Part shown: in pieces, positions 1 to 64,000 of the stretch
Layout: each line of letters opens with the position of its first letter
How positions within the stretch are numbered: the first letter of the stretch is position 1
Assembly: GCF_003952665.1 (NCBI RefSeq)
Contig: NZ_CP017946.1
Span: forward strand, 2,976,001 to 3,040,000
Source: Bosea sp. Tri-49
Lineage (GTDB): Bacteria > Pseudomonadota > Alphaproteobacteria > Rhizobiales > Beijerinckiaceae
Reading direction: 5' to 3'
Length of the DNA: 64,000 bases
The notes under the pieces: generated by a model
Database searches by the model: none
What the model was told of the DNA's origin: nothing
The model's input: only the letters and a program-made list of their open reading frames with translations
Translations under genes and position numbers: made by a program

Positions 1-3486
<3,486 letters not shown>

Positions 3487-3690
3487 AGGCCAGCCTTAGC
3501 AAGGAACGCGCCGCATTACCGACGCCGATGTGACGCAGCGGAATCTTAAGGAAAGGCGCTGCACATCCTCCAAGGTGTCGTGCGCAGATGCGCAACTTCG
3601 ATGACCAGGCGCTCTGTCTGCACGGCCCCGCTCTGCCGACGCGTTTTCCCTGACCGTCGGCAAGCGCCGAGGCTCCTTCCGGTAACGCTC

Positions 3691-5403
3691 ATGTCGAAGC
3701 ATCGCACTCTCAGTTACCGGTTCTGGGCGGCTCTCGCGGTGATCCTCGGCTGCTCCGTGGTTCTCGGCGCGATCCTGATCTCGACCTACTACCGGGAACT
3801 CCAGGCGACCCGGCTCAGCGAGACGCGGCTTGAGCGCTTCCAGCTGGTGATGCGTGCCGTGAACCGCCTCTCGGCCGAGCGTGGCCCGGTCAACAGCGTG
3901 CTCGGCGAGGAGCCCAGCACCTACAGTCCCTCGCGCAGGCGCCTGATCACGTTCCAGGCGAACACCGATGCCGCACTGGACCGGCTATCGCCGATTGCCG
4001 GCTTTTCGCAGCAGCTGGCCGAGACAAGGCGCTCGCTGACCGAGGCCCGCCAACTGATCGACGCCCTCGACAGGCAGCCCCTAGGGGTGCGCAGACCGCA
4101 GGACTTCCACAAAGTCGTCCTGGCGATGTTCGGCGTCGTCGACACGGCGCAAGCGCTGGTCGATGCCGCGATCAGCGATTTCAACACCGCCGAATCCGAT
4201 CATCTGATCGGTACAGCGCTGGTCGCCCGGATGCTGAGCGATATCCGCGAGCAGGTCGGGCGCATGGGCTCGAACTTCGTCGCCTCGATCGCAGCGCGCA
4301 CGCCGATCGGCCCCGAGCACCGCTCGGCACATGATATCGCCTATGGCCGCGTGCTCGGCTTCTGGCAGCTGGTCGAACAGCAGACCGGCACCAATACGGA
4401 CCCGCAGATCGCGGCGACGCGCCGCGCCGTGGTCGAGGACTTCTTCGGCAAGGGCATGGCGATATACCGCGAGCTCCTCGCCACCGGCCAGGACGGCAAT
4501 TATCGCTTCGACACGATCACCTTCACCAACCAGATCGTGCCGACCTTCGCCTCGCTGGAGCGACTACGAGACATGTATCTCGACTCCGCCATGGCGCAGG
4601 TAAAGGCCAATGGCGAACATGCACGCCGGCTCCTGATCATCATCAGCACCGTCACGCTGATCGCTTTGCTTCTCGAACTCGTTCTCGTCATCGCCAGCCA
4701 GACATTGCTGTTCCGTCCGCTCCTGTCGGCGCGGGACGCCGTCATGGCCCTGGCCTCCGGCAAGACCGGTAGCTCCTATGCGACGCGCAACACGCGCGGC
4801 GAAATCGGCAGCCTTTTCAACGCGCTTGATGCCTTGCGCAGCAAGCTGACAGAGCGTGACGCCCTCGATCGGGAAAAGCTCAAGCTGACGGCCCAATTGC
4901 GGCAGCTGGCGGAAACGGATGGACTGACCGGGATTTTGAACCGCGGCGCCCTGGAACAACGCGCCGCGAGCATGCTGGCCGCGCGTTCCGAGCAGCAACC
5001 GCTGCCGTTGATTCTGCTCGATATCGACCATTTCAAGCGAATCAACGACAATTACGGCCATATCGCCGGCGACGAGGTGCTGAAGGAAACCGCCCGCCGA
5101 TTGCAGGCAGCCCTGCGACCGGCTGATGTCATCGCCCGTTTCGGCGGCGAGGAATTCGCCATCCTGCTGGCCGATCCCACAGCCAAACCCGACCAGATCG
5201 CCGAGCGTCTGCGCAGCGCCTTCCTCGGCGCGCCCTTCACGCTCGATACCGGTGCGAGCCTCAACGTCACCGCCAGCTTCGGCGTTGCCGCGATGACGCC
5301 TGCCGGCGGCAGTTGGCCCGATCTCGTCGAGGCGGCGGATCAGGCGCTCTACGAAGCCAAGGCGGCCGGCCGCAACCGGGTGGTCGCGCGCGCGGCCGCC
5401 TGA
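3691..5403 (+). CDS. Membrane-bound diguanylate cyclase (GGDEF)
   Basis: 570 residues from the ATG at 3691. A start 37 codons upstream is open but gives an Arg/Pro-rich leader unlike a protein N-terminus. One membrane segment lies at about residues 12-34, followed by a long periplasmic helical region, a second membrane segment at about 310-335, a HAMP-like linker and a GGDEF domain. The active-site motif is GGEEF (about residues 485-489). The inhibitory I-site RPAD sits exactly five residues before it, so product inhibition by c-di-GMP is expected. The metal Asp is in LILLDIDHFKRIND. It makes c-di-GMP from two GTP in response to an unknown periplasmic signal. No EAL domain is present. Confidence 0.88.
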   Translation: MSKHRTLSYRFWAALAVILGCSVVLGAILISTYYRELQATRLSETRLERFQLVMRAVNRLSAERGPVNSVLGEEPSTYSPSRRRLITFQANTDAALDRLSPIAGFSQQLAETRRSLTEARQLIDALDRQPLGVRRPQDFHKVVLAMFGVVDTAQALVDAAISDFNTAESDHLIGTALVARMLSDIREQVGRMGSNFVASIAARTPIGPEHRSAHDIAYGRVLGFWQLVEQQTGTNTDPQIAATRRAVVEDFFGKGMAIYRELLATGQDGNYRFDTITFTNQIVPTFASLERLRDMYLDSAMAQVKANGEHARRLLIIISTVTLIALLLELVLVIASQTLLFRPLLSARDAVMALASGKTGSSYATRNTRGEIGSLFNALDALRSKLTERDALDREKLKLTAQLRQLAETDGLTGILNRGALEQRAASMLAARSEQQPLPLILLDIDHFKRINDNYGHIAGDEVLKETARRLQAALRPADVIARFGGEEFAILLADPTAKPDQIAERLRSAFLGAPFTLDTGASLNVTASFGVAAMTPAGGSWPDLVEAADQALYEAKAAGRNRVVARAAA

Positions 5404-5428
5404 GCGGCGTCAGACGCCCGGCGGCGCG

Positions 5429-6811
5429 TTATAGCAGCGTGCCGCTCAGGATCAGCAGGGCGATGCTGAAATAGATTGCCAGGCCGGAGACGTCGACCAG
5501 CGTCGCGACGAAGGGAGCCGAGGCGCTGGCCGGGTCGAAGCCGAGCCGTGTCATGACGAAGGGCAGCATCGAACCAGTCAGCGAGCCGAAGGTGACGATG
5601 CCGAGCAAGGCTGCGCCGACCGTCGCCGCCACCAGCGGCCAATGCTCCCCGTAATCGTAGAAGCCGAGCTTCTGCCAGGCCACGACGCGGGCGAAGCCGA
5701 TCGCTCCGAGGATGGCGCCAAGCGTCAATCCGGTCGGCAGTTCGCGCAGCGCCACGCGCCACCAGTCGCGCAGGGCGAGCTCGCGCAGCGCAAGAGCGCG
5801 GATGATGAGCGAGGTCGCCTGCGAGCCGGAGTTGCCGCCCGAGCTCATGATCAGCGGAATGAACAGAGTGAGCACGATCGCCTTCTCGAGCGCGCCCTCA
5901 TAATGCTGCAGGACGGAGGCGGTCAGCATCTCGCCGACGAGCAGGATGCTGAGCCAACCGGCCCGCTTCCTGATCATCTTGAAGAAGCTGATCTGGTTGT
6001 AGGGCTCACCGAGCGCCTCCATGCCGCCGAGCTTGTGGACGTCCTCGGTGGTCTCGTCGACCATCGCGTCGATGACGTCGTCGACGGTGACGATACCGAG
6101 GACGCGTCTGCCTTCGTCGACGACGGGAACGGCGAGCAGGTTGTACTTGGCGATCAGCCGCGCCACCTCCTCGCGATCGGTCAGCGGCGAGACGCTGACC
6201 GGCTCGCGCCGGCCGGCAGCGGACCCGACGAGCGCATCGGGCGCACCCGAGATCAGGCGGCGCAGCCCCACGGCCTGCTGCAGCGTGCCCGTCACGGGAT
6301 CGAGCACATAGATCGCGTAGATCGTCTCGCGCGTACGCTCGACGGTGCGGACATGCTCGAGCGTCCGCGCGACCGTCCAGTCGGCCGGTACACTGACGAA
6401 TTCGGTGGTCATGATCGCGCCGGCGCTGTGCTCGGGATAGGCGAGCAACGAGGCGAGCGCAGCCTTGGTCTCGCGGTCGAGCCGCGCGACGAAGCGATGC
6501 CGCTCCGGCTCGGAGAGATCGTTGCGGAAGATGTCGGCGATCCGGTCGGACGACATGCCCTGGATGAAGGCGATGGCGCGATCGAGCGGCAGCGCCTTCA
6601 GGATAGCTCCGGGCTCCCCGAGTTCTGGCTGGTCGAGCACATCGACCGCCCTCCCCTTGGGCAGGCTGAGCAGCACCTGCGCGGCATAAGCCGGCTCGTG
6701 CTCGTTCAACGCCTCGACGATGTCGGCGACGTGAGCGCGGGCGAGCGTGACGGCGAGATCCGGCGCGGCGAGGCCGGCAATGGGCAAGGCTTCGGTGATA
6801 GCGGCGTTCAT
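5429..6811 (-). CDS. mgtE: Magnesium transporter MgtE
   Basis: 460 residues, the usual MgtE length. The order is an N-terminal superhelical MgtE_N domain (about 25-130), paired CBS domains (about 135-255) that sense cytosolic Mg2+, a linking helix, and five membrane helices (about 285-458). MSSGGNSGSQA in the first membrane part is the typical ion-pore sequence. It imports Mg2+ as a gated homodimer. The start ATG at 6811 has AAGGAAG about 8 nt upstream. The gene converges on the diguanylate cyclase with 25 nt between stops. No M-box riboswitch consensus was recognised in the 5' region. Confidence 0.93.
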   Translation of the reverse strand: MNAAITEALPIAGLAAPDLAVTLARAHVADIVEALNEHEPAYAAQVLLSLPKGRAVDVLDQPELGEPGAILKALPLDRAIAFIQGMSSDRIADIFRNDLSEPERHRFVARLDRETKAALASLLAYPEHSAGAIMTTEFVSVPADWTVARTLEHVRTVERTRETIYAIYVLDPVTGTLQQAVGLRRLISGAPDALVGSAAGRREPVSVSPLTDREEVARLIAKYNLLAVPVVDEGRRVLGIVTVDDVIDAMVDETTEDVHKLGGMEALGEPYNQISFFKMIRKRAGWLSILLVGEMLTASVLQHYEGALEKAIVLTLFIPLIMSSGGNSGSQATSLIIRALALRELALRDWWRVALRELPTGLTLGAILGAIGFARVVAWQKLGFYDYGEHWPLVAATVGAALLGIVTFGSLTGSMLPFVMTRLGFDPASASAPFVATLVDVSGLAIYFSIALLILSGTLL

Positions 6812-7154
6812 GGCTCGCTTCCTTCTGGTTTGGCCGTCGAGCGGCCAAACCAGGGCGAGCCTGCCGGTTAAGGATCAGGCGCCTGGGCGGGCCGAGGACG
6901 GCAAGGACTGTCGACTGGGACTGTCGCTTGGCATGGGGTTCACGTGTTCCTGTGGAGTCGCCGGCTCGGGTCAGAGCGCGGGCCGGCGAACGACCGGGCA
7001 GATGCGCCTCGCGGCTTTCGCCGTCAAGTCAAAAATCCATAAGGATAGCGAGTGCCCGAGAGCGCACGATCGGGCTGGCGAAGCCGCGCATTGGCTCGCC
7101 TCGCGCCAGCTTCTAAGCTGACGCCCAAGAGCCTCAACCAAGCGAGCCAGCCCC
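6812..7154. other. Intergenic region between divergent mgtE and acyl-CoA dehydrogenase
   Basis: 343 nt that should hold both divergent promoters. Open frames here are short and lack ribosome-binding sites. A lower-GC patch at about 7020-7050 could contain a promoter, but no convincing -35/-10 pair stands out. I see no terminator and no recognised riboswitch. Confidence 0.5.
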
Positions 7155-8312
7155 ATGCAGTTTTCCCTGACCGAGGAGGAAGAGCTCATCCGCGAGAGCG
7201 CGCGCAAGCTCGCCACGGAACGGCTGGCTCCTCTGGCCGAGCGGCTCGACCGCGGTGAGGGCCGCACCGAATTCCTCGCCAATCTGAAGCTGCTCGCCGA
7301 GAACGGCTTCATGGCGCTCAACATCCAGGCCGGCTTCGGCGGCACGGAGGCAGGCACCGTCGCCTTCGCGCTGACACTCGAGGAGCTGGCAGCGGCCTGC
7401 GCCTCCACGGCGGTCACCACCTCGGTCACCAATATGGTCGGCGAGGTCATCCAGGCGGTCGGCACCTCCCGGCAGCAGGCGGACCATCTGCCGAAGCTTG
7501 CCGACGGCCGCTACCCGGCCGGCGCCTTCTGCCTGACCGAGGCCGGGGCGGGCTCCGATCCCGCGGGCATGAAGCTGCGCGCCCGGCGCGACGGCGATGC
7601 CTACGTGCTCGACGGCGAGAAGATCTTCATCACCTCGGGCGAATATGCCGGGCTCTTCGTGGTCTGGGGCGTGACCAACCCTGATGTGCCGAAGGGCAAG
7701 GGCATCTCGGTCTTCCTGGTGCCGGCCGACACGCCCGGCGTCAGCGTCGGCAAGGCCGAAAAGAAGATGGGCCAGACCGGCTCGGCGACGAACACGATCC
7801 ATTTCGACGAGGCGCGCATCCCCGCCGCCAACCTGATGGGCAAGGAGAATGACGGCTTCCGCGTCGCGGTCGGCGAGCTCGCCGGCGGGCGCATCGGCGT
7901 CGCCGCCGTCTCGCTCGGCATCGCCCGTGCCGCGATGGATGCCGCCAAGTCCTATGCCCGCGAGCGCAAGCAGTTCGGCCAGGCGCTCACCGAGTTCCAG
8001 GGCCTGCAATGGCTGATCGCCGACCGTGAGCTCGACTTGCATGCGTCGCGCCTGCTGATCCTCGATGCAGCCGCGAAGAAGGATCGCGGCGAACCCTTCT
8101 CCCGGGAAGCCTCGATGGCCAAGCTCTTCGCCTCGGAGGCAGCGCATCGCTGCACCGATGCGGCGATCCAGATCCATGGCGGCGCCGGCTACTGCCGCGA
8201 CTTCCCGGTCGAGCGCTATGCGCGCGACGCTCGCATCACCCGGATCTATGAGGGCACATCCGAGATCCAGCGCCTGATCATTGCGCGCGAGACCTTGCGC
8301 CAGCTTGCCTGA
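7155..8312 (+). CDS. Acyl-CoA dehydrogenase
   Basis: 385 residues with the full flavoprotein dehydrogenase architecture: an N-terminal helical domain, a middle beta domain with CLTEAGAGSDPAGMK and GEKIFITSG, and a C-terminal helical domain with RKQFGQ and IYEGTSEIQRLIIAR. The Glu of YEGT is the position of the catalytic base in medium- and short-chain enzymes. It oxidises an acyl-CoA to the trans-2-enoyl-CoA and passes electrons through ETF to ETF-QO, whose gene lies at about 31 kb. Chain-length or branched-chain preference cannot be told from this sequence. The gene appears monocistronic. Confidence 0.92.
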   Translation: MQFSLTEEEELIRESARKLATERLAPLAERLDRGEGRTEFLANLKLLAENGFMALNIQAGFGGTEAGTVAFALTLEELAAACASTAVTTSVTNMVGEVIQAVGTSRQQADHLPKLADGRYPAGAFCLTEAGAGSDPAGMKLRARRDGDAYVLDGEKIFITSGEYAGLFVVWGVTNPDVPKGKGISVFLVPADTPGVSVGKAEKKMGQTGSATNTIHFDEARIPAANLMGKENDGFRVAVGELAGGRIGVAAVSLGIARAAMDAAKSYARERKQFGQALTEFQGLQWLIADRELDLHASRLLILDAAAKKDRGEPFSREASMAKLFASEAAHRCTDAAIQIHGGAGYCRDFPVERYARDARITRIYEGTSEIQRLIIARETLRQLA

Positions 8313-8380
8313 GCTCCGTAGAATATTTTTCTCCGCATCTGCTGGATTCGGAGCCCCTCCCGCCTGCCGGAATCCTGTCC

Positions 8381-9043
8381 ATGTCCCTGACCATCTATGG
8401 CTGCTACCGCTCGCGCGCGACGCGCAATGTCTGGCTCGCCAACGAGCTCGGCATCACCTTCAAGCATGTGCCGGTAATCCAGGTCTATCGCGTCGCCGAC
8501 CCCAACGCGCCGGACGCACCGATCCACACGCGCAGCGCGGAGTTCATGGCGGTCAATCCGAACGGCCATGTTCCGTCGATCGACGATGACGGCTTCGTCC
8601 TGCACGAGTCGCTGGCGATCAATCTCTATCTCGCCCGCAAGCATGGCGGCCCGGTCGCGCCGAAGGATGTGCAGGAAGAGGGGCTCGCGGCGATGTGGTC
8701 GCTCTGGGCCGCGACCGAATGCGAGACGCAGGCGCTGAACCTGACCTATCACCTGGCTGCCTATCCGCCAGAGAAGCGCGATCCCGCCATCGTCGCCACG
8801 GCTCTCGCCGCCCTTCCCGCTCCCTTTGCAGTGCTCGATAAGGCGCTGGCCGAGGGCGGCGGCTATGTCATGGGTGGGCGCTTCACCGTCGCCGATATCA
8901 ACGTCGCCGAGGTCATCCGTTATGCCAAGCCGGCAACGCAGCTCTTCGACGCCGCGCCGAACGTCAAGGCTTGGCTCGACGCCTGCCATGCCCGGCCGGG
9001 CTTCAAGGCGATGTGGGCAGCGCGCGAGGCCGAGCCTGCATAA
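8381..9043 (+). CDS. Glutathione S-transferase family protein
   Basis: 220 residues. The N-terminal thioredoxin-like half starts MSLTIYGCYRSRATRN and includes VNPNGHVPSIDDDGFVLHES, which holds the cis-Pro and the glutathione gamma-Glu-binding ES pair. The helical C-terminal half ends with GRFTVADINVAEVIRYA, the N-capping-box region. The probable catalytic residue is a Ser/Tyr/Cys near position 8-10. Substrate is unknown. It is 68 nt from the acyl-CoA dehydrogenase and could share its transcript. Confidence 0.85.
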   Translation: MSLTIYGCYRSRATRNVWLANELGITFKHVPVIQVYRVADPNAPDAPIHTRSAEFMAVNPNGHVPSIDDDGFVLHESLAINLYLARKHGGPVAPKDVQEEGLAAMWSLWAATECETQALNLTYHLAAYPPEKRDPAIVATALAALPAPFAVLDKALAEGGGYVMGGRFTVADINVAEVIRYAKPATQLFDAAPNVKAWLDACHARPGFKAMWAAREAEPA

Positions 9044-9128
9044 AGACGACTGCGGAAATCGGGTGGTCGGGCCCTGCCCGGCTGCCTACTGACGCAGGAT
9101 GACCCGCCCTGCGAGGACAGCTTCCGTC

Positions 9129-10070
9129 ATGACACAGTCACCCGCCGCTCCCTCGCTGCGCATGGGCCCGATAGAATGGCTCCTGCTCGTCGCCCTCTCG
9201 ATCCTGTGGGGCGGCTCGTTCTTCTTCAACAAGCTGACCGTAGCGGAGTGGCCGCCCTTCGCGGTGGTGCAGGTGCGCGTCGGGTTGGCGGCGCTGTCGC
9301 TGCTTCTCGTAGTGCGGATCACCGGGCAGTCGATGGCGGTTGGAGGCAGCCTTTGGCTCGCCTTCTTCGGCATGGGCATCCTCAACAATCTGATCCCGTT
9401 CAGCCTGTTCCTGTGGGGCCAGCAGCAGATCGCGAGCGGCCTCGCCTCGATCCTGAACGCGACGACGCCGATCTTCGCCGTGCTGGTCATGCACTGCTTC
9501 GCCAACGAGAAGGCGACAGGACTGAAGCTCGGCGGCGTGCTGGCCGGCCTCGTCGGTGTCGGCATTCTGATGGGCCCCGACGCGATCGGCGGCCTCGGCT
9601 CCAATCTCGCCGCACAGCTTGCCTGCGTTCTCGCCGCGGTCTCATACGCCTTCTCCGGCCTGTTCGGGCGCCGCTTCCGCGGCCTATCGCCACTCGTTGC
9701 CGCCACCGGCCAGCTCAGTGCCTCGACGCTAATGATGATTCCGATCGTCTTCGTCCTGCATCCGCCCTGGACGCTGCCGGTGCCTTCGCAGCAAGCCATT
9801 CTCGCGGCGATCGGCCTGGCGCTGATCTCGACGGCGCTGGCCTATATCCTCTTCTTCCGGATCATGCGCACTGCGGGACCAAGCAATGTCATGCTGGTGA
9901 CCTTCCTGATCCCGGTCAGCGCCATCCTGTTCGGCTCCGGTCTCTTGGGCGAGGAACTGCTGCCGCGCCATTTCGCCGGCATGGCAGCGATCTTCGTCGG
10001 ATTGGCGCTGATCGACGGGCGTGTGGCCGGGTTGTGGCAGACCAAGCAGGCTGCCACGCCAGCGCCTTGA
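9129..10070 (+). CDS. DMT-superfamily (EamA) transporter
   Basis: 313 residues from the ATG at 9129. The in-frame ATG at 9099 adds ten residues but has no better ribosome-binding site; a GAGGA lies about 12 nt before 9129. Ten membrane segments form two EamA repeats, the first starting LLLVALSILWGGSFFFNKL. The second repeat contains the typical GPSNVMLVTFLIPVSAILFG. Members export amino acids or metabolites; no substrate can be given. Confidence 0.85.
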   Translation: MTQSPAAPSLRMGPIEWLLLVALSILWGGSFFFNKLTVAEWPPFAVVQVRVGLAALSLLLVVRITGQSMAVGGSLWLAFFGMGILNNLIPFSLFLWGQQQIASGLASILNATTPIFAVLVMHCFANEKATGLKLGGVLAGLVGVGILMGPDAIGGLGSNLAAQLACVLAAVSYAFSGLFGRRFRGLSPLVAATGQLSASTLMMIPIVFVLHPPWTLPVPSQQAILAAIGLALISTALAYILFFRIMRTAGPSNVMLVTFLIPVSAILFGSGLLGEELLPRHFAGMAAIFVGLALIDGRVAGLWQTKQAATPAP

Positions 10071-10130
10071 CCGCGCCGGGCCGGGCCGACACTCACCAGC
10101 CTAAAAAGATCGAGAAACTGCAGCCTGGCC

Positions 10131-10163
10131 GAATGCGGCGTTCACCCTGTGGACGCCGCATTC
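10131..10163. repeat. Perfect 11-bp inverted repeat between eamA-type gene and lysR
   Basis: GAATGCGGCGT (10131-10141) and ACGCCGCATTC (10153-10163) are exact reverse complements across an 11-nt spacer. No T-run follows on either strand, so it is not a standard intrinsic terminator. It lies about 137 nt before the lysR start and may be a hairpin terminator without a U-tract or a regulator site. Confidence 0.55.
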
Positions 10164-10299
10164 GTGAGCGCGAGCTTTGTTGCCAAAAAATTATGAATTG
10201 CTCTAGGGTCGCAAAACTGGCGACAGGCGCTAAAGGGCATAACAGAAACGACTGGACGATATCACAAAAAGCGATACGCCAGAGGGGAGCGCAACCACC

Positions 10300-11289
10300 A
10301 TGGACCTGCGGCAACTGCGATGTTTCATCGCGGTGGCGGAAGAGCTGCACTTCGGCAGGGCTGCCGAGCGGCTCGGCCTCGCACCACCGGCACTTTCACG
10401 CCAGATCAGCGCGCTCGAGGACGAGCTCGGCGTCAGCCTCCTGACCCGCACCACGCGGCAGGTCGCGCTCACCCGCGCCGGGCTCATCATGCTGGAAGAG
10501 GCCAAGGCCATCCTGGTCCGGATGGAACGCGCCTCCCGCTCGGTACGCGAGGCCTCGCTGGCCTCGAGCAAGGTACTGCGGGTCGGCGCGATCGACGCGG
10601 CATCGTCGAGCTTCGTGCCGGAAGCGCTGGTCACCTTCCGCTCGCGCCATCCCGGCATCGAAATCAAGTTCGTCGAGGCGATGACGGCGCCGCTGGTGCA
10701 GATGCTGGAGGCGGGCAAGCTCGACCTCGCTTTGCTGCGGCCACCACGCAAGCCGACCGATTGTGCCTTCGAGATCCTGCGCGTCGAGCGGCCGATCGTG
10801 GTGCTGAGCGAGAGCCACCCACTCGCAGCCCGCGAATACCTGACCATGCAGGATCTGGTCGGCGAGCCCTTCGTCGTGCCGTCGAAGCGTATCCGCCCCT
10901 TCGCCTATGACCTCGTCATGGCTTATTTCGAGAGCGTCGGCGCAGTGCCGAACGTCACCATCGAGGCGACCGAGAAGCCGGCGATGATGTCGGCGGTCGC
11001 GGCCGGGCTCGGCATGGCTCTGGCGCCGGACTGGGTTTCGCGGCTGAGCTTTCCGGGCGTCACCATGCGGCGCCTGCGCGGCGCGCTGCTCGATCCACCG
11101 CCGCCCGGCGCGCTCGTCGGTGTCGCCTGGCGGCCACATCAGAAACTCGCTGCCCGCGACGACTTCCTCGCCATCCTGCGCGAGAGCGTGACCCTCATCG
11201 ACGACGGCAATGTGCTGCCGTTCAGCGTAACCGGGCGTGGCAGGAAATCCGCCATGCGCACCGCAACCACCCGAGCCGGAGGACATTGA
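10300..11289 (+). CDS. LysR-family transcriptional regulator
   Basis: 329 residues. The winged HTH at residues 1-60 is textbook (MDLRQLRCFIAVAEELHFGR, then PPALSRQISALEDELG) and the periplasmic-binding-fold effector domain covers about 90-300. The gene reads in the same direction as tctBAC and its stop overlaps the tctB start by one base (TGATG). Regulator and transporter therefore share a transcript, and the regulator probably controls the transporter and itself, with the transported carboxylate as likely effector (inference). LysR genes are more often divergent from their targets. Confidence 0.9.
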   Translation: MDLRQLRCFIAVAEELHFGRAAERLGLAPPALSRQISALEDELGVSLLTRTTRQVALTRAGLIMLEEAKAILVRMERASRSVREASLASSKVLRVGAIDAASSSFVPEALVTFRSRHPGIEIKFVEAMTAPLVQMLEAGKLDLALLRPPRKPTDCAFEILRVERPIVVLSESHPLAAREYLTMQDLVGEPFVVPSKRIRPFAYDLVMAYFESVGAVPNVTIEATEKPAMMSAVAAGLGMALAPDWVSRLSFPGVTMRRLRGALLDPPPPGALVGVAWRPHQKLAARDDFLAILRESVTLIDDGNVLPFSVTGRGRKSAMRTATTRAGGH

Positions 11290-11807
11290 TGAGTCTGAAC
11301 AAGATCGAGGCTGCGCAGGGCTGGCGCATCCGCTCGACACAGGACCTGGCCGCCGGCCTGTTCATGATCGCACTGGCGGCGTTGGCGCTGTTCCTGTCCA
11401 GCGACCTTCCGACCGGGACGCTGCGCCAGATCGGCCCGGGCATGCTGCCGAAGAGCTTCGCGGTGATCTGCGCTGGGCTCGGCGCGCTGCTCGCCTTCAA
11501 CTCGCTGCGCTACAATGGCGAGAAGCTGTCCGGCTGGTCCTGGCGCGGCGTCATCTTCGTGCTCGGCGCGGCCGTGGTCTTCGGCCTGACGATCCGTGGC
11601 TTCGAACTCGGCCCGCTCAAGGTGCCGCAGCTCGGCATGCTCGTCTCCGGCCCGCTCGTGGTGCTGATCTCCGGCTTCGCGGCCGAGGATGTGAAGCTCA
11701 AGGAACTCGTGATCTTCGCCGCCGTGATGACGACCTTCTGCGCGCTGCTGTTCAAATACGCGCTGGGTCTGCCGATCCCGCTGGCGCCCTGGCTGCTGGG
11801 GATCTGA
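11289..11807 (+). CDS. tctB: Tripartite tricarboxylate transporter, small membrane subunit TctB
   Basis: 172 residues with four predicted membrane helices. TctB pairs with TctA in the membrane part of tripartite tricarboxylate transporters, which use an ion gradient and a periplasmic receptor. The ATG at 11289 overlaps the lysR stop. A TTG directly before it is also in frame but the ATG fits coupling better. The tctA start follows four nt after the stop. Confidence 0.88.
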   Translation: MSLNKIEAAQGWRIRSTQDLAAGLFMIALAALALFLSSDLPTGTLRQIGPGMLPKSFAVICAGLGALLAFNSLRYNGEKLSGWSWRGVIFVLGAAVVFGLTIRGFELGPLKVPQLGMLVSGPLVVLISGFAAEDVKLKELVIFAAVMTTFCALLFKYALGLPIPLAPWLLGI

Positions 11808-11811
11808 GACC

Positions 11812-13365
11812 ATGAATGAGATGTTTGCCAATCTGGGCCTCGGCTTCTCGACCGTCTGGAAGATCGTGTGGTGGTCGCCTGCCTTCCTGCAGGGCGCCTT
11901 CACCGTACCCGTACCGATCAACATCGCGCTCTGCTTCGTCGGCTGCCTGGTCGGTACGCTGATCGGCGTGTTGCCCGGCGTCGGCCCGATCGCCACCATC
12001 GCCATGCTGCTGCCGATCACCTTCGGGCTCGATCCGGTCGGCGCGCTGATCATGCTCGCCGGCATCTATTACGGCGCCCAATATGGCGGCTCGACCACGG
12101 CGATCCTGGTCAATATCCCCGGCGAGGCGACCTCGGTCGTGACCACGCTCGATGGCCACCAGATGGCCAAGCAGGGCCGTGCCGGCGTCGCCCTAGGCAC
12201 GGCGGCGCTCGCCTCCTTCTTCGCCGGCACGATCGCGACCGTGGTCATCGCGGCGCTCGGCGCACCGCTGACCAAGCTCGCCTTGCTGTTCGGCCCGGCC
12301 GAATATTTCTCGCTGATGGTGATGGGCCTGTGCTTCGCCGTCGTGCTGGCGCGCGGCTCGATCCTCAAGGCCTTCTGCATGATCATGCTGGGCCTGCTGC
12401 TCTCGACCGTCGGCACCGATCTCGAGACCGGCCAGGAGCGCATGACCTTCGGCTTCCCGCCGCTCTCCGACGGCATCGACTTCGCCGTGCTGGCGATGGG
12501 CGTGTTCGGCTTCGCCGAGGTGCTGCGCAATCTGGAGAACCCGGAGACGCGCGACGTCGTGCGCACCAAGATCGGCCGGCTGCTGCCGAATTGGGAGGAC
12601 ATCAAGCAGTCGATCGCGCCGGTGGTGCGCGGCACCAGTGTCGGCGCCATTCTCGGCATCCTGCCGGGCAACGGCGCAGTACTCGGCCCGTTCGCCAGCT
12701 ATACGATCGAGAAGAAGATCGCCAAGGACCCGTCCCGCTTCGGCAAGGGCGCGATCGAGGGCGTCGCCGGACCTGAGGCCGCCAACAACGCCGGCGCCCA
12801 GACCGCCTTCATCCCGCTGCTCACCCTCGGCATTCCGCCGAACGCCGTGATGGCGCTGATGGTCGGCGCGATGACCATCCACGGCATCATCCCCGGCCCG
12901 CAGGTCATGACCAAGAACCCCGACCTGTTCTGGGGCATGATCGCCTCGATGTGGATCGGCAACCTGATGCTGCTGGTCATCAACCTGCCGCTGGTCGGCG
13001 TCTGGGTGAAACTGCTGCAGGTGCCCTACCGCCTGATGTTCCCGGCGATCCTGATCTTCTGCTCGATCGGCATCTATTCGGTGAACAACCAGCCAGTCGA
13101 CGTCGCCTTCACCGCCATGTTCGGCCTGTTCGGCTATATCCTGATCAAGCTCGGCTTCGAGCCCGCCCCGATGCTGCTCGGCTTCGTGCTCGGCAAGCTG
13201 ATGGAGGAGAAGCTGCGTCAGGCGCTGATCATCTCGCGCGGCTCGTTCATGACCTTCATCGAGCGGCCAATCTCGGCCGGGCTGCTGCTGGTCGCCGTCG
13301 CGATCCTCGTCATCGCGCTGCTGCCGTCGATGTCGAAGAAGCGCGAAGAGGTCTTCACCGAATGA
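11812..13365 (+). CDS. tctA: Tripartite tricarboxylate transporter, large membrane subunit TctA
   Basis: 517 residues, the family length, with about twelve membrane helices. Hallmark family stretches are visible: GVLPGVGPIATIAMLLP near the N-terminus, YYGAQYGGSTTAILVNIPGE, and GILPGNGAVLGPFASYTIEK. It forms the ion-coupled channel with TctB. The stop codon lies at the base of a hairpin that separates it from tctC. Confidence 0.93.
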   Translation: MNEMFANLGLGFSTVWKIVWWSPAFLQGAFTVPVPINIALCFVGCLVGTLIGVLPGVGPIATIAMLLPITFGLDPVGALIMLAGIYYGAQYGGSTTAILVNIPGEATSVVTTLDGHQMAKQGRAGVALGTAALASFFAGTIATVVIAALGAPLTKLALLFGPAEYFSLMVMGLCFAVVLARGSILKAFCMIMLGLLLSTVGTDLETGQERMTFGFPPLSDGIDFAVLAMGVFGFAEVLRNLENPETRDVVRTKIGRLLPNWEDIKQSIAPVVRGTSVGAILGILPGNGAVLGPFASYTIEKKIAKDPSRFGKGAIEGVAGPEAANNAGAQTAFIPLLTLGIPPNAVMALMVGAMTIHGIIPGPQVMTKNPDLFWGMIASMWIGNLMLLVINLPLVGVWVKLLQVPYRLMFPAILIFCSIGIYSVNNQPVDVAFTAMFGLFGYILIKLGFEPAPMLLGFVLGKLMEEKLRQALIISRGSFMTFIERPISAGLLLVAVAILVIALLPSMSKKREEVFTE

Positions 13366-13387
13366 CGGGGTTGTCACTCAACCCCGT
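13365..13387 (+). other. Intercistronic hairpin between tctA and tctC
   Basis: ACGGGGTTG (13365-13373) pairs perfectly with CAACCCCGT (13379-13387) around a TCACT loop. The first base is the last base of the tctA stop. No T-run follows, so it is more likely an mRNA-protecting hairpin upstream of the receptor gene than a terminator. Confidence 0.6.
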
Positions 13388-13426
13388 TCCACCATCTTCA
13401 AGATATCGCGTCAGGGAGGATTACCC

Positions 13427-14398
13427 ATGAAGAAGCTCGCCCTCAGCCTAGCTGCAGCGCTCGCCTTGGCGCTGCCGGCGCAGGCCCAGTCCAAGTATCC
13501 GGAGCGGCCGATCACCATGATCGTGCCCTTCGCCGCCGGCGGCCCGACGGACATCATTGCCCGCATCGTCAGCGAGAACATGTCGAAGACGCTCGGCCAG
13601 CAGATCGTGGTCGAGAACGTCGCCGGCGCCGGCGGCACCACCGGCATCACCCGCGCGCTGACGGCGACGCCGGACGGCTACACCATTGCGATGGGGCATC
13701 TGGGCACCTTCTCGGCGGCGCCCGCCACCTATCCTGGCCTGAAATACGACCCGATCAACGGCATGCAAACGATCGGCCTCGCCGGCGGCACGCCGATCCT
13801 GATCGTCGCAAAGAAGAACTTCGAGCCAAAGGACCTGAAGGAGTTCGTCACCTATGTGAAGACGAACACCGACAAGGTGAACGAAGCCCATGCCGGCGTC
13901 GGCTCGGTGTCGTGGACGACCTGCACCCTGCTCAAGGGCCAGCTCGGCGTGCCGAAGCTGAACTCCGTCGCCTATCGCGGCACCGGCCCGGCGCTGAACG
14001 ATCTTGTCTCCGGCCAGATCGACTTCATGTGCGACCAGATCGTCAGCGTTTCCGAGCAGGTCAAAGCCGGCACGATCAAGGCCTACGCCATCGCCTCGAC
14101 GCAGCGCTCGCCGGCGCTGCCCGACGTTCCGACGACCAAGGAAGCCGGACTGCCCGAGTATCAGATCGAGGCCTGGAACGGCATCGCCGCACCGAAGGGC
14201 ATGCCGAAGGAAGCCGTCGACAAGCTCGTCGACGCGCTCGGCAAGGCGCTCAACGACGAGAACGTCAAGAAGCGCCTGCTCGACCTCGGCACCGTGCTGC
14301 CGACCGCCGAGGAACGCACCCCCGCCGGCTTCGCCGCTCTGATCAAGCGCGATGCCGACAAGCTCTCGCCAGTGCTCGCCGCCGCGCCGAAGCAGTAA
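13427..14398 (+). CDS. tctC: Tripartite tricarboxylate transporter substrate-binding protein (Bug/TctC)
   Basis: 323 residues. A Sec signal peptide ends in LALALPAQAQ, and the mature protein begins with the family motif YPERPITMIVPFAAGGPTD, which forms the carboxylate-binding loop. It is the periplasmic receptor that hands substrate to TctAB. A strong GGGAGGA precedes the ATG at 13427. Family ligands include citrate, tartrate, aromatic and other carboxylates; the specificity is not readable here. An intrinsic terminator follows directly, so this is the last gene of lysR-tctBAC. Confidence 0.93.
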   Translation: MKKLALSLAAALALALPAQAQSKYPERPITMIVPFAAGGPTDIIARIVSENMSKTLGQQIVVENVAGAGGTTGITRALTATPDGYTIAMGHLGTFSAAPATYPGLKYDPINGMQTIGLAGGTPILIVAKKNFEPKDLKEFVTYVKTNTDKVNEAHAGVGSVSWTTCTLLKGQLGVPKLNSVAYRGTGPALNDLVSGQIDFMCDQIVSVSEQVKAGTIKAYAIASTQRSPALPDVPTTKEAGLPEYQIEAWNGIAAPKGMPKEAVDKLVDALGKALNDENVKKRLLDLGTVLPTAEERTPAGFAALIKRDADKLSPVLAAAPKQ

Positions 14399-14422
14399 GC
14401 GCCTCGGATCATTTACCTACCG

Positions 14423-14454
14423 AACGGCGGGCTTCATGCCCGCCGTTTTCTTTT
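14423..14454 (+). terminator. Intrinsic terminator of the tct operon
   Basis: A perfect 10-bp stem, AACGGCGGGC (14423-14432) with GCCCGCCGTT (14438-14447), loop TTCAT, followed by a T-rich tail (TTCTTTT). It lies 25 nt after the tctC stop. Confidence 0.9.
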
Positions 14455-14478
14455 AGCGGCGGCGTACTACGATGCGAC

Positions 14479-15024
14479 ATGCGCCGCATCGTCCTGCCCG
14501 TCTCCCCACTCACCGCCGAAGCCTTCGCTCCTTATGGCCACGTCCTGACCCCCGCGGGAGGCCGCGACACAGGCCGCGAGGGCTACGACATCTGGATCCA
14601 GCCCTTCGCCGCCGAGAGCCGGCCGCGACTGCAGATCGTGCGCTATCACGCGCGGCCCTTCGTCGTTGCCCTGGTCGAGCGGCACCTCCACGTCACCGAG
14701 GCGCGCCAACCGCTCGGCGACCCTCCAGCCATCATCGTGGTCGCAGAGCCGTCCGAGACGCCGCCGGCGCCGGAGGCGCTGCGGGCGTTCCGGCTCGATG
14801 GCGAGGGCGTGCTATTCCATCGCGGTACCTGGCACGCCATCGACGCCTACCCCGAGAGCGGAAGCCATGCTGATTTCCTCTTCCTCTCCGAGGAAACGAC
14901 GGTCAGCGAATTGTTCGACAATCCAGGGCGCGCGCCAGAACGGACCCAGGTTTTCGATTTCCCGGCTGCTGGAATCGAAGTCGTGATCGACACTAACTCA
15001 CCGGAAAATCAAAAGAATCGATAG
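14479..15024 (+). CDS. Ureidoglycolate lyase (AllA) family protein
   Basis: 181 residues starting MRRIVLPVSPLTAEAFAPYG, the typical AllA opening. The cupin-like core contains FHRGTWHAIDAYPE, the region of the family His ligand. AllA cleaves ureidoglycolate to glyoxylate and urea in purine (allantoin) breakdown. The frame is open far upstream over tctC, but the ATG at 14479, after the tct terminator, fits the family start. No other allantoin genes are in the window, so the biochemical role is uncertain; other members of this family may act on different ureido or malonate-like compounds. Confidence 0.65.
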   Translation: MRRIVLPVSPLTAEAFAPYGHVLTPAGGRDTGREGYDIWIQPFAAESRPRLQIVRYHARPFVVALVERHLHVTEARQPLGDPPAIIVVAEPSETPPAPEALRAFRLDGEGVLFHRGTWHAIDAYPESGSHADFLFLSEETTVSELFDNPGRAPERTQVFDFPAAGIEVVIDTNSPENQKNR

Positions 15025-15126
15025 ATCCGGTTACGATCGTACACAGCTCGTGACTCTCGAAGCGGAACCCTACTGGCCCTTTTTCCGTTTCCTCCTCTGA
15101 GGTTTCCCCTCTGTAAGGAGAACGAC

Positions 15127-15573
15127 ATGTTCAAGAAACTTGCTCTGGTTACGGCCCTCGCCATCGTTCCGGCTGCGGCCTTCGCTCAGAATCCTGAAGG
15201 CGCCCAGGGCGGCGCGGCCAGCGGCATCGTCGGTGGCGCGACTGCGGGTGCCGTCGGCGGCGCGGTCGTCGGTGGCCCGGTCGGTGCGGTCGTCGGCGGT
15301 GTCGGTGGCGCGGTGGTCGGCGGCGTGACCGGCGGGATCATCGGCGACAACACCCCGCGCTTCCGCACCTATGTCGTCGAGCAGCGCGTTCCGTCCTACA
15401 CCTATGCCGAGCCTGTAGTCGTCGGCACCGTGCTACCGCAGCAGGGTGTAGTCTATCGCGAAGTGCCGGCCGAATATGGCGAGCGCGCCAGCGGCTATCG
15501 CTACACCGTGGTGAACAACCGCGCCGTGCTGGTCGAACCGCAGAGCCGCCGTGTCGTCCAGATCATCGAATGA
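15127..15573 (+). CDS. Secreted DUF1236 protein with glycine-zipper region
   Basis: 148 residues. A signal peptide (MFKKLALVTALAIVPAAAFA) precedes a Gly/Ala/Val glycine-zipper stretch at about residues 28-80 and a C-terminal DUF1236 domain with YVVEQRVPSYTY, VVYREVPAEYG and NNRAVLVEPQSRRVVQIIE. DUF1236 proteins are common, poorly characterised envelope proteins of Rhizobiales. AAGGAGAA precedes the ATG. It is flanked by its own terminator and appears monocistronic. Confidence 0.85.
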   Translation: MFKKLALVTALAIVPAAAFAQNPEGAQGGAASGIVGGATAGAVGGAVVGGPVGAVVGGVGGAVVGGVTGGIIGDNTPRFRTYVVEQRVPSYTYAEPVVVGTVLPQQGVVYREVPAEYGERASGYRYTVVNNRAVLVEPQSRRVVQIIE

Positions 15574-15635
15574 CGCCAGGTCGATCCGCTTGCCGCTCGC
15601 ACCATCAAGGCCTGAGTGACGATCCGGATCACAAG

Positions 15636-15665
15636 GCCCGCCCCGGCAACGGGGCGGGCTTTTTT
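15636..15665 (+). terminator. Intrinsic terminator after the DUF1236 gene
   Basis: GCCCGCCCCG (15636-15645), loop GCAA, CGGGGCGGGC (15650-15659), then six T residues. A perfect 10-bp GC stem with a T-run; it serves the plus-strand gene upstream and ends six bases before the convergent toxin stop. Confidence 0.92.
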
Positions 15666-15670
15666 GCGTG

Positions 15671-16108
15671 TCATGATGTCAGCGGCAACCAAAGCCGCCG
15701 GTCGAAGTCGAAGGGTTGCGTCGTGAGGACCTTGATCCCGGCCGCGTCCGGATGGCGCGGGTTCACCAGGACGTTGAAGCTCCGCGGTGCGATGAAGGAT
15801 GGCACCTTCAGGAGCGCGGTCGCACCCGCAGCCAGCCAGGCATCCCCCAGCGCCTGCGGCTCCAGCGCCGCTGGGTCGCCTTCGCTTATCGACGCAGATC
15901 CGGTCTCGATCTCGATCAGGACATAGTCGTCCGGGATCAGCTCCGGCGTGAGGTCGAGATGGACCCGCACTTCCAGGATGGCGAGGGCGGGATTCTCGGC
16001 GGCGTAGACGACCGGCCGTCCGGGCGAGTTCCAGCGGCCACCATAAAGCCGCGCGCCTTCGCCGGTCAGATCAGCGAAGGCGGCGCGGGCAACGCGCCAG
16101 AGCCGCAT
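15671..16108 (-). CDS. RES-domain toxin of a type II toxin-antitoxin pair
   Basis: 145 residues forming a single RES domain: MRLWRVARAAFADLTGEGAR, then YGGRWNSPGRPVVYAAENPALAILEV, and later KVPSFIAPRSFNVLVNPRHP. The conserved Arg, Glu and Ser that name the family can be placed in these segments. RES toxins studied elsewhere (for example mycobacterial MbcT) consume NAD+; activity here is inferred. The ATG at 16108 overlaps the antitoxin stop by one base (TGATG), the classic coupled TA arrangement with the antitoxin first. Confidence 0.88.
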   Translation of the reverse strand: MRLWRVARAAFADLTGEGARLYGGRWNSPGRPVVYAAENPALAILEVRVHLDLTPELIPDDYVLIEIETGSASISEGDPAALEPQALGDAWLAAGATALLKVPSFIAPRSFNVLVNPRHPDAAGIKVLTTQPFDFDRRLWLPLTS

Positions 16109-16536
16109 CAGGCGGCGATGCCGTGCGCGATCCTGCCGAGCAACGCCTCGACCTGCGCCGCACCTTCGCCGGTGTCGAGCAGCGCCAGCGGCTTCTCGCC
16201 ATCGAGCGCACTGGTCGGGCGGCGCAGCCAGCGGCCGGCCTTGTCCTGCGAGCCGAAGGTGACCTCGGCTTCGGCGATGACGCGCGCGGCGCGCATCAGC
16301 CGGTCGGACTGCTCGGTCGTCAGCGTGCCGATCTTGCGGCGGTGGCTCAGTGTCTTGCGCGGCAACACGAGCTCGTCGATCTCGGCCAGAGTCATCCGGC
16401 CGCTTTCGATGACATGCTCGATCGTCCGCACCGGAAAGCCGCGGCGGACGGCGGCGATGAGATCGCGGCTGCTGGCGGCGGGGCCGCCCAGCGCCGCCTG
16501 GCCACCGACGACATCCAATGCAGTCAGGGCAACCAT
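16108..16536 (-). CDS. Xre/MbcA/ParS-type antitoxin (DUF2384)
   Basis: 142 residues from the ATG at 16536, which has AAGGAG seven bases upstream. An ATG 27 nt further up lies between the operator arms and upstream of the predicted transcription start, so it is rejected. The N-terminal part (ASSRDLIAAVRRGFPVRTIE, LPRKTLSHRRK) is the Xre-like DNA-binding half. The C-terminal part (WLRRPTSALDGEKPLALLDT, then a hydrophobic helix ending LLGRIAHGIAA) is the DUF2384 toxin-binding half. It should neutralise the RES toxin and repress the operon through the adjacent palindrome. Confidence 0.88.
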   Translation of the reverse strand: MVALTALDVVGGQAALGGPAASSRDLIAAVRRGFPVRTIEHVIESGRMTLAEIDELVLPRKTLSHRRKIGTLTTEQSDRLMRAARVIAEAEVTFGSQDKAGRWLRRPTSALDGEKPLALLDTGEGAAQVEALLGRIAHGIAA

Positions 16537-16549
16537 GGCGGTACTCCTT

Positions 16550-16582
16550 GGCGATATGCCCATAAGATAGGGGCATATCGCC
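16550..16582. promoter_or_regulatory. Perfect 12-bp inverted-repeat operator of the RES/Xre operon
   Basis: GGCGATATGCCC (16550-16561) and GGGCATATCGCC (16571-16582) are exact reverse complements across the nine-base spacer ATAAGATAG. The left arm touches the antitoxin Shine-Dalgarno. The spacer contains the -10 element, so bound antitoxin would block RNA polymerase. Confidence 0.85.
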
Positions 16583-16592
16583 GGAGCTTCAA
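16564..16592 (-). promoter_or_regulatory. Sigma-70-type promoter of the RES/Xre operon
   Basis: On the minus strand TTGAAG (16592-16587) is followed after exactly 17 bases by TATCTT (16569-16564). The predicted start site is near 16557, leaving a leader of about 20 nt with the AAGGAG. The -35 lies ten bases after the upp stop, so the TA pair can be transcribed independently of the URC genes. Confidence 0.65.
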
Positions 16593-16601
16593 GCGCGTAG
16601 C

Positions 16602-17243
16602 TTAGCGCGTGCCGAACATGCGGTCGCCGGCGTCGCCGAGGCCGGGCACGATGTAGCCGTGGTCGTTGAGGCGCTCATCGATCGCCGCCGTCCAGATACG
16701 GACGTCCGGATGGGAATCGCGCATGCGGGCGATGCCCTCTGGCGCGGCCAGCAGGCAGACAAAGCGCAGATCCTTGGCACCACGTTCCTTCAGCCGGTCG
16801 ACCGCCGCGACTGCCGAGTTCGCCGTCGCCAGCATCGGGTCCATCACCACGATCATGCGGTCGGCGATATCGGACGGCGCCTTGAAATAATACTCGACCG
16901 CCTGCAGCGTCTGCGGGTCGCGATAGAGGCCGATATGGGCGACGCGGGCGGCGGGCACGAGCTCGAGCATGCCGTCGAGAAAGCCGACACCGGCGCGCAG
17001 GATCGGCGCGAACACCAGCTTCTTGCCCGAGATGATCGGCTGCATCGACTTCTGCAGCGGCGTCTCGATCTCGATCAGCTCGGTCGGCAGGTCGCGCGTG
17101 ACCTCGTAGCAGAGCAGCATGCCGATCTCATTCAGCAGCTGGCGGAAGCTCTTGGTCGAGCGGTCCTTCTCGCGCATCAGCGTCAGCTTGTGCTGCACCA
17201 GCGGGTGGTCGACGACAGTGACGCCGTTCGCGCTCGTGGTCAT
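16602..17243 (-). CDS. upp: Uracil phosphoribosyltransferase
   Basis: 213 residues with the full UPRTase pattern: [39 protein letters not shown], the PRPP-binding [19 protein letters not shown], and the uracil-binding C-terminal [20 protein letters not shown]. It converts uracil and PRPP to UMP. The usual TGGS in the PRPP loop is TANS here. It lies 33 nt after the URC4-like gene in the same direction, so in this context it probably feeds the URC catabolic route rather than acting only in salvage. Confidence 0.95.
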
Positions 17244-17276
17244 GCAGTCCTGATCCCCTTCGTCTTTTGTCTGTGC

Positions 17277-18494
17277 TTAGAATACCGTGCCGTCGCTGAC
17301 GATGGTCAAGGGCGGACCGCCATCCTCGCGCTTCTCGCGGGCGATGCGGCGGCCGGCAGCCCAGGTGCCGCCCTCCAGCACCTTGGCGAGCGGCAACTGC
17401 TCGGCGCTCATGCCGAGCTGCCCACGCACCAACTCACCGATCTTGTCGAGTAGCGCAACCGTCAGCGCTCGCCATTCGACCACGAGCTGCGAGCCGACTT
17501 CGTGGCTACGCTGGGCATCGGCCGGGTCCTTCAGTTCGAGCACGCCGAGATCGAGCAGGAGCCCGCCATTGCGGTACTCCGGCAGGCCGGTCAGATCGTC
17601 GATGCCGACGACCTGGATGCCGGCCCATTGCAGCGGCTCGATCAGCGAGTAGCTCAGCCATTGCGAGAGCTTGTGGAATGGCACGATGCCCTTGGTCACC
17701 TCGCCCGGGGCGATCAGCGGGTGCTTCCAGCTGTCGCCGAGCGCGATGCCGGCATAGCTCAGGCGCGACGGCCAGATGCCGCCGAGCGCCTCCAGAACCT
17801 GCGAGAGGATATAGGCGGCACGGATCGAGCGGCCCTCGGCCGCCTCGACCAGCCGGTCGAACAGATCGCCCGGCCGGGTCAGCCCATGCTTCTCCAGCTC
17901 CTCGCCGAGGCGGTTGAGCAGCGCAGCGCGCCCCCCCAGCCCGACCAGCGGATTGCCTTCCGAGACCTGGAAGCCAGCAGCCAGCGCCGCAGCGTCGAGA
18001 TGCCTGAGCGCCTCGCTGTCGACGCGCAGCGGCTCAGCCGGATCGCTGGAAAAGGCACCGGCGGCGAACATGTCGAGCGAAGCCAGTGCCAGCCCTTCCG
18101 AACGGCCGATGCTCTGGCCGGTCACCGCATCGCGGTAGCGCCAATCGGCACCGGCGCCGGCATCGAGCAGGACGCTGACCACCGCGAGGTCATAGGCGGC
18201 GCGTCCCCTGGCTCGCGCGTCAGCGAACTGGGCGCCAGCATCCAGCACCTTCCAGCGGTCCATGCCGGCGATGATTAAATGGCGCCAGCGAGCGTGGAAG
18301 GGGATGTCGAGCGATGGGTAGTTCTGGCGGATCGTTTCCAGGACATAGGTGGCGCACGCAGTGAGCCGCTCGGGATGGACGCTGAAATGCGCCAGCCTGC
18401 CGGCAAGGCCGAGCTGCAGCATCTCCTGCGCGCGCTCGCGGACGGCGGCCGGCTTGAGCAGCCGGCGGACGGCGTCGGGATTGGAGTCAGGCAT
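17277..18494 (-). CDS. URC4/Urg3 family protein (DUF1688), uracil catabolism
   Basis: 405 residues from the ATG at 18494, eight bases after the upstream stop. Typical DUF1688 features are the start RRLLKPAAVRERAQEMLQLG, HFSVHPERL, and the C-terminal GGTWAAGRRIAREKREDGGP. Homologues are URC4 of the yeast Lachancea kluyveri and fungal Urg3, required for growth on uracil as nitrogen source by the URC pathway; its exact reaction is not settled to my knowledge. Membership is supported by the flanking URC1-like and upp genes. Confidence 0.88.
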   Translation of the reverse strand: MPDSNPDAVRRLLKPAAVRERAQEMLQLGLAGRLAHFSVHPERLTACATYVLETIRQNYPSLDIPFHARWRHLIIAGMDRWKVLDAGAQFADARARGRAAYDLAVVSVLLDAGAGADWRYRDAVTGQSIGRSEGLALASLDMFAAGAFSSDPAEPLRVDSEALRHLDAAALAAGFQVSEGNPLVGLGGRAALLNRLGEELEKHGLTRPGDLFDRLVEAAEGRSIRAAYILSQVLEALGGIWPSRLSYAGIALGDSWKHPLIAPGEVTKGIVPFHKLSQWLSYSLIEPLQWAGIQVVGIDDLTGLPEYRNGGLLLDLGVLELKDPADAQRSHEVGSQLVVEWRALTVALLDKIGELVRGQLGMSAEQLPLAKVLEGGTWAAGRRIAREKREDGGPPLTIVSDGTVF

Positions 18495-18502
18495 AAGCAG
18501 GG

Positions 18503-19765
18503 TCAGAACTTTTCGAGGTCGCGGCCGACAGTGGCCTTGAGTGCGTTGTCGCCGGGCGCGCCGTCGGGCGAATAATAACCGGCCGCCTTCTTCGCCTCGA
18601 TCTCGACCGAGGCATCCGGCGGGACGAGCTCGGGCGGGATGGCGACGCGCTCGCCGATCTCGATGCCGCTCTCGACCATGGCGTCGTATTTCATGTTCGA
18701 CATCGACATCAACCGGTCGATCTTCTTCACCCCGAGCCAATGCAGCACATCCGGCATCAATTGCTGGAAGCGGGCATCCTGCACGCCGGCGACGCATTCG
18801 GTGCGCTCGAAGTAGGTCGCGGCGGAATCGCCGCCCTCCTGGCGCTTGCGGGCGTTGTAGACGAGGAACTTGGTGACCTCGCCGAGCGCCCTGCCCTCCT
18901 TGCGGTTGTAGACGATCAGGCCGACACCCCCGGCCTGCGCTTCCTTCACCGCCTCCTCGATGCCATGCACCAGATAGGGCCGGCAGGTGCAGATGTCGGA
19001 GCCGAAGACGTCGGAACCGTTGCACTCATCATGGACGCGGCAGGCGAGCGTCTTCCTGGGATCGCAAATCGCCGAGACCTCGCCGATGACATAGGCGGTG
19101 ATCGAGCCGATCGGCGGCAGGAAGACCTTGAGATCGGGCCGCGTCACCAGCTCGGGATACATGCCCCCGGTCTGCTCGAACAGCGTGCGGCGCAATTCGT
19201 TCTCGGTGGTGGCGAAGCGCTCGGCGATCCCCGGCAGGTGCCAGACCGGATCGACCGCGATCTTGGTGACGCTGATGTCGCCGGAGCCGTGCAGGATGGC
19301 GCCGTCAGCCGCCAGCCGGTGACCGGCCATGGCAGCGAGGATCTCGGGCAGGTTCAGCCGCGCCTTGGTCACCGCGATGGTCGGGCGGATGTCGATGCCC
19401 TCGCCGATCAGCTTGCCGAAATCCTGGGCGACGCGATGGCCGAACGGATCGAGCGAGACGATTCGGCCGGGCTCGAACCATTGCGGCTGCGGCAGGATGT
19501 CGGAGGTCGGGTGGGTGTTGGTCAAGTCCGGACGCTGCGCTGGGTTCATGGCGCGGGCGGAAATCGCGAGCGCGCGATAGACCGAATAGGAGCCGCCATG
19601 GGCGCCAATGCAGTTGCGATCACCCGGCGCCGTGGTCGAGGCGATGACCGGGCCGCGTTCCTCCGGCGTGCCGGCACCCCACTGGATCGGGAAGCGGGTC
19701 GAGGCGTTGCCGGGCTCGGGATGCGAGGTCAGGCGAATATGGGTGGTGCGGTTCTGCGAATTCAT
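18503..19765 (-). CDS. URC1-like GTP cyclohydrolase II homologue, uracil catabolism
   Basis: 420 residues. An N-terminal extension of about 200 residues, not found in RibA, precedes a GTP cyclohydrolase II fold. The three zinc Cys are retained at 248, 259 and 261 (HDECNGSDVFGSDICTC). The RibA EGRGIGL loop is EGRALGEV here, and the substrate pocket around DARFQQLMPDVLHWLG also differs. Automatic annotation would give ribA, but the long N-terminus, the altered motifs and the adjacent URC4 and upp genes indicate URC1, which is thought to open the pyrimidine ring at nucleoside or nucleotide level. First gene of URC1-URC4-upp. Confidence 0.87.
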   Translation of the reverse strand: MNSQNRTTHIRLTSHPEPGNASTRFPIQWGAGTPEERGPVIASTTAPGDRNCIGAHGGSYSVYRALAISARAMNPAQRPDLTNTHPTSDILPQPQWFEPGRIVSLDPFGHRVAQDFGKLIGEGIDIRPTIAVTKARLNLPEILAAMAGHRLAADGAILHGSGDISVTKIAVDPVWHLPGIAERFATTENELRRTLFEQTGGMYPELVTRPDLKVFLPPIGSITAYVIGEVSAICDPRKTLACRVHDECNGSDVFGSDICTCRPYLVHGIEEAVKEAQAGGVGLIVYNRKEGRALGEVTKFLVYNARKRQEGGDSAATYFERTECVAGVQDARFQQLMPDVLHWLGVKKIDRLMSMSNMKYDAMVESGIEIGERVAIPPELVPPDASVEIEAKKAAGYYSPDGAPGDNALKATVGRDLEKF

Positions 19766-19845
19766 CGCGGTGATCGCTCGATCTGTCGGGCATGGCCTGG
19801 TCGCAAGATCGATTCCACTTTTTGCGGACCATGCTCGAACGGGAA

Positions 19846-19879
19846 AGGGCCCCGGGACGGGTCGCGTCCGGGGCCCTCT
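19846..19879 (-). terminator. Long GC hairpin, possible terminator
   Basis: AGGGCCCCGGGACG (about 19845-19858) pairs with CGTCCGGGGCCCT (about 19864-19876) with one bulged base. On the minus strand it is followed by TTTCCCGTT, a weak T-tract. It could end the small membrane-protein transcript that enters from the right, or act in the leader of the URC operon. Confidence 0.45.
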
Positions 19880-19941
19880 GGACCAATGAGATTCTGGATC
19901 AGCGCGTGATTTTCGTCAATTGCCGGTTGAAAGCGTCACCA

Positions 19942-20030
19942 CCGCCATGGCCGGGCCTTGTCCCGACCATCCAGGTGCTCGCCATGAAGGCGATGTTCGC
20001 ATGGACGCTCGCCACGGGGCGAGCATGACG
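19942..20030. repeat. Palindromic intergenic repeat of the GLVPAIHV-coding type
   Basis: An imperfectly palindromic GC-rich stretch. One frame reads PWPGLVPTIQVL, resembling the GLVPAIHV peptides often mis-annotated as tiny proteins in Rhizobiales, which come from dispersed intergenic repeats. CTCGCCACGGGGCGAG at its end forms a small hairpin. Repeat status in this genome is inference, because only one full copy is in the window. Confidence 0.5.
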
Positions 20031-20044
20031 GCTGCCCCTTTGGC

Positions 20045-20206
20045 TTAGAAGACCGCGAGATAACGCAGCAGCGAAATGATACCGATAATGATGACGATGA
20101 TCTGGACGATGTTCTTCATGTTGCCGTCGATCGGCAGCATCCGCACGAGATAAAGCACCAGCGCGATCACTAGGATCGTGATCAACAGCGAAATCAGAAG
20201 GCTCAT
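20045..20206 (-). CDS. Small Thivi_2564-type membrane protein
   Basis: 53 residues with an ATG at 20206 and AGAGGA about nine bases upstream. Two hydrophobic helices (residues 3-22 and 31-48) flank the polar turn RMLPIDGNMKN, the layout of the Thivi_2564 family of short bacterial membrane proteins. Function is unknown. It lies 279 nt upstream of the URC1-like gene in the same direction but is separated from it by a terminator-like hairpin and a repeat. Confidence 0.75.
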   Translation of the reverse strand: MSLLISLLITILVIALVLYLVRMLPIDGNMKNIVQIIVIIIGIISLLRYLAVF

Positions 20207-20370
20207 GGCTCAAATCCTCTTATCGCGGCCGAAAGCCGGCCCCCCGAGGCGCTAGCTGCGACGCATTCGCAGGCAGCGACCTCAGGCAAGAGAACGTCGA
20301 GCCATGGGAAAAAGTTCCGAAAGGCTAGCTGGCTGAGGTCTTCAGCCTCCGGCGAGAACCAGAGACGCGC

Positions 20371-20518
20371 GGGATCCCCTCTCCTGAAAGGAGAGGGGTA
20401 GGGGTGAGGTGTTCGGGAGCGGAATCGGTAGCCTGAACCAACGCGCGGTGAGTGCAGCACCCCGCTGGTCCAGCGGCCTACACCTCACCCTGCCCTCTCC
20501 TTCCAGGAGAGGGTTCTC
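20371..20518. repeat. Composite palindromic repeat after glyS
   Basis: Two half-units face each other. CCCCTCTCC (20376-20384) and GGAGAGGGG (20390-20398), followed by GGGGTGAGGTGT, are mirrored by ACACCTCACCC and then CCCTCTCC (20493-20500) and GGAGAGGG (20506-20513). Each half makes its own hairpin and the halves can pair with each other. It fills most of the 320-nt space before glyS and could also stop transcription from glyS. Confidence 0.75.
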
Positions 20519-20526
20519 CGCGCCCT

Positions 20527-22734
20527 TTAGCCCGCAATCCGCGAGAAATCCGCCACCGCGCGGGTCGCCTCGCGCAGCTGGTTCAAGAGCTTGAGGCGAT
20601 TGGCACGCAGGGCCGGATCAGGGTCATTGACCGTGACCTTGTCGAAGAAGGCGTCGACCGCCGGCCTGAGCTCGGCGAGCGCCGTCATCGCGCCCTCATA
20701 GTCCTCGGCAGCGACCGCCGCTTCCGCCTTCGGCGTCGCCTGTGCCAGCGCGACCGCGAGCGCCTTCTCCTCGATCAGCCCGGCATCGGCGATGAGCTGG
20801 AGATCGGCCTTGCCGGCGAAGGCGCCCTCGCCGTCCTTCTTCTCCTCGGCTTTCAGGATGTTGGCGGCGCGCTTGTAGCCGGCCAGCAGGCTCTTGCCGT
20901 CTTCCGTTTCGAGGAAGCGGCCGAGCGAGTTGAGGCGTTGGACGATGAGAACTAGATCACGGCTATTGCCCATTCCGGGCAGCATCTCATCGCGCCTAAC
21001 ACCCATTTCCAAGACAGCATCGACTAGGTCGAAGCGCGCGCCCTGGTCGCGCAACTGGACCTTTAGGCGTTCGCCAATGAACTGAACGAGTTCAAAAGCG
21101 GAATTCATTGCATCGTGGCCGGGGAAGCGATCACCGTGTCGCGTTAGCAACGGGATCAGCTCAACCCTAGTGGAGTTCTCCAGGATGAGCCGGATCACCC
21201 CCAGCGCCGCGCGGCGCAGGGCGTAAGGGTCCTTGCTCCCGGTCGGCTTCTCGTCAATCGCCCAGAAGCCGACCAGCGTGTCGAGCTTGTCGGCAAGCGC
21301 GACGGCAACCGAAACCGGATCGGTCGGCACGCGGTCGGAGGGGCCGAGCGGCTTGTAGTGTTCCTCGATCGCCGCGGCGACAGAGGGGTTCTCGCCCTGC
21401 AGCTCGGCGTATTTGCGCCCCATCAGCCCCTGAAGTTCAGGGAACTCACCGACCATCTCGGTCGGCAGATCGGCTTTGGCGAGTTTCGCCGCGCGCTCGG
21501 CCAGCGCCGGATCGGCGCCGACGATCGGCGCCAGCTCTTTCGCCAGCGCCGCGATGCGCTGGACGCGCTCGCCTTGCGTGCCAAGCTTGGCGTGGAAGAC
21601 GACGCCGAGCCTGTCGAGCTTGGCCATGCGCTGGTCGAGCGGCTTGGCGAGGTCAAGCCCCAGCTTGTCAGCACTCTCCTTCAGCGTATCGAGATCGGGC
21701 AGCGGGCCGCGATCGGTCTGCCAGAAATAGGCGGCGTCGGAGAGGCGGGCCCGCACGACGCGGCCATTGCCGGCGGTGATCGCCAGGCCGCCATCGCTCG
21801 CCATCAGGTTCGAGACCGGGATGAAGCGATTGGCGAGCTCGCCGCTGTTCGGATCGCGCAGCACGAAGCATTTTTGGTTGGCGCGGATGGTGGCGCGGAT
21901 CGCCTCGCCGGGAATCTCGAGGAAGCGTTCCTCGAAATCGCCGAGCAGCACGACCGGCCATTCGACGAGACCGGCGACCTCCTCCAGCAGACCCTCATCC
22001 TCGACCAGTTCCAGCCCCGCGGCAAAGGCGAGGTTCTTGGCGTCGGTCGCGATGATCTCCTTGCGGCGATCGGCGTCGAGCACGACCTTGGCCCGCTCCA
22101 GGCTGGCGACATAGTCGTCGAAGCGCTTGACCGTGATCGGCCCCGGCGCATGGAAGCGGTGGCCATAGGTGATGTTGGAGGATTTGATGCCGTCGACGTC
22201 GAAGGCGACGACCTCCGGATCCTCGGTCTCGGCGCCGAAGGTGCAGAGGATCGAGTGCAGGGGACGCACCCAGCGCAGCGAGCCGCTCTCAGCCGAGGCC
22301 TTGCCCCAGCGCATCGATTTCGGCCAGGGGAAGGCGCGGATCACCGCCGGCACGATCTCGGCGATCGCCGCGACCGTCTCCTGCCCCGGCTTCTCGATCA
22401 CGGCGATGTAGCTATCGCCCTTCTTCGGATCGCTGACGATCGTCGCCTGGTCGAGCGAAGTGAGCCCCGCAGCCTTGAGGAAGCCCTGCACGGCAGCGTC
22501 CGGCGCGCCGACGCGCGGCCCTTTCCGCTCCTCGCGGACATCGCGGCCACGCACGGGCAGGCCGGCGATGGTGAGCGCGAGCCGACGCGGCGTCGCGAAG
22601 GCCTTGGCGCCTTCATAGGTGAGCCCGCGCTCGACCAGCGCATCGGTGACGAGCTTCTTCAGGTCCTCGGCCGCCTTGCGCTGCATGCGCGCCGGGATTT
22701 CCTCGGAGAAGAGTTCGAGCAGGAGATCAGGCAT
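20527..22734 (-). CDS. glyS: Glycyl-tRNA synthetase beta subunit
   Basis: 735 residues. The N-terminus [20 protein letters not shown] is diagnostic of GlyS, and the internal [10 protein letters not shown] and [16 protein letters not shown] are also family landmarks. The C-terminal region resembles the DALR anticodon-binding fold. With GlyQ it forms the alpha2beta2 synthetase that charges tRNA-Gly. The ATG at 22734 overlaps the glyQ stop by one base (TGATG), so translation is coupled. Confidence 0.95.
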
Positions 22735-23678
22735 CAGTTCGCTCCCCCGCCGGCGGTCTTCAGCCAGGCTGCACCGCAGGCCTTGGCGAGATCGCGCACC
22801 CGCAGGATGTAGCTCTGGCGCTCGGTGACCGAGATCACCCCGCGCGCGTCGAGCAGGTTGAAGACATGGCTCGCCTTGATGCACTGGTCATAGGCCGGCA
22901 GAGCGAGCTTGTGGCTGGGATCGTTGCTGCCGCTGTCCGCCTCGCCGGCGGCGAGCAGCGCCTTGCACTCGGCTTCCGCGTCGCTGAAGTGCCGGAACAG
23001 CACCTCGGTATTGGCGTGCTCGAAATTATGCCGCGAGAACTCCTGCTCAGCCTGCAGGAAGACGTCGCCATAGCTGATGCGGTCCTCGCCTTCGAGGCCG
23101 TTGAAGTTGAGATCGTAGACGTTCTCGACGCCCTGGACATACATGGCCAGCCGTTCAAGCCCATAGGTCAGCTCACCCGCAACCGGCGCGCATTCGACGC
23201 CAGCAACCTGCTGGAAATAGGTGAACTGGCTGACTTCCATGCCGTCGCACCAGCACTCCCAGCCGAGGCCCCAGGCGCCGAGCGTCGGGCTTTCCCAGTC
23301 ATCCTCGACGAAGCGGACATCGTGCAAAGCGAGATCGACGCCGATCGCCTTGAGCGAGTCGAGATAGAGCTGCTGCAAATCCGGCGGCGACGGCTTCAGG
23401 ATCACCTGGAACTGGTAGTAGTGCTGCAGCCGGTTCGGGTTCTCGCCATAGCGGCCGTCCTTGGGCCGGCGCGAAGGCTGGACATAGGCCGCCTTCCAGG
23501 GCTTCGGGCCGAGCGCACGCAGCGTCGTCGCCGGGTGGAAGGTGCCGGCGCCGACCTCCATGTCGTAGGGCTGGAGGATGACGCAGCCGCGCTCGGCCCA
23601 GAAGCGCTGCAAGGTCAGCAGCAGTCCCTGGAATGAGCGGGTCGGGTTCATGGGATCGGAGGACGCGGCCAAGGGCAT
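22734..23678 (-). CDS. glyQ: Glycyl-tRNA synthetase alpha subunit
   Basis: 314 residues from the ATG at 23678, which has AAAGG seven bases upstream. The ATG at 23651, starting [20 protein letters not shown], is closer to the family core but has no ribosome-binding site. Landmarks are [40 protein letters not shown] and [19 protein letters not shown]. This subunit carries the class II catalytic site for glycine adenylation. First gene of glyQS. Confidence 0.95.
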
Positions 23679-23882
23679 CAGCCTTTTAAACTGTCGAAAA
23701 ACATGCGGCGTGATTAGGGGCTGGCGGCGCTCATGGTCAAGCTCGGCGGGATGAACGCTGCCTGAACCCCGGCACAAGGATCGCGTTCAGGAACGGTAGC
23801 TCATGATCCGCAGCATCGAACGGTCCGCGGTTCTCGGGGCGAGTGCTTGAGTCGGGTCGATGCGATAAGTAGGAGAGTTACT

Positions 23883-24164
23883 ATGCTGTCGAACCGTATC
23901 GCTGCCGCCCTGTTCGGTGCTGGCGCGCTCCTCTTCACCGGCCTTTCCGTCGCCCCTGTCAATGCAGCGCCATTCGCGGCCGGCGCTCCCGCCGCTTCGA
24001 CCGGCGCCGGGCTGGTCGAGCAGGCCCAGTATTACGGCCGGCCCTATTACGGCCCGCGCCGCTACTATGGCCGCCCGGTCTACCGGCCGCGCTGCTATAT
24101 CGTCGACCGGCGCGTCTGGAATGGCTGGCGCTGGGTGATCCGTCCGGTTCGCGTCTGCCGCTGA
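23883..24164 (+). CDS. Small secreted Tyr/Arg-rich protein, copy 1
   Basis: 93 residues from the ATG at 23883 with AGGAGAG about six bases upstream. A signal peptide ends near VNAAPFA. The mature part holds YYGRPYYGPRRYYGRPVYRP and ends CYIVDRRVWNGWRWVIRPVR followed by VCR, with two Cys that could form a disulphide. It is a paralogue of the next gene. The family is an uncharacterised envelope or secreted type of Rhizobiales. Confidence 0.8.
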   Translation: MLSNRIAAALFGAGALLFTGLSVAPVNAAPFAAGAPAASTGAGLVEQAQYYGRPYYGPRRYYGRPVYRPRCYIVDRRVWNGWRWVIRPVRVCR

Positions 24165-24189
24165 CGGGGCGCCAGGGCGGATGAAGAGC

Positions 24190-24221
24190 GGCTGAACGGC
24201 CCGGCCACGCGCCGTTCAGCC
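24190..24221. other. Perfect 11-bp hairpin between the paralogous secreted-protein genes
   Basis: GGCTGAACGGC (24190-24200) and GCCGTTCAGCC (24211-24221) are exact complements around a 10-nt loop. No T-run follows, so it is either a U-less terminator of copy 1 or a hairpin that stabilises the transcript. Confidence 0.55.
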
Positions 24222-24300
24222 TCGATGCTGCAAGCTCGCTGCAACGATGACACCCGATGACCCCGGCACAGCCGGGAGGGCATTCGCGAAGGAGGTAACC

Positions 24301-24612
24301 ATGCTTCGCAAACTCGTTCTTGGACTTTCAGCCGCCGCCTCGCTCGGCGTGGCGGCGCTCGGCATCGGAGCAGTCACGGCAACTCCGGCTGAGGCACAGT
24401 GGGGCGGTGGCGGCTATTATGGCCGGCCCGGTTGGGGCGGTGGCGGTTACTATGGCCGCCCTCACTACGGCTATGGGCGCCCTGCTTATGGCTATGGCCG
24501 TCCCGCTTACGGCTACGGCGGCGGGTACTACGGCCCGCGCTGCTTTAGCCGGCCGGTCCGCTACTGGGATGGCTGGGGCTGGGTGGTGCGCGAGCGCCGC
24601 ATCTGCCGCTGA
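24301..24612 (+). CDS. Small secreted Gly/Tyr-rich repeat protein, copy 2
   Basis: 103 residues from the ATG at 24301, preceded by a near-perfect AAGGAGGT. A signal peptide ends near TPAEAQ. A Gly/Tyr repeat region contains YYGRPGWGGGGYYGRP and three tandem GYGRPAY-type units, then a C-terminal PRCFSRPVRYWDGWGWVVRE ending RRICR. The C-terminal block with two Cys and paired Trp aligns with copy 1, so this is a tandem duplication with a different repeat expansion. Function unknown. Confidence 0.8.
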   Translation: MLRKLVLGLSAAASLGVAALGIGAVTATPAEAQWGGGGYYGRPGWGGGGYYGRPHYGYGRPAYGYGRPAYGYGGGYYGPRCFSRPVRYWDGWGWVVRERRICR

Positions 24613-24618
24613 GCCAAT

Positions 24619-25386
24619 CTAGGCGAGCACGGCCTCGCCGCGATGGAGTGCCTCGCTGAAGGCGGTGAAGCGCCCATCGGCCCCGTTGAGAACAAGAGCC
24701 GGCAGCAACGCTGCCGGCTTTCTGCTACCGAGTCTGCCCGAGACGATCACCCGGATCGCCGGCCGCTCGGCCTGGCCGTGGACTGCGCGAATCTCGATCG
24801 CACCGAAGCCCGTCTCCAGGCCCGCGAGAATCGTCCCCAGCGCTTCGGCGCGGTGGATGATGCTGACGCCACCGCCCGGCTTCAGCACATGGCGAGCCGC
24901 CTTCAGCCAGTCGGCGAGCGATTGGCCAGCGACATGGGCGACACGCCGGTTGGCGACCGGCGATTCGCGCACCTCACCCGATTCGAAGAAGGGCGGGTTC
25001 ATCGCGACCCAGGCGACGGAGTCCGCCGTCAGGCCGTCCCGGGCGAGGTCCGCGTTCCGCTCACCGATTACCCCGACCATGGTGCGCACCCGGCCGCCGA
25101 GATCGTTGAGCGCGACATTGCGGACTGCGAGCGCGGCGAGCTCCGGATCGCGCTCGACCAGGGCGACATTGAGCGCAGGCTGCCGCAAGGCGACTGCAAG
25201 CCCGACCGTGCCGACGCCGGCGCCGAAATCGGCGAGCCGTCCTTCGCCGAGCTCGGGAATCGCAGCGGCAAGCAGCACCGCATCCGAGCCGGCACGATGA
25301 CCCTTCAACGGCTGCAGCAAGCGAAGGCGGCCTCCCAGCAGCCGATCCTCGGCGATCTCGCGGAGACCGGGCGCCTCAGCGTTCAT
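24619..25386 (-). CDS. tRNA1(Val) N6-adenine methyltransferase-like (TrmN6/YfiC family)
   Basis: 255 residues from the ATG at 25386; an ATG at 25404 adds six residues. The Rossmann SAM-binding motif is LADFGAGVGTVGLAVA. The catalytic NPPF, typical of N6-adenine methyltransferases, sits in VAMNPPFFESGEVRESP. HRAEALGTILAGLE is also typical of TrmN6. It probably methylates A37 of a tRNA. The start overlaps the end of the DUF2007 gene upstream by 11 nt, so the two are an operon. Confidence 0.82.
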   Translation of the reverse strand: MNAEAPGLREIAEDRLLGGRLRLLQPLKGHRAGSDAVLLAAAIPELGEGRLADFGAGVGTVGLAVALRQPALNVALVERDPELAALAVRNVALNDLGGRVRTMVGVIGERNADLARDGLTADSVAWVAMNPPFFESGEVRESPVANRRVAHVAGQSLADWLKAARHVLKPGGGVSIIHRAEALGTILAGLETGFGAIEIRAVHGQAERPAIRVIVSGRLGSRKPAALLPALVLNGADGRFTAFSEALHRGEAVLA

Positions 25387-25603
25387 GGCGCAACTCGTCG
25401 CCATAGCCCGCCTCGATCAACAAAGCGCGAGCGCGCTTGCTGTCCTGTTCGCGCACCAGGAGGCGCCGCGGAAAGGCGCCGATCATGCCTTCGAGCGCGC
25501 TGATGTGCTGATCGGCGATCAGGCAATCGAGATTGGCCGAGGCCAGGAGCGCCTCGATGGCCCCGAGCAGGACGATATCGTTCGAGCGGACGAGTTCATG
25601 CAT
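25376..25603 (-). CDS. DUF2007 domain protein
   Basis: 75 residues: MHELVRSNDIVLLGAIEALL, then ANLDCLIADQHISALEGMIG and FPRRLLVREQDSKRARALL. This is the ferredoxin-like signal-transducing (DUF2007) fold, found next to methyltransferase genes in many Rhizobiales. Function unknown. It overlaps the methyltransferase gene. It is divergent from the polyprenyl synthase, with 183 nt between starts. Confidence 0.82.
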   Translation of the reverse strand: MHELVRSNDIVLLGAIEALLASANLDCLIADQHISALEGMIGAFPRRLLVREQDSKRARALLIEAGYGDELRHER

Positions 25604-25786
25604 GCCGCCATGGAGCCCTTCGCGTCGCCCCGGCGCAACAGGAAAGATCGCATCTACCGGCGCAGCACCGCGATGCAGCGTCAATCTGCTGCGCCGCGAC
25701 AGGATTGCCGGGGCTGGCCACGCATGCGACCTTTGTGGCAAGGGCGAGGGCGCGCGAATGCGCGAGAACAAGGCCGGAGTTTGCGC

Positions 25787-26803
25787 GTGGGCGTCGTCGT
25801 AGCTTTCGAAGACAAGGACACCGGCCAGAGCGGGATCGCGCCGCTGGTCGGGCTGACGCGCGCCGACATGGAGCGCGTCAATGCGATGATCCTGTCGCGC
25901 ACCGGTTCCGAGGTCACGATGATCCCGGAGGTGGCGAACCACCTGATCTCCTCGGGCGGCAAGCGCTTGCGGCCGATGCTGACGCTCGCGACGGCGGCGC
26001 TCTGCGGCTACCAGGGCGATGGCCATGTCAAGCTCGCGGCCTCGGTCGAGTTCATGCATACGGCGACGCTGCTGCACGACGATGTCGTCGACCAGAGCGA
26101 CATGCGCCGCGGCAAGCTCGCCGCCCGCATGCTCTGGGGCAATGAGGCCAGCGTGCTGGTCGGCGATTTCCTGCTCGGCCAGGCCTTCAGGATGATGGTC
26201 GAGGTCGGTTCGCTGCGCGCGCTCGACATCCTCTCGACCGCCGCTGCGGTGATCGCCGAGGGCGAGGTGATGCAGCTCGCCGCCGCCAAGAACACCGAGA
26301 CCACCGAGGACGAATATCTCGCCGTGATCCGCGGCAAGACGGCCGAACTCTTCGCCGCCGCCTGCGAGGTCGGGCCGGTGATCGCCGCCTCGTCGAAGGG
26401 CGAGGCCGCCGCGTGCCGCAGCTACGGGCTCAATCTCGGCATCGCCTTCCAGCTCATCGACGACGCGCTCGACTATGGCGGCTCCTCGGGCCAGCTCGGC
26501 AAGAATGTCGGCGACGACTTCCGCGAGGGCAAGATCACCCTGCCCGTCGTACTTTCCTTCCGCCGCGGCAGTGAGAGCGATCGCGCCTTCTGGCGTCGCA
26601 CCCTGCAGGAAGGCGAGGTCCGCGATGGCGATCTTGAAGAGGCGCAGGCGCTGATGCGGAAGCACGCCGCGCTGGCCGACACGATCGAGCGCGCCCGGCA
26701 CTACGCCAAGATGGCGAAGGACGCGCTCGGCCTGTTCCCGTCATCGCCGATGAAGCAAGCGCTCAACGAGGCCGTCGACTTCTGCGTGGCACGGGCGCAC
26801 TGA
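25787..26803 (+). CDS. Polyprenyl (decaprenyl) diphosphate synthase
   Basis: 338 residues from a GTG at 25787 with GGAG seven bases upstream; translation then starts MGVVVAFED, the usual opening in related Rhizobiales. Both Asp-rich motifs are intact: DDVVD at 98-102 and DDALD at 225-229, with GGKRLRP before the first. It extends farnesyl or geranyl diphosphate with isopentenyl units to the long ubiquinone side chain. C50 is expected because alphaproteobacteria make ubiquinone-10; chain length is inferred. Confidence 0.9.
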   Translation: MGVVVAFEDKDTGQSGIAPLVGLTRADMERVNAMILSRTGSEVTMIPEVANHLISSGGKRLRPMLTLATAALCGYQGDGHVKLAASVEFMHTATLLHDDVVDQSDMRRGKLAARMLWGNEASVLVGDFLLGQAFRMMVEVGSLRALDILSTAAAVIAEGEVMQLAAAKNTETTEDEYLAVIRGKTAELFAAACEVGPVIAASSKGEAAACRSYGLNLGIAFQLIDDALDYGGSSGQLGKNVGDDFREGKITLPVVLSFRRGSESDRAFWRRTLQEGEVRDGDLEEAQALMRKHAALADTIERARHYAKMAKDALGLFPSSPMKQALNEAVDFCVARAH

Positions 26804-26809
26804 GCAGCT

Positions 26810-27445
26810 TCAGCGCTGCTCGGCGGCGATCCTGAGGCCCAGCGCCAGCAGGAGCCCACCAGTCAGCGCTTCGATGACGCGCCGAACTTGAGAGCGCCGC
26901 AGCACGTCGCCGGCCTTGGCGACGACGAGCGCATAGGCCGAGAGCCAGAGCAGGGTCATCGCGGCGAAGACGAGGCCGAGCAGGAACAGCATGGTGAAGC
27001 TGCTGCCGCCAGCCGCGAATTGCGGCAGGAGGCTGGCGAAGAAGACCGCGATCTTCGGATTGCCGAGATTGCTGATCAGCCCCTGCCGGTAGGCGATGGC
27101 GGGCGCAAGCCGCCGCGGCGAGATCGCGGCAGCAGCCGGCGACGCTGGCCCCTGCCGGCGAAAAGCGTCGCGCAGCGCCATGACGCCGAGATAGATCAGA
27201 TAGGCGGCGCCAGCATATTGGATCGCGCGAAAGACCGGCTCGCTCGCCACCAGCAAGGCGACGAGACCGAGACTGGTCGCCAACGCCCAGATCGATAGGC
27301 CGGTCGCGACGCCGAGCGCAGTGAGCACACCGCCGGTACGGCCGCCGAACAAGGTGTTGCGGATGGTCAGAGCCGTGTCCGGCCCCGGCGTGCAGATCAC
27401 CAGCGCCGCGACACCGACATAGGCGAGGAAAGAGGCCAGCGTCAT
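26810..27445 (-). CDS. LysE/RhtB family exporter
   Basis: 211 residues with six membrane helices. The family opening FLAYVGVAALVICTPGPDTA contains the conserved CTPGPD, and YRQGLISNLGNPKIAVFFAS follows. Members export amino acids such as lysine, threonine or homoserine lactone; the substrate is unknown. It starts 30 nt after ispE in the same direction and ends seven bases from the convergent polyprenyl synthase stop. Confidence 0.88.
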   Translation of the reverse strand: MTLASFLAYVGVAALVICTPGPDTALTIRNTLFGGRTGGVLTALGVATGLSIWALATSLGLVALLVASEPVFRAIQYAGAAYLIYLGVMALRDAFRRQGPASPAAAAISPRRLAPAIAYRQGLISNLGNPKIAVFFASLLPQFAAGGSSFTMLFLLGLVFAAMTLLWLSAYALVVAKAGDVLRRSQVRRVIEALTGGLLLALGLRIAAEQR

Positions 27446-27475
27446 GATGCGCCCTCCGGCGTTGAGCCCTGACGC

Positions 27476-28360
27476 CTATCTCAGCACAGTCGGCTTCACC
27501 CACCAATCCGGCTGGCCATGCGCCAGAAGCTTGCCAGCCTCGGCGCTGGCGCGGCAATCGTCGAACAGAGCGAAGCAGGTTCCTCCCGAACCCGACATGC
27601 GCACCAGCCGGCAATTGGGAAGTGCCGACAGCGCTGACAGCACCTCGCCGATAGCCGGAGCGACTATGCGGGCCGGCGCTTCGAGATCATTGCCGGAGAC
27701 GGCCAGTGCAGCGATCAAAGCGGCCGACGTTGCCGGTGAAGGCTCTTGCGTGCTGAACGCCAGGCTGCCGCCCGCATGCTCCTGCCCCGGAGGGAGGCCA
27801 AGCGCACGGAATACCGCCACCGTCTCGACTGCGACGCCGGGGTTGACCAGCAGCGCGAACAGCCGCGGCAGGCGCAGCGGCGGGCCGAGCTGATCGCCGA
27901 TGCCGCGCATGATGCGGGCGCGCGCCTCCAGGCAAACCGGGACATCGGCGCCGATCCGGCCGGCAGCGGCGAGCAGCGCCGGATGCGACAGTGGCAGATC
28001 GTTGAGCCGCGCCAGCAGGCGCAGGGCCGCGGCCGCATCGGCCGAGCCACCGCCGATGCCCGAGGCGACCGGCAGGCGCTTGACAAGATGGAAGCGGCCG
28101 GAGCGCAGGCCGGCGATCTCCTCGCGGAGCGCGCGCTCAGCCTTCAGGACGAGGTTGTCCGACCCGGTCGAGAGGCCCGCGGCGAAGGGACCTGAGATCT
28201 GTACCCCGGCAGGCTCGCTCGGCGACAGGCTCAGTTCGTCGCCGACGCCGGCGAAGGCGACGAGGCTGTCGAGCTCATGATAACCGTCGGCGCGCCGGCT
28301 GAGGACGCGCAGGGAGAGGTTGATCTTGGCCGGGGCGCGGGTCGCCAGTCTGGCGGGCAA
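27476..28360 (-). CDS. ispE: 4-diphosphocytidyl-2-C-methyl-D-erythritol kinase
   Basis: 294 residues in the GHMP kinase fold. The N-terminus TRAPAKINLSLRVLSRRADG and the ATP loop PVASGIGGGSADAAAALRLL are diagnostic, and the C-terminal MSGSGGTCFALF matches. It phosphorylates CDP-methylerythritol in the MEP isoprenoid pathway, which supplies the polyprenyl synthase encoded nearby. The apparent start is TTG at 28360, three bases after the TPR gene stop; no in-frame ATG keeps the conserved N-terminus. Rare start and tight spacing suggest translational coupling. Confidence 0.9.
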   Translation of the reverse strand: MPARLATRAPAKINLSLRVLSRRADGYHELDSLVAFAGVGDELSLSPSEPAGVQISGPFAAGLSTGSDNLVLKAERALREEIAGLRSGRFHLVKRLPVASGIGGGSADAAAALRLLARLNDLPLSHPALLAAAGRIGADVPVCLEARARIMRGIGDQLGPPLRLPRLFALLVNPGVAVETVAVFRALGLPPGQEHAGGSLAFSTQEPSPATSAALIAALAVSGNDLEAPARIVAPAIGEVLSALSALPNCRLVRMSGSGGTCFALFDDCRASAEAGKLLAHGQPDWWVKPTVLR

Positions 28361-28363
28361 GGA

Positions 28364-30133
28364 TCAGCCGCCATCCTTCTTCGGCTCGGCCGCATTGGCC
28401 GAGGGTCCCGGATCCTCGAGACCCTTCTCGATCTTGCGCTGGATCCGGGTGAGATCCTCGGGTTCCGGTCCGAGGTCGCGGGCATAGTTCCACTGGAAGC
28501 GCGCCTCGAGATAGCGCCCGGTCTTCCAGTAGACGTCGCCGAGATGGTCGTTGATCACCGGATCCGAGGGGCGCAGCTCCATCGCCTTCTCGAGTTCCGT
28601 CACCGCCTCGTCATAGCGGCCGAGGCGGTAATGCGCCCAGCCGAGCGAGTCGATGATGTAGCCGTCGCGCGGCCTGAGCTCGACAGCGCGGCGCAGCATG
28701 CCGAGCGCCTCCTCGAGCTTGAGGTTCTGGTCGACCAGCGAATAGCCGAGATAGTTGAGCACGAGCGCACGCTCGCGGCTCAGCGCCTCCGGCATCAGCT
28801 CCAGCGCCTTGCGCAGATCGGCCTCGGCCTGGGGCCATTTCTTGGTGCGCTCATAGGCGATGCCGCGCGAATAGAGCAGATCCCAATTTGAGCGGCCGGG
28901 CGTGCCGAGCTTGGCGACCGCCTTGTCATAGGTCGCGGCCGCCTCCTCGAAGCGCTTGCGCGAGCGGTAGATGTTGCCGAGCGCGGAGATGGCGTCGACG
29001 TCTTCCGGCCGCGCCGTGATGATCCCCTCGAGATGCTTGACCGCTTCCTCGGTCTTGCCGAGCTGCTCGAGGCCAAGCCCGATCTGGATGTCGGCGACCG
29101 GCCGCAGCGGCGAATTCTCCGGCATGCGCCGGTAGACCTGGACCGCATCCTCGGTCTGCTTGGCGCGCTCGAGGATATCGGCCAGCGTCAGCACGGCGAG
29201 GTCGTGGCCGGGGTCGAGATAAGCTGCAAAGCGCAGATAGAGCAGCGCGGTCGCCTCGTCGCCCTGCAGAATACCGGCGCTGGCGAGGCCGTAGAGCACC
29301 TCGGCCGCGCCTTGCTGGGTGTTGCCGACGATACGCTGCAGCGGCTCCTTGCTGCTGATCTTGGCGATGGCGTCGCGCACCACCGGATGGTTCGGGCGCA
29401 CACGCTGCTCGAAATCGTTCAGCGTCGCCAAGGCCGCGTCGCTGTCGCCGGCGCGCGCCTGCTGGCGGGCCCAGAGATCGACGAGGCGCAGATTGGTCTT
29501 CTCGGCGTCATAGGCCGCCTTGAGTCGGCGATTCGCGTCGTTGCGGCGGCCGGCGATGTCGAGGATCAGCCCGGCATGGAAGTCGCGGAAGCGGTCGAAG
29601 GTCGCTTCGCCCTTGAGGCGGTCGAGCGTCTCAAGCGCGCGATTTGTCTCGCCGGAGCCGGAATAGGCCCAGGCGGCAAGCAGAGTCGCGGTGATGTCGG
29701 CGGAGCGGCCGCGGCCACCGCGCTGCAACTGGGTGCGGGCCGCGGCATAGTTCTTCTGCTTCAGCGCGCGGACGCCGAGCGCCAGCTGGGCGAGACCGTT
29801 GGTGGCATCGCGCTGGATCAGCTTCTCGGCGGCGCGGAAGGTCTCGTTCATCGCGCCGTCGGCGAGGAAGGCGACGAAGCCGCGCTCGAGCAATTCACTG
29901 TTCTGCGGATCGTTCTTGATCGCCTCGCGCAGATAGATCGAGGCTGCGCCGAGATCGCGGGCAGAGCCAGCGACAACGGCCGCCAGATAATTGCCTTCGA
30001 GACTCTCGGCAGGCTCGAACTTGTCGACTGGGCGCGCCTGCGCGAGCGCCGGCATGGCGACGTGCAGCCCAGCGATAAACGCAAGCATAAGAGCGGCGCT
30101 ACGGCCGTCGATCTGAAACGTCACGTCCACCAT
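28364..30133 (-). CDS. Exported TPR-repeat protein
   Basis: 589 residues. The N-terminus has a hydrophobic segment ending GLHVAMPALAQA, a likely signal peptide. The rest is a chain of TPR units; the clearest are near the C-terminus (LGWAHYRLGRYDEAVTELEK and LGDVYWKTGRYLEARFQWNY). TPR solenoids are protein-binding scaffolds, and related proteins sit upstream of ispE across Rhizobiales. A role in envelope assembly is possible but not shown. Confidence 0.85.
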   Translation of the reverse strand: MVDVTFQIDGRSAALMLAFIAGLHVAMPALAQARPVDKFEPAESLEGNYLAAVVAGSARDLGAASIYLREAIKNDPQNSELLERGFVAFLADGAMNETFRAAEKLIQRDATNGLAQLALGVRALKQKNYAAARTQLQRGGRGRSADITATLLAAWAYSGSGETNRALETLDRLKGEATFDRFRDFHAGLILDIAGRRNDANRRLKAAYDAEKTNLRLVDLWARQQARAGDSDAALATLNDFEQRVRPNHPVVRDAIAKISSKEPLQRIVGNTQQGAAEVLYGLASAGILQGDEATALLYLRFAAYLDPGHDLAVLTLADILERAKQTEDAVQVYRRMPENSPLRPVADIQIGLGLEQLGKTEEAVKHLEGIITARPEDVDAISALGNIYRSRKRFEEAAATYDKAVAKLGTPGRSNWDLLYSRGIAYERTKKWPQAEADLRKALELMPEALSRERALVLNYLGYSLVDQNLKLEEALGMLRRAVELRPRDGYIIDSLGWAHYRLGRYDEAVTELEKAMELRPSDPVINDHLGDVYWKTGRYLEARFQWNYARDLGPEPEDLTRIQRKIEKGLEDPGPSANAAEPKKDGG

Positions 30134-30287
30134 TCTCCCTCGGTCCGCCCCGGCTGCCGGGAACTGGTCCGTAGACGGGACCGTGACCTGAACGATTAGG
30201 CCGCCAACATGGCCGTTTCCGGGCTGCGCGACAAGTCCAGCATCGCGGTTGCAGCATCGCTGTCACGCTCACGTGAAAAGCGCGATC

Positions 30288-30303
30288 CGCCGCTATAGCG
30301 GCG
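30288..30303. promoter_or_regulatory. 16-bp perfect palindrome in a divergent promoter region
   Basis: CGCCGCTATAGCGGCG is a perfect palindrome in the 255-nt space between the divergent TPR and small lipoprotein genes. It could be a dimeric-regulator site. No matching copy was noticed elsewhere in the window. Confidence 0.4.
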
Positions 30304-30347
30304 TCGACAGCATAGATTTCCGTAAGGCAAATCGGCATAGGATTGCG

Positions 30348-30369
30348 TCGTCGCGGATATTCGCGACGA
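30348..30369 (+). other. 8-bp inverted repeat before the small lipoprotein gene
   Basis: TCGTCGCG (30348-30355) and CGCGACGA (30362-30369) flank the six bases GATATT. The repeat ends 19 nt before the ATG and could be an operator or a leader hairpin. Confidence 0.4.
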
Positions 30370-30388
30370 TTCGTTTAGGACACTTCAA

Positions 30389-30499
30389 ATGAAGAAGGTC
30401 TCGCTCGCGCTCGCTGCTGTCCTGACGCTTGCCGGCATTGCCGGCGGCTGCGCCACCAAGGAGCCGGAGAAGCCCGCTCCCGTCGTCCGCAAGGGCTGA
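30389..30499 (+). CDS. Small putative lipoprotein (36 aa)
   Basis: MKKVSLALAAVLTLAGIAGG precedes CATKEP and the end APVVRKG. AGGA lies eight bases before the ATG. The peptide has a basic n-region, a hydrophobic core and a Cys at position 21 in an AGGC context, which is a weak lipobox because the -3 residue is Ala. The mature peptide would be only 16 residues, Lys/Pro/Glu-rich. Such mini-lipoproteins are easily missed. Function unknown. Confidence 0.65.
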   Translation: MKKVSLALAAVLTLAGIAGGCATKEPEKPAPVVRKG

Positions 30500-30526
30500 T
30501 TCACCGCCTCTTCCGGCGTCAACAAA

Positions 30527-30558
30527 AAGGCCGCGCCGGATCCGTCCGTCGCGGCCTT
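30527..30558 (-). terminator. Intrinsic terminator of the ETF-QO gene
   Basis: AAGGCCGCG (30527-30535) pairs with CGCGGCCTT (30550-30558). On the minus strand the stem is followed by TTTTTGTT, giving a good terminator 28 nt after the ETF-QO stop. The plus-strand tail is poorer, so it ends the small lipoprotein transcript less efficiently. Confidence 0.8.
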
Positions 30559-30585
30559 AATCTTTGATGACAATATCGAATACTG

Positions 30586-32265
30586 TCACATATTCGAGTA
30601 ATTCGGGCCGCCCGCGCCTTCCGGCACCGTCCAGGTGATGTTCTGGGCCGGGTCCTTGATGTCGCAGGTCTTGCAGTGCACGCAGTTCTGCGCGTTGATC
30701 ACGAAGCGCGGCAGCGACTGTTTCTCGGGATCGGCGTAAACCACCTCGTAGACGCCCGCCGGACAGTAGAGCCGCGCCGGTTCGCCATAAATCGGCAGGT
30801 TCTGCAGCACCGGCACGTTGGGATCGGTCAGCTTCAGATGCGCCGGCTGGTCTTCCTCGTGATTCGTCGCCGAGAGGAAGACCGAGGAGAGCTTGTCGAA
30901 GGAAATCTTGCCGTCGGGCTTCGGATAAACGATCGGCTTGACCATGCCGATCGGCTTCAGCGTGGCATGGTCGGGCTTGCCGTGCTTCAGCGTGCCGAAG
31001 GGCGACCAGCCGAAGAGCTGGTTCAGCCACATGTCGATGCCGCCGAGCGCGACGCCGCCGAGCGTGCCGAGCTTCGACCAGAGCGGCTTGACGTTGCGCA
31101 CCAGCTTGAGGTCGCGCCCGATCTCGGACGAGCGCCAGCTCTCCTCGATGCCGTCAACCATGTCATGGGAGCGGCTGGCAGCCAGCGCCGGCACGAGATG
31201 CTCGGCCGCCAGCATGCCCGACAGGATGGCGTTGTGGCTGCCCTTGATGCGCGGAACGTTGACGAAGCCGGCCGAGCAGCCGATCAGCGCCCCGCCCGGG
31301 AAGGTCAGCTTCGGCACCGACTGCCAACCGCCTTCGGTGATAGCACGCGAGCCGTAGGAGAGGCGCTTGGCCCCCTCAAAGACGTCGCGGATCATCGGAT
31401 GGGTCTTGAAGCGCTGGAACTCGTCGAAGGGCGAGAGCGTCGGATTCGTATAGTTGAGGTGGACGACGAAGCCGACCGAAACCAGATTGTCGTCGAAATG
31501 GTAGAGGAAGGAGCCGCCGCCGGTCGACATGTCGAGCGGCCAGCCGAAGGAGTGCTGCACCAGCCCCTTCTTGAACTTCTCCGGCTTGACCTGCCAGATC
31601 TCCTTGAGGCCGATGCCATATTTCTGCGGCTCGCGACCTTCATCCAGAGCGAAGCGCCTGATCGCGATCTTGGAGAGCGAGCCACGCGCGCCCTCGCCGA
31701 GCAAGGTGTAGCGGCCGCGCAATTCCATGCCGCGGGTGAAGCGCTCGGAGACGGTGCCGTCCTTGGCGATGCCCATGTCGCCGGTGGCGATGCCGGCAAC
31801 CGAGCCGTCTTCGTTGAACAGCAGTTCGGCGGCAGCGAAGCCTGGATAGATCTCGACGCCGAGCGCCTCGGCGCGGGCCGCGAGGTAGCGTGCGACCAGG
31901 CCGAGCGAGCCGACGAAGTTGCCGTGATTGTTCATCAGCTTCGGCATCGCAAAATTCGGCAGGCGCGCGCCGCCGGCCGGGCCGAGGAAATAGAAGACGT
32001 CCTCGCTGACTTCGGTATGGAGCGGGCGCGCCTCGTCCTGGCGCCAGTCGGGCAGGAGCTTGTCGAGGCCAATCGGATCGATGACCGCGCCGGAGAGGAT
32101 GTGCGCGCCAACCTCGGAGCCCTTCTCGACCACGACGACCGAGATCGCCTCGTCGAGCTGTTTCAGCCGGATCGCGGCCGCGAGCCCGGCCGGGCCGGCG
32201 CCGACGATGACGACGTCATAGTCCATGCTCTCGCGCGGCGTGCTCTGTGCTTCCTTCAGATCCAT
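30586..32265 (-). CDS. Electron transfer flavoprotein-ubiquinone oxidoreductase
   Basis: 559 residues from the ATG at 32265, which has GGAGG nine bases upstream; the GTG at 32277 lies inside that site and is rejected. The FAD-binding GAGPAG is at 22-27, and KGSEVGAHILSGAVIDP follows. The C-terminal ferredoxin-like 4Fe-4S site has Cys at 528, 531 and 534 (NCVHCKTCDIKDP), plus the fourth Cys in YCPAGVYE. It passes electrons from reduced ETF, and so from acyl-CoA dehydrogenases such as the one at 7.2 kb, to ubiquinone at the inner membrane. Confidence 0.95.
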   Translation of the reverse strand: MDLKEAQSTPRESMDYDVVIVGAGPAGLAAAIRLKQLDEAISVVVVEKGSEVGAHILSGAVIDPIGLDKLLPDWRQDEARPLHTEVSEDVFYFLGPAGGARLPNFAMPKLMNNHGNFVGSLGLVARYLAARAEALGVEIYPGFAAAELLFNEDGSVAGIATGDMGIAKDGTVSERFTRGMELRGRYTLLGEGARGSLSKIAIRRFALDEGREPQKYGIGLKEIWQVKPEKFKKGLVQHSFGWPLDMSTGGGSFLYHFDDNLVSVGFVVHLNYTNPTLSPFDEFQRFKTHPMIRDVFEGAKRLSYGSRAITEGGWQSVPKLTFPGGALIGCSAGFVNVPRIKGSHNAILSGMLAAEHLVPALAASRSHDMVDGIEESWRSSEIGRDLKLVRNVKPLWSKLGTLGGVALGGIDMWLNQLFGWSPFGTLKHGKPDHATLKPIGMVKPIVYPKPDGKISFDKLSSVFLSATNHEEDQPAHLKLTDPNVPVLQNLPIYGEPARLYCPAGVYEVVYADPEKQSLPRFVINAQNCVHCKTCDIKDPAQNITWTVPEGAGGPNYSNM

Positions 32266-32438
32266 GCTGCCCTCCACCCCGCGCCGCTTATATGTCGTTA
32301 GATAGTTTATATATGAACTATCTCGATCACCCCGCCAAGCCGCGGGGCTGATTGGAATTCCTCTATCCGGGGCTCCCGGTTATTTTGCAACAGCGAACGG
32401 GCTCGCTTCGTTCCGTGCGGCGCGGTATTCTGTCGCCC

Positions 32439-33245
32439 ATGTCCTTCGACGCCGCCTCCGCAGCCGAACTGATCGCCTGGTACGCCGAGATGGGCGTGAC
32501 GGAAGCGCTCGACGAGACGCCGCACGACCATTTCGCAGCTGCACCCGAGCCGGCGCGACAGCCTGTCGCACGCCTCGTGACGTCCTCCCAACAGGCAACC
32601 GCGCGCCCGGCGGCAGCGGCCCCGGCGCCGCCGGACGAAGCAGCCCTGTCGGCCCGGGCGCTGGCGCGCGAAGCGACGACGCTGGACGAGCTCAAGGCGG
32701 CACTCGCCAGCTTCGAAGGCTGCCCGCTCAAGGCCTCGGCGAAGAGCCTCGTCTTCGCCGACGGCAATCCGGGCGGGAAGGTGATGGTCGTCGGCGAGGC
32801 GCCGGGCGCCGACGAGGACCGCGCCGGCCTGCCCTTCGTCGGCCGATCCGGCCAATTGCTCGACCGGATGCTGGCGGCGATCGGGCTCAACCGGCAGGAG
32901 CATGTCTACATCGCCAACCTCCTGCCCTGGCGTCCGCCCGGCAACCGCACGCCGACGCCGCAGGAGGTCGCGATCTGCCTGCCGTTCATCCAGCGCCAGA
33001 TCGAGCTCGCCGATCCCGACATCCTGGTCTGCATCGGCGGCCCCTCGGCGCAAGGGCTGCTCGGCGTCTCCGGCATCCTGGCCTCGCGCGGCCGCTGGCG
33101 GGAATACGATACCGGCACGCGCGTGATCCGGGCGATCGCGACGCTGCACCCGGCCTATCTGTTGCGCCAGCCCCTGCAGAAGCGCCTGGCCTGGCGCGAT
33201 CTGCGGGCACTCAAGGCGGCACTCGACGCGATGACACAGCGCTGA
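32439..33245 (+). CDS. Uracil-DNA glycosylase, family 4-like (Fe-S type)
   Basis: 268 residues from the ATG at 32439. A variable Ala/Pro-rich N-terminal region is followed by a catalytic domain with VVGEAPGADEDRAGLPFVGR (motif A, about 117-136), NLLPWRPPGNRTPTPQE, and TLHPAYLLRQ (motif B). It removes uracil from DNA. Family 4 enzymes carry four Fe-S Cys, the first two as CxxC; here only FEGCPLK (Cys95) is present at that place, with later Cys in EVAICLP and DILVCIG. The same single-Cys form seems common in Rhizobiales, so it may be functional. Confidence 0.88.
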   Translation: MSFDAASAAELIAWYAEMGVTEALDETPHDHFAAAPEPARQPVARLVTSSQQATARPAAAAPAPPDEAALSARALAREATTLDELKAALASFEGCPLKASAKSLVFADGNPGGKVMVVGEAPGADEDRAGLPFVGRSGQLLDRMLAAIGLNRQEHVYIANLLPWRPPGNRTPTPQEVAICLPFIQRQIELADPDILVCIGGPSAQGLLGVSGILASRGRWREYDTGTRVIRAIATLHPAYLLRQPLQKRLAWRDLRALKAALDAMTQR

Positions 33246-33532
33246 AGCCTTCGAGCGCTCCCTGGAAGGCACGGAAGGGAGGCCCGCTGAGCCATGCATG
33301 CGTGGCGTTGCCCTGCGTGATTGACAGGGCGCAAGGCTCTGCTAGCCGTAACGTCATGTCCGTTTCCACCCTGACGACCGCTGCCCGACGTCGATGCTGC
33401 ACCATCGCGCAGCGTGGCGCATATGTTTGGCGACGACGATACTGAGCTGACTGCCCGGTCGTAGATCCCTCCAAGCATTCCGCAATCTGCCAGCTTCGCG
33501 CGGCGGGTTTTTTGTTGTCTCGGGACACGAGC

Positions 33533-34390
33533 ATGACCTCAGCACAATCATTGTATTTCCGGCCTGCCGACATGCAGGACGTCGCGGCGATCCGCGATCT
33601 TGTTCGGGCCGCCTACGCGAAATGGGTGCCCGTGATCGGGCGAGAGACGCAGCCCATGACTGCCGACTATCGGCTTGCTGTCGCGCGGCATGACTTCGCG
33701 CTCCTGTATGACGGGGATGAGCTTGTTGGCCTGATCGAGACCATCGACAAGGGTGATCACATCTGGATCGAGAACATCGCCGTCGCGCCGGATCAGCAAG
33801 GGCGAGGACTCGGCCGCCGCTTGCTGGCCTATGCCGAAAGCCTCGCCTTGCGTGCGGGCTACGCCCAGCTGCGCCTGCTGACGAACGCAGCTTTCCAATC
33901 GAATGTGACGCTTTACCAAGCGGCCGACTACGCCGTGACAAGCACCGAACCGTTCATGGGCGGCACAACCGTCTACATGACCAAAATGCTGGGCGTAACA
34001 GCCCCAACGAGCGTGAAGATCACGCTCAAGGCGTTGGCGGGGGACTATGCCATCGCGCGCTTGCAGAATGACGCTCCCATTCCGCCCTGGGCTGATGGCG
34101 ATGGTTTCGTCAGCATAAGCCGCACCGATGACGAGCTATCCATCGTGTGCCTGAGGGAACGTGTTCCTGACGGCACCCAGATCGACGCTGGCTGGACCTG
34201 CTTCAAGTTTCAGGGGCCATTCGCCTTCGGTCAGGCTGGCATCGTGCTTTCGGTGGTTCAGCCGCTGTCGACAAATGGCATGGGCATCTTCGTCGTGTCG
34301 ACCTTCGACGGCGATCATCTGCTCGTGAAGGAAGCCGACGCCGAAAAGGCGCGCTCCACCCTGCTCCGAGCCGGTCATTCGCTGGTCTGA
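33533..34390 (+). CDS. GNAT acetyltransferase fused to a C-terminal ACT (CASTOR-like) domain
   Basis: 285 residues in two parts. Residues 1-150 are a GNAT domain (LYFRPADMQDVAAIRDLV; IENIAVAPDQQGRGLGRRLL with the acetyl-CoA loop QGRGLG; NVTLYQAADYAV). Residues about 158-285 are an ACT_7-like domain (GDYAIARLQNDAPIPPWADG; FVSISRTDDELSIVC; GIFVVSTFDGDHLLVKEADA). ACT domains of this sort bind amino acids, so an amino-acid-gated acetyltransferase is a reasonable inference. There is no stop or frameshift between the parts. The ATG at 33533 is preferred to a TTG at 33512. The gene looks monocistronic. Confidence 0.85.
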   Translation: MTSAQSLYFRPADMQDVAAIRDLVRAAYAKWVPVIGRETQPMTADYRLAVARHDFALLYDGDELVGLIETIDKGDHIWIENIAVAPDQQGRGLGRRLLAYAESLALRAGYAQLRLLTNAAFQSNVTLYQAADYAVTSTEPFMGGTTVYMTKMLGVTAPTSVKITLKALAGDYAIARLQNDAPIPPWADGDGFVSISRTDDELSIVCLRERVPDGTQIDAGWTCFKFQGPFAFGQAGIVLSVVQPLSTNGMGIFVVSTFDGDHLLVKEADAEKARSTLLRAGHSLV

Positions 34391-34516
34391 ACGAGAGCAG
34401 GAGCAACGCTGCACCAACCGTCGCTCTCGACGCGCTTTGACGCAGCGGCGCGATGCCACTGCGTCACCACCGACGGCTGCCCTGTCGCATCGGCTTGATT
34501 ATTCCGTGTGCAAAGT

Positions 34517-34541
34517 AGACCCTGCAACCGGCAGGGTCTTT
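34517..34541 (+). terminator. Hairpin with short T-tail upstream of cydA
   Basis: AGACCCTGC (34517-34525) and GCAGGGTCT (34531-34539), loop AACCG, followed by only TT(C). It may end the GNAT-ACT transcript or lie in the cydA leader, 40 nt before its start. Confidence 0.45.
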
Positions 34542-34580
34542 CGGCCATGACGTTCGTGGCCGGTACGCCGGAGCGATGCG

Positions 34581-36011
34581 ATGGAAATCGACGCCTTTCT
34601 GCTGTCCCGCATCCAGTTCGCCTTCACGATTTCCTTCCACATCGTCTTCCCGGCCTTCACGATCGGGCTGTCGGCCTATATCGCGACGCTGCTTGGCCTG
34701 TGGCTGAAGACCGGCGACCAGAAGTTCCATCTCCTCGCCCGCTTCTGGACCAAGATCTTCGCGGTCTCCTTCGCCATGGGCGTGGTCTCCGGCATCGTGC
34801 TCTCCTACCAGTTCGGCACGAACTGGAGCCGGTTCTCGGCGGTCACCGGCAATGTGCTGGGCCCGCTGATCGGCTACGAGGTGCTCAGCGCCTTCTTCCT
34901 CGAGGCCTCCTTCCTCGGCGTGCTGCTCTTCGGCTGGAAGCGGGTGCCGCCTTGGCTGCACTTCCTGTCGGCCATCATCGTCGCCGGCGGCACGGCGCTG
35001 TCGGGTTTCTGGATCCTGTCGGCCAATAGCTGGATGCAGTATCCGGTCGGGCACGAGGTCCGCGACGGTATCGTCTACCCCGTCGACTGGATGAAGATCG
35101 TCTTCAGCCCGACCTTTCCGCTGCGCTACGCGCACATGATGACGGCGGCCTATCTCACGACCGCCTTCGTGGTGCTGGCGACCGGCGCACGTCATCTGCT
35201 CGCTGGCCACCGCACCGAATCGGCCAGGACGATGGTGCGGATGGCAATCCTGATGATCGCGCTGACCGCACCGCTGCAGGCTGTCATCGGCGACTTCCAC
35301 GGCAAGCAGACCGCGATCTACCAGCCGGCCAAGCTCGCTGCGATCGAGGCGCACTGGGATTCGTCCAAGCCCGGCGCGCTCGTCCTGTTCGCCTGGCCGG
35401 ACGAGAAGGCCGAGCTCAACCGCTTCGAGATCGCGATCCCCGGCGTCGCCAGCCTGCTTACCCATGGCAGCATGGACGCCCTGTTCAAGAGCCTGAAGGA
35501 CTTCCCGCGGGAGGACCGCCCGCCGGTGCTGGTCCCCTTCTTCGGCTTCCGGCTGATGGTCGGGCTCGGCACGCTGATGATCCTGTTCGGCTGGGTCGGA
35601 GCCTGGCTCTGGTGGCGCGGCCGCATCTTCGAGTCGCAGCGCTGGCTCTGGCTCGCCCAGTACACTTGGCCTGCCGGCTTCGTCGCCATTCTCGCCGGCT
35701 GGTTCGTCACCGAGGTCGGGCGCCAGCCCTGGGTCGCCACCGGCATCCTGCGCTCCAAGGATGCGGTCTCGCCGATCACCACCGCCGAGGTCGCGATCTC
35801 GCTGGCGCTGTTCGTCTTCGTCTACTGCGTCGTGTTCACCGCCGGCATCCTCCTGATCAACCGCCTGATCGCCAAGGGACCCGACGAGATCAGCCATGAG
35901 GACCCGCCCGAGCAGCCCTCGAAGCGGCCGCTGAAGGCAGCGCAGGCACCGGCCTCGGCGATCTTCGGCGACGGCCATCCCGGCGACGACAAGATCCAGC
36001 CGGCGAGCTGA
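34581..36011 (+). CDS. cydA: Cytochrome bd-type ubiquinol oxidase subunit I (CIO type)
   Basis: 476 residues, nine membrane helices. The first helix region, LLSRIQFAFTISFHIVFPAF, carries the His ligand expected for a b-type heme. GRQPW, typical of subunit I, occurs in TEVGRQPWVATGIL. The Q-loop (about residues 250-310) is short, as in the cyanide-insensitive oxidase (CIO/CioA) branch rather than E. coli CydA. The enzyme oxidises ubiquinol and reduces O2 to water without proton pumping. It starts cydAB; no FNR box with both half-sites was found upstream. Confidence 0.92.
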   Translation: MEIDAFLLSRIQFAFTISFHIVFPAFTIGLSAYIATLLGLWLKTGDQKFHLLARFWTKIFAVSFAMGVVSGIVLSYQFGTNWSRFSAVTGNVLGPLIGYEVLSAFFLEASFLGVLLFGWKRVPPWLHFLSAIIVAGGTALSGFWILSANSWMQYPVGHEVRDGIVYPVDWMKIVFSPTFPLRYAHMMTAAYLTTAFVVLATGARHLLAGHRTESARTMVRMAILMIALTAPLQAVIGDFHGKQTAIYQPAKLAAIEAHWDSSKPGALVLFAWPDEKAELNRFEIAIPGVASLLTHGSMDALFKSLKDFPREDRPPVLVPFFGFRLMVGLGTLMILFGWVGAWLWWRGRIFESQRWLWLAQYTWPAGFVAILAGWFVTEVGRQPWVATGILRSKDAVSPITTAEVAISLALFVFVYCVVFTAGILLINRLIAKGPDEISHEDPPEQPSKRPLKAAQAPASAIFGDGHPGDDKIQPAS

Positions 36012-36023
36012 GGAGAACCTAAG

Positions 36024-37028
36024 ATGGAATGGTATCTCCCCGTGATCTGGGCCGGGCTGATCGGCACCGCCGTGATGCTCTATGTCGTGCTGGATGGTTT
36101 CGACCTCGGCATCGCCATCCTGTTCCCGACGACCGGGGACGAGGGCGAGCGCGACCAGATGATGAACTCGGTCGCGCCGTTCTGGGACGGCAACGAGACC
36201 TGGCTGGTGCTCGGCGGCGCCGGCCTCTGGGTCGCGTTCCCGCTGGCCTATTCCGTGATCATGCCGGCCTTGTATCTGCCGGTGACGCTGATGCTGCTGT
36301 CGCTGATCTTCCGCGGCGTCGCCTTCGAGTTCCGCTGGGTGGCAAAGCCGAAGCACCGGATCTGGGATCTGGCCTTCTGGCTCGGCTCCACGACCGCCGC
36401 CTTCTCCCAGGGCGTCATCCTCGGCGGGCTGATCCAGGGCATCAAGGTCGCCGACAGGCAGTTCGCCGGCGGCCCGTTCGACTGGCTGACACCCTTTACG
36501 CTGATGTGCGGCGCCGGCGTCGTCGTCGGCTATGCCCTGCTCGGCGCAACCTGGCTGGTCTTCAAGACGGAAGGGCCGGTGGCCGATCGCGCCCGCCGCC
36601 AGGCCAAGACGTTGCTGCTCTGCCTGCTCGCCTTCGCCGCGCTGGTCTCGCTCTGGACGCCCTACGCCCATCCGCGTATCGCCGAGCGCTGGTTCACGCC
36701 CTCGAACCTCCTGCTGCTCTGGCCGTTCCCGGTGCTGACCGCCTTCTGCGGCTACATGGCCTGGAAACGGCTCCACGGAGCGCATGAGTTCACGCCCTTC
36801 GCCTTCACCATCGCGATCTTCCTGCTCTGTTTCCTCGGGCTCGCGATTTCGAACTACCCGTATCTGGTGCCGCCGAGCCTGACGATCTGGGACACGGCGG
36901 CGGCGCCGTCCTCGCATGTCTTCGTGCTGATCGGCGTGACCTTCCTCCTGCCGATGATCCTGTTCTACACGGCCTTCGTGTACTGGACCTTCCGCGGCAA
37001 GGTGAAAGCCGATGCCGGGTATCATTGA
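36024..37028 (+). CDS. cydB: Cytochrome bd-type ubiquinol oxidase subunit II (CIO type)
   Basis: 334 residues with eight to nine membrane helices. The family opening MEWYLPVIWAGLIGTAVMLY leads into VLDGFDLGIAILFP, and WDGNETWLVLGGAGLWVAFP is highly characteristic. It partners CydA; both are needed for the oxidase. GAGGAGA lies about eight bases upstream and the gap from cydA is 12 nt. No cydX-like peptide was seen after it. Confidence 0.94.
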   Translation: MEWYLPVIWAGLIGTAVMLYVVLDGFDLGIAILFPTTGDEGERDQMMNSVAPFWDGNETWLVLGGAGLWVAFPLAYSVIMPALYLPVTLMLLSLIFRGVAFEFRWVAKPKHRIWDLAFWLGSTTAAFSQGVILGGLIQGIKVADRQFAGGPFDWLTPFTLMCGAGVVVGYALLGATWLVFKTEGPVADRARRQAKTLLLCLLAFAALVSLWTPYAHPRIAERWFTPSNLLLLWPFPVLTAFCGYMAWKRLHGAHEFTPFAFTIAIFLLCFLGLAISNYPYLVPPSLTIWDTAAAPSSHVFVLIGVTFLLPMILFYTAFVYWTFRGKVKADAGYH

Positions 37029-37101
37029 GCACCTCTGCCGCGGGACTTGAGTTCCGCCGCCGCGTCGCGGACATTGGCGAGGCTGCAACAAGGGTTCGCG
37101 C

Positions 37102-37992
37102 ATGCGTTGGGAAGATTATCGCCAGTCCGAGAATCTCGAGGACCGGCGTGGCGGTGGCGGCGGCGAATATGCCGGCCTGCCCGGCGGGCGCGGCGGCATC
37201 GGCATCGGCACCATGGTCGTGCTCGGCCTGCTCGGCTGGGCGCTCGGCATCGATCCGCGCCTGCTGATCGGCGGGGCCGAGTTGATCGGCGGCATCGGCG
37301 GGCGCAGTGCGCCGACGCAGGAGCAGCGCAAATCTGCCGGCCCGCCACAGGACGAGATGGGCCGCTTCGTCTCGGCCGTGCTGGCGCAGAACGAGGATGT
37401 CTGGAGCAAGGTCCTGCCGCAGCAGGCCAACCGCAAATACGTGCCACCGAAGCTGGTGCTGTTCAGCGGCGTCGACCGCTCCGGCTGCGGTACGGCACAG
37501 GCGGCGATGGGGCCGTTCTACTGCCCCAACGACCAGCGGGTCTATCTCGACCTCTCCTTCTTCCAGGAGATGCAGCGCAAGCTCGGCGGCGGCGGCGACT
37601 TCGCCTATGCCTATGTCGTCGGCCACGAGATCGGCCATCACATCCAGAACCTGCTCGGCATCCTGCCCAAGGTGAACGAGATGCGCCAACGGATCTCCGA
37701 GCGCGAATCGAACCAGCTTTCGGTGCGGGTCGAATTGCAGGCCGACTGCTTTGCCGGCGTCTGGGCCTACAACATCCAGGCGATGGACCGCATCCAGCCC
37801 GGCGACATCGACGAGGCGCTGCGCTCCGCCTCTGCGATCGGCGACGACAAGTTGCAGCAACAGGGCCGCGGCGTCGTCGTGCCGGATTCCTTCACGCATG
37901 GCTCGTCGGCACAGCGCACGCGCTGGTTCAACACCGGCTTCAAATCCGGCTCGATGCAGAGCTGCGACACCTTCCGCACCAACCAGCTCTGA
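37102..37992 (+). CDS. Neutral zinc metallopeptidase (YpfJ family)
   Basis: 296 residues. A Gly-rich start (MRWEDYRQSENLEDRRGGGG) and one membrane helix (about 35-60) precede the peptidase domain. The zinc motif HEIGH is at residues 175-179 in YVVGHEIGHHIQNLLG, and ELQADCFAGVWAYN supplies the downstream acidic ligand region. The C-terminus QRTRWFNTGFKSGSMQSCDT is typical. This family is widespread and its substrate is unknown. It begins 73 nt after cydB and may share the transcript. Confidence 0.9.
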   Translation: MRWEDYRQSENLEDRRGGGGGEYAGLPGGRGGIGIGTMVVLGLLGWALGIDPRLLIGGAELIGGIGGRSAPTQEQRKSAGPPQDEMGRFVSAVLAQNEDVWSKVLPQQANRKYVPPKLVLFSGVDRSGCGTAQAAMGPFYCPNDQRVYLDLSFFQEMQRKLGGGGDFAYAYVVGHEIGHHIQNLLGILPKVNEMRQRISERESNQLSVRVELQADCFAGVWAYNIQAMDRIQPGDIDEALRSASAIGDDKLQQQGRGVVVPDSFTHGSSAQRTRWFNTGFKSGSMQSCDTFRTNQL

Positions 37993-38000
37993 CGTTCCCT

Positions 38001-38090
38001 CGTCATTACGAGCGTCAGCGAAGCAATCCAGGAACGGCAGAGTTCTACATCCCCCTGGATTGCTTCGTCGCTGCGCTCCTCGCAATGACG
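38001..38090. repeat. Palindromic intergenic repeat of the CGTCATTGCGAGC type
   Basis: The left arm (38001-38032) starts CGTCATTACGAGCGTCAGCG and runs to AAGCAATCCAGG. The right arm (38054-38090) is its imperfect complement, running from CCTGGATTGCTTCGTCGC to CGCAATGACG. Together they form a long stem with about 20 unpaired central bases. This sequence family is a well-known dispersed repeat in Bradyrhizobium- and Bosea-like genomes. It sits between two convergent genes, where it could act as a terminator. Confidence 0.85.
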
Positions 38091-38097
38091 GTCGCGT

Positions 38098-38598
38098 TCA
38101 GAGCTCGGCGCGCTCGCGACGCACGGTGAGCCGGCGCGGCGCACGCGCCAATCGGCCGGACAGGATCTGCGTCTTCGGCGCCAGGAGCCCTGCCCTGACA
38201 TGGCGTGAACGCAACGAGACGGCGCCCCATTCGCGCAACCTCGCGGCCATGCCGCGCAGTGGCATCAAGGCCGGCCGCATCGCCATCGTCAGCAAATGCC
38301 GCTCGATGCTCGGTGTCCATTGCGGCTCGGGCAGGTCGCCGGCTTCGAGCAGGATCACCCAGTCGCCGCGCGCCTGTGCGACCCCGCTGGACCAAGCCTC
38401 GCCATTCTTGGCCAGATTCTTGGCCCTGACATAGCTGGCGCCGGTCTCGTCGGCGAGACGTTCGATCGCTGCGTCATCCGCCTCGTCGATCACCACGGCA
38501 TGGCCGATCACGCCCTGCGCGACCGCCGGAATCAGCACGGACAAGGTCGCTGCGAGCGCTTCGACGTCGCGATTGGCCCGGATGACGGCGGTGATCAT
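38098..38598 (-). CDS. Short glycosyltransferase-2-like protein
   Basis: 166 residues with a GT-A-like N-terminal half: MITAVIRANRDVEALAATLS, HAVVIDEADD, and DWVILLEAGDLPEPQW in the position of the nucleotide-sugar acidic motif. The C-terminal acceptor half of a normal family 2 transferase is missing, so it is a short member or a non-catalytic relative. It is divergent from the radical SAM gene, with a LexA-type box in the shared 116-nt region. Its stop lies eight bases from the palindromic repeat. Confidence 0.65.
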   Translation of the reverse strand: MITAVIRANRDVEALAATLSVLIPAVAQGVIGHAVVIDEADDAAIERLADETGASYVRAKNLAKNGEAWSSGVAQARGDWVILLEAGDLPEPQWTPSIERHLLTMAMRPALMPLRGMAARLREWGAVSLRSRHVRAGLLAPKTQILSGRLARAPRRLTVRRERAEL

Positions 38599-38653
38599 GG
38601 GCGGTCAGCTTATGACGCAGTGCAACATGTCGCAATCCTGTCACTTGCATTTT

Positions 38654-38668
38654 GTTCCTGCTATGTTC
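38654..38668 (+). promoter_or_regulatory. Alphaproteobacterial LexA (SOS) box, GTTC-N7-GTTC
   Basis: GTTC (38654-38657), seven bases CTGCTAT, GTTC (38665-38668). This direct repeat is the known LexA operator of alphaproteobacteria. It lies 46 bases upstream of the radical SAM start, within promoter distance, and is also in the region shared with the divergent glycosyltransferase-like gene. Confidence 0.65.
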
Positions 38669-38714
38669 ACATTCCTTGGTCTCGGATCAACCGATTCCGC
38701 CGGGAGACGAAGCC

Positions 38715-39902
38715 ATGCTGCAGGCCAGACCCTCAGCCAGGACGCAACCGCTCAAGCGTCGCGACAGCGAGCCGGGAAGCGTCTCGGCGCCGTTGCGCAC
38801 CCTGCCGGTCGATCCGCTCGCCTATGTCGGCAGCCAGATCGACCCAGAGCGACGGCGCGGACGCGGCGCAACGATCAATCCCGGCGGCCGCTATGAGGCC
38901 GAGCAACGCATCAGCGAAGATGACGGCTGGGGCTCGCTCGGCGAGCTGCCCCCGTTCAAGACCGAGGTCTCGGTCGAGAAGCCGCGGACCATCATCACCA
39001 GGAACGACTCTCCGGATATTTCCTTCGACCGCTCGATCAACCCCTATCGCGGCTGCGAGCATGGCTGCGTCTACTGCTTCGCGCGGCCGAGCCATGCCTA
39101 TCTCGGCCTCTCGCCCGGGCTCGACTTCGAGAGCAAGCTGACCGCCAAGCCCGATGCGGCGCTGCTTCTTGAGAAGGAGCTGTCATCGCCAAGCTACCAG
39201 CCCCGTACGATGGCGATCGGCACCAATACCGACGCCTACCAGCCGATCGAGAAGAAGCTCAGAATCATGCGCGGGATCCTGGAGGTGCTCTCGAAATTCA
39301 ACCACCCGGTCGGCATCGTCACCAAATCGGCGCTGGTCCAGCGCGACATCGATATCCTCGCGCCGATGGCGGCAAAGGGGCTGGTCAAGGTCGCGCTCTC
39401 GGTGACAACGCTCGATCCCAAGCTCGCCCGCAACATGGAGCCGCGCGCTGCGTCGCCCGCCAAGCGGATCGAGACGATCCGCAAGCTCTCGGAAGCCGGC
39501 ATTCCGGTGACGGTGCTGGTCGCGCCGATCGTGCCGGCGATCAACGAGCACGAGATCGAGCGCATCCTCGACGCCGCCAAGGCTGCGGGTGCGCGCGAGG
39601 CCGGCTATGTGCTGCTGCGCTTGCCGCTCGAGGTGAAGGACATCGTGCAGGACTGGCTGGTGACGCATCACCCCGACAAGATGCGCCATGTCGTCTCGCT
39701 GATCCGCTCGACCCGCGGCGGCAAGGACTATGACGCCGCCTGGGGCCAGCGTCAGGTCGGCTCCGGCCCCTATGCCTGGATGATCGGCCGGCGCTTCGAG
39801 ATGGCGGCCGAGCGGCTCGGCTTCAACAGCGCGCGGCTGCGCCTGCGCACCGACCTCTTCGTCAAGCCGGAGAAGGAGAAGGCGCAGCTCAGTTTGTTCT
39901 GA
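38715..39902 (+). CDS. PA0069-family radical SAM protein (SplB-like)
   Basis: 395 residues from the ATG at 38715 with GGGAG eight bases upstream. The radical SAM cluster uses Cys114, Cys118 and Cys121 (YRGCEHGCVYCFARPSHAYL); the spacing is the canonical CxxxCxxC. The N-terminal region (about 1-90) and the C-terminal RLRLRTDLFVKPEKEKAQLS are typical of the PA0069 family. Members resemble spore photoproduct lyase, and a DNA repair role has been suspected. The LexA-type box upstream fits that idea. Confidence 0.9.
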   Translation: MLQARPSARTQPLKRRDSEPGSVSAPLRTLPVDPLAYVGSQIDPERRRGRGATINPGGRYEAEQRISEDDGWGSLGELPPFKTEVSVEKPRTIITRNDSPDISFDRSINPYRGCEHGCVYCFARPSHAYLGLSPGLDFESKLTAKPDAALLLEKELSSPSYQPRTMAIGTNTDAYQPIEKKLRIMRGILEVLSKFNHPVGIVTKSALVQRDIDILAPMAAKGLVKVALSVTTLDPKLARNMEPRAASPAKRIETIRKLSEAGIPVTVLVAPIVPAINEHEIERILDAAKAAGAREAGYVLLRLPLEVKDIVQDWLVTHHPDKMRHVVSLIRSTRGGKDYDAAWGQRQVGSGPYAWMIGRRFEMAAERLGFNSARLRLRTDLFVKPEKEKAQLSLF

Positions 39903-39925
39903 CCACTGCCTGCTCTACACGCAGC

Positions 39926-40026
39926 CCTCATCTTGAGGAGCGCCGCAGGCGCGTCTCGAAGGATGCTTCCAGCGCGCTCTGGATCATCCCTCGAGACGGC
40001 CGCTACGCGGCCTCCTCAGGATGAGG
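39926..40026. repeat. Palindromic intergenic repeat of the CCTCATCCTGAGGAG type
   Basis: The left arm, CCTCATCTTGAGGAGCGCCG through to AAGGATG (39926-39965), is matched by the right arm CATCCCTCGAGACGGCCG through to CCTCAGGATGAGG (39985-40026). The inner GC parts differ (GCGCCGCAGGCGC against GGCCGCTACGCGGCC) but each folds on itself. This is another widespread Rhizobiales repeat. It overlaps the earliest ATG (40021) of the rnhB frame, which argues for a later rnhB start. Confidence 0.85.
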
Positions 40027-40086
40027 ACTGTGGATGCGGCATTCGGGTCGGCAGACCTTCGCGCCATGATCTGGCATAGCGGAGCC

Positions 40087-40707
40087 ATGACCGCCGATTT
40101 CAGCCGCGAACAGGCCGCGATGATTGCCGGGCGCGCCCGCGTCGCCGGCGTGGACGAGGTCGGGCGCGGGCCGCTCGCCGGCCCGGTCGTCGCAGCCGCC
40201 GTCATCCTCGATCCCTCGGCGATCCCGGACGGGCTCGCCGATTCGAAGGAACTCACTGCCCAGCGCCGCGAAGAGCTCTGTGTCCTGATCCTCGGCAGTG
40301 CCTTGGCGGTTGGGGTCGGCAGTTCCTCCGCGGCGGAAATCGACACGATCAACATCCGGCAGGCGACCCTGCTCGCGATGCGGCGTGCAGTGACGGCGCT
40401 GCCGCTATCGCCCGATCTCGTGCTGGTCGACGGCAACGATCCGCCGGCGCTCGCTTGCGGCTGCGAGGCCATCATCGGCGGCGATGGGCTGATCGCCTCG
40501 ATCGCCGCGGCCTCGATCGTCGCCAAGGTGACGCGCGACCGCATGATGGCGCGGCTTTCGCTCGCATATCCGGCCTATGGCTTCATCAGCCATGTCGGCT
40601 ACGGCACGGCTGCGCATCGCGCCGCGCTGAAGACGCATGGCCCCTGCCCCGCCCACCGCTATTCCTTCGCGCCGATCAAAGGTGTCTGGTCACGCTCGCT
40701 TGTCTGA
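40087..40707 (+). CDS. rnhB: Ribonuclease HII
   Basis: 206 residues from the ATG at 40087; the in-frame ATG at 40066 is possible, while that at 40021 is inside a repeat. The active site starts with [20 protein letters not shown] (Asp23, Glu24). [11 protein letters not shown] and the tail [12 protein letters not shown], then [14 protein letters not shown], follow family order. It cuts the RNA strand of RNA-DNA hybrids, including single ribonucleotides in DNA. It is followed closely by the PhzF-like gene. Confidence 0.9.
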
Positions 40708-40723
40708 GCCTGCCGGAGGCACC

Positions 40724-41515
40724 ATGCCCACCTTGACGATGCATCAGGTCGACGCGTTCACCGACCGGGTGTTCGCCGGCAACCCGGCTGCCGTCCTCAT
40801 CCTGGATGACTGGCTCCCGGAAGAGACGATGCAGGCGATCGCCAATGAGAACAACCTCGCCGAGACCGCCTTCGCTCGGCCGAACAGTTCCGGCTGGGAT
40901 CTGCGCTGGTTCACCCCGGTCCACGAGGTCAATTTCTGCGGCCATGCCACGCTCGCGACCGCGCATGTCCTCGCCAGTGCCCACTGCATCCCGGGCGAGA
41001 TCGAGTTCGCCACCCGGGTCGGTCCGATCCGGGTCTCACAGCAGGGCAAGGGCTACCGGCTCGACCTGCCGGCTTTCGCTCCGGAGCCGATCGATGCTCT
41101 GCCCCCGGCGATCACTGCGCTCTTCCCGGTTCCGCCGCGCGCGCTCTTCCGCAATTTCGAGAACGTCTTCGCCGTCCTGGCGGACGAAAAGGCGGTGCGC
41201 ACCTTCGTGCCCGATGCCGCCGCGATCGCGACGTTAGCCCCGCTCTGCTTCGGCATCACAGCGCGCGGCGAGAGCCATGACTTCGTCTCGCGCTATTTCG
41301 CCCCCAGCGCCGGTATCCCGGAAGATCCGGTCACCGGCTCGATCCACGCGACTCTGGTCCCATACTGGGCCCGCGAGCTCGGCAAGACCCGCCTCGAAGC
41401 CTTCCAGGCCTCAGCGCGCGGCGGGCATCTCGGCTGCGAACTGGCGGGAGAGCGCGTGCTCGTCACCGGGCAGGCTGTGACCTTCATGAAGGCCGAAATC
41501 TACCTGCCAAACTGA
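40724..41515 (+). CDS. PhzF family phenazine-biosynthesis-like isomerase
   Basis: 263 residues from the ATG at 40724, with GGAGG five bases upstream. The PhzF fold is shown by HQVDAFTDRVFAGNPAAV, NENNLAETAFA (with the catalytic Glu), NFCGHATLATAHVL and GIPEDPVTGSIHATL. The family is isomerase-like; PhzF itself works in phenazine synthesis, but no phenazine genes are here, so a different small-molecule substrate is likely. It is 16 nt from rnhB, probably one transcript. Confidence 0.9.
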   Translation: MPTLTMHQVDAFTDRVFAGNPAAVLILDDWLPEETMQAIANENNLAETAFARPNSSGWDLRWFTPVHEVNFCGHATLATAHVLASAHCIPGEIEFATRVGPIRVSQQGKGYRLDLPAFAPEPIDALPPAITALFPVPPRALFRNFENVFAVLADEKAVRTFVPDAAAIATLAPLCFGITARGESHDFVSRYFAPSAGIPEDPVTGSIHATLVPYWARELGKTRLEAFQASARGGHLGCELAGERVLVTGQAVTFMKAEIYLPN

Positions 41516-44005
<2,490 letters not shown>

Positions 44006-44174
44006 GGTCTCCGGGTGTAATGCGTCGGGCGAGACAGGCAAGAGCGGCCGGTGCTGCGCGACACATCGGAGATCACGCTATAGCTGCAATGGCGGGCCCG
44101 GCGCGCAGTGTCACACAAATGTCCGCGGCGGGCGGGAGCTTCTCCCGAAGCAGAACGAGGGCGAGGCTGTCGTG

Positions 44175-44873
44175 ATGGCGATACTTGAGGAATTCGGCCC
44201 CGAGATCTGGATCGCCGATGGGCCTCAGGTGACAGCGGCGCTCGGATTTCACTATCCGACGCGCATGGCCGTAATCCGCCTCGCCGGAGGGGAGCTGTTC
44301 GCCTGGTCGCCGACAGCGCTGACCGACGAACTCAAAGCGGAACTGGCCTCCCTCGGCACGGTTCGCCATCTCATTGCGCCCAACTCGCTGCATCACCTGT
44401 TCATCGCCGACTGGAAGCAGGCCTATCCCGATGCCCGCCTCTATGCCGCTCCCGGAGTGCAGGAGAAGCGCAAGAATCTCGTCTTCGACGCTGAGCTCTC
44501 GGATACGCCGATGCCGCCTTGGATGGGTGAGATCGATCAGGTCCTGATGGCCGGTAACGCCATCACGGCCGAAGTCGTCTTCTTTCACGTGAAGAGCAGC
44601 ACGGTCCTGTTCACTGACCTGCTGCAGCAGTTTCCGCCTCGTTGGTTCACCGGCTGGCGAGCACTCGTCGCAAAATGGGACCTGATGCTCGCCCCGGAGC
44701 CTTCGGTGCCTAGAAAGTTCCGTCTTGCTTTCACCGATCGGCGGGCCGCGCGGGCGGCGGTCGAACGGTTACTGTCATGGCCTACCAAGACGGTCCTGAT
44801 GGCGCACGGAAACCCGGTCCGGGCCGATGGCAGCGCTTTCCTGAAGCGGGCGTTTCGCTGGCTGACTGGCTGA
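44175..44873 (+). CDS. DUF4336 domain protein (metallo-beta-lactamase-like fold)
   Basis: 232 residues from the ATG at 44175. Typical family segments are EEFGPEIWIADGPQVTAALG, FHYPTRMAVIRLAGGELFAW, HLIAPNSLHHLFIADWKQAY and the C-terminal KTVLMAHGNPVRADGSAFLK. This resembles a metallo-beta-lactamase fold in which the HxHxDH motif is reduced to NSLHHLF. Function is not known. It is divergent from mutY, with 169 nt between starts, and is followed by the DciA-like gene after 68 nt. Confidence 0.8.
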   Translation: MAILEEFGPEIWIADGPQVTAALGFHYPTRMAVIRLAGGELFAWSPTALTDELKAELASLGTVRHLIAPNSLHHLFIADWKQAYPDARLYAAPGVQEKRKNLVFDAELSDTPMPPWMGEIDQVLMAGNAITAEVVFFHVKSSTVLFTDLLQQFPPRWFTGWRALVAKWDLMLAPEPSVPRKFRLAFTDRRAARAAVERLLSWPTKTVLMAHGNPVRADGSAFLKRAFRWLTG

Positions 44874-44941
44874 TCGAGCCGGTGCCTCATGCGGCGAGTG
44901 GTCGACTTGCATCGCCGCCGCTCGCCTGCGCAAATTGCCCC

Positions 44942-45439
44942 ATGGTCGCAAAACCTCTCGCCGAACTGATCGACGACTGTCTCGCGCCTGCGCTCGCAGC
45001 GCAGGGCTTTGCGGGGCGCTCGGTCGTCGCCTTCTGGCCGGAGATCGTCGGCGAACGGCTGGCGCAGCGCACGCGGCCGCTCAAGATCGACTGGCCGCGG
45101 CGGCGTGGCGCGCCGGGAGAACTGTCGGACCCGGCGACGCTGGTGGTGCGCGTCGAAGGCGCCTTTGCGCTGGAGATGCAGCAGCTCGGCCCGCTGGTGC
45201 TGGAGCGGGTCAACAGCCATCTCGGCTGGCGCGCCGTCGGCAAGCTGGTGCTGAAGCAGGGGCCGGTCGCGCTGCCGCCTGCGCCAAAGCCCGCTCCGCC
45301 GCCGGATCCGGCCGCGCTGGCTCGGATCGATGCGCAGGTCGCGGGCGTCGAGAGCGTCGAGTTGCGCGAGGCGCTGGCACGGCTCGGGCGCGGCATCGCA
45401 CAGCGGCGCCAGGTCGCTGGTGACGACACGGCTTCGTGA
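44942..45439 (+). CDS. DciA-like protein (DUF721)
   Basis: 165 residues from the ATG at 44942. The frame is open further upstream but over the DUF4336 gene. PLAELIDDCLAPALAAQGFA, VVAFWPEIVGERLAQRTRPL and NSHLGWRAVGKLVLKQ are the DUF721/KH-like core. DciA is the ancestral helicase operator that helps load DnaB in bacteria lacking DnaC, so this protein may act at replication initiation. A Pro-rich linker and short helix end the protein. It leads a DciA-DsbA-smc run. Confidence 0.8.
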   Translation: MVAKPLAELIDDCLAPALAAQGFAGRSVVAFWPEIVGERLAQRTRPLKIDWPRRRGAPGELSDPATLVVRVEGAFALEMQQLGPLVLERVNSHLGWRAVGKLVLKQGPVALPPAPKPAPPPDPAALARIDAQVAGVESVELREALARLGRGIAQRRQVAGDDTAS

Positions 45440-45522
45440 GCGGGAACCGGCGAACCGATCTTGCCACAATCCTGATGGCGACTATGGTCCGCAGCAATTA
45501 CTTTGCCACCAGGGATTTTCTC

Positions 45523-46143
45523 ATGACCAGCCGCCGCCAGGTGTTGATCGGCTCCGCCGCCTTGGCCCTCTCGCCGCTTCTCGCCAGCCAGGGCGCCTCG
45601 GCCCAGACCCTTCCCGGTGTCGCCAACCCGCTCGGCGATGTCTGGCTCGGCAGCGCCGACGCAAAGGTCTCGATCATCGAGTATGCCTCGCTGACCTGCA
45701 GCCACTGCGCCACCTTCCACAAGGACACCTGGCCGGCGCTGAAAGCCAAGTACATCGACACCGGCAAGGTGCGCTTCGTGCTGCGCGAGTTCCCGCTCGA
45801 TCCGCTCGCCACGGCCGGCTTCATGCTGGCGCGCTGCAACGGCACCGACAAATACTACCCGTTGACCGACCTGCTGTTCGCGCAGCAGCGCAACTGGGCC
45901 TTCACCGAAAAGCCGGTCGATGCGCTCTCGAATCTGGTCAAGCAGGCCGGTTTCACACAGGAATCTTTTGAAGCGTGCCTGAAACGGCAGGACATTTACG
46001 ACGCTGTCACGCAAGTTAAGGAAGGTGGGGCCAAGGCTGGCGTGGACTCCACCCCGACCTTCTTCATCAATGGGCAGAAGCGCTCCGGTGCACTCAGCCT
46101 CGCCGAATTCGACAAGATCCTCGAGCCGCTGCTCGGCAGCTGA
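45523..46143 (+). CDS. DsbA-family thiol-disulphide protein with Tat-like signal
   Basis: 206 residues from the ATG at 45523, with AGGGA eight bases upstream. The signal MTSRRQVLIGSAALALSPLL has an SRRxxL twin-arginine motif. The thioredoxin fold has Cys59-Ser-His-Cys62 (EYASLTCSHCATFHK) and the cis-Pro region VDSTPTFFINGQ. It should be a periplasmic thiol oxidoreductase of the DsbA/DsbG-like type. It sits between DciA-like and smc, a common Rhizobiales order with no obvious functional link. Confidence 0.88.
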   Translation: MTSRRQVLIGSAALALSPLLASQGASAQTLPGVANPLGDVWLGSADAKVSIIEYASLTCSHCATFHKDTWPALKAKYIDTGKVRFVLREFPLDPLATAGFMLARCNGTDKYYPLTDLLFAQQRNWAFTEKPVDALSNLVKQAGFTQESFEACLKRQDIYDAVTQVKEGGAKAGVDSTPTFFINGQKRSGALSLAEFDKILEPLLGS

Positions 46144-46170
46144 GCCGGCCGATAGCCCTATGGCGCGTCA

Positions 46171-49100
46171 ATGCAGCTGACGCGCCTCAAGCTCGCCGGC
46201 TTCAAGACCTTCGTCGAACCGGCCGAGTTCCAGATCGAGCCGGGGCTGACCGGCATTGTCGGCCCCAATGGCTGCGGCAAGTCCAATCTCGTCGAAGCCC
46301 TGCGCTGGGTGATGGGCGAAAGCTCGTTCAAGAACATGCGCGGCTCGGGCATGGACGATGTCATCTTCGGCGGCTCGTCGGAGCGCCCGGCCCGCAACAT
46401 GGCCGAGGTCGCGCTCACCCTCGACAATAGCGACCGCAAGGCGCCCGCCGCCTTCAATGATGCCGAGGTGCTCGAGGTAACCCGCCGGATCGAGCGCGAG
46501 GAAGGCTCGACCTACCGCATCAACGGCAAGGAGGTGCGCGCCCGCGACGTGCAGCTCCTCTTTGCCGATGCAGCCACGGGTGCGCGCTCGCCGGCGCTGG
46601 TGCGTCAGGGCCAGATCAGCGAGATCATCTCGGCCAAGCCGCAATCGCGCCGGCGCATCCTTGAGGACGCCGCCGGCATCGCCGGGCTGCACAGCCGCCG
46701 GCACGAGGCGGAACTGCGGCTCAAGGGCGCTGAGGACAATCTCAACCGACTCGAGGACGTGCTCGCCGAGATCGACGGGCAGGTCGAGGCCTTGCAGCGT
46801 CAGGCGCGCCAGGCGACGCGCTATCGCAATCTCGCCTCCGATATCCGTAAGGCCGAGGCGGTGCTGGCCCTGATCGCCCATCACGAGGCGCGCGCGCAGG
46901 AGGCTGTGGCCGAGCGCGCCCTCGAAGCGGCCGTGCGCGATGTCGCGGACAAGACTGGTGTGCAGGCGGAGGCGGCGCGGTTGCAGGCGATCGCGGCGCA
47001 CGCCCTGCCCGAGCTGCGCGAGAATGAGGCGGCTGCAGCCGCTGCCCTCGTCAGGCTGAAGCGCGGTCTCGACGAGATCGAGGCCGAGAACCGGCGCACA
47101 AAGCAGCGCACCGAGGAGTTGGCGAAGCGCCTTGCCGAATTGCAGGGCGATCTCGCCCGGCAGGAGAACCTCGGAAAAGATGCCACCGACAGCCTATCGC
47201 GGCTGATGGCCGAGGATGAGAGCCTGCGGCTGGAGGCCGAGGCTGCGGCAGGAGGCAGCAAGGCCGCTGCGATTGAGCTCACAGAAGCGGAGAAAGCGCT
47301 GACGGCGGCGGAAGCCGAACATGCCGCGGTCCAGGCACGGCTCTCCGAATTGACGGCCCGGCGCGGTGCGCTCGAGCGCGCCGTGCGCGAGGCGAAGGAG
47401 CGTGAGGGCCGCCACGCCGGCGAGCGCGAGCGGCTGCAACGCGACCAGGCGGCACTCGATGCCGACGGCACCACCGCCTCGCTCGATGGGCTGCGCGCCG
47501 CGGTCGCGACCGCAGAGACCTCGATGCAAGGTGCGGATGCGGCTACTGGCGTAGCACGCAGCGCTCTCGCCGCCGCTCGCGAGGACGAAACGCGTTTGCG
47601 TGGCCCGCTCGCCGAAGCTGACCGCAAGGCACAGCGCCTCGAAACCGAAGTCCGTACCTTGCAGAAACTGCTCGCCCCGGCGGCGGGCGGGCGCTGGCCG
47701 GCGATCCTCGATTCGATCGCGGCGGCCAAGGGTTACGAGACGGCGCTGGGCGCGGCGCTCGGCGACGACCTCGACGCTTCGGCCGATCCGGCGGCGCCGG
47801 CGCACTGGTCCGACGGCGGCGGCGGCGAAAGCGATCCCTCCCTTCCCGATGGCGTCGAGCCACTCGCCAAACATGTCCGTGGGCCGGCGGCGCTCGCCCG
47901 GCGCCTGCGCCAGATCGGCGTCGTCGCCCGGGACGATGGCGCCGGATTGCGACCGAGGCTGCTGCCGGGGCAGCGACTGGTCTCGCGCGAAGGTGACATC
48001 TGGCGCTGGGACGGCTTCACCAGCGCCGCCGATGCGCCCTCGCCTGCCGCCCGTAGGCTTGTGGAGAAGAACCGGCTTGGCGATCTGGAACACGAAGCGC
48101 AGGCTGCGCGCGAGGCGGCCGAGGCGTCTCGCGACGATCTCGACCAGGCGAGTGAGCGCACAAAGACGGCGGCGCTGACCGAGGCGAAGGCTTTGGAGAC
48201 GGCCCGCGAGGCGCGGCGCGCCCTCGACCAGGCCCGCGAGCGGCTGGCGCAGGCTGAGCGCAAGGCTGGCGAGACGGCGGCCCGCCGCTCGGCCCTGACC
48301 GAAGCGATCGGCCGGCTCGGCCAGAACATCGCCGATGCGCAGGCGCAAGCCGAGGCCGCGAATCAGGACTTGGCCGGTCTCGCGCCGGCGCCCGAACTGG
48401 AGACCGCCCTGCTTGCCGCTCGCGCCGAACTGGGTGAACGGCGCGCTGCAGCCTCCGATGCACGAGCGCGCGTGCAGACGCAGGGGCGCGAGGCCGAGCT
48501 GCGTAGCCGTCGGCGCGAGGCGATCGCTGGGGATCTGCGCGCCTGGCGCGAGCGGGCGGTGACGAACGAGCAGAGCGCTGCCGACACGCGCCGGCGAATC
48601 GAGACGACCGCGGCCGAGCACAAGGCGCTGCTGGAAGCACCCGACACCTTCCTGGTCGAGCGCCGCCGCCTCCTTGGCGAAATCGAGACCGCCGAGGGCA
48701 ACCGGCGTGGCGCCGCCGACAAGCTCGCCGCCGGCGAGGTCGCGCAGGCCGAGGCCGACCGGCAGGCGCGCGCGGCGCTGGAGGGGCTGGCGGCTGCGCG
48801 CGAAGGCCGGGCAAGCGCGGAAGCGCGGCTCGAAGCGGGGCGTCAACGCCTCGCCGATGTCGTGCGCCAGATCGTCGACGGGCTGGAGACTGAGGTCGCC
48901 AACCTGCATCAGATCGCCGGCCTGAAGGTTGGAGACACGCCGCCGGATGCCGAGGATGTCGAGCGCCGGCTCGGTGGGCTCAAGGCCGAGCGCGAGCGCC
49001 TCGGCGCCGTCAACCTGCGCGCCGACGACGAGCTCTCGGAGGTTCAGGGCAAGCGAACCGGCCTCGCGACCGAGCGCGACGACCTGACCGAGGCGATTCG

Positions 49101-49626
49101 GCGGCTACGCCAGGCGATCGGCGCGCTCAATCGCGAAGGCCGGGAGCGGCTTCTTGCCGCATTCGAAATCGTCAACGGCCATTTCCAGCATCTGTTCGGG
49201 GTGCTGTTCGGCGGCGGCACGGCCGAGCTCACGCTGGTCGATTCGGAAGATCCGCTCGAAGCCGGGCTGGAGATCATCGCGCGCCCCCCGGGCAAAAAGC
49301 CGCAGGTGATGACGCTGCTGTCCGGCGGCGAGCAGGCGCTGACCGCCACCGCGCTGATCTTCGCGGTGTTCCTGACCAACCCCTCGCCGATCTGCGTGCT
49401 CGACGAGGTCGATGCCCCGCTCGACGACGCCAATGTCGAGCGTTACTGCGACCTGCTCGAGGAGATGGCGCGCAACACCGCGACCCGCTTCATCCTGATC
49501 ACGCACAACCCGATCACCATGGCCCGCATGGACCGACTCTTCGGCGTCACCATGGCTGAGCGCGGGGTGAGCCAGATGGTCTCGGTAGACCTCGCCACGG
49601 CCGAGCGCATCCGCGAGGCGATCTGA
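46171..49626 (+). CDS. smc: Chromosome segregation protein SMC
   Basis: 1151 residues, the normal length. Walker A GPNGCGKSN is at 31-39. Two long coiled-coil arms (about 170-480 and 640-960; very Ala/Glu/Arg-rich) flank a compact hinge (about 490-620, KGYETALGAALGDDLDAS onward). The signature LSGGEQALTATALIFAVF is at about 1050 and Walker B ICVLDEVDAPLDD at about 1075. It is the ATPase of the SMC-ScpAB condensin that compacts and separates the chromosome. It follows the DsbA-like gene after 27 nt. Confidence 0.96.
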   Translation: MQLTRLKLAGFKTFVEPAEFQIEPGLTGIVGPNGCGKSNLVEALRWVMGESSFKNMRGSGMDDVIFGGSSERPARNMAEVALTLDNSDRKAPAAFNDAEVLEVTRRIEREEGSTYRINGKEVRARDVQLLFADAATGARSPALVRQGQISEIISAKPQSRRRILEDAAGIAGLHSRRHEAELRLKGAEDNLNRLEDVLAEIDGQVEALQRQARQATRYRNLASDIRKAEAVLALIAHHEARAQEAVAERALEAAVRDVADKTGVQAEAARLQAIAAHALPELRENEAAAAAALVRLKRGLDEIEAENRRTKQRTEELAKRLAELQGDLARQENLGKDATDSLSRLMAEDESLRLEAEAAAGGSKAAAIELTEAEKALTAAEAEHAAVQARLSELTARRGALERAVREAKEREGRHAGERERLQRDQAALDADGTTASLDGLRAAVATAETSMQGADAATGVARSALAAAREDETRLRGPLAEADRKAQRLETEVRTLQKLLAPAAGGRWPAILDSIAAAKGYETALGAALGDDLDASADPAAPAHWSDGGGGESDPSLPDGVEPLAKHVRGPAALARRLRQIGVVARDDGAGLRPRLLPGQRLVSREGDIWRWDGFTSAADAPSPAARRLVEKNRLGDLEHEAQAAREAAEASRDDLDQASERTKTAALTEAKALETAREARRALDQARERLAQAERKAGETAARRSALTEAIGRLGQNIADAQAQAEAANQDLAGLAPAPELETALLAARAELGERRAAASDARARVQTQGREAELRSRRREAIAGDLRAWRERAVTNEQSAADTRRRIETTAAEHKALLEAPDTFLVERRRLLGEIETAEGNRRGAADKLAAGEVAQAEADRQARAALEGLAAAREGRASAEARLEAGRQRLADVVRQIVDGLETEVANLHQIAGLKVGDTPPDAEDVERRLGGLKAERERLGAVNLRADDELSEVQGKRTGLATERDDLTEAIRRLRQAIGALNREGRERLLAAFEIVNGHFQHLFGVLFGGGTAELTLVDSEDPLEAGLEIIARPPGKKPQVMTLLSGGEQALTATALIFAVFLTNPSPICVLDEVDAPLDDANVERYCDLLEEMARNTATRFILITHNPITMARMDRLFGVTMAERGVSQMVSVDLATAERIREAI

Positions 49627-49720
49627 CTCCTTCGCCGCAACGCACAAGAATCGCGCCAAGAGCTCCATCTCAGTCTAAAATCATTTTATTTTTCAAGGCA
49701 TTAATCACCTCGCGCTCGGC

Positions 49721-49749
49721 TTGACACCATTTGGAGCCGCCAATATGGT
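49721..49749 (+). promoter_or_regulatory. Sigma-70-type promoter of the ATP synthase F0 operon
   Basis: TTGACA (49721-49726), exactly 17 bases, TATGGT (49744-49749). The -35 is a perfect consensus. It lies in the 317-nt space after smc, about 195 nt before atpI. The rest of the space holds an AT-rich stretch at 49675-49700 and no gene. Confidence 0.65.
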
Positions 49750-49943
49750 GCGGCCGATTTTTCCGGGCGGCGGGGCTTCTTCATCGCAGGGAACGATCGG
49801 CAATCCGGCGAGCGTCCGCCATTGGCGATCCGGCAACGGGTCAACCGGTTCAGGCAGCGCAAATCAGCGACAATTCCGGTATTGTCCGGTTCTCTCGCGA
49901 ACCGAGCATGGAAAGGTCGTGTCATGATGGCTGTCTATCTGCG

Positions 49944-50318
49944 ATGACGGGCCGGGACGAAAAAGGCCTGGACCCGCAGCGGCCTGCGGAAACGGATGCG
50001 AGCCTGGAGAGCCGGCTCAAATCCCTAGATGCGGGCCTGAAGCGTGTGACCAGCCAGGCGGAGGCCGAAAGCCGCAGCGAAAGCGGTCGGACCGATTCCA
50101 GCGGAATCGGTCAGGCGATGCGGCTTTCCACCGAATTCATCGCCGGCATCATCGTCGGCGGCGGGCTCGGCTGGGCCGTCGACAAATGGTTCGGGACGGC
50201 GCCCTTCGGGATGATCGTCCTGCTGATGCTCGGTTTCGGCGCTGGCGTGATGAACGTCGTGCGCGCAGCGGGCTTGATGAAATCGCGCGCTGACGATAAG
50301 TCGAGCGCGCAGAACTGA
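49944..50318 (+). CDS. atpI: ATP synthase F0 subunit I (AtpI)
   Basis: 124 residues. A charged N-terminal half (about 1-60) is followed by two membrane helices: STEFIAGIIVGGGLGWAVDK and FGMIVLLMLGFGAGVMNVVR. This is the AtpI form of Rhizobiales. It helps assemble the c-ring or load Mg2+ but is not part of the finished enzyme. First gene of the F0 operon. Confidence 0.87.
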   Translation: MTGRDEKGLDPQRPAETDASLESRLKSLDAGLKRVTSQAEAESRSESGRTDSSGIGQAMRLSTEFIAGIIVGGGLGWAVDKWFGTAPFGMIVLLMLGFGAGVMNVVRAAGLMKSRADDKSSAQN

Positions 50319-50366
50319 GGCGCGGCTCCGAAAGGGGCCGTCTTATGGCAGGAACAAGGGCGACAG

Positions 50367-51113
50367 ATGGCTAGTCCGATCGAACAATTCGAGATCAAGC
50401 CGATCGTGTCTCTCGGCAAGATCGGCGGAAGCGAAATCGCTTTCACCAATTCCGCTCTGTTCATGGTCATCGCCGTCGCCGTCATCGCGCTGCTCTTCGT
50501 CTACGGCACGCGCAATCGCTCGCTGGTCCCGGGCCGGCTGCAGGCACTGGCGGAGATGGGCTACGAGTTCGTCGCCAGTACGGTAAAGGACTCCGCCGGC
50601 CATGACGGCATGAAGTTCGTGCCGCTGGTGTTCTCGCTCTTCATGTTCGTGCTGGTCTGCAACCTGCTCGGCATGATTCCCGGCTCCTTCACCGTCACCA
50701 GCCACCTGGTCGTCACCGCTGCGCTCGCAGCGATCGTGATCCTCACCGTCATCATCTACGGCATCGCCAAGCATGGCGCGCATTTCTTCGGCCTGTTCGT
50801 GCCCAAGGGCGTGCATCCGCTGATGCTGATCATCCTGGTGCCGATCGAGGTGATCTCGTTCGTCTCGCGCCCGATCAGCCTGTCGGTCCGCCTCTTCGCC
50901 AACCTGCTCGCCGGCCACATCGCGCTGAAGATCTTCGCCGGTTTCGTGGCGACGCTGCTCTTTGCCGGCGGCTGGGCGATCCTCTCGCCGCTGCCGCTCG
51001 TGCTGACGATCGCGCTGATCGCGCTCGAATTCCTGGTCGCAGTGCTCCAAGCCTATGTCTTCGCGGTGCTGACCTGCATCTACCTGCACGACGCCCTGCA
51101 TCCGGGTCACTGA
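50367..51113 (+). CDS. atpB: ATP synthase F0 subunit a
   Basis: 248 residues with about six membrane helices. The essential Arg lies in [20 protein letters not shown], the most conserved family stretch. [20 protein letters not shown] and [20 protein letters not shown] are also typical. It forms the proton half-channels against the c-ring. Confidence 0.95.
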
Positions 51114-51174
51114 TCGGCCCGGTTTTCAAGTTCACCCCTCGACTGCCACAACCATCCCCCTAAGGAGCATTTCC

Positions 51175-51402
51175 ATGGATCCCCAAGCTGCCAAGTACAT
51201 CGGCGCTGGTCTCGCTTGCCTCGGCATGGCCGGCGCGGGCATCGGTCTCGGCAACCTGTTCGGCCAGTTCCTCTCGGGCGCCCTGCGCAACCCGTCGGCC
51301 GCCGATGGCCAGCGCGGCACCCTGCTGCTCGGCTTCGCGCTGACCGAAGCGCTCGGCATCTTCTCGCTGCTGATCGCGCTGCTGCTGCTCTTCGCGGTCT
51401 GA
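51175..51402 (+). CDS. atpE: ATP synthase F0 subunit c
   Basis: 75 residues, two helices and a polar loop ([12 protein letters not shown]). The proton-carrying acid is Glu58 in [14 protein letters not shown]. The helix 1 Gly pattern [18 protein letters not shown] packs the ring. AAGGAG lies eight bases before the ATG, fitting the high copy number of this subunit. Confidence 0.96.
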
Positions 51403-51526
51403 TCGCGAACGCTACCCGGGCCTGCCGCAGGCGACCCCCTCCGGGGCGTCACGCGGCGGGCTCCCGCCTCCCTTCCCATATGCCGTGCGAACCCTCCGGG
51501 CTCGTGCGGCCGGATGAGGTTCAGTG

Positions 51527-52081
51527 ATGGCAGCGCCAGCCACGACCACCGGAACGACCGCCCATGGCGGCGCGGCTCCCGCCCCCGGCGGCAGCTTCCC
51601 GCCGTTCCAGGGCGATACCTTTGCCTCGCAGCTGCTCTGGCTCGCGATCACCTTCGGCTTCCTCTATTGGCTCTCCGCCAAGGTGATCGTGCCGCGTCTC
51701 GGCAACATCCTCGAGGACCGCGCCAACAAGATCGGCAACGATCTCGACGAGGCGGCCGCGATGAAGGGCAAGGCCGAAGAGGCCGGCCAGGCCTATGAGA
51801 AGTCCCTTGCCGAAGCCCGCGCCAAGTCGCAGGCGATCGCGCAGGAGACACGCGAGAAGGTCAACGCCGACAGCGCCGCGCGGCGCAAGACGGTCGAGGC
51901 CGATCTTGCCGCCAAGCTCGCAGACGCCGAGGCCATGATCGTCGCCACCAAGACGGAAGCGATGAGCCATGTTGGGGCGATCGCCGCCGACGCGGCCAGC
52001 GCCATCGTCAACCGCCTGACCGGCGCCGCTCCGGCTCCGGCCGACGCCGCCAAGGCGGTCAAGACCGCGCTGGGAGGCTGA
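51527..52081 (+). CDS. atpG: ATP synthase F0 subunit b'
   Basis: 184 residues from the ATG at 51527, with GAGG ten bases upstream; the GTG directly before is ignored. An Ala/Thr/Pro-rich tail is followed by one membrane helix ([20 protein letters not shown]) and a long amphipathic helix that forms the peripheral stalk with b. Separate b and b' genes are typical of photosynthetic bacteria and alphaproteobacteria. The symbol varies between databases (atpG, atpX, atpF'). Confidence 0.9.
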
Positions 52082-52086
52082 ACGCC

Positions 52087-52572
52087 ATGCTGAGCAACCC
52101 AACCTTCTGGGTCCTGGTCTCGACCGTCATCTTCCTCGCCATGGCGGTGAAGATGGGTGCCCTCAAGAGCATCATCGGGGCGCTCGACGGCCGCGGTGAA
52201 CTTGTCGCCCGCGAGCTCGCGGAAGCCAGGCGCCTGCGCCACGAGGCCGAGCTGCTGCTCGCCGAGTACGAGAGCAAGCGCAAGGCGGCCGAGGCCGAGG
52301 CCGAGGCGATCGTCGCCAACGCCAGGGACGAGGCCCAGCGTCTCGCCAAGGACGCCGAAGAGAAGCTGGCGGAGTTCGTCACTCGCCGCACCAAGTCGGC
52401 CGAGGACAAGATCACCCAGGCGGAGACCCAGGCGACCGCCGAGGTTCGCGCTGCCGCTGCCGAGGCTGCGACGCGCGCCGCCGAGGTCATCCTGCGTGGT
52501 CAGGTCGCCGGCAAGGCCGGTGCCGATCTGGTCGCCGCCGGGCTGAAGGACGTTCGCGCCAAGCTCAACTGA
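52087..52572 (+). CDS. atpF: ATP synthase F0 subunit b
   Basis: 161 residues: one membrane helix at the N-terminus (NPTFWVLVSTVIFLAMAVKM), then a continuous Ala/Glu/Arg helix that dimerises with b'. It starts five bases after the b' stop. It ends the operon; the F1 genes (atpHAGDC) are not in the window, as is usual in alphaproteobacteria. Confidence 0.94.
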   Translation: MLSNPTFWVLVSTVIFLAMAVKMGALKSIIGALDGRGELVARELAEARRLRHEAELLLAEYESKRKAAEAEAEAIVANARDEAQRLAKDAEEKLAEFVTRRTKSAEDKITQAETQATAEVRAAAAEAATRAAEVILRGQVAGKAGADLVAAGLKDVRAKLN

Positions 52573-52598
52573 GCCGCCCGAGCCTCAGGCAAAGAAAC

Positions 52599-52632
52599 AA
52601 AAACGCCGCGGTCTTCAGACCGCGGCGTTTTT
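52599..52632. terminator. Bidirectional intrinsic terminator between atpF and the L,D-transpeptidase gene
   Basis: A perfect 15-bp stem: AAAAACGCCGCGGTC (52599-52613), loop TTCA, GACCGCGGCGTTTTT (52618-52632). The A-run and T-run make it work from both directions, which suits the convergent genes. Confidence 0.95.
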
Positions 52633-52669
52633 CATTTGACCTTCTGGAACCAAGCTAAAGCCCTTGTTC

Positions 52670-53980
52670 CTACTGGATGGCGACAGCCGTCCCAGGCGGC
52701 GGGAGCGGCGTCGGGACCGGAGCGGCCGCAGACTTCGGCATGGCCGGTCGGACGACAGGTTGAGGCAGCTTCGCGGTGGCGGGGGCTGCCGTCGGCGCGA
52801 CCACCGGCTTGGGCTTGGGCCGGCGCGGCTGGATCGTCGAGGTGACGATGCCCTGCGGCGTGTCGAGCCCATAAATGTCGTCGCGGAACTGCACCAGCCC
52901 CTCGGCATCCTGCCAGCCGGTCATGTAGACCCAGGCGACCGGCACCGCCTTCTTCAGCGCGATGTTCTTGCGCTCGCCCTTGGCGATCTCGGCCTCGATC
53001 GCCGGTTGCGTCCATTCCGTGCCTTCGAGCAGCCAGGCTGCGAGGTCGCGCACGCCCTCGATGCGGGCGCAGCCCGAGGAGTTGAAACGGACATCGTTGC
53101 GGAACAGCGATTTCTTCGGCGTGTCGTGCATGTAGACCGCCTCGCTGTTCGGCATGTCGATCTTAAGCTGGCCGAGCGAGTTGGTCGGCCCCGGCTCCTG
53201 CCGGACGTAGAAATACGGGTTGGTCAGGCTCGCCCAATTGACGCTGGCCGGGTCGATCTCGCGATTCTCGGCGCCAAGCAGCTTCATGTTGGACTTGGCG
53301 ATGAAGCCCGGATCCTTGCGCATATGCGGGATGATGTCGGCCTTCACGATCGACATCGGTACTGTCCAATAGGGATTGAGGTTGACCGAGGTGATACTGG
53401 CCTGCAGCACCGGCGAGGCTCGGTCCGGCCGGCCGACAATGGCGAGATGGCGGCGCTGCACCACGTTCTTCTCCACCGCCTCGACGCTGGCGCCGGGGAT
53501 GTTCACCACGACATAGCGCTCGGTGAAGCTGAAGCCGTTGCCCTTGAGCCGCTCCAGCGTCGCGGTGAGCTGGTTGAGGCGAACCTCGACCGGCACGTTG
53601 AGCGACTTCAAGGTCAGGCGGCCGACCGTGCCGAGTTCCGACAGGCCGTGGCGGCGCTGGAAGCGCTTCACCGCGGCGGTGACGGTCGCATCGTAGATGT
53701 CGCCCGGCAAGGCGTCGGGCGACAGATCGCCGCTCAGCATCAGGCGCTGCTTCAGCAGTGCCACGTCCGGCCCTTGCGAATCGGGCTTCAGCGCAGCCGC
53801 AGCGCCCGGCACCTTCGGCCAGCCGCCACGACCGGCGATGTCCTCATGCGTGATCAGCGCCTCGAGCGTGCGGTCATAGGTCCTGGGGCCATAGCCCGGC
53901 TCCTCGGCACGGGAAGCCGAGAGCATCGCCACGAAGGAGACCGTGGCGGCGAGCACATGGCGAAGGCGAACGCGATACAT
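52670..53980 (-). CDS. L,D-transpeptidase (YcbB/LdtD type)
   Basis: 436 residues from the ATG at 53980; an ATG at 54040 would bury the signal peptide. A signal peptide (about 1-25) is followed by a peptidoglycan-binding helix bundle (about 68-128; DVALLKQRLMLSGDLSPDAL) and a YkuD catalytic domain. His285 (MHDTPKKSLF) and catalytic Cys304 in NSSGCARIEGV form the active site. A Pro/Ala-rich tail of about 60 residues ends the protein. It makes 3-3 cross-links in peptidoglycan or attaches proteins to it. Confidence 0.92.
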   Translation of the reverse strand: MYRVRLRHVLAATVSFVAMLSASRAEEPGYGPRTYDRTLEALITHEDIAGRGGWPKVPGAAAALKPDSQGPDVALLKQRLMLSGDLSPDALPGDIYDATVTAAVKRFQRRHGLSELGTVGRLTLKSLNVPVEVRLNQLTATLERLKGNGFSFTERYVVVNIPGASVEAVEKNVVQRRHLAIVGRPDRASPVLQASITSVNLNPYWTVPMSIVKADIIPHMRKDPGFIAKSNMKLLGAENREIDPASVNWASLTNPYFYVRQEPGPTNSLGQLKIDMPNSEAVYMHDTPKKSLFRNDVRFNSSGCARIEGVRDLAAWLLEGTEWTQPAIEAEIAKGERKNIALKKAVPVAWVYMTGWQDAEGLVQFRDDIYGLDTPQGIVTSTIQPRRPKPKPVVAPTAAPATAKLPQPVVRPAMPKSAAAPVPTPLPPPGTAVAIQ

Positions 53981-54110
53981 GGGCGAGCTTCCAAGGCGCG
54001 AGAATACACGCCGTCGGAAGCTTCCCTCGCATATGGTCAAGGAAGACTTAAGGCAGGCCGCCCAGTTGACGAAAGGGCAGCAGCCACCGGCCCCTGCCCC
54101 TCCGAGAATC

Positions 54111-55685
54111 TTACTCCGCCGCTTCCTTCACCGGCGCGGGCTTTTCCCATTTCAGCACCGGCTGACGGGCTGCACGGGTCTCGTCGAGGCGGCGCATCGG
54201 GGCGTGATGCGGAGCAGCGGTGAAGCGGCTCTTGTCATTTCCCTTGGCCGCGATGGCGAGGTCGCGCAGCGTCGCGATGAAGAGGTCGAGCGAGGCCTTC
54301 GATTCGGACTCGGTCGGCTCGATCAGCATGGCGCCATGGACGACGAGCGGGAAGTAGACCGTCATCGGGTGGTAGCCCTCGTCGATCATCGCCTTGGCGA
54401 AGTCGAGCGTGGTGACGCCGGTGCCCTTCAGCCACTCGTCGTCGAACAACGCCTCATGCATCGACGGGTGGTCCGGGAAGGGCAGCGACATCAGGTCGGC
54501 GAGGCCGGCGCGGATGTAGTTGGCATTCAGCACGGCGTCTTCCGAGGCCTGCTTCATACCGTCGGAGCCGTGGCTGAGCATGTAGGCCAAAGCCCGCACA
54601 TACATGCCCATCTGGCCGTGGAAAGCGGTCATGCGGCCGAACGGGTCGTTACCATCAGGTGCATCGGCCTTGTGCTCGACCAGGCGCGACTTGCCGCCCT
54701 CGACATGGATGAACGGCACCGGCGCATAGGGCGCCAGCCGCTCCGACAGCACGACCGGGCCGGCGCCCGGGCCGCCGCCGCCATGCGGGGTCGAGAAGGT
54801 CTTGTGCAGGTTGATATGCATGGCGTCGACGCCGAGATCGCCCGGGCGCGCCTTGCCGACGATCGCGTTGAAGTTGGCGCCGTCGCAGTAGAAATAGGCG
54901 CCGGCCTCGTGCATCGCCGCGGCGATCTCGACGATCTGAGGCTCGAAGATGCCGCAGGTGTTCGGGTTGGTCAGCATGATCGCGGCAACGTCGGGGCCGA
55001 GCAGCGCCTTGACGTCCTCGACCGCGACGGTGCCGTCCGGACGCGCCGGAACGGCCTTCACCGAGAAGCCGATCAGCGCCGCGGTCGCCGGGTTGGTGCC
55101 GTGAGCCGATTCTGGAACTAGCACGACAGTGCGGGTCGCGCCCTCGCCCTTGGCGGCGATCGCGGCCTTGATCGCCATCATGCCGCAGGCTTCGCCATGG
55201 GCGCCGGCCTTGGGCGAGAGCGCAACCGCCGGCATGCCGGTCAGCGTCATCAGATAGCGGGCGAGCTCGAGCATGACGTCGAGCGCGCCCGGCACCGTCG
55301 AGACCGGCTGGAGCGGGTGCACGTCGGAGAAGCCCGGCAGGCGCGCCACCTTCTCGTTGAGACGGGCATTGTGCTTCATCGTGCAGGAGCCGAGCGGGAA
55401 AAGCCCGGTGTCGATGCCGTAGTTCTTCTGGCTGAGGCGCACATAATGGCGCATCGTCTCCGGCTCGGAGAGGCCGGGCAGGCCGATCTCGCCCTGCCGG
55501 GCATGCTTGCCGAGGCGAGACTTGAATGGCGCCGGCTTGTCGATGTCGACACCGGTCGACTCGTGATGGCCAATCTCGAAGATCAGCGGCTCGATCTGCT
55601 GCAATGCGCGGTTGCCGGTGAAGGTCTCGTGGCGCTCGCTCGCACCTTCGCCAGCCTGGCTGGGACGTCCCTGACGGTTCAGCAT
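54111..55685 (-). CDS. gcvPB: Glycine dehydrogenase (decarboxylating) subunit 2, GcvPB
   Basis: 524 residues. The pyridoxal-phosphate Lys is in HINLHKTFSTPHGGGGPGAG, the most conserved part of P-protein. LPGLSEPETMRHYVRLSQKN near the N-terminus and GSCTMKHNARLNEKVA are subunit 2 landmarks. With GcvPA it decarboxylates glycine and moves aminomethyl to GcvH. The ATG at 55685 overlaps the gcvPA stop by one base. Last gene of the gcv operon. Confidence 0.95.
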   Translation of the reverse strand: MLNRQGRPSQAGEGASERHETFTGNRALQQIEPLIFEIGHHESTGVDIDKPAPFKSRLGKHARQGEIGLPGLSEPETMRHYVRLSQKNYGIDTGLFPLGSCTMKHNARLNEKVARLPGFSDVHPLQPVSTVPGALDVMLELARYLMTLTGMPAVALSPKAGAHGEACGMMAIKAAIAAKGEGATRTVVLVPESAHGTNPATAALIGFSVKAVPARPDGTVAVEDVKALLGPDVAAIMLTNPNTCGIFEPQIVEIAAAMHEAGAYFYCDGANFNAIVGKARPGDLGVDAMHINLHKTFSTPHGGGGPGAGPVVLSERLAPYAPVPFIHVEGGKSRLVEHKADAPDGNDPFGRMTAFHGQMGMYVRALAYMLSHGSDGMKQASEDAVLNANYIRAGLADLMSLPFPDHPSMHEALFDDEWLKGTGVTTLDFAKAMIDEGYHPMTVYFPLVVHGAMLIEPTESESKASLDLFIATLRDLAIAAKGNDKSRFTAAPHHAPMRRLDETRAARQPVLKWEKPAPVKEAAE

Positions 55686-57025
55686 CACAGCACCTCCGCG
55701 AGCGCCGCCACGAAGGCCGCTCGATCTTCATCCGTATTCACTTCGGTATTGGCGACGATCAGGAGATCGTCGAGCCCGGCGCCGGGCTTCAGGCGCGAGG
55801 CCGGCACGCCGGCGAGAATGCCCTTTGCGGCCATAGCCTCGACCACCTCGGCCGCCGGCTTGGAGAGCTTCAGCGTGAACTCGTTGAAGAAGGTCTCGTT
55901 GACGACCTCGACGCCCTTAACCCCGGCAAGCGCATCGGCGAGCTTGACCGCATTGGCGTGGTTGAGCTCGGCGAGGCGCGACAATCCGGCCTGGCCGAGC
56001 AGCGTCATGTGGATGGTGAAGGCCAGTACGCAGAGGCCGGAATTGGTGCAGATGTTCGAGGTCGCCTTGTCGCGGCGGATATGCTGTTCGCGGGTCGAGA
56101 GCGTCAGCACGAAGCCACGGCGGCCATCGGCATCGACCGTCTCGCCACAGAGCCGGCCCGGCATCTGGCGGACATATTTCGACTTGGCGGCGAAGAGGCC
56201 GACATAGGGGCCGCCGAAGTTCAGGGCATTGCCGATCGACTGGCCCTCGCCGACGACGATGTCGGCATCCTGGGCGCCCGGTGGGGTCACGGCGCCGAGC
56301 GAGACGACCTCGGTGAAGACCGCGATCAGCAAGGCGCCATGAGCGTGCGCCTTGTCGGCGATCGGCTTCAGGTCACGCAGATTGCCGAAGACGTCGGGCG
56401 ACTGCACAACGACGCAGGAGACGCTGTCGTCGATCGCCGCGAGAATGTCCTCGGTGGCGCGGACGTCGGGCTTGAGCGCCACGACCTCGTCGTTCGCCAT
56501 CTCGGAGAGGGTCTCGACGACCTGGGTGTAGTGCGGGTGCAGGCCGCCGGAGAGCACCGCCTTGCGCCGCCGGGTGACGCGATGCGCCATCAGCACCGCC
56601 TCGGCCGTGCCGGTCGAGCCGTCATACATCGAGGCGTTGGCGACCTCCATGCCGGTCAGCGCTGCGACCTGGGTCTGGAACTCGAAGAGATATTGCAGCG
56701 TGCCCTGGGCGATCTCGGGCTGGTACGGGGTGTAGCTGGTCAGGAATTCCGAGCGCTGGATCAGATGGTCGACCGTCGCCGGGACATGATGCTTGTAGGC
56801 CCCTGCCCCGACGAAGAACGGCACCGCGCCGGCCGCCGTGTTCTTCGCCGACAGCTTGCCGAGGATGCGCTCGACCTCGAGCTCGCCCTTGGCGCGCGGC
56901 AGATCGAGCGGCTCCTTCAGCAGCTTGCCGGCTGGCACATCGGAGAAGAGCGCGTCGACATCGGGGACGCCGATGCGCGCGAGCATGTCCTCGCGATCGG
57001 TTTCGGTCAGGGGGAGATAGCGCAT
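55685..57025 (-). CDS. gcvPA: Glycine dehydrogenase (decarboxylating) subunit 1, GcvPA
   Basis: 446 residues, the usual subunit 1 length. [40 protein letters not shown] and [20 protein letters not shown] are family landmarks. It forms the other half of the split P-protein; the split alpha2beta2 form replaces the single long GcvP of other bacteria. It follows gcvH after 111 nt containing a palindromic repeat. Confidence 0.95.
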
Positions 57026-57042
57026 GGGGCTTCCTTGAATGG

Positions 57043-57122
57043 CGTCATGCTCGGGCTCGGCCCGGGCGTCTCTTCAACCAGCGCCTTCCCGGCCGGAGAT
57101 TATGCTCGGGCCGGGAATGACG
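57043..57122. repeat. Palindromic repeat inside the gcv operon (gcvH-gcvPA gap)
   Basis: CGTCATGCTCGGGCTCGGCC near the left end and GCTCGGGCCGGGAATGACG at the right end form an imperfect inverted repeat with CGTCAT/ATGACG ends. It looks like another dispersed Rhizobiales repeat family. It would fold in the gcv mRNA between gcvH and gcvPA. Confidence 0.6.
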
Positions 57123-57136
57123 GTGTCAGCGACGCC

Positions 57137-57511
57137 TCAAAGCGTCTTGACGTAGTCCTGGTACTCGGCCTCGCTCAGCAGGCCCTCCAGTTCGGCGGCG
57201 TCCGTGAGCTTGAGCTTGACGAACCAACCCTTGCCTGCCGGGTCCTCGTTGACCGTGCCGGGCGCAGCTTCGAGCTCGCTGTTGACGGCGACGACCTCGC
57301 CGGAGACCGGCGCATAGACCTCGGACGCAGCCTTGACGCTCTCGACCACGGCGGCCTCACCGCCCTTGGTCAGCGCCTTGCCGACCGAAGGCAGCTCGAC
57401 GAAGACGACGTCGCCGAGCTGGCCCTGGGCGTAGTCGGTGATGCCGACCGTGCCGGTATCGCCCTCGATGCGGATGTATTCGTGGTCCTTGGTGTAGCGG
57501 GTCTCGGCCAT
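57137..57511 (-). CDS. gcvH: Glycine cleavage system H protein
   Basis: 124 residues. Lipoyl-attachment Lys60 lies in VVESVKAASEVYAPVSGEVV, and the start RYTKDHEYIRIEG and the end WFVKLKLTDAAELEGLLSEA are typical. GGAGGA lies about seven bases before the ATG. It carries the aminomethyl group from P-protein to T-protein. It lies 29 nt after gcvT. Confidence 0.96.
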   Translation of the reverse strand: MAETRYTKDHEYIRIEGDTGTVGITDYAQGQLGDVVFVELPSVGKALTKGGEAAVVESVKAASEVYAPVSGEVVAVNSELEAAPGTVNEDPAGKGWFVKLKLTDAAELEGLLSEAEYQDYVKTL

Positions 57512-57540
57512 GGGTTTCCTCCGGCGAAAAGGGGTGAAGC

Positions 57541-58689
57541 TCAGCGCTTGTAGCGGTTGGGGACGAAAGGCATGGCGGCGATGGTCGCCGGCAGCGGCTT
57601 GCCGCGCACGATCAGGTCGAGCCTGGTGCCGGGAGCCGAATGCTCCCTGGCGACGTAGCCCATGGCGCAAGGGCCGTTCAGGGTCGGGCCGAAACCGCCC
57701 GAGGTGACCTTGCCGACGATGGTGCCGTCGGCGGTGGCAATCTCAGCGCCCTCGCGGGCCGGAGCCCGGCCTTCCGGCAACAGGCCAACGCGGACGCGGG
57801 CCGGCTTTTCGGCGAATTCGCGCTGGATGCGCGCAGCTCCGGGAAAGCCGCCCTCCTCGCGCCGGCGCTTCTGGATCGACCAGTTGAGCGCCGCTTCGAC
57901 CGGCGAGGTCGTGGTGTCGATATCATGGCCGTAAAGGCAAAGCCCGGCTTCCAGACGCAGCGAATCGCGGGCGCCGAGGCCGATCGGCTTGACGCGTGCG
58001 TCGAGCAGCAGCGCATCCCAGATTTCGCCGATGCGATCGGCCGCGGCGGAAATCTCGTAGCCGTCCTCGCCGGTGTAGCCGGAGCGGCTGACATTGGCCT
58101 TGACGCCGCCGAGCTTCATCGTGCGCAGGGTCATGAAGCCCATCTCGGCGGCCTCGGGATTGAGCGCCGCCAGCGCCTCCTCCGCCTTCGGCCCCTGCAG
58201 GGCGATCAGGCCGCGATGCTCGGCCTTGACCAGCTTCACATTGGCCGGCAGCCGCGCCTCGATATGGGCGTAGTCCTGCGTCTTGCAGGCGGCATTGACG
58301 ACGAGCAGCAGCGCGCCGTCCTCGTCCGGATCGGCCGAGCGCGTCACCATCAGATCGTCGAGGATGCCGCCCTCCTCGTTCAGCAGCTGCGAATAGCGCT
58401 GCTTGCCGGGCGGCAGGTTGACGATGTCGGCGGGGATGAGCGCTTCGAGCGCACGGGCCGTGGTCTCATGGTCGGGGCCGACGAGGAAGGCCTGGCCCAT
58501 ATGCGAGACGTCGAACAGGCCGGCGCTTTCGCGCGTCCAGTTGTGCTCGGCCATGATGCCGGCAGGGTACTGCACCGGCATGTCGTAGCCCGCGAACGGC
58601 ACCATGCGCGCGCCCGCCGCGACATGACGGGCATGGAACGGCGTCTTGAGCAGCGGCTCGGTGCTTGCAGTCTCGGCTTCGGCAGCCAT
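57541..58689 (-). CDS. gcvT: Glycine cleavage system T protein (aminomethyltransferase)
   Basis: 382 residues. Landmarks are RMVPFAGYDMPVQYPAGIMA, GLFDVSHMGQAFLVG, SRSGYTGEDGYEISAAAD and GLGARDSLRLEAGLCLYGHD, which contains the folate-binding Asp. It transfers the methylene group to tetrahydrofolate and releases ammonia. GGAAGGGA precedes the ATG. First gene behind the glycine riboswitch. Confidence 0.96.
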   Translation of the reverse strand: MAAEAETASTEPLLKTPFHARHVAAGARMVPFAGYDMPVQYPAGIMAEHNWTRESAGLFDVSHMGQAFLVGPDHETTARALEALIPADIVNLPPGKQRYSQLLNEEGGILDDLMVTRSADPDEDGALLLVVNAACKTQDYAHIEARLPANVKLVKAEHRGLIALQGPKAEEALAALNPEAAEMGFMTLRTMKLGGVKANVSRSGYTGEDGYEISAAADRIGEIWDALLLDARVKPIGLGARDSLRLEAGLCLYGHDIDTTTSPVEAALNWSIQKRRREEGGFPGAARIQREFAEKPARVRVGLLPEGRAPAREGAEIATADGTIVGKVTSGGFGPTLNGPCAMGYVAREHSAPGTRLDLIVRGKPLPATIAAMPFVPNRYKR

Positions 58690-58743
58690 GGCATCCCTTC
58701 CAGAGTCGAGCGCGAGCCCCGGACGGAATCGTCCGGAGCGCGC

Positions 58744-58943
58744 CCCCTCTGTCTCGGGACCTGAGAGATTTCCCCGCCGCAGCCGAAGCCTTGGGCGAGT
58801 TACCCCCGTCGGTGGGCGAGCCTCAACGGCCCGCCACTTTCCAGAGCGCCAATTCCCACGCGGTCCGTTTGCCTGAGCGTTTCCGGGGCGGTTGCGCCTT
58901 CGGCGCCGGCGCCGAACAAGTCCGGCTCCGGTCTCTCCCGCGG
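58744..58943 (-). ncRNA. Tandem glycine riboswitch (two aptamers) upstream of gcvT
   Basis: On the minus strand aptamer 1 starts CGGGAGAGAC (58940-58931), continues GCCGAAGG-CGCAAC (about 58905-58891) and CTCAGGCAAACGGACC (58877-58862), ending near CTCTGG-AAAGTGG. Aptamer 2 has CACCGACGGGGGTAA (about 58814-58800) and CTCTCAGGTCCCGAGACAGA (about 58768-58749). These match the conserved blocks of the gcvT glycine element, in tandem. In other bacteria glycine binding usually turns on the cleavage genes. About 50 nt lie between the element and the ATG, including a GC hairpin (CCCGGACGG-AAT-CGTCCGG type) that could be the expression platform. Confidence 0.92.
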
Positions 58944-59025
58944 GGATGATGCGGCTGAGCCAGCAATAGACGAGCGAGGAGCCGAGTCAATCGGCCCCCT
59001 GCCTCAGTTCACGGCAGCGTGCCTT

Positions 59026-59643
59026 TTATCGACGCCGGCGCCGCGCCGGCTCGCCGCCGCCAGTGTTCAACCCGACGATGATCTCGACCTCGCCGGAGCC
59101 CGGTGGGACAACGATATTGCCCTCGACATGCGAGAAGTCGGCGCCGGTCTGGCCGGAAGGAATTGCCCCGCCGACACGGGCGCTGCGGCGCGCGATGACC
59201 TGGTTGTTGCGCATCACCTGAGTGTGCAGCGTCGCGCCATAATTGCCGGGGCTGCCGGCCGGGCCGATCAGGATACGCCCCTCGACGCCGACCTTGAGGG
59301 TGAAGCCGCCATCCTTGTTGGACTGCGTGCACTCGCGCGCGGTGGTGGTGATCGAGACCTGGCTGCGCAGGCTACCGCTGTCCTGCCCCGACTGAGCACG
59401 GATCGCGGCGCCGCCATCGGCGATGATCACCGAGGGGCAGACGAAGTAGACCTCGTCGTCGGTCGGCAGCTGATCGGCTGCCGGCGGCGTGGTCGACTGG
59501 AACATGAGGATGTTGCCGAGCTTCTGCGTAGTGCTCGGCTCACCGGTGCTCGACGAACCGGAGGAACCGCAGCCGGCGAGCGCGAGCGCCAGGCCGGCGG
59601 GCAGAATGAACCGGCCGACGCGGCCAGCGAAACGATCAATCAC
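59026..59643 (-). CDS. Putative lipoprotein of unknown function, coupled to ialB-like gene
   Basis: 205 residues from a GTG at 59643. The lipobox is LALAGCGSSGSSS, so the mature protein would be anchored by Cys about 25. The rest is a Ser/Thr-rich linker, a beta-rich domain (VYFVCPSVIIADGGAAIR; GFTLKVGVEGRILIGPAG), and an Arg-rich end (PARRRRR). The GTG overlaps the ialB-like stop as GTGA, so translation is coupled. I do not recognise a named domain with certainty. Confidence 0.7.
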   Translation of the reverse strand: MIDRFAGRVGRFILPAGLALALAGCGSSGSSSTGEPSTTQKLGNILMFQSTTPPAADQLPTDDEVYFVCPSVIIADGGAAIRAQSGQDSGSLRSQVSITTTARECTQSNKDGGFTLKVGVEGRILIGPAGSPGNYGATLHTQVMRNNQVIARRSARVGGAIPSGQTGADFSHVEGNIVVPPGSGEVEIIVGLNTGGGEPARRRRR

Positions 59644-60149
59644 GGCAAAGCCTCCACGCCGGGGCCGAATCCGTTGAGCGAAACCGGAATGCCGACCCCT
59701 TCCTCCGGCGTCTGAAACACGATGAATGTGGCGCTCTTACCAGTCTTGAGCTGACCGAGCAGGGTATCGTCCATCACCACCTCGGCGACGCAGCCGGTGG
59801 TGAGGCAGCGCACGAAGCCGGCGCGGCCGATGTCCTTGTCGTCGATCTTGAGGCCGAGGCCGGAGGGCAGCAGCACGCCGAGCGGCGCAACCACGCGCAG
59901 CAGGCGGCTCTTCTGGTCGGCCGTCTTCAGCACGATCACCAGCAGAGTGAGATTCGGACGATCCTCGGCGGCGACGTTCTGCACGAGGGCGCATTGCTCG
60001 GCCTTGGCGCCGGGCGGCGTCTCGCAGCGCATCTGCCAGTCGCCATGGGTGGAACGCACCGCACCCTGAGCATGGGCCGGCGCAATCGAAAGCCAGCCGC
60101 AGCCAAGGACGGCGAGCGCCGCGGCCACGGGACCGATCAATGAGCGCAT
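59640..60149 (-). CDS. Invasion-associated locus B (IalB) family protein
   Basis: 169 residues from the ATG at 60149 with AAGGAGAGGA about nine bases upstream. A signal peptide (to about AHAQG) is followed by the IalB-type domain: HGDWQMRCETPPGAKAEQCA, VVAPLGVLLPSGLGLKIDDK, and RCLTTGCVAEVVMDDTLLGQ. IalB was named in Bartonella but is common in free-living Rhizobiales as a periplasmic protein of unclear function. The following lipoprotein gene overlaps its stop. Confidence 0.87.
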   Translation of the reverse strand: MRSLIGPVAAALAVLGCGWLSIAPAHAQGAVRSTHGDWQMRCETPPGAKAEQCALVQNVAAEDRPNLTLLVIVLKTADQKSRLLRVVAPLGVLLPSGLGLKIDDKDIGRAGFVRCLTTGCVAEVVMDDTLLGQLKTGKSATFIVFQTPEEGVGIPVSLNGFGPGVEALP

Positions 60150-60513
60150 CGCTGTCTTCCTCTCCTTACGGGCATGGAAATACACGCATACCCATGCCGA
60201 ACGGCGCCCCCGCCATGCGAGAATGCGTTCCGACCATGCGTCCCGACTCCTGTCAAGGCGAAGCATCACGAGCGTCCACACGGTGGACTCGATGCAGGCG
60301 GCGTCGATCGGCCGCCCGGCGCCCATGCGCGTGTCGCGTACTTATGCCGCACGGGCTGTGTCACAGCCTGTCATTGCCCCACTGGCGCAAGCGTGATCTT
60401 TGATTTATCGCAATGCCGAAGAACCGGGGTGGCCAGACGTGGCCGTCCCGGCGCGCCTGTCTTGAAGCTGACCGAGACAGATCGCGCGGCATCAAAGGAG
60501 CTATGTCGGACCG
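60150..60513. other. Divergent promoter region between ialB-like gene and coxB
   Basis: 364 nt without a supportable gene. Near the ialB end GGCATGG (60171-60177) and CCATGCC (60192-60198) form an inverted repeat that could be an operator. The cox side is less GC-rich around 60390-60415 (TGATCTTTGATTTATCG) but no clear -35/-10 pair was fixed. AAAGGAG for coxB lies at 60495-60501. Confidence 0.45.
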
Positions 60514-61395
60514 ATGCGATTTGTGACCACCCCTCTCAGGAACGCGCTGGCTGCCCTCGCTGCGGCTTTGATAGCGTTTTCGCCGGCCGTCGCATCGGCC
60601 CAGAACGGCATGCCGCAGCCCTGGGAGCTGAATCTCCAGCCGGCCAATTCCGAAGTGATGACGTTCATCCACTGGTTCCACGACTCGGTGAACGTCCTCA
60701 TCTTCATCATCACGCTCTTCGTGCTCGGACTGCTGATCTATGTCGCCTGGCGCTTCAACGAGAAGGCGAACCCGGTTCCCTCGAAGACGACGCACCACGC
60801 GCTGCTCGAAGTGGCCTGGACGATCATTCCGGTGCTGATCCTGGTCGTGATCGCCATCCCCTCCTTCCGCCTGCTCAAGCTGCAGCTGGAGATTCCGCAA
60901 GCCGACATGACCGTGAAGGTCACCGGAAAGCAGTGGTACTGGTCCTATGAGTACCCGCAGGAAGGCGGCAGCTTCGGTTTCGATTCGCTGATGCTCGACG
61001 AGAAGCAGCGTGCCGAGGCGATCCAGTCCAAGAAGATCGCCGAATCCGAGGCGCCGCGCCTGCTCGCCGTCGACAACGAGGCGGTCGTGCCAGTCGGCAA
61101 GATCGTGCGCGTGCAGGTCACCGGCGCCGACGTCATCCACAAGTTCGCACTGCCGGCCTTCGGCGTGAAGATCGACGCCATCCCCGGCCGCCTGAACGAG
61201 ACCTGGTTCAAGGCCGAGCGCGAAGGCATCTTCTACGGCCAGTGCTCGTTCATCTGCGGCCAGAACCACGCCTTCATGCCGATCGCCATCCGCGTCGTCA
61301 GCCAGGAGCGCTACACGGCCTGGCTCGCGGAAGCGAAGCAGAAATTCGCCAATGCGGCCGACGCCGCCAGCAAGGTCGCCGAAGCGACCCGCTGA
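60514..61395 (+). CDS. coxB: Cytochrome c oxidase subunit II
   Basis: 293 residues. A signal-like helix (about 8-29) and two membrane helices (about 58-78, 100-122) precede the CuA domain. CuA ligands are His209 (VTGADVIHKFALPAFGVK), Cys244, Cys248, His252 and Met255 (YGQCSFICGQNHAFMPI). WYWSYEYP is the aromatic electron-entry region. It passes electrons from cytochrome c to heme a. First gene of coxBA-ctaB. Confidence 0.95.
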   Translation: MRFVTTPLRNALAALAAALIAFSPAVASAQNGMPQPWELNLQPANSEVMTFIHWFHDSVNVLIFIITLFVLGLLIYVAWRFNEKANPVPSKTTHHALLEVAWTIIPVLILVVIAIPSFRLLKLQLEIPQADMTVKVTGKQWYWSYEYPQEGGSFGFDSLMLDEKQRAEAIQSKKIAESEAPRLLAVDNEAVVPVGKIVRVQVTGADVIHKFALPAFGVKIDAIPGRLNETWFKAEREGIFYGQCSFICGQNHAFMPIAIRVVSQERYTAWLAEAKQKFANAADAASKVAEATR

Positions 61396-61410
61396 ACCCG
61401 ACACTCTTGA

Positions 61411-63087
<1,677 letters not shown>

Positions 63088-63094
63088 ACAGACT

Positions 63095-63119
63095 GGCGGC
63101 GGGCCTCTCGCCCGCCGCC
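63095..63119 (+). other. GC hairpin between coxA and ctaB
   Basis: GGCGGCGGGC (63095-63104) and GCCCGCCGCC (63110-63119) around CTCTC form a perfect 10-bp stem seven bases after the coxA stop. There is no T-run, so partial attenuation or mRNA stabilisation is more likely than full termination. Confidence 0.6.
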
Positions 63120-63218
63120 GCCCCTCCCCCGAGCGCCTGGTCCGAGGCGCTCCGGAGACGGGCGGATCCCGCAAACGATGCCCTCGGGCATCACGAAAGT
63201 TGAAGTGAACGAATTTCA

Positions 63219-64000
63219 ATGTCTGCTGCCTTCGATCAGATCCCCCAGGCTGACGACGGAGTCTCGCTGAGTTCCACCGGCGAGGCGCGCGACTTCTTCG
63301 AACTGCTCAAGCCGCGGGTGATGTTCCTCGTCGTGGTGACGGCGCTCGGCGGCATGGTTGCGGCGCCGGGTACGGTCAATCCGGTGATCGGCTTTGCCGC
63401 GCTGCTGGCGATCGCAGTCGGCGCCGGCGCCTCGGGCTGCCTCAACATGTGGTGGGATGCCGACATCGACGCGGTGATGGCGCGCACCGCCGGTCGGCCG
63501 ATCCCCGCCGGGCGCATCCTGCCTTCCGAAGCGCTCGCCTTCGGGCTCACGCTCTCCGTCGGCTCGGTGCTGGTCCTCGGCCTCGTCGCCAACCTGCTCT
63601 CGGCGGCGATGCTCGCTTTCACGATCTTCTTCTACGCCGTCATCTATTCGATGTGGCTGAAGCGGGCGACGCCGCAGAACATCGTCATCGGAGGCGCTGC
63701 CGGTGCCTTCCCGCCGATGATCGGCGAAGCCGTGGTCACCGGCGATTTCGGCCTGACCTCGATCGTGCTCTTCGCGATCATCTTCCTGTGGACGCCACCG
63801 CATTTTTGGGCGCTGGCCCTGGTGAAGTCCGACGACTATGCCCGCGCCGGCATCCCGATGCTGCCGAACGTTGCCGGCCCCGCTGCCACGCGTCGCCAGA
63901 TCGTCGCCTATACGCTGGTGCTGGCCCCGGTCGCAGTGCTGCCGGCGCTGATGGGCTTCGGCGGGCTGATCTATCTCGTTGTCTCGGTGGTGACCGGGCT
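63219..64000 (+). CDS. ctaB: Protoheme IX farnesyltransferase (3' truncated by window)
   Basis: The frame is open from the ATG at 63219 to the window end, about 260 residues of the usual 300. The polyprenyltransferase motif is [20 protein letters not shown], an NxxxD-type site, and [20 protein letters not shown] follows. [18 protein letters not shown] opens the first helix. It adds a farnesyl group to heme b to make heme o, the step before heme a for the aa3 oxidase encoded upstream. The rest of the cox cluster probably follows outside. Confidence 0.93.

Follow-up and report, generated by a model that had tools for sequence, protein, structure and literature searches.

The window, by which we mean the whole analysed stretch of 64,000 nt (C1:2976001-3040000), lies in a genome of 6.45 Mb in two contigs. 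It carries three adjoining ORFs on the minus strand, encoding URC1 (420 aa, 18503..19765), URC4 (405 aa, 17277..18494, with its ATG at 18494) and uracil phosphoribosyltransferase, UPRT (213 aa, 16602..17243). All three genes of the module core are thus present together. The gaps are 8 nt between URC1 and URC4 and 33 nt between URC4 and UPRT, in agreement with the coordinates and gaps of an earlier note on this DNA. That note had also named the second and third genes as DUF1688 and UPRTase, and Pfam bears this out with 484.7 bits for PF07958 (DUF1688, gathering score 25) and 249.6 bits for UPRTase. UPRT further reaches 274.9 bits with TIGR01091 (cut-off 208.35). It alone exceeded the cut-off in the genome search for UPRTase, the runner-up scoring 25.2 bits against a cut-off of 27; as the single UPRT of the genome it may have a salvage role.

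URC1 consists of GTP_CH_N (PF12471, residues 9-198, 258 bits), which accounts for the N-terminal extension of about 200 residues noticed earlier on this GTP cyclohydrolase II homologue, and GTP_cyclohydro2 (PF00925, 61 bits). The ribA-type routine name that had been expected for the gene was found as well: the protein scores 731 bits with NCBIfam NF005536, 'GTP cyclohydrolase II' (cut-off 403), and annotation models still give the first gene this label. Among PDB entries it matches 7eev/7ej3 over its full length (residues 7-418, 566 bits) and 2bz0 with 38.6 bits. We take 7eev and 7ej3 to be the entries of Zhang et al. (ACS Catal 2021). By homology the window URC1 is probably a UTP cyclohydrolase; it differs in sequence from the UTP cyclohydrolase of 7eev and 7ej3, and no mechanistic difference was seen between them.

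The conserved C248...C259-x-C261 motif of URC1 (CNGSDVFGSDICTC, 18983..19024, minus strand) aligns with C54, C65 and C67 of 2bz0, which is presumably E. coli RibA with a zinc role for these cysteines. All 71 full-length URC1 proteins of the outside loci contain CNGSDVF[G/S]SDICTC. The altered active-site loop pointed out in the earlier note, EGRALGEV, occupies residues 290-297 (18875..18898, minus strand), where RibA structures carry EGR[N/G]IG. It is kept as EGR[A/S]LGEV in the same 71 of 71 proteins (A in 70, S in one).

URC4 matched no NCBIfam model at E<=0.01, and many of its close relatives bear the NCBI name 'URC4/urg3 family protein'. In the source records, four DUF1688 relatives (P0012, P0023, P0063 and P0111) go under 'uracil phosphoribosyltransferase', a name probably transferred from the neighbouring gene. 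When the predicted fold of URC4 was compared with known structures, Qng1 was the nearest by a wide margin and DNA glycosylases came next. The Qng1/DUF2419 entries (7u07, 7u91, 7ulc and 7ugk; queuine from queuosine-5'-monophosphate) are 14-21% identical to URC4, depending on the method, and Qng1 proteins have 315-344 residues whereas URC4 is longer, with 405. HhH DNA glycosylases (endonuclease III, OGG1, MutY) have a core in common with URC4, but the match is much weaker (Z mostly 7-10) and suggests no DNA role.

At the sequence level, the window URC4 scored 11.4 bits (E 0.24) with Q_salvage (PF10343), under the gathering score of 25, and 47 of 61 URC4 sequences missed this model at E<=1. The reverse search gave a match to DUF1688 for only one of 13 Qng1 proteins (E 0.0029). 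PDB sequence searches with URC4 returned nothing, whether the query was the protein alone (E 1) or a profile (E 10). The 28 control families had been built by clustering ORFs of the URC4 loci, and some of them may be spurious; URC1 and UPRT, when taken as controls, had scores of 16.2 and 13.4. A search for Qng1 matched none of 299 genomes of the window's phylum, where the controls gave no match either, and none of the three genomes searched for three of the loci.

Two residues are invariant in 61 of 61 URC4 sequences: Lys275 (codon 17670..17672, minus strand), aligned with Qng1 Lys199, and Glu306 (codon 17577..17579, minus strand), which replaces the Asp of the Qng1 FADY motif and is aligned with Asp231, as counted on the URC4-Qng1 alignment. 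At K275, Q278, E306, E340, R342 and W378 the Qng1 pattern is preserved fully or nearly so. By their PDB titles, 7u5a is the Qng1 mutant K199C and 7ulc the mutant D231N with queuosine-5'-monophosphate; because of the latter title, Asp231 is presumably catalytic. A DUF2419 protein releases queuine from queuosine, according to the available text of PMC9406330. Since the fold is the same, while the Q_salvage cut-off is missed and the Asp is replaced, URC4 can be placed as a sister family of Qng1 rather than a member, one that probably works alike. Sequence and model comparisons point to a distant Qng1 homologue that is probably a ribosylurea(-5-phosphate) N-glycosidase, although a common predicted fold is no proof of substrate. 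Qng1 has been crystallized with queuosine-5'-monophosphate, and 5'-phosphorylated ribosylurea is therefore a natural guess for the substrate of URC4.

The module is widespread. At least 568 URC4 relatives were confirmed in the genome scan, and 7996 URC4-related proteins were scored and accepted. Record titles of the matches listed included Alphaproteobacteria, Legionella, Myxococcota and one Bdellovibrionota bin, and the closest outside locus among them was that of Bosea sp. Tri-44 (URC4 96% and URC1 100% identical). URC4 is present in 63 of the 67 genomes drawn from the window's genus. In one genome of this genus (G029, C1:4724658-4725838) the DUF1688 match is in two pieces with a TGA within, and the gene may therefore be decaying there. 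The URC1 N-domain and URC4 families were found in the same 75 of 121 related genomes and 13 of 55 genera, by a comparison made by eye in which the genomes are not independent, because 67 of them belong to one genus.

Eighty outside loci were kept from the genome scan. URC1, URC4 and UPRT genes are contiguous in 65 of them (some genes being cut by contig ends), which argues that the triple is more than chance. In the other 15, some of which are short contigs, URC4 lacks one or both partners as direct neighbours: six have UPRT without URC1 in the stretch, four URC1 without UPRT, three URC1 adjacent with UPRT elsewhere, one both elsewhere and one neither. Five loci with URC4 (L033, L038, L039, L046 and L049; by title three Enterovirga, one Rhizobiales and one Methylorubrum bin) have no URC1 ORF in the fetched stretch despite room for it. 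A scan of representatives of the ORF families in the locus stretches detected deo-type phosphopentomutase at 14, thymidine phosphorylase at 11 and deoxyribose-phosphate aldolase at 7 of the 80 loci, and no deo family at the 17 Bosea-group loci (L006-L022). The proximity of deo genes to the module outside the Bosea group would fit nucleoside breakdown there.

We take URC6 of Lachancea kluyveri to be UPRT. As far as the available texts describe it, the URC pathway of this yeast (URC1, URC4, URC6/UPRT) employs the same three protein types as the Bosea operon, whereas its urea is handled by URC3 and URC5. The Bosea genome encodes a urease alpha subunit away from the window (185.8 bits, cut-off 23), which provides a route from urea to ammonia, and contains no allophanate hydrolase over the cut-off. 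In the model paper, as represented by its available text, URC1 and URC6 convert uracil to ribosylurea and 3-hydroxypropionate via uncharacterised steps, URC4 converts ribosylurea to urea, and uracil use by yeast requires the URC genes (PMC7530994). The accessible part of a review lists URC4 as a putative ribosyl-urea degrading enzyme (PMC8709784). The fungal cluster urg1-urg2-urg3 of Schizosaccharomyces pombe contains the same three gene types (GTP-cyclohydrolase-II-like, UPRT-like and DUF1688) and is uracil-induced, according to the text available (PMC2174524).

Gene content, homology, predicted fold and co-occurrence together support the reading of the three genes as a bacterial URC operon for uracil degradation. 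UPRT would convert uracil to UMP, a reaction established for its family, and kinases would presumably raise UMP to UTP. URC1 would then act as a UTP cyclohydrolase that opens the pyrimidine ring, an activity published for the URC pathway in the texts available; we infer UTP as its substrate in Bosea and likewise the identity of the opened product. From homology to Qng1 we infer that URC4 hydrolyses the N-ribosidic bond of ribosylurea or its 5'-phosphate to urea and ribose (phosphate), with the invariant Glu306 in the role of Qng1 Asp231, and the urease encoded elsewhere would release ammonia. To this explanation as a whole we assign a probability of about 0.8. The URC uracil-catabolism reading of the earlier note is thereby supported. 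Its word 'complete' holds for the three core genes and not beyond them, as urease is encoded elsewhere. One correction to it is that the module is common and already described for bacteria in the portions available of PMC3869809 and PMC12507026. In view of the S. pombe cluster, the URC literature as available and the NCBI 'URC4/urg3' names, the window operon adds one more example of a module that was already known.

Given the routine name 'GTP cyclohydrolase II' and a PF00925 domain with a RibA-like Cys motif and EGR, the first gene might instead be a divergent riboflavin GTP cyclohydrolase II, and the cluster a set of riboflavin and salvage genes brought together by chance. We regard this as very improbable. 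URC1 falls far under the cut-offs of the curated RibA models (TIGR00505, 51.9 against 205.85; NF001591, 60.8 against 148). The tree of GTP cyclohydrolase II homologues proposed earlier as a check placed URC1 outside RibA: 17 URC1 and 5 RibA/RibBA domains formed separate groups with an ultrafast bootstrap of 99, although three of the five RibA/RibBA are PDB fragments and several branches inside URC1 are weak. Three PF00925 proteins are encoded in the genome, URC1, a RibA-like (L001) and a RibBA-like protein (L002). L001 supplies the separate ribA that had also been looked for, with 488.3 bits for NF006456 (cut-off 464) and 202.2 for NF001591 (cut-off 148), although it misses TIGR00505 (167.7, under 205.85). 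L002 (C1:5159399) has a good RibB half (TIGR00506, 238.3, cut-off 177.45); its GCH-II half is weak and without the Cys motif, while RibA is encoded separately. The occurrence of URC1 and URC4 in the same 75 of 121 genomes also speaks against a chance mix, and grouping with RibA is refuted by the tree and the models.

The assignment of URC4 leaves more room for an alternative, namely that the URC module is real but URC4 is not an N-glycosidase and performs, for example, further hydrolysis of the opened ring or removal of the three-carbon fragment, its glycosidase-like fold being ancestral only. The Glu in place of Asp would suit such a role, and the URC pathway texts leave the product of URC1 undefined in the parts available. 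We nevertheless consider it rather unlikely in view of the wide margin by which Qng1 structures, then DNA glycosylases, are nearest, the pattern kept at the six residues, and the literature that, in its available text, already assigns URC4 to the step from ribosylurea to urea (PMC7530994, PMC8709784). Less likely again is that the cluster serves mainly another process, such as control of the UTP pool or removal of damaged pyrimidine nucleotides, and not growth on uracil. Such a role could accommodate the single UPRT over the cut-off, but deo genes lie close to the module in some other genera, uracil induces the fungal orthologues (PMC2174524) and yeast depends on URC genes for uracil use (PMC7530994), as far as the available texts go. 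Another route for uracil was sought in the same genome: neither RutA nor PreA was found over the cut-off, and the dihydropyrimidinase model was passed at L108 (C1:981000-999000). This candidate was set aside because PreA was under the cut-off and the adjoining gene encodes a hydantoinase/carbamoylase-family amidase (TIGR01879, 224.1, cut-off 204); L108 is possibly a hydantoin-use operon.

A likely extension of the URC operon reading makes the DUF1688 protein URC4 a second branch of free-nucleotide N-glycosidases in the Qng1 lineage. This branch would be glycosylase-derived, with Glu for Asp, and would act on ring-opened ribosylurea-5'-phosphate, not a base, so that a phosphate-keeping URC1 product would feed directly into a 5'-phosphate-preferring glycosidase. 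If true, the step carried out by URC4 would be explained for fungi as well as bacteria, and a DUF would gain a mechanism. The link to Qng1 offers a fold, candidate catalytic residues (Glu306 and Lys275) and a role readily tested via urea release; it adds interest because an undefined step becomes a one-assay question. It extends to thousands of related proteins, including fungal ones by the orthology published in PMC3869809, as available in part. Our literature search, which left most subscription journals outside, did not find DUF1688/URC4/urg3 and DUF2419/Q_salvage/QNG1 joined, and the link may be in print.

Directly downstream of UPRT lies a RES/Xre (ParT-ParS) toxin-antitoxin pair (15671-16563, minus strand; 136.8 bits for the toxin and 105.9 for the antitoxin, both over the cut-off). 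Farther on, 10300-15024 of the plus strand contains, by eye, genes for a LysR-like regulator and a tripartite-tricarboxylate-type transporter, together with an ORF weakly matching ureidoglycolate lyase (54.5 bits, cut-off 260), possibly another nitrogen-compound cluster. Rfam gave no match over the gathering score in 15500-20700. Between a small ORF and URC1, at about 19844-19880 (minus strand), there is a GC-rich hairpin with T residues after it, which is shared by the aligned Bosea loci and may be a terminator of the small gene or an attenuator of the operon. A simple terminator scan upstream of URC1, which misses the bulged Bosea hairpin, was positive at 2 of 69 loci against about 1.5 of 69 from shuffles (0.022 per sequence). 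A palindrome-like CCCTCTCCT...AGGAGAGGG repeat occurs twice in the spacer at 20367-20523, and a similar stretch is present upstream of URC1 in one outside locus (L013); it looks like a dispersed intergenic repeat.
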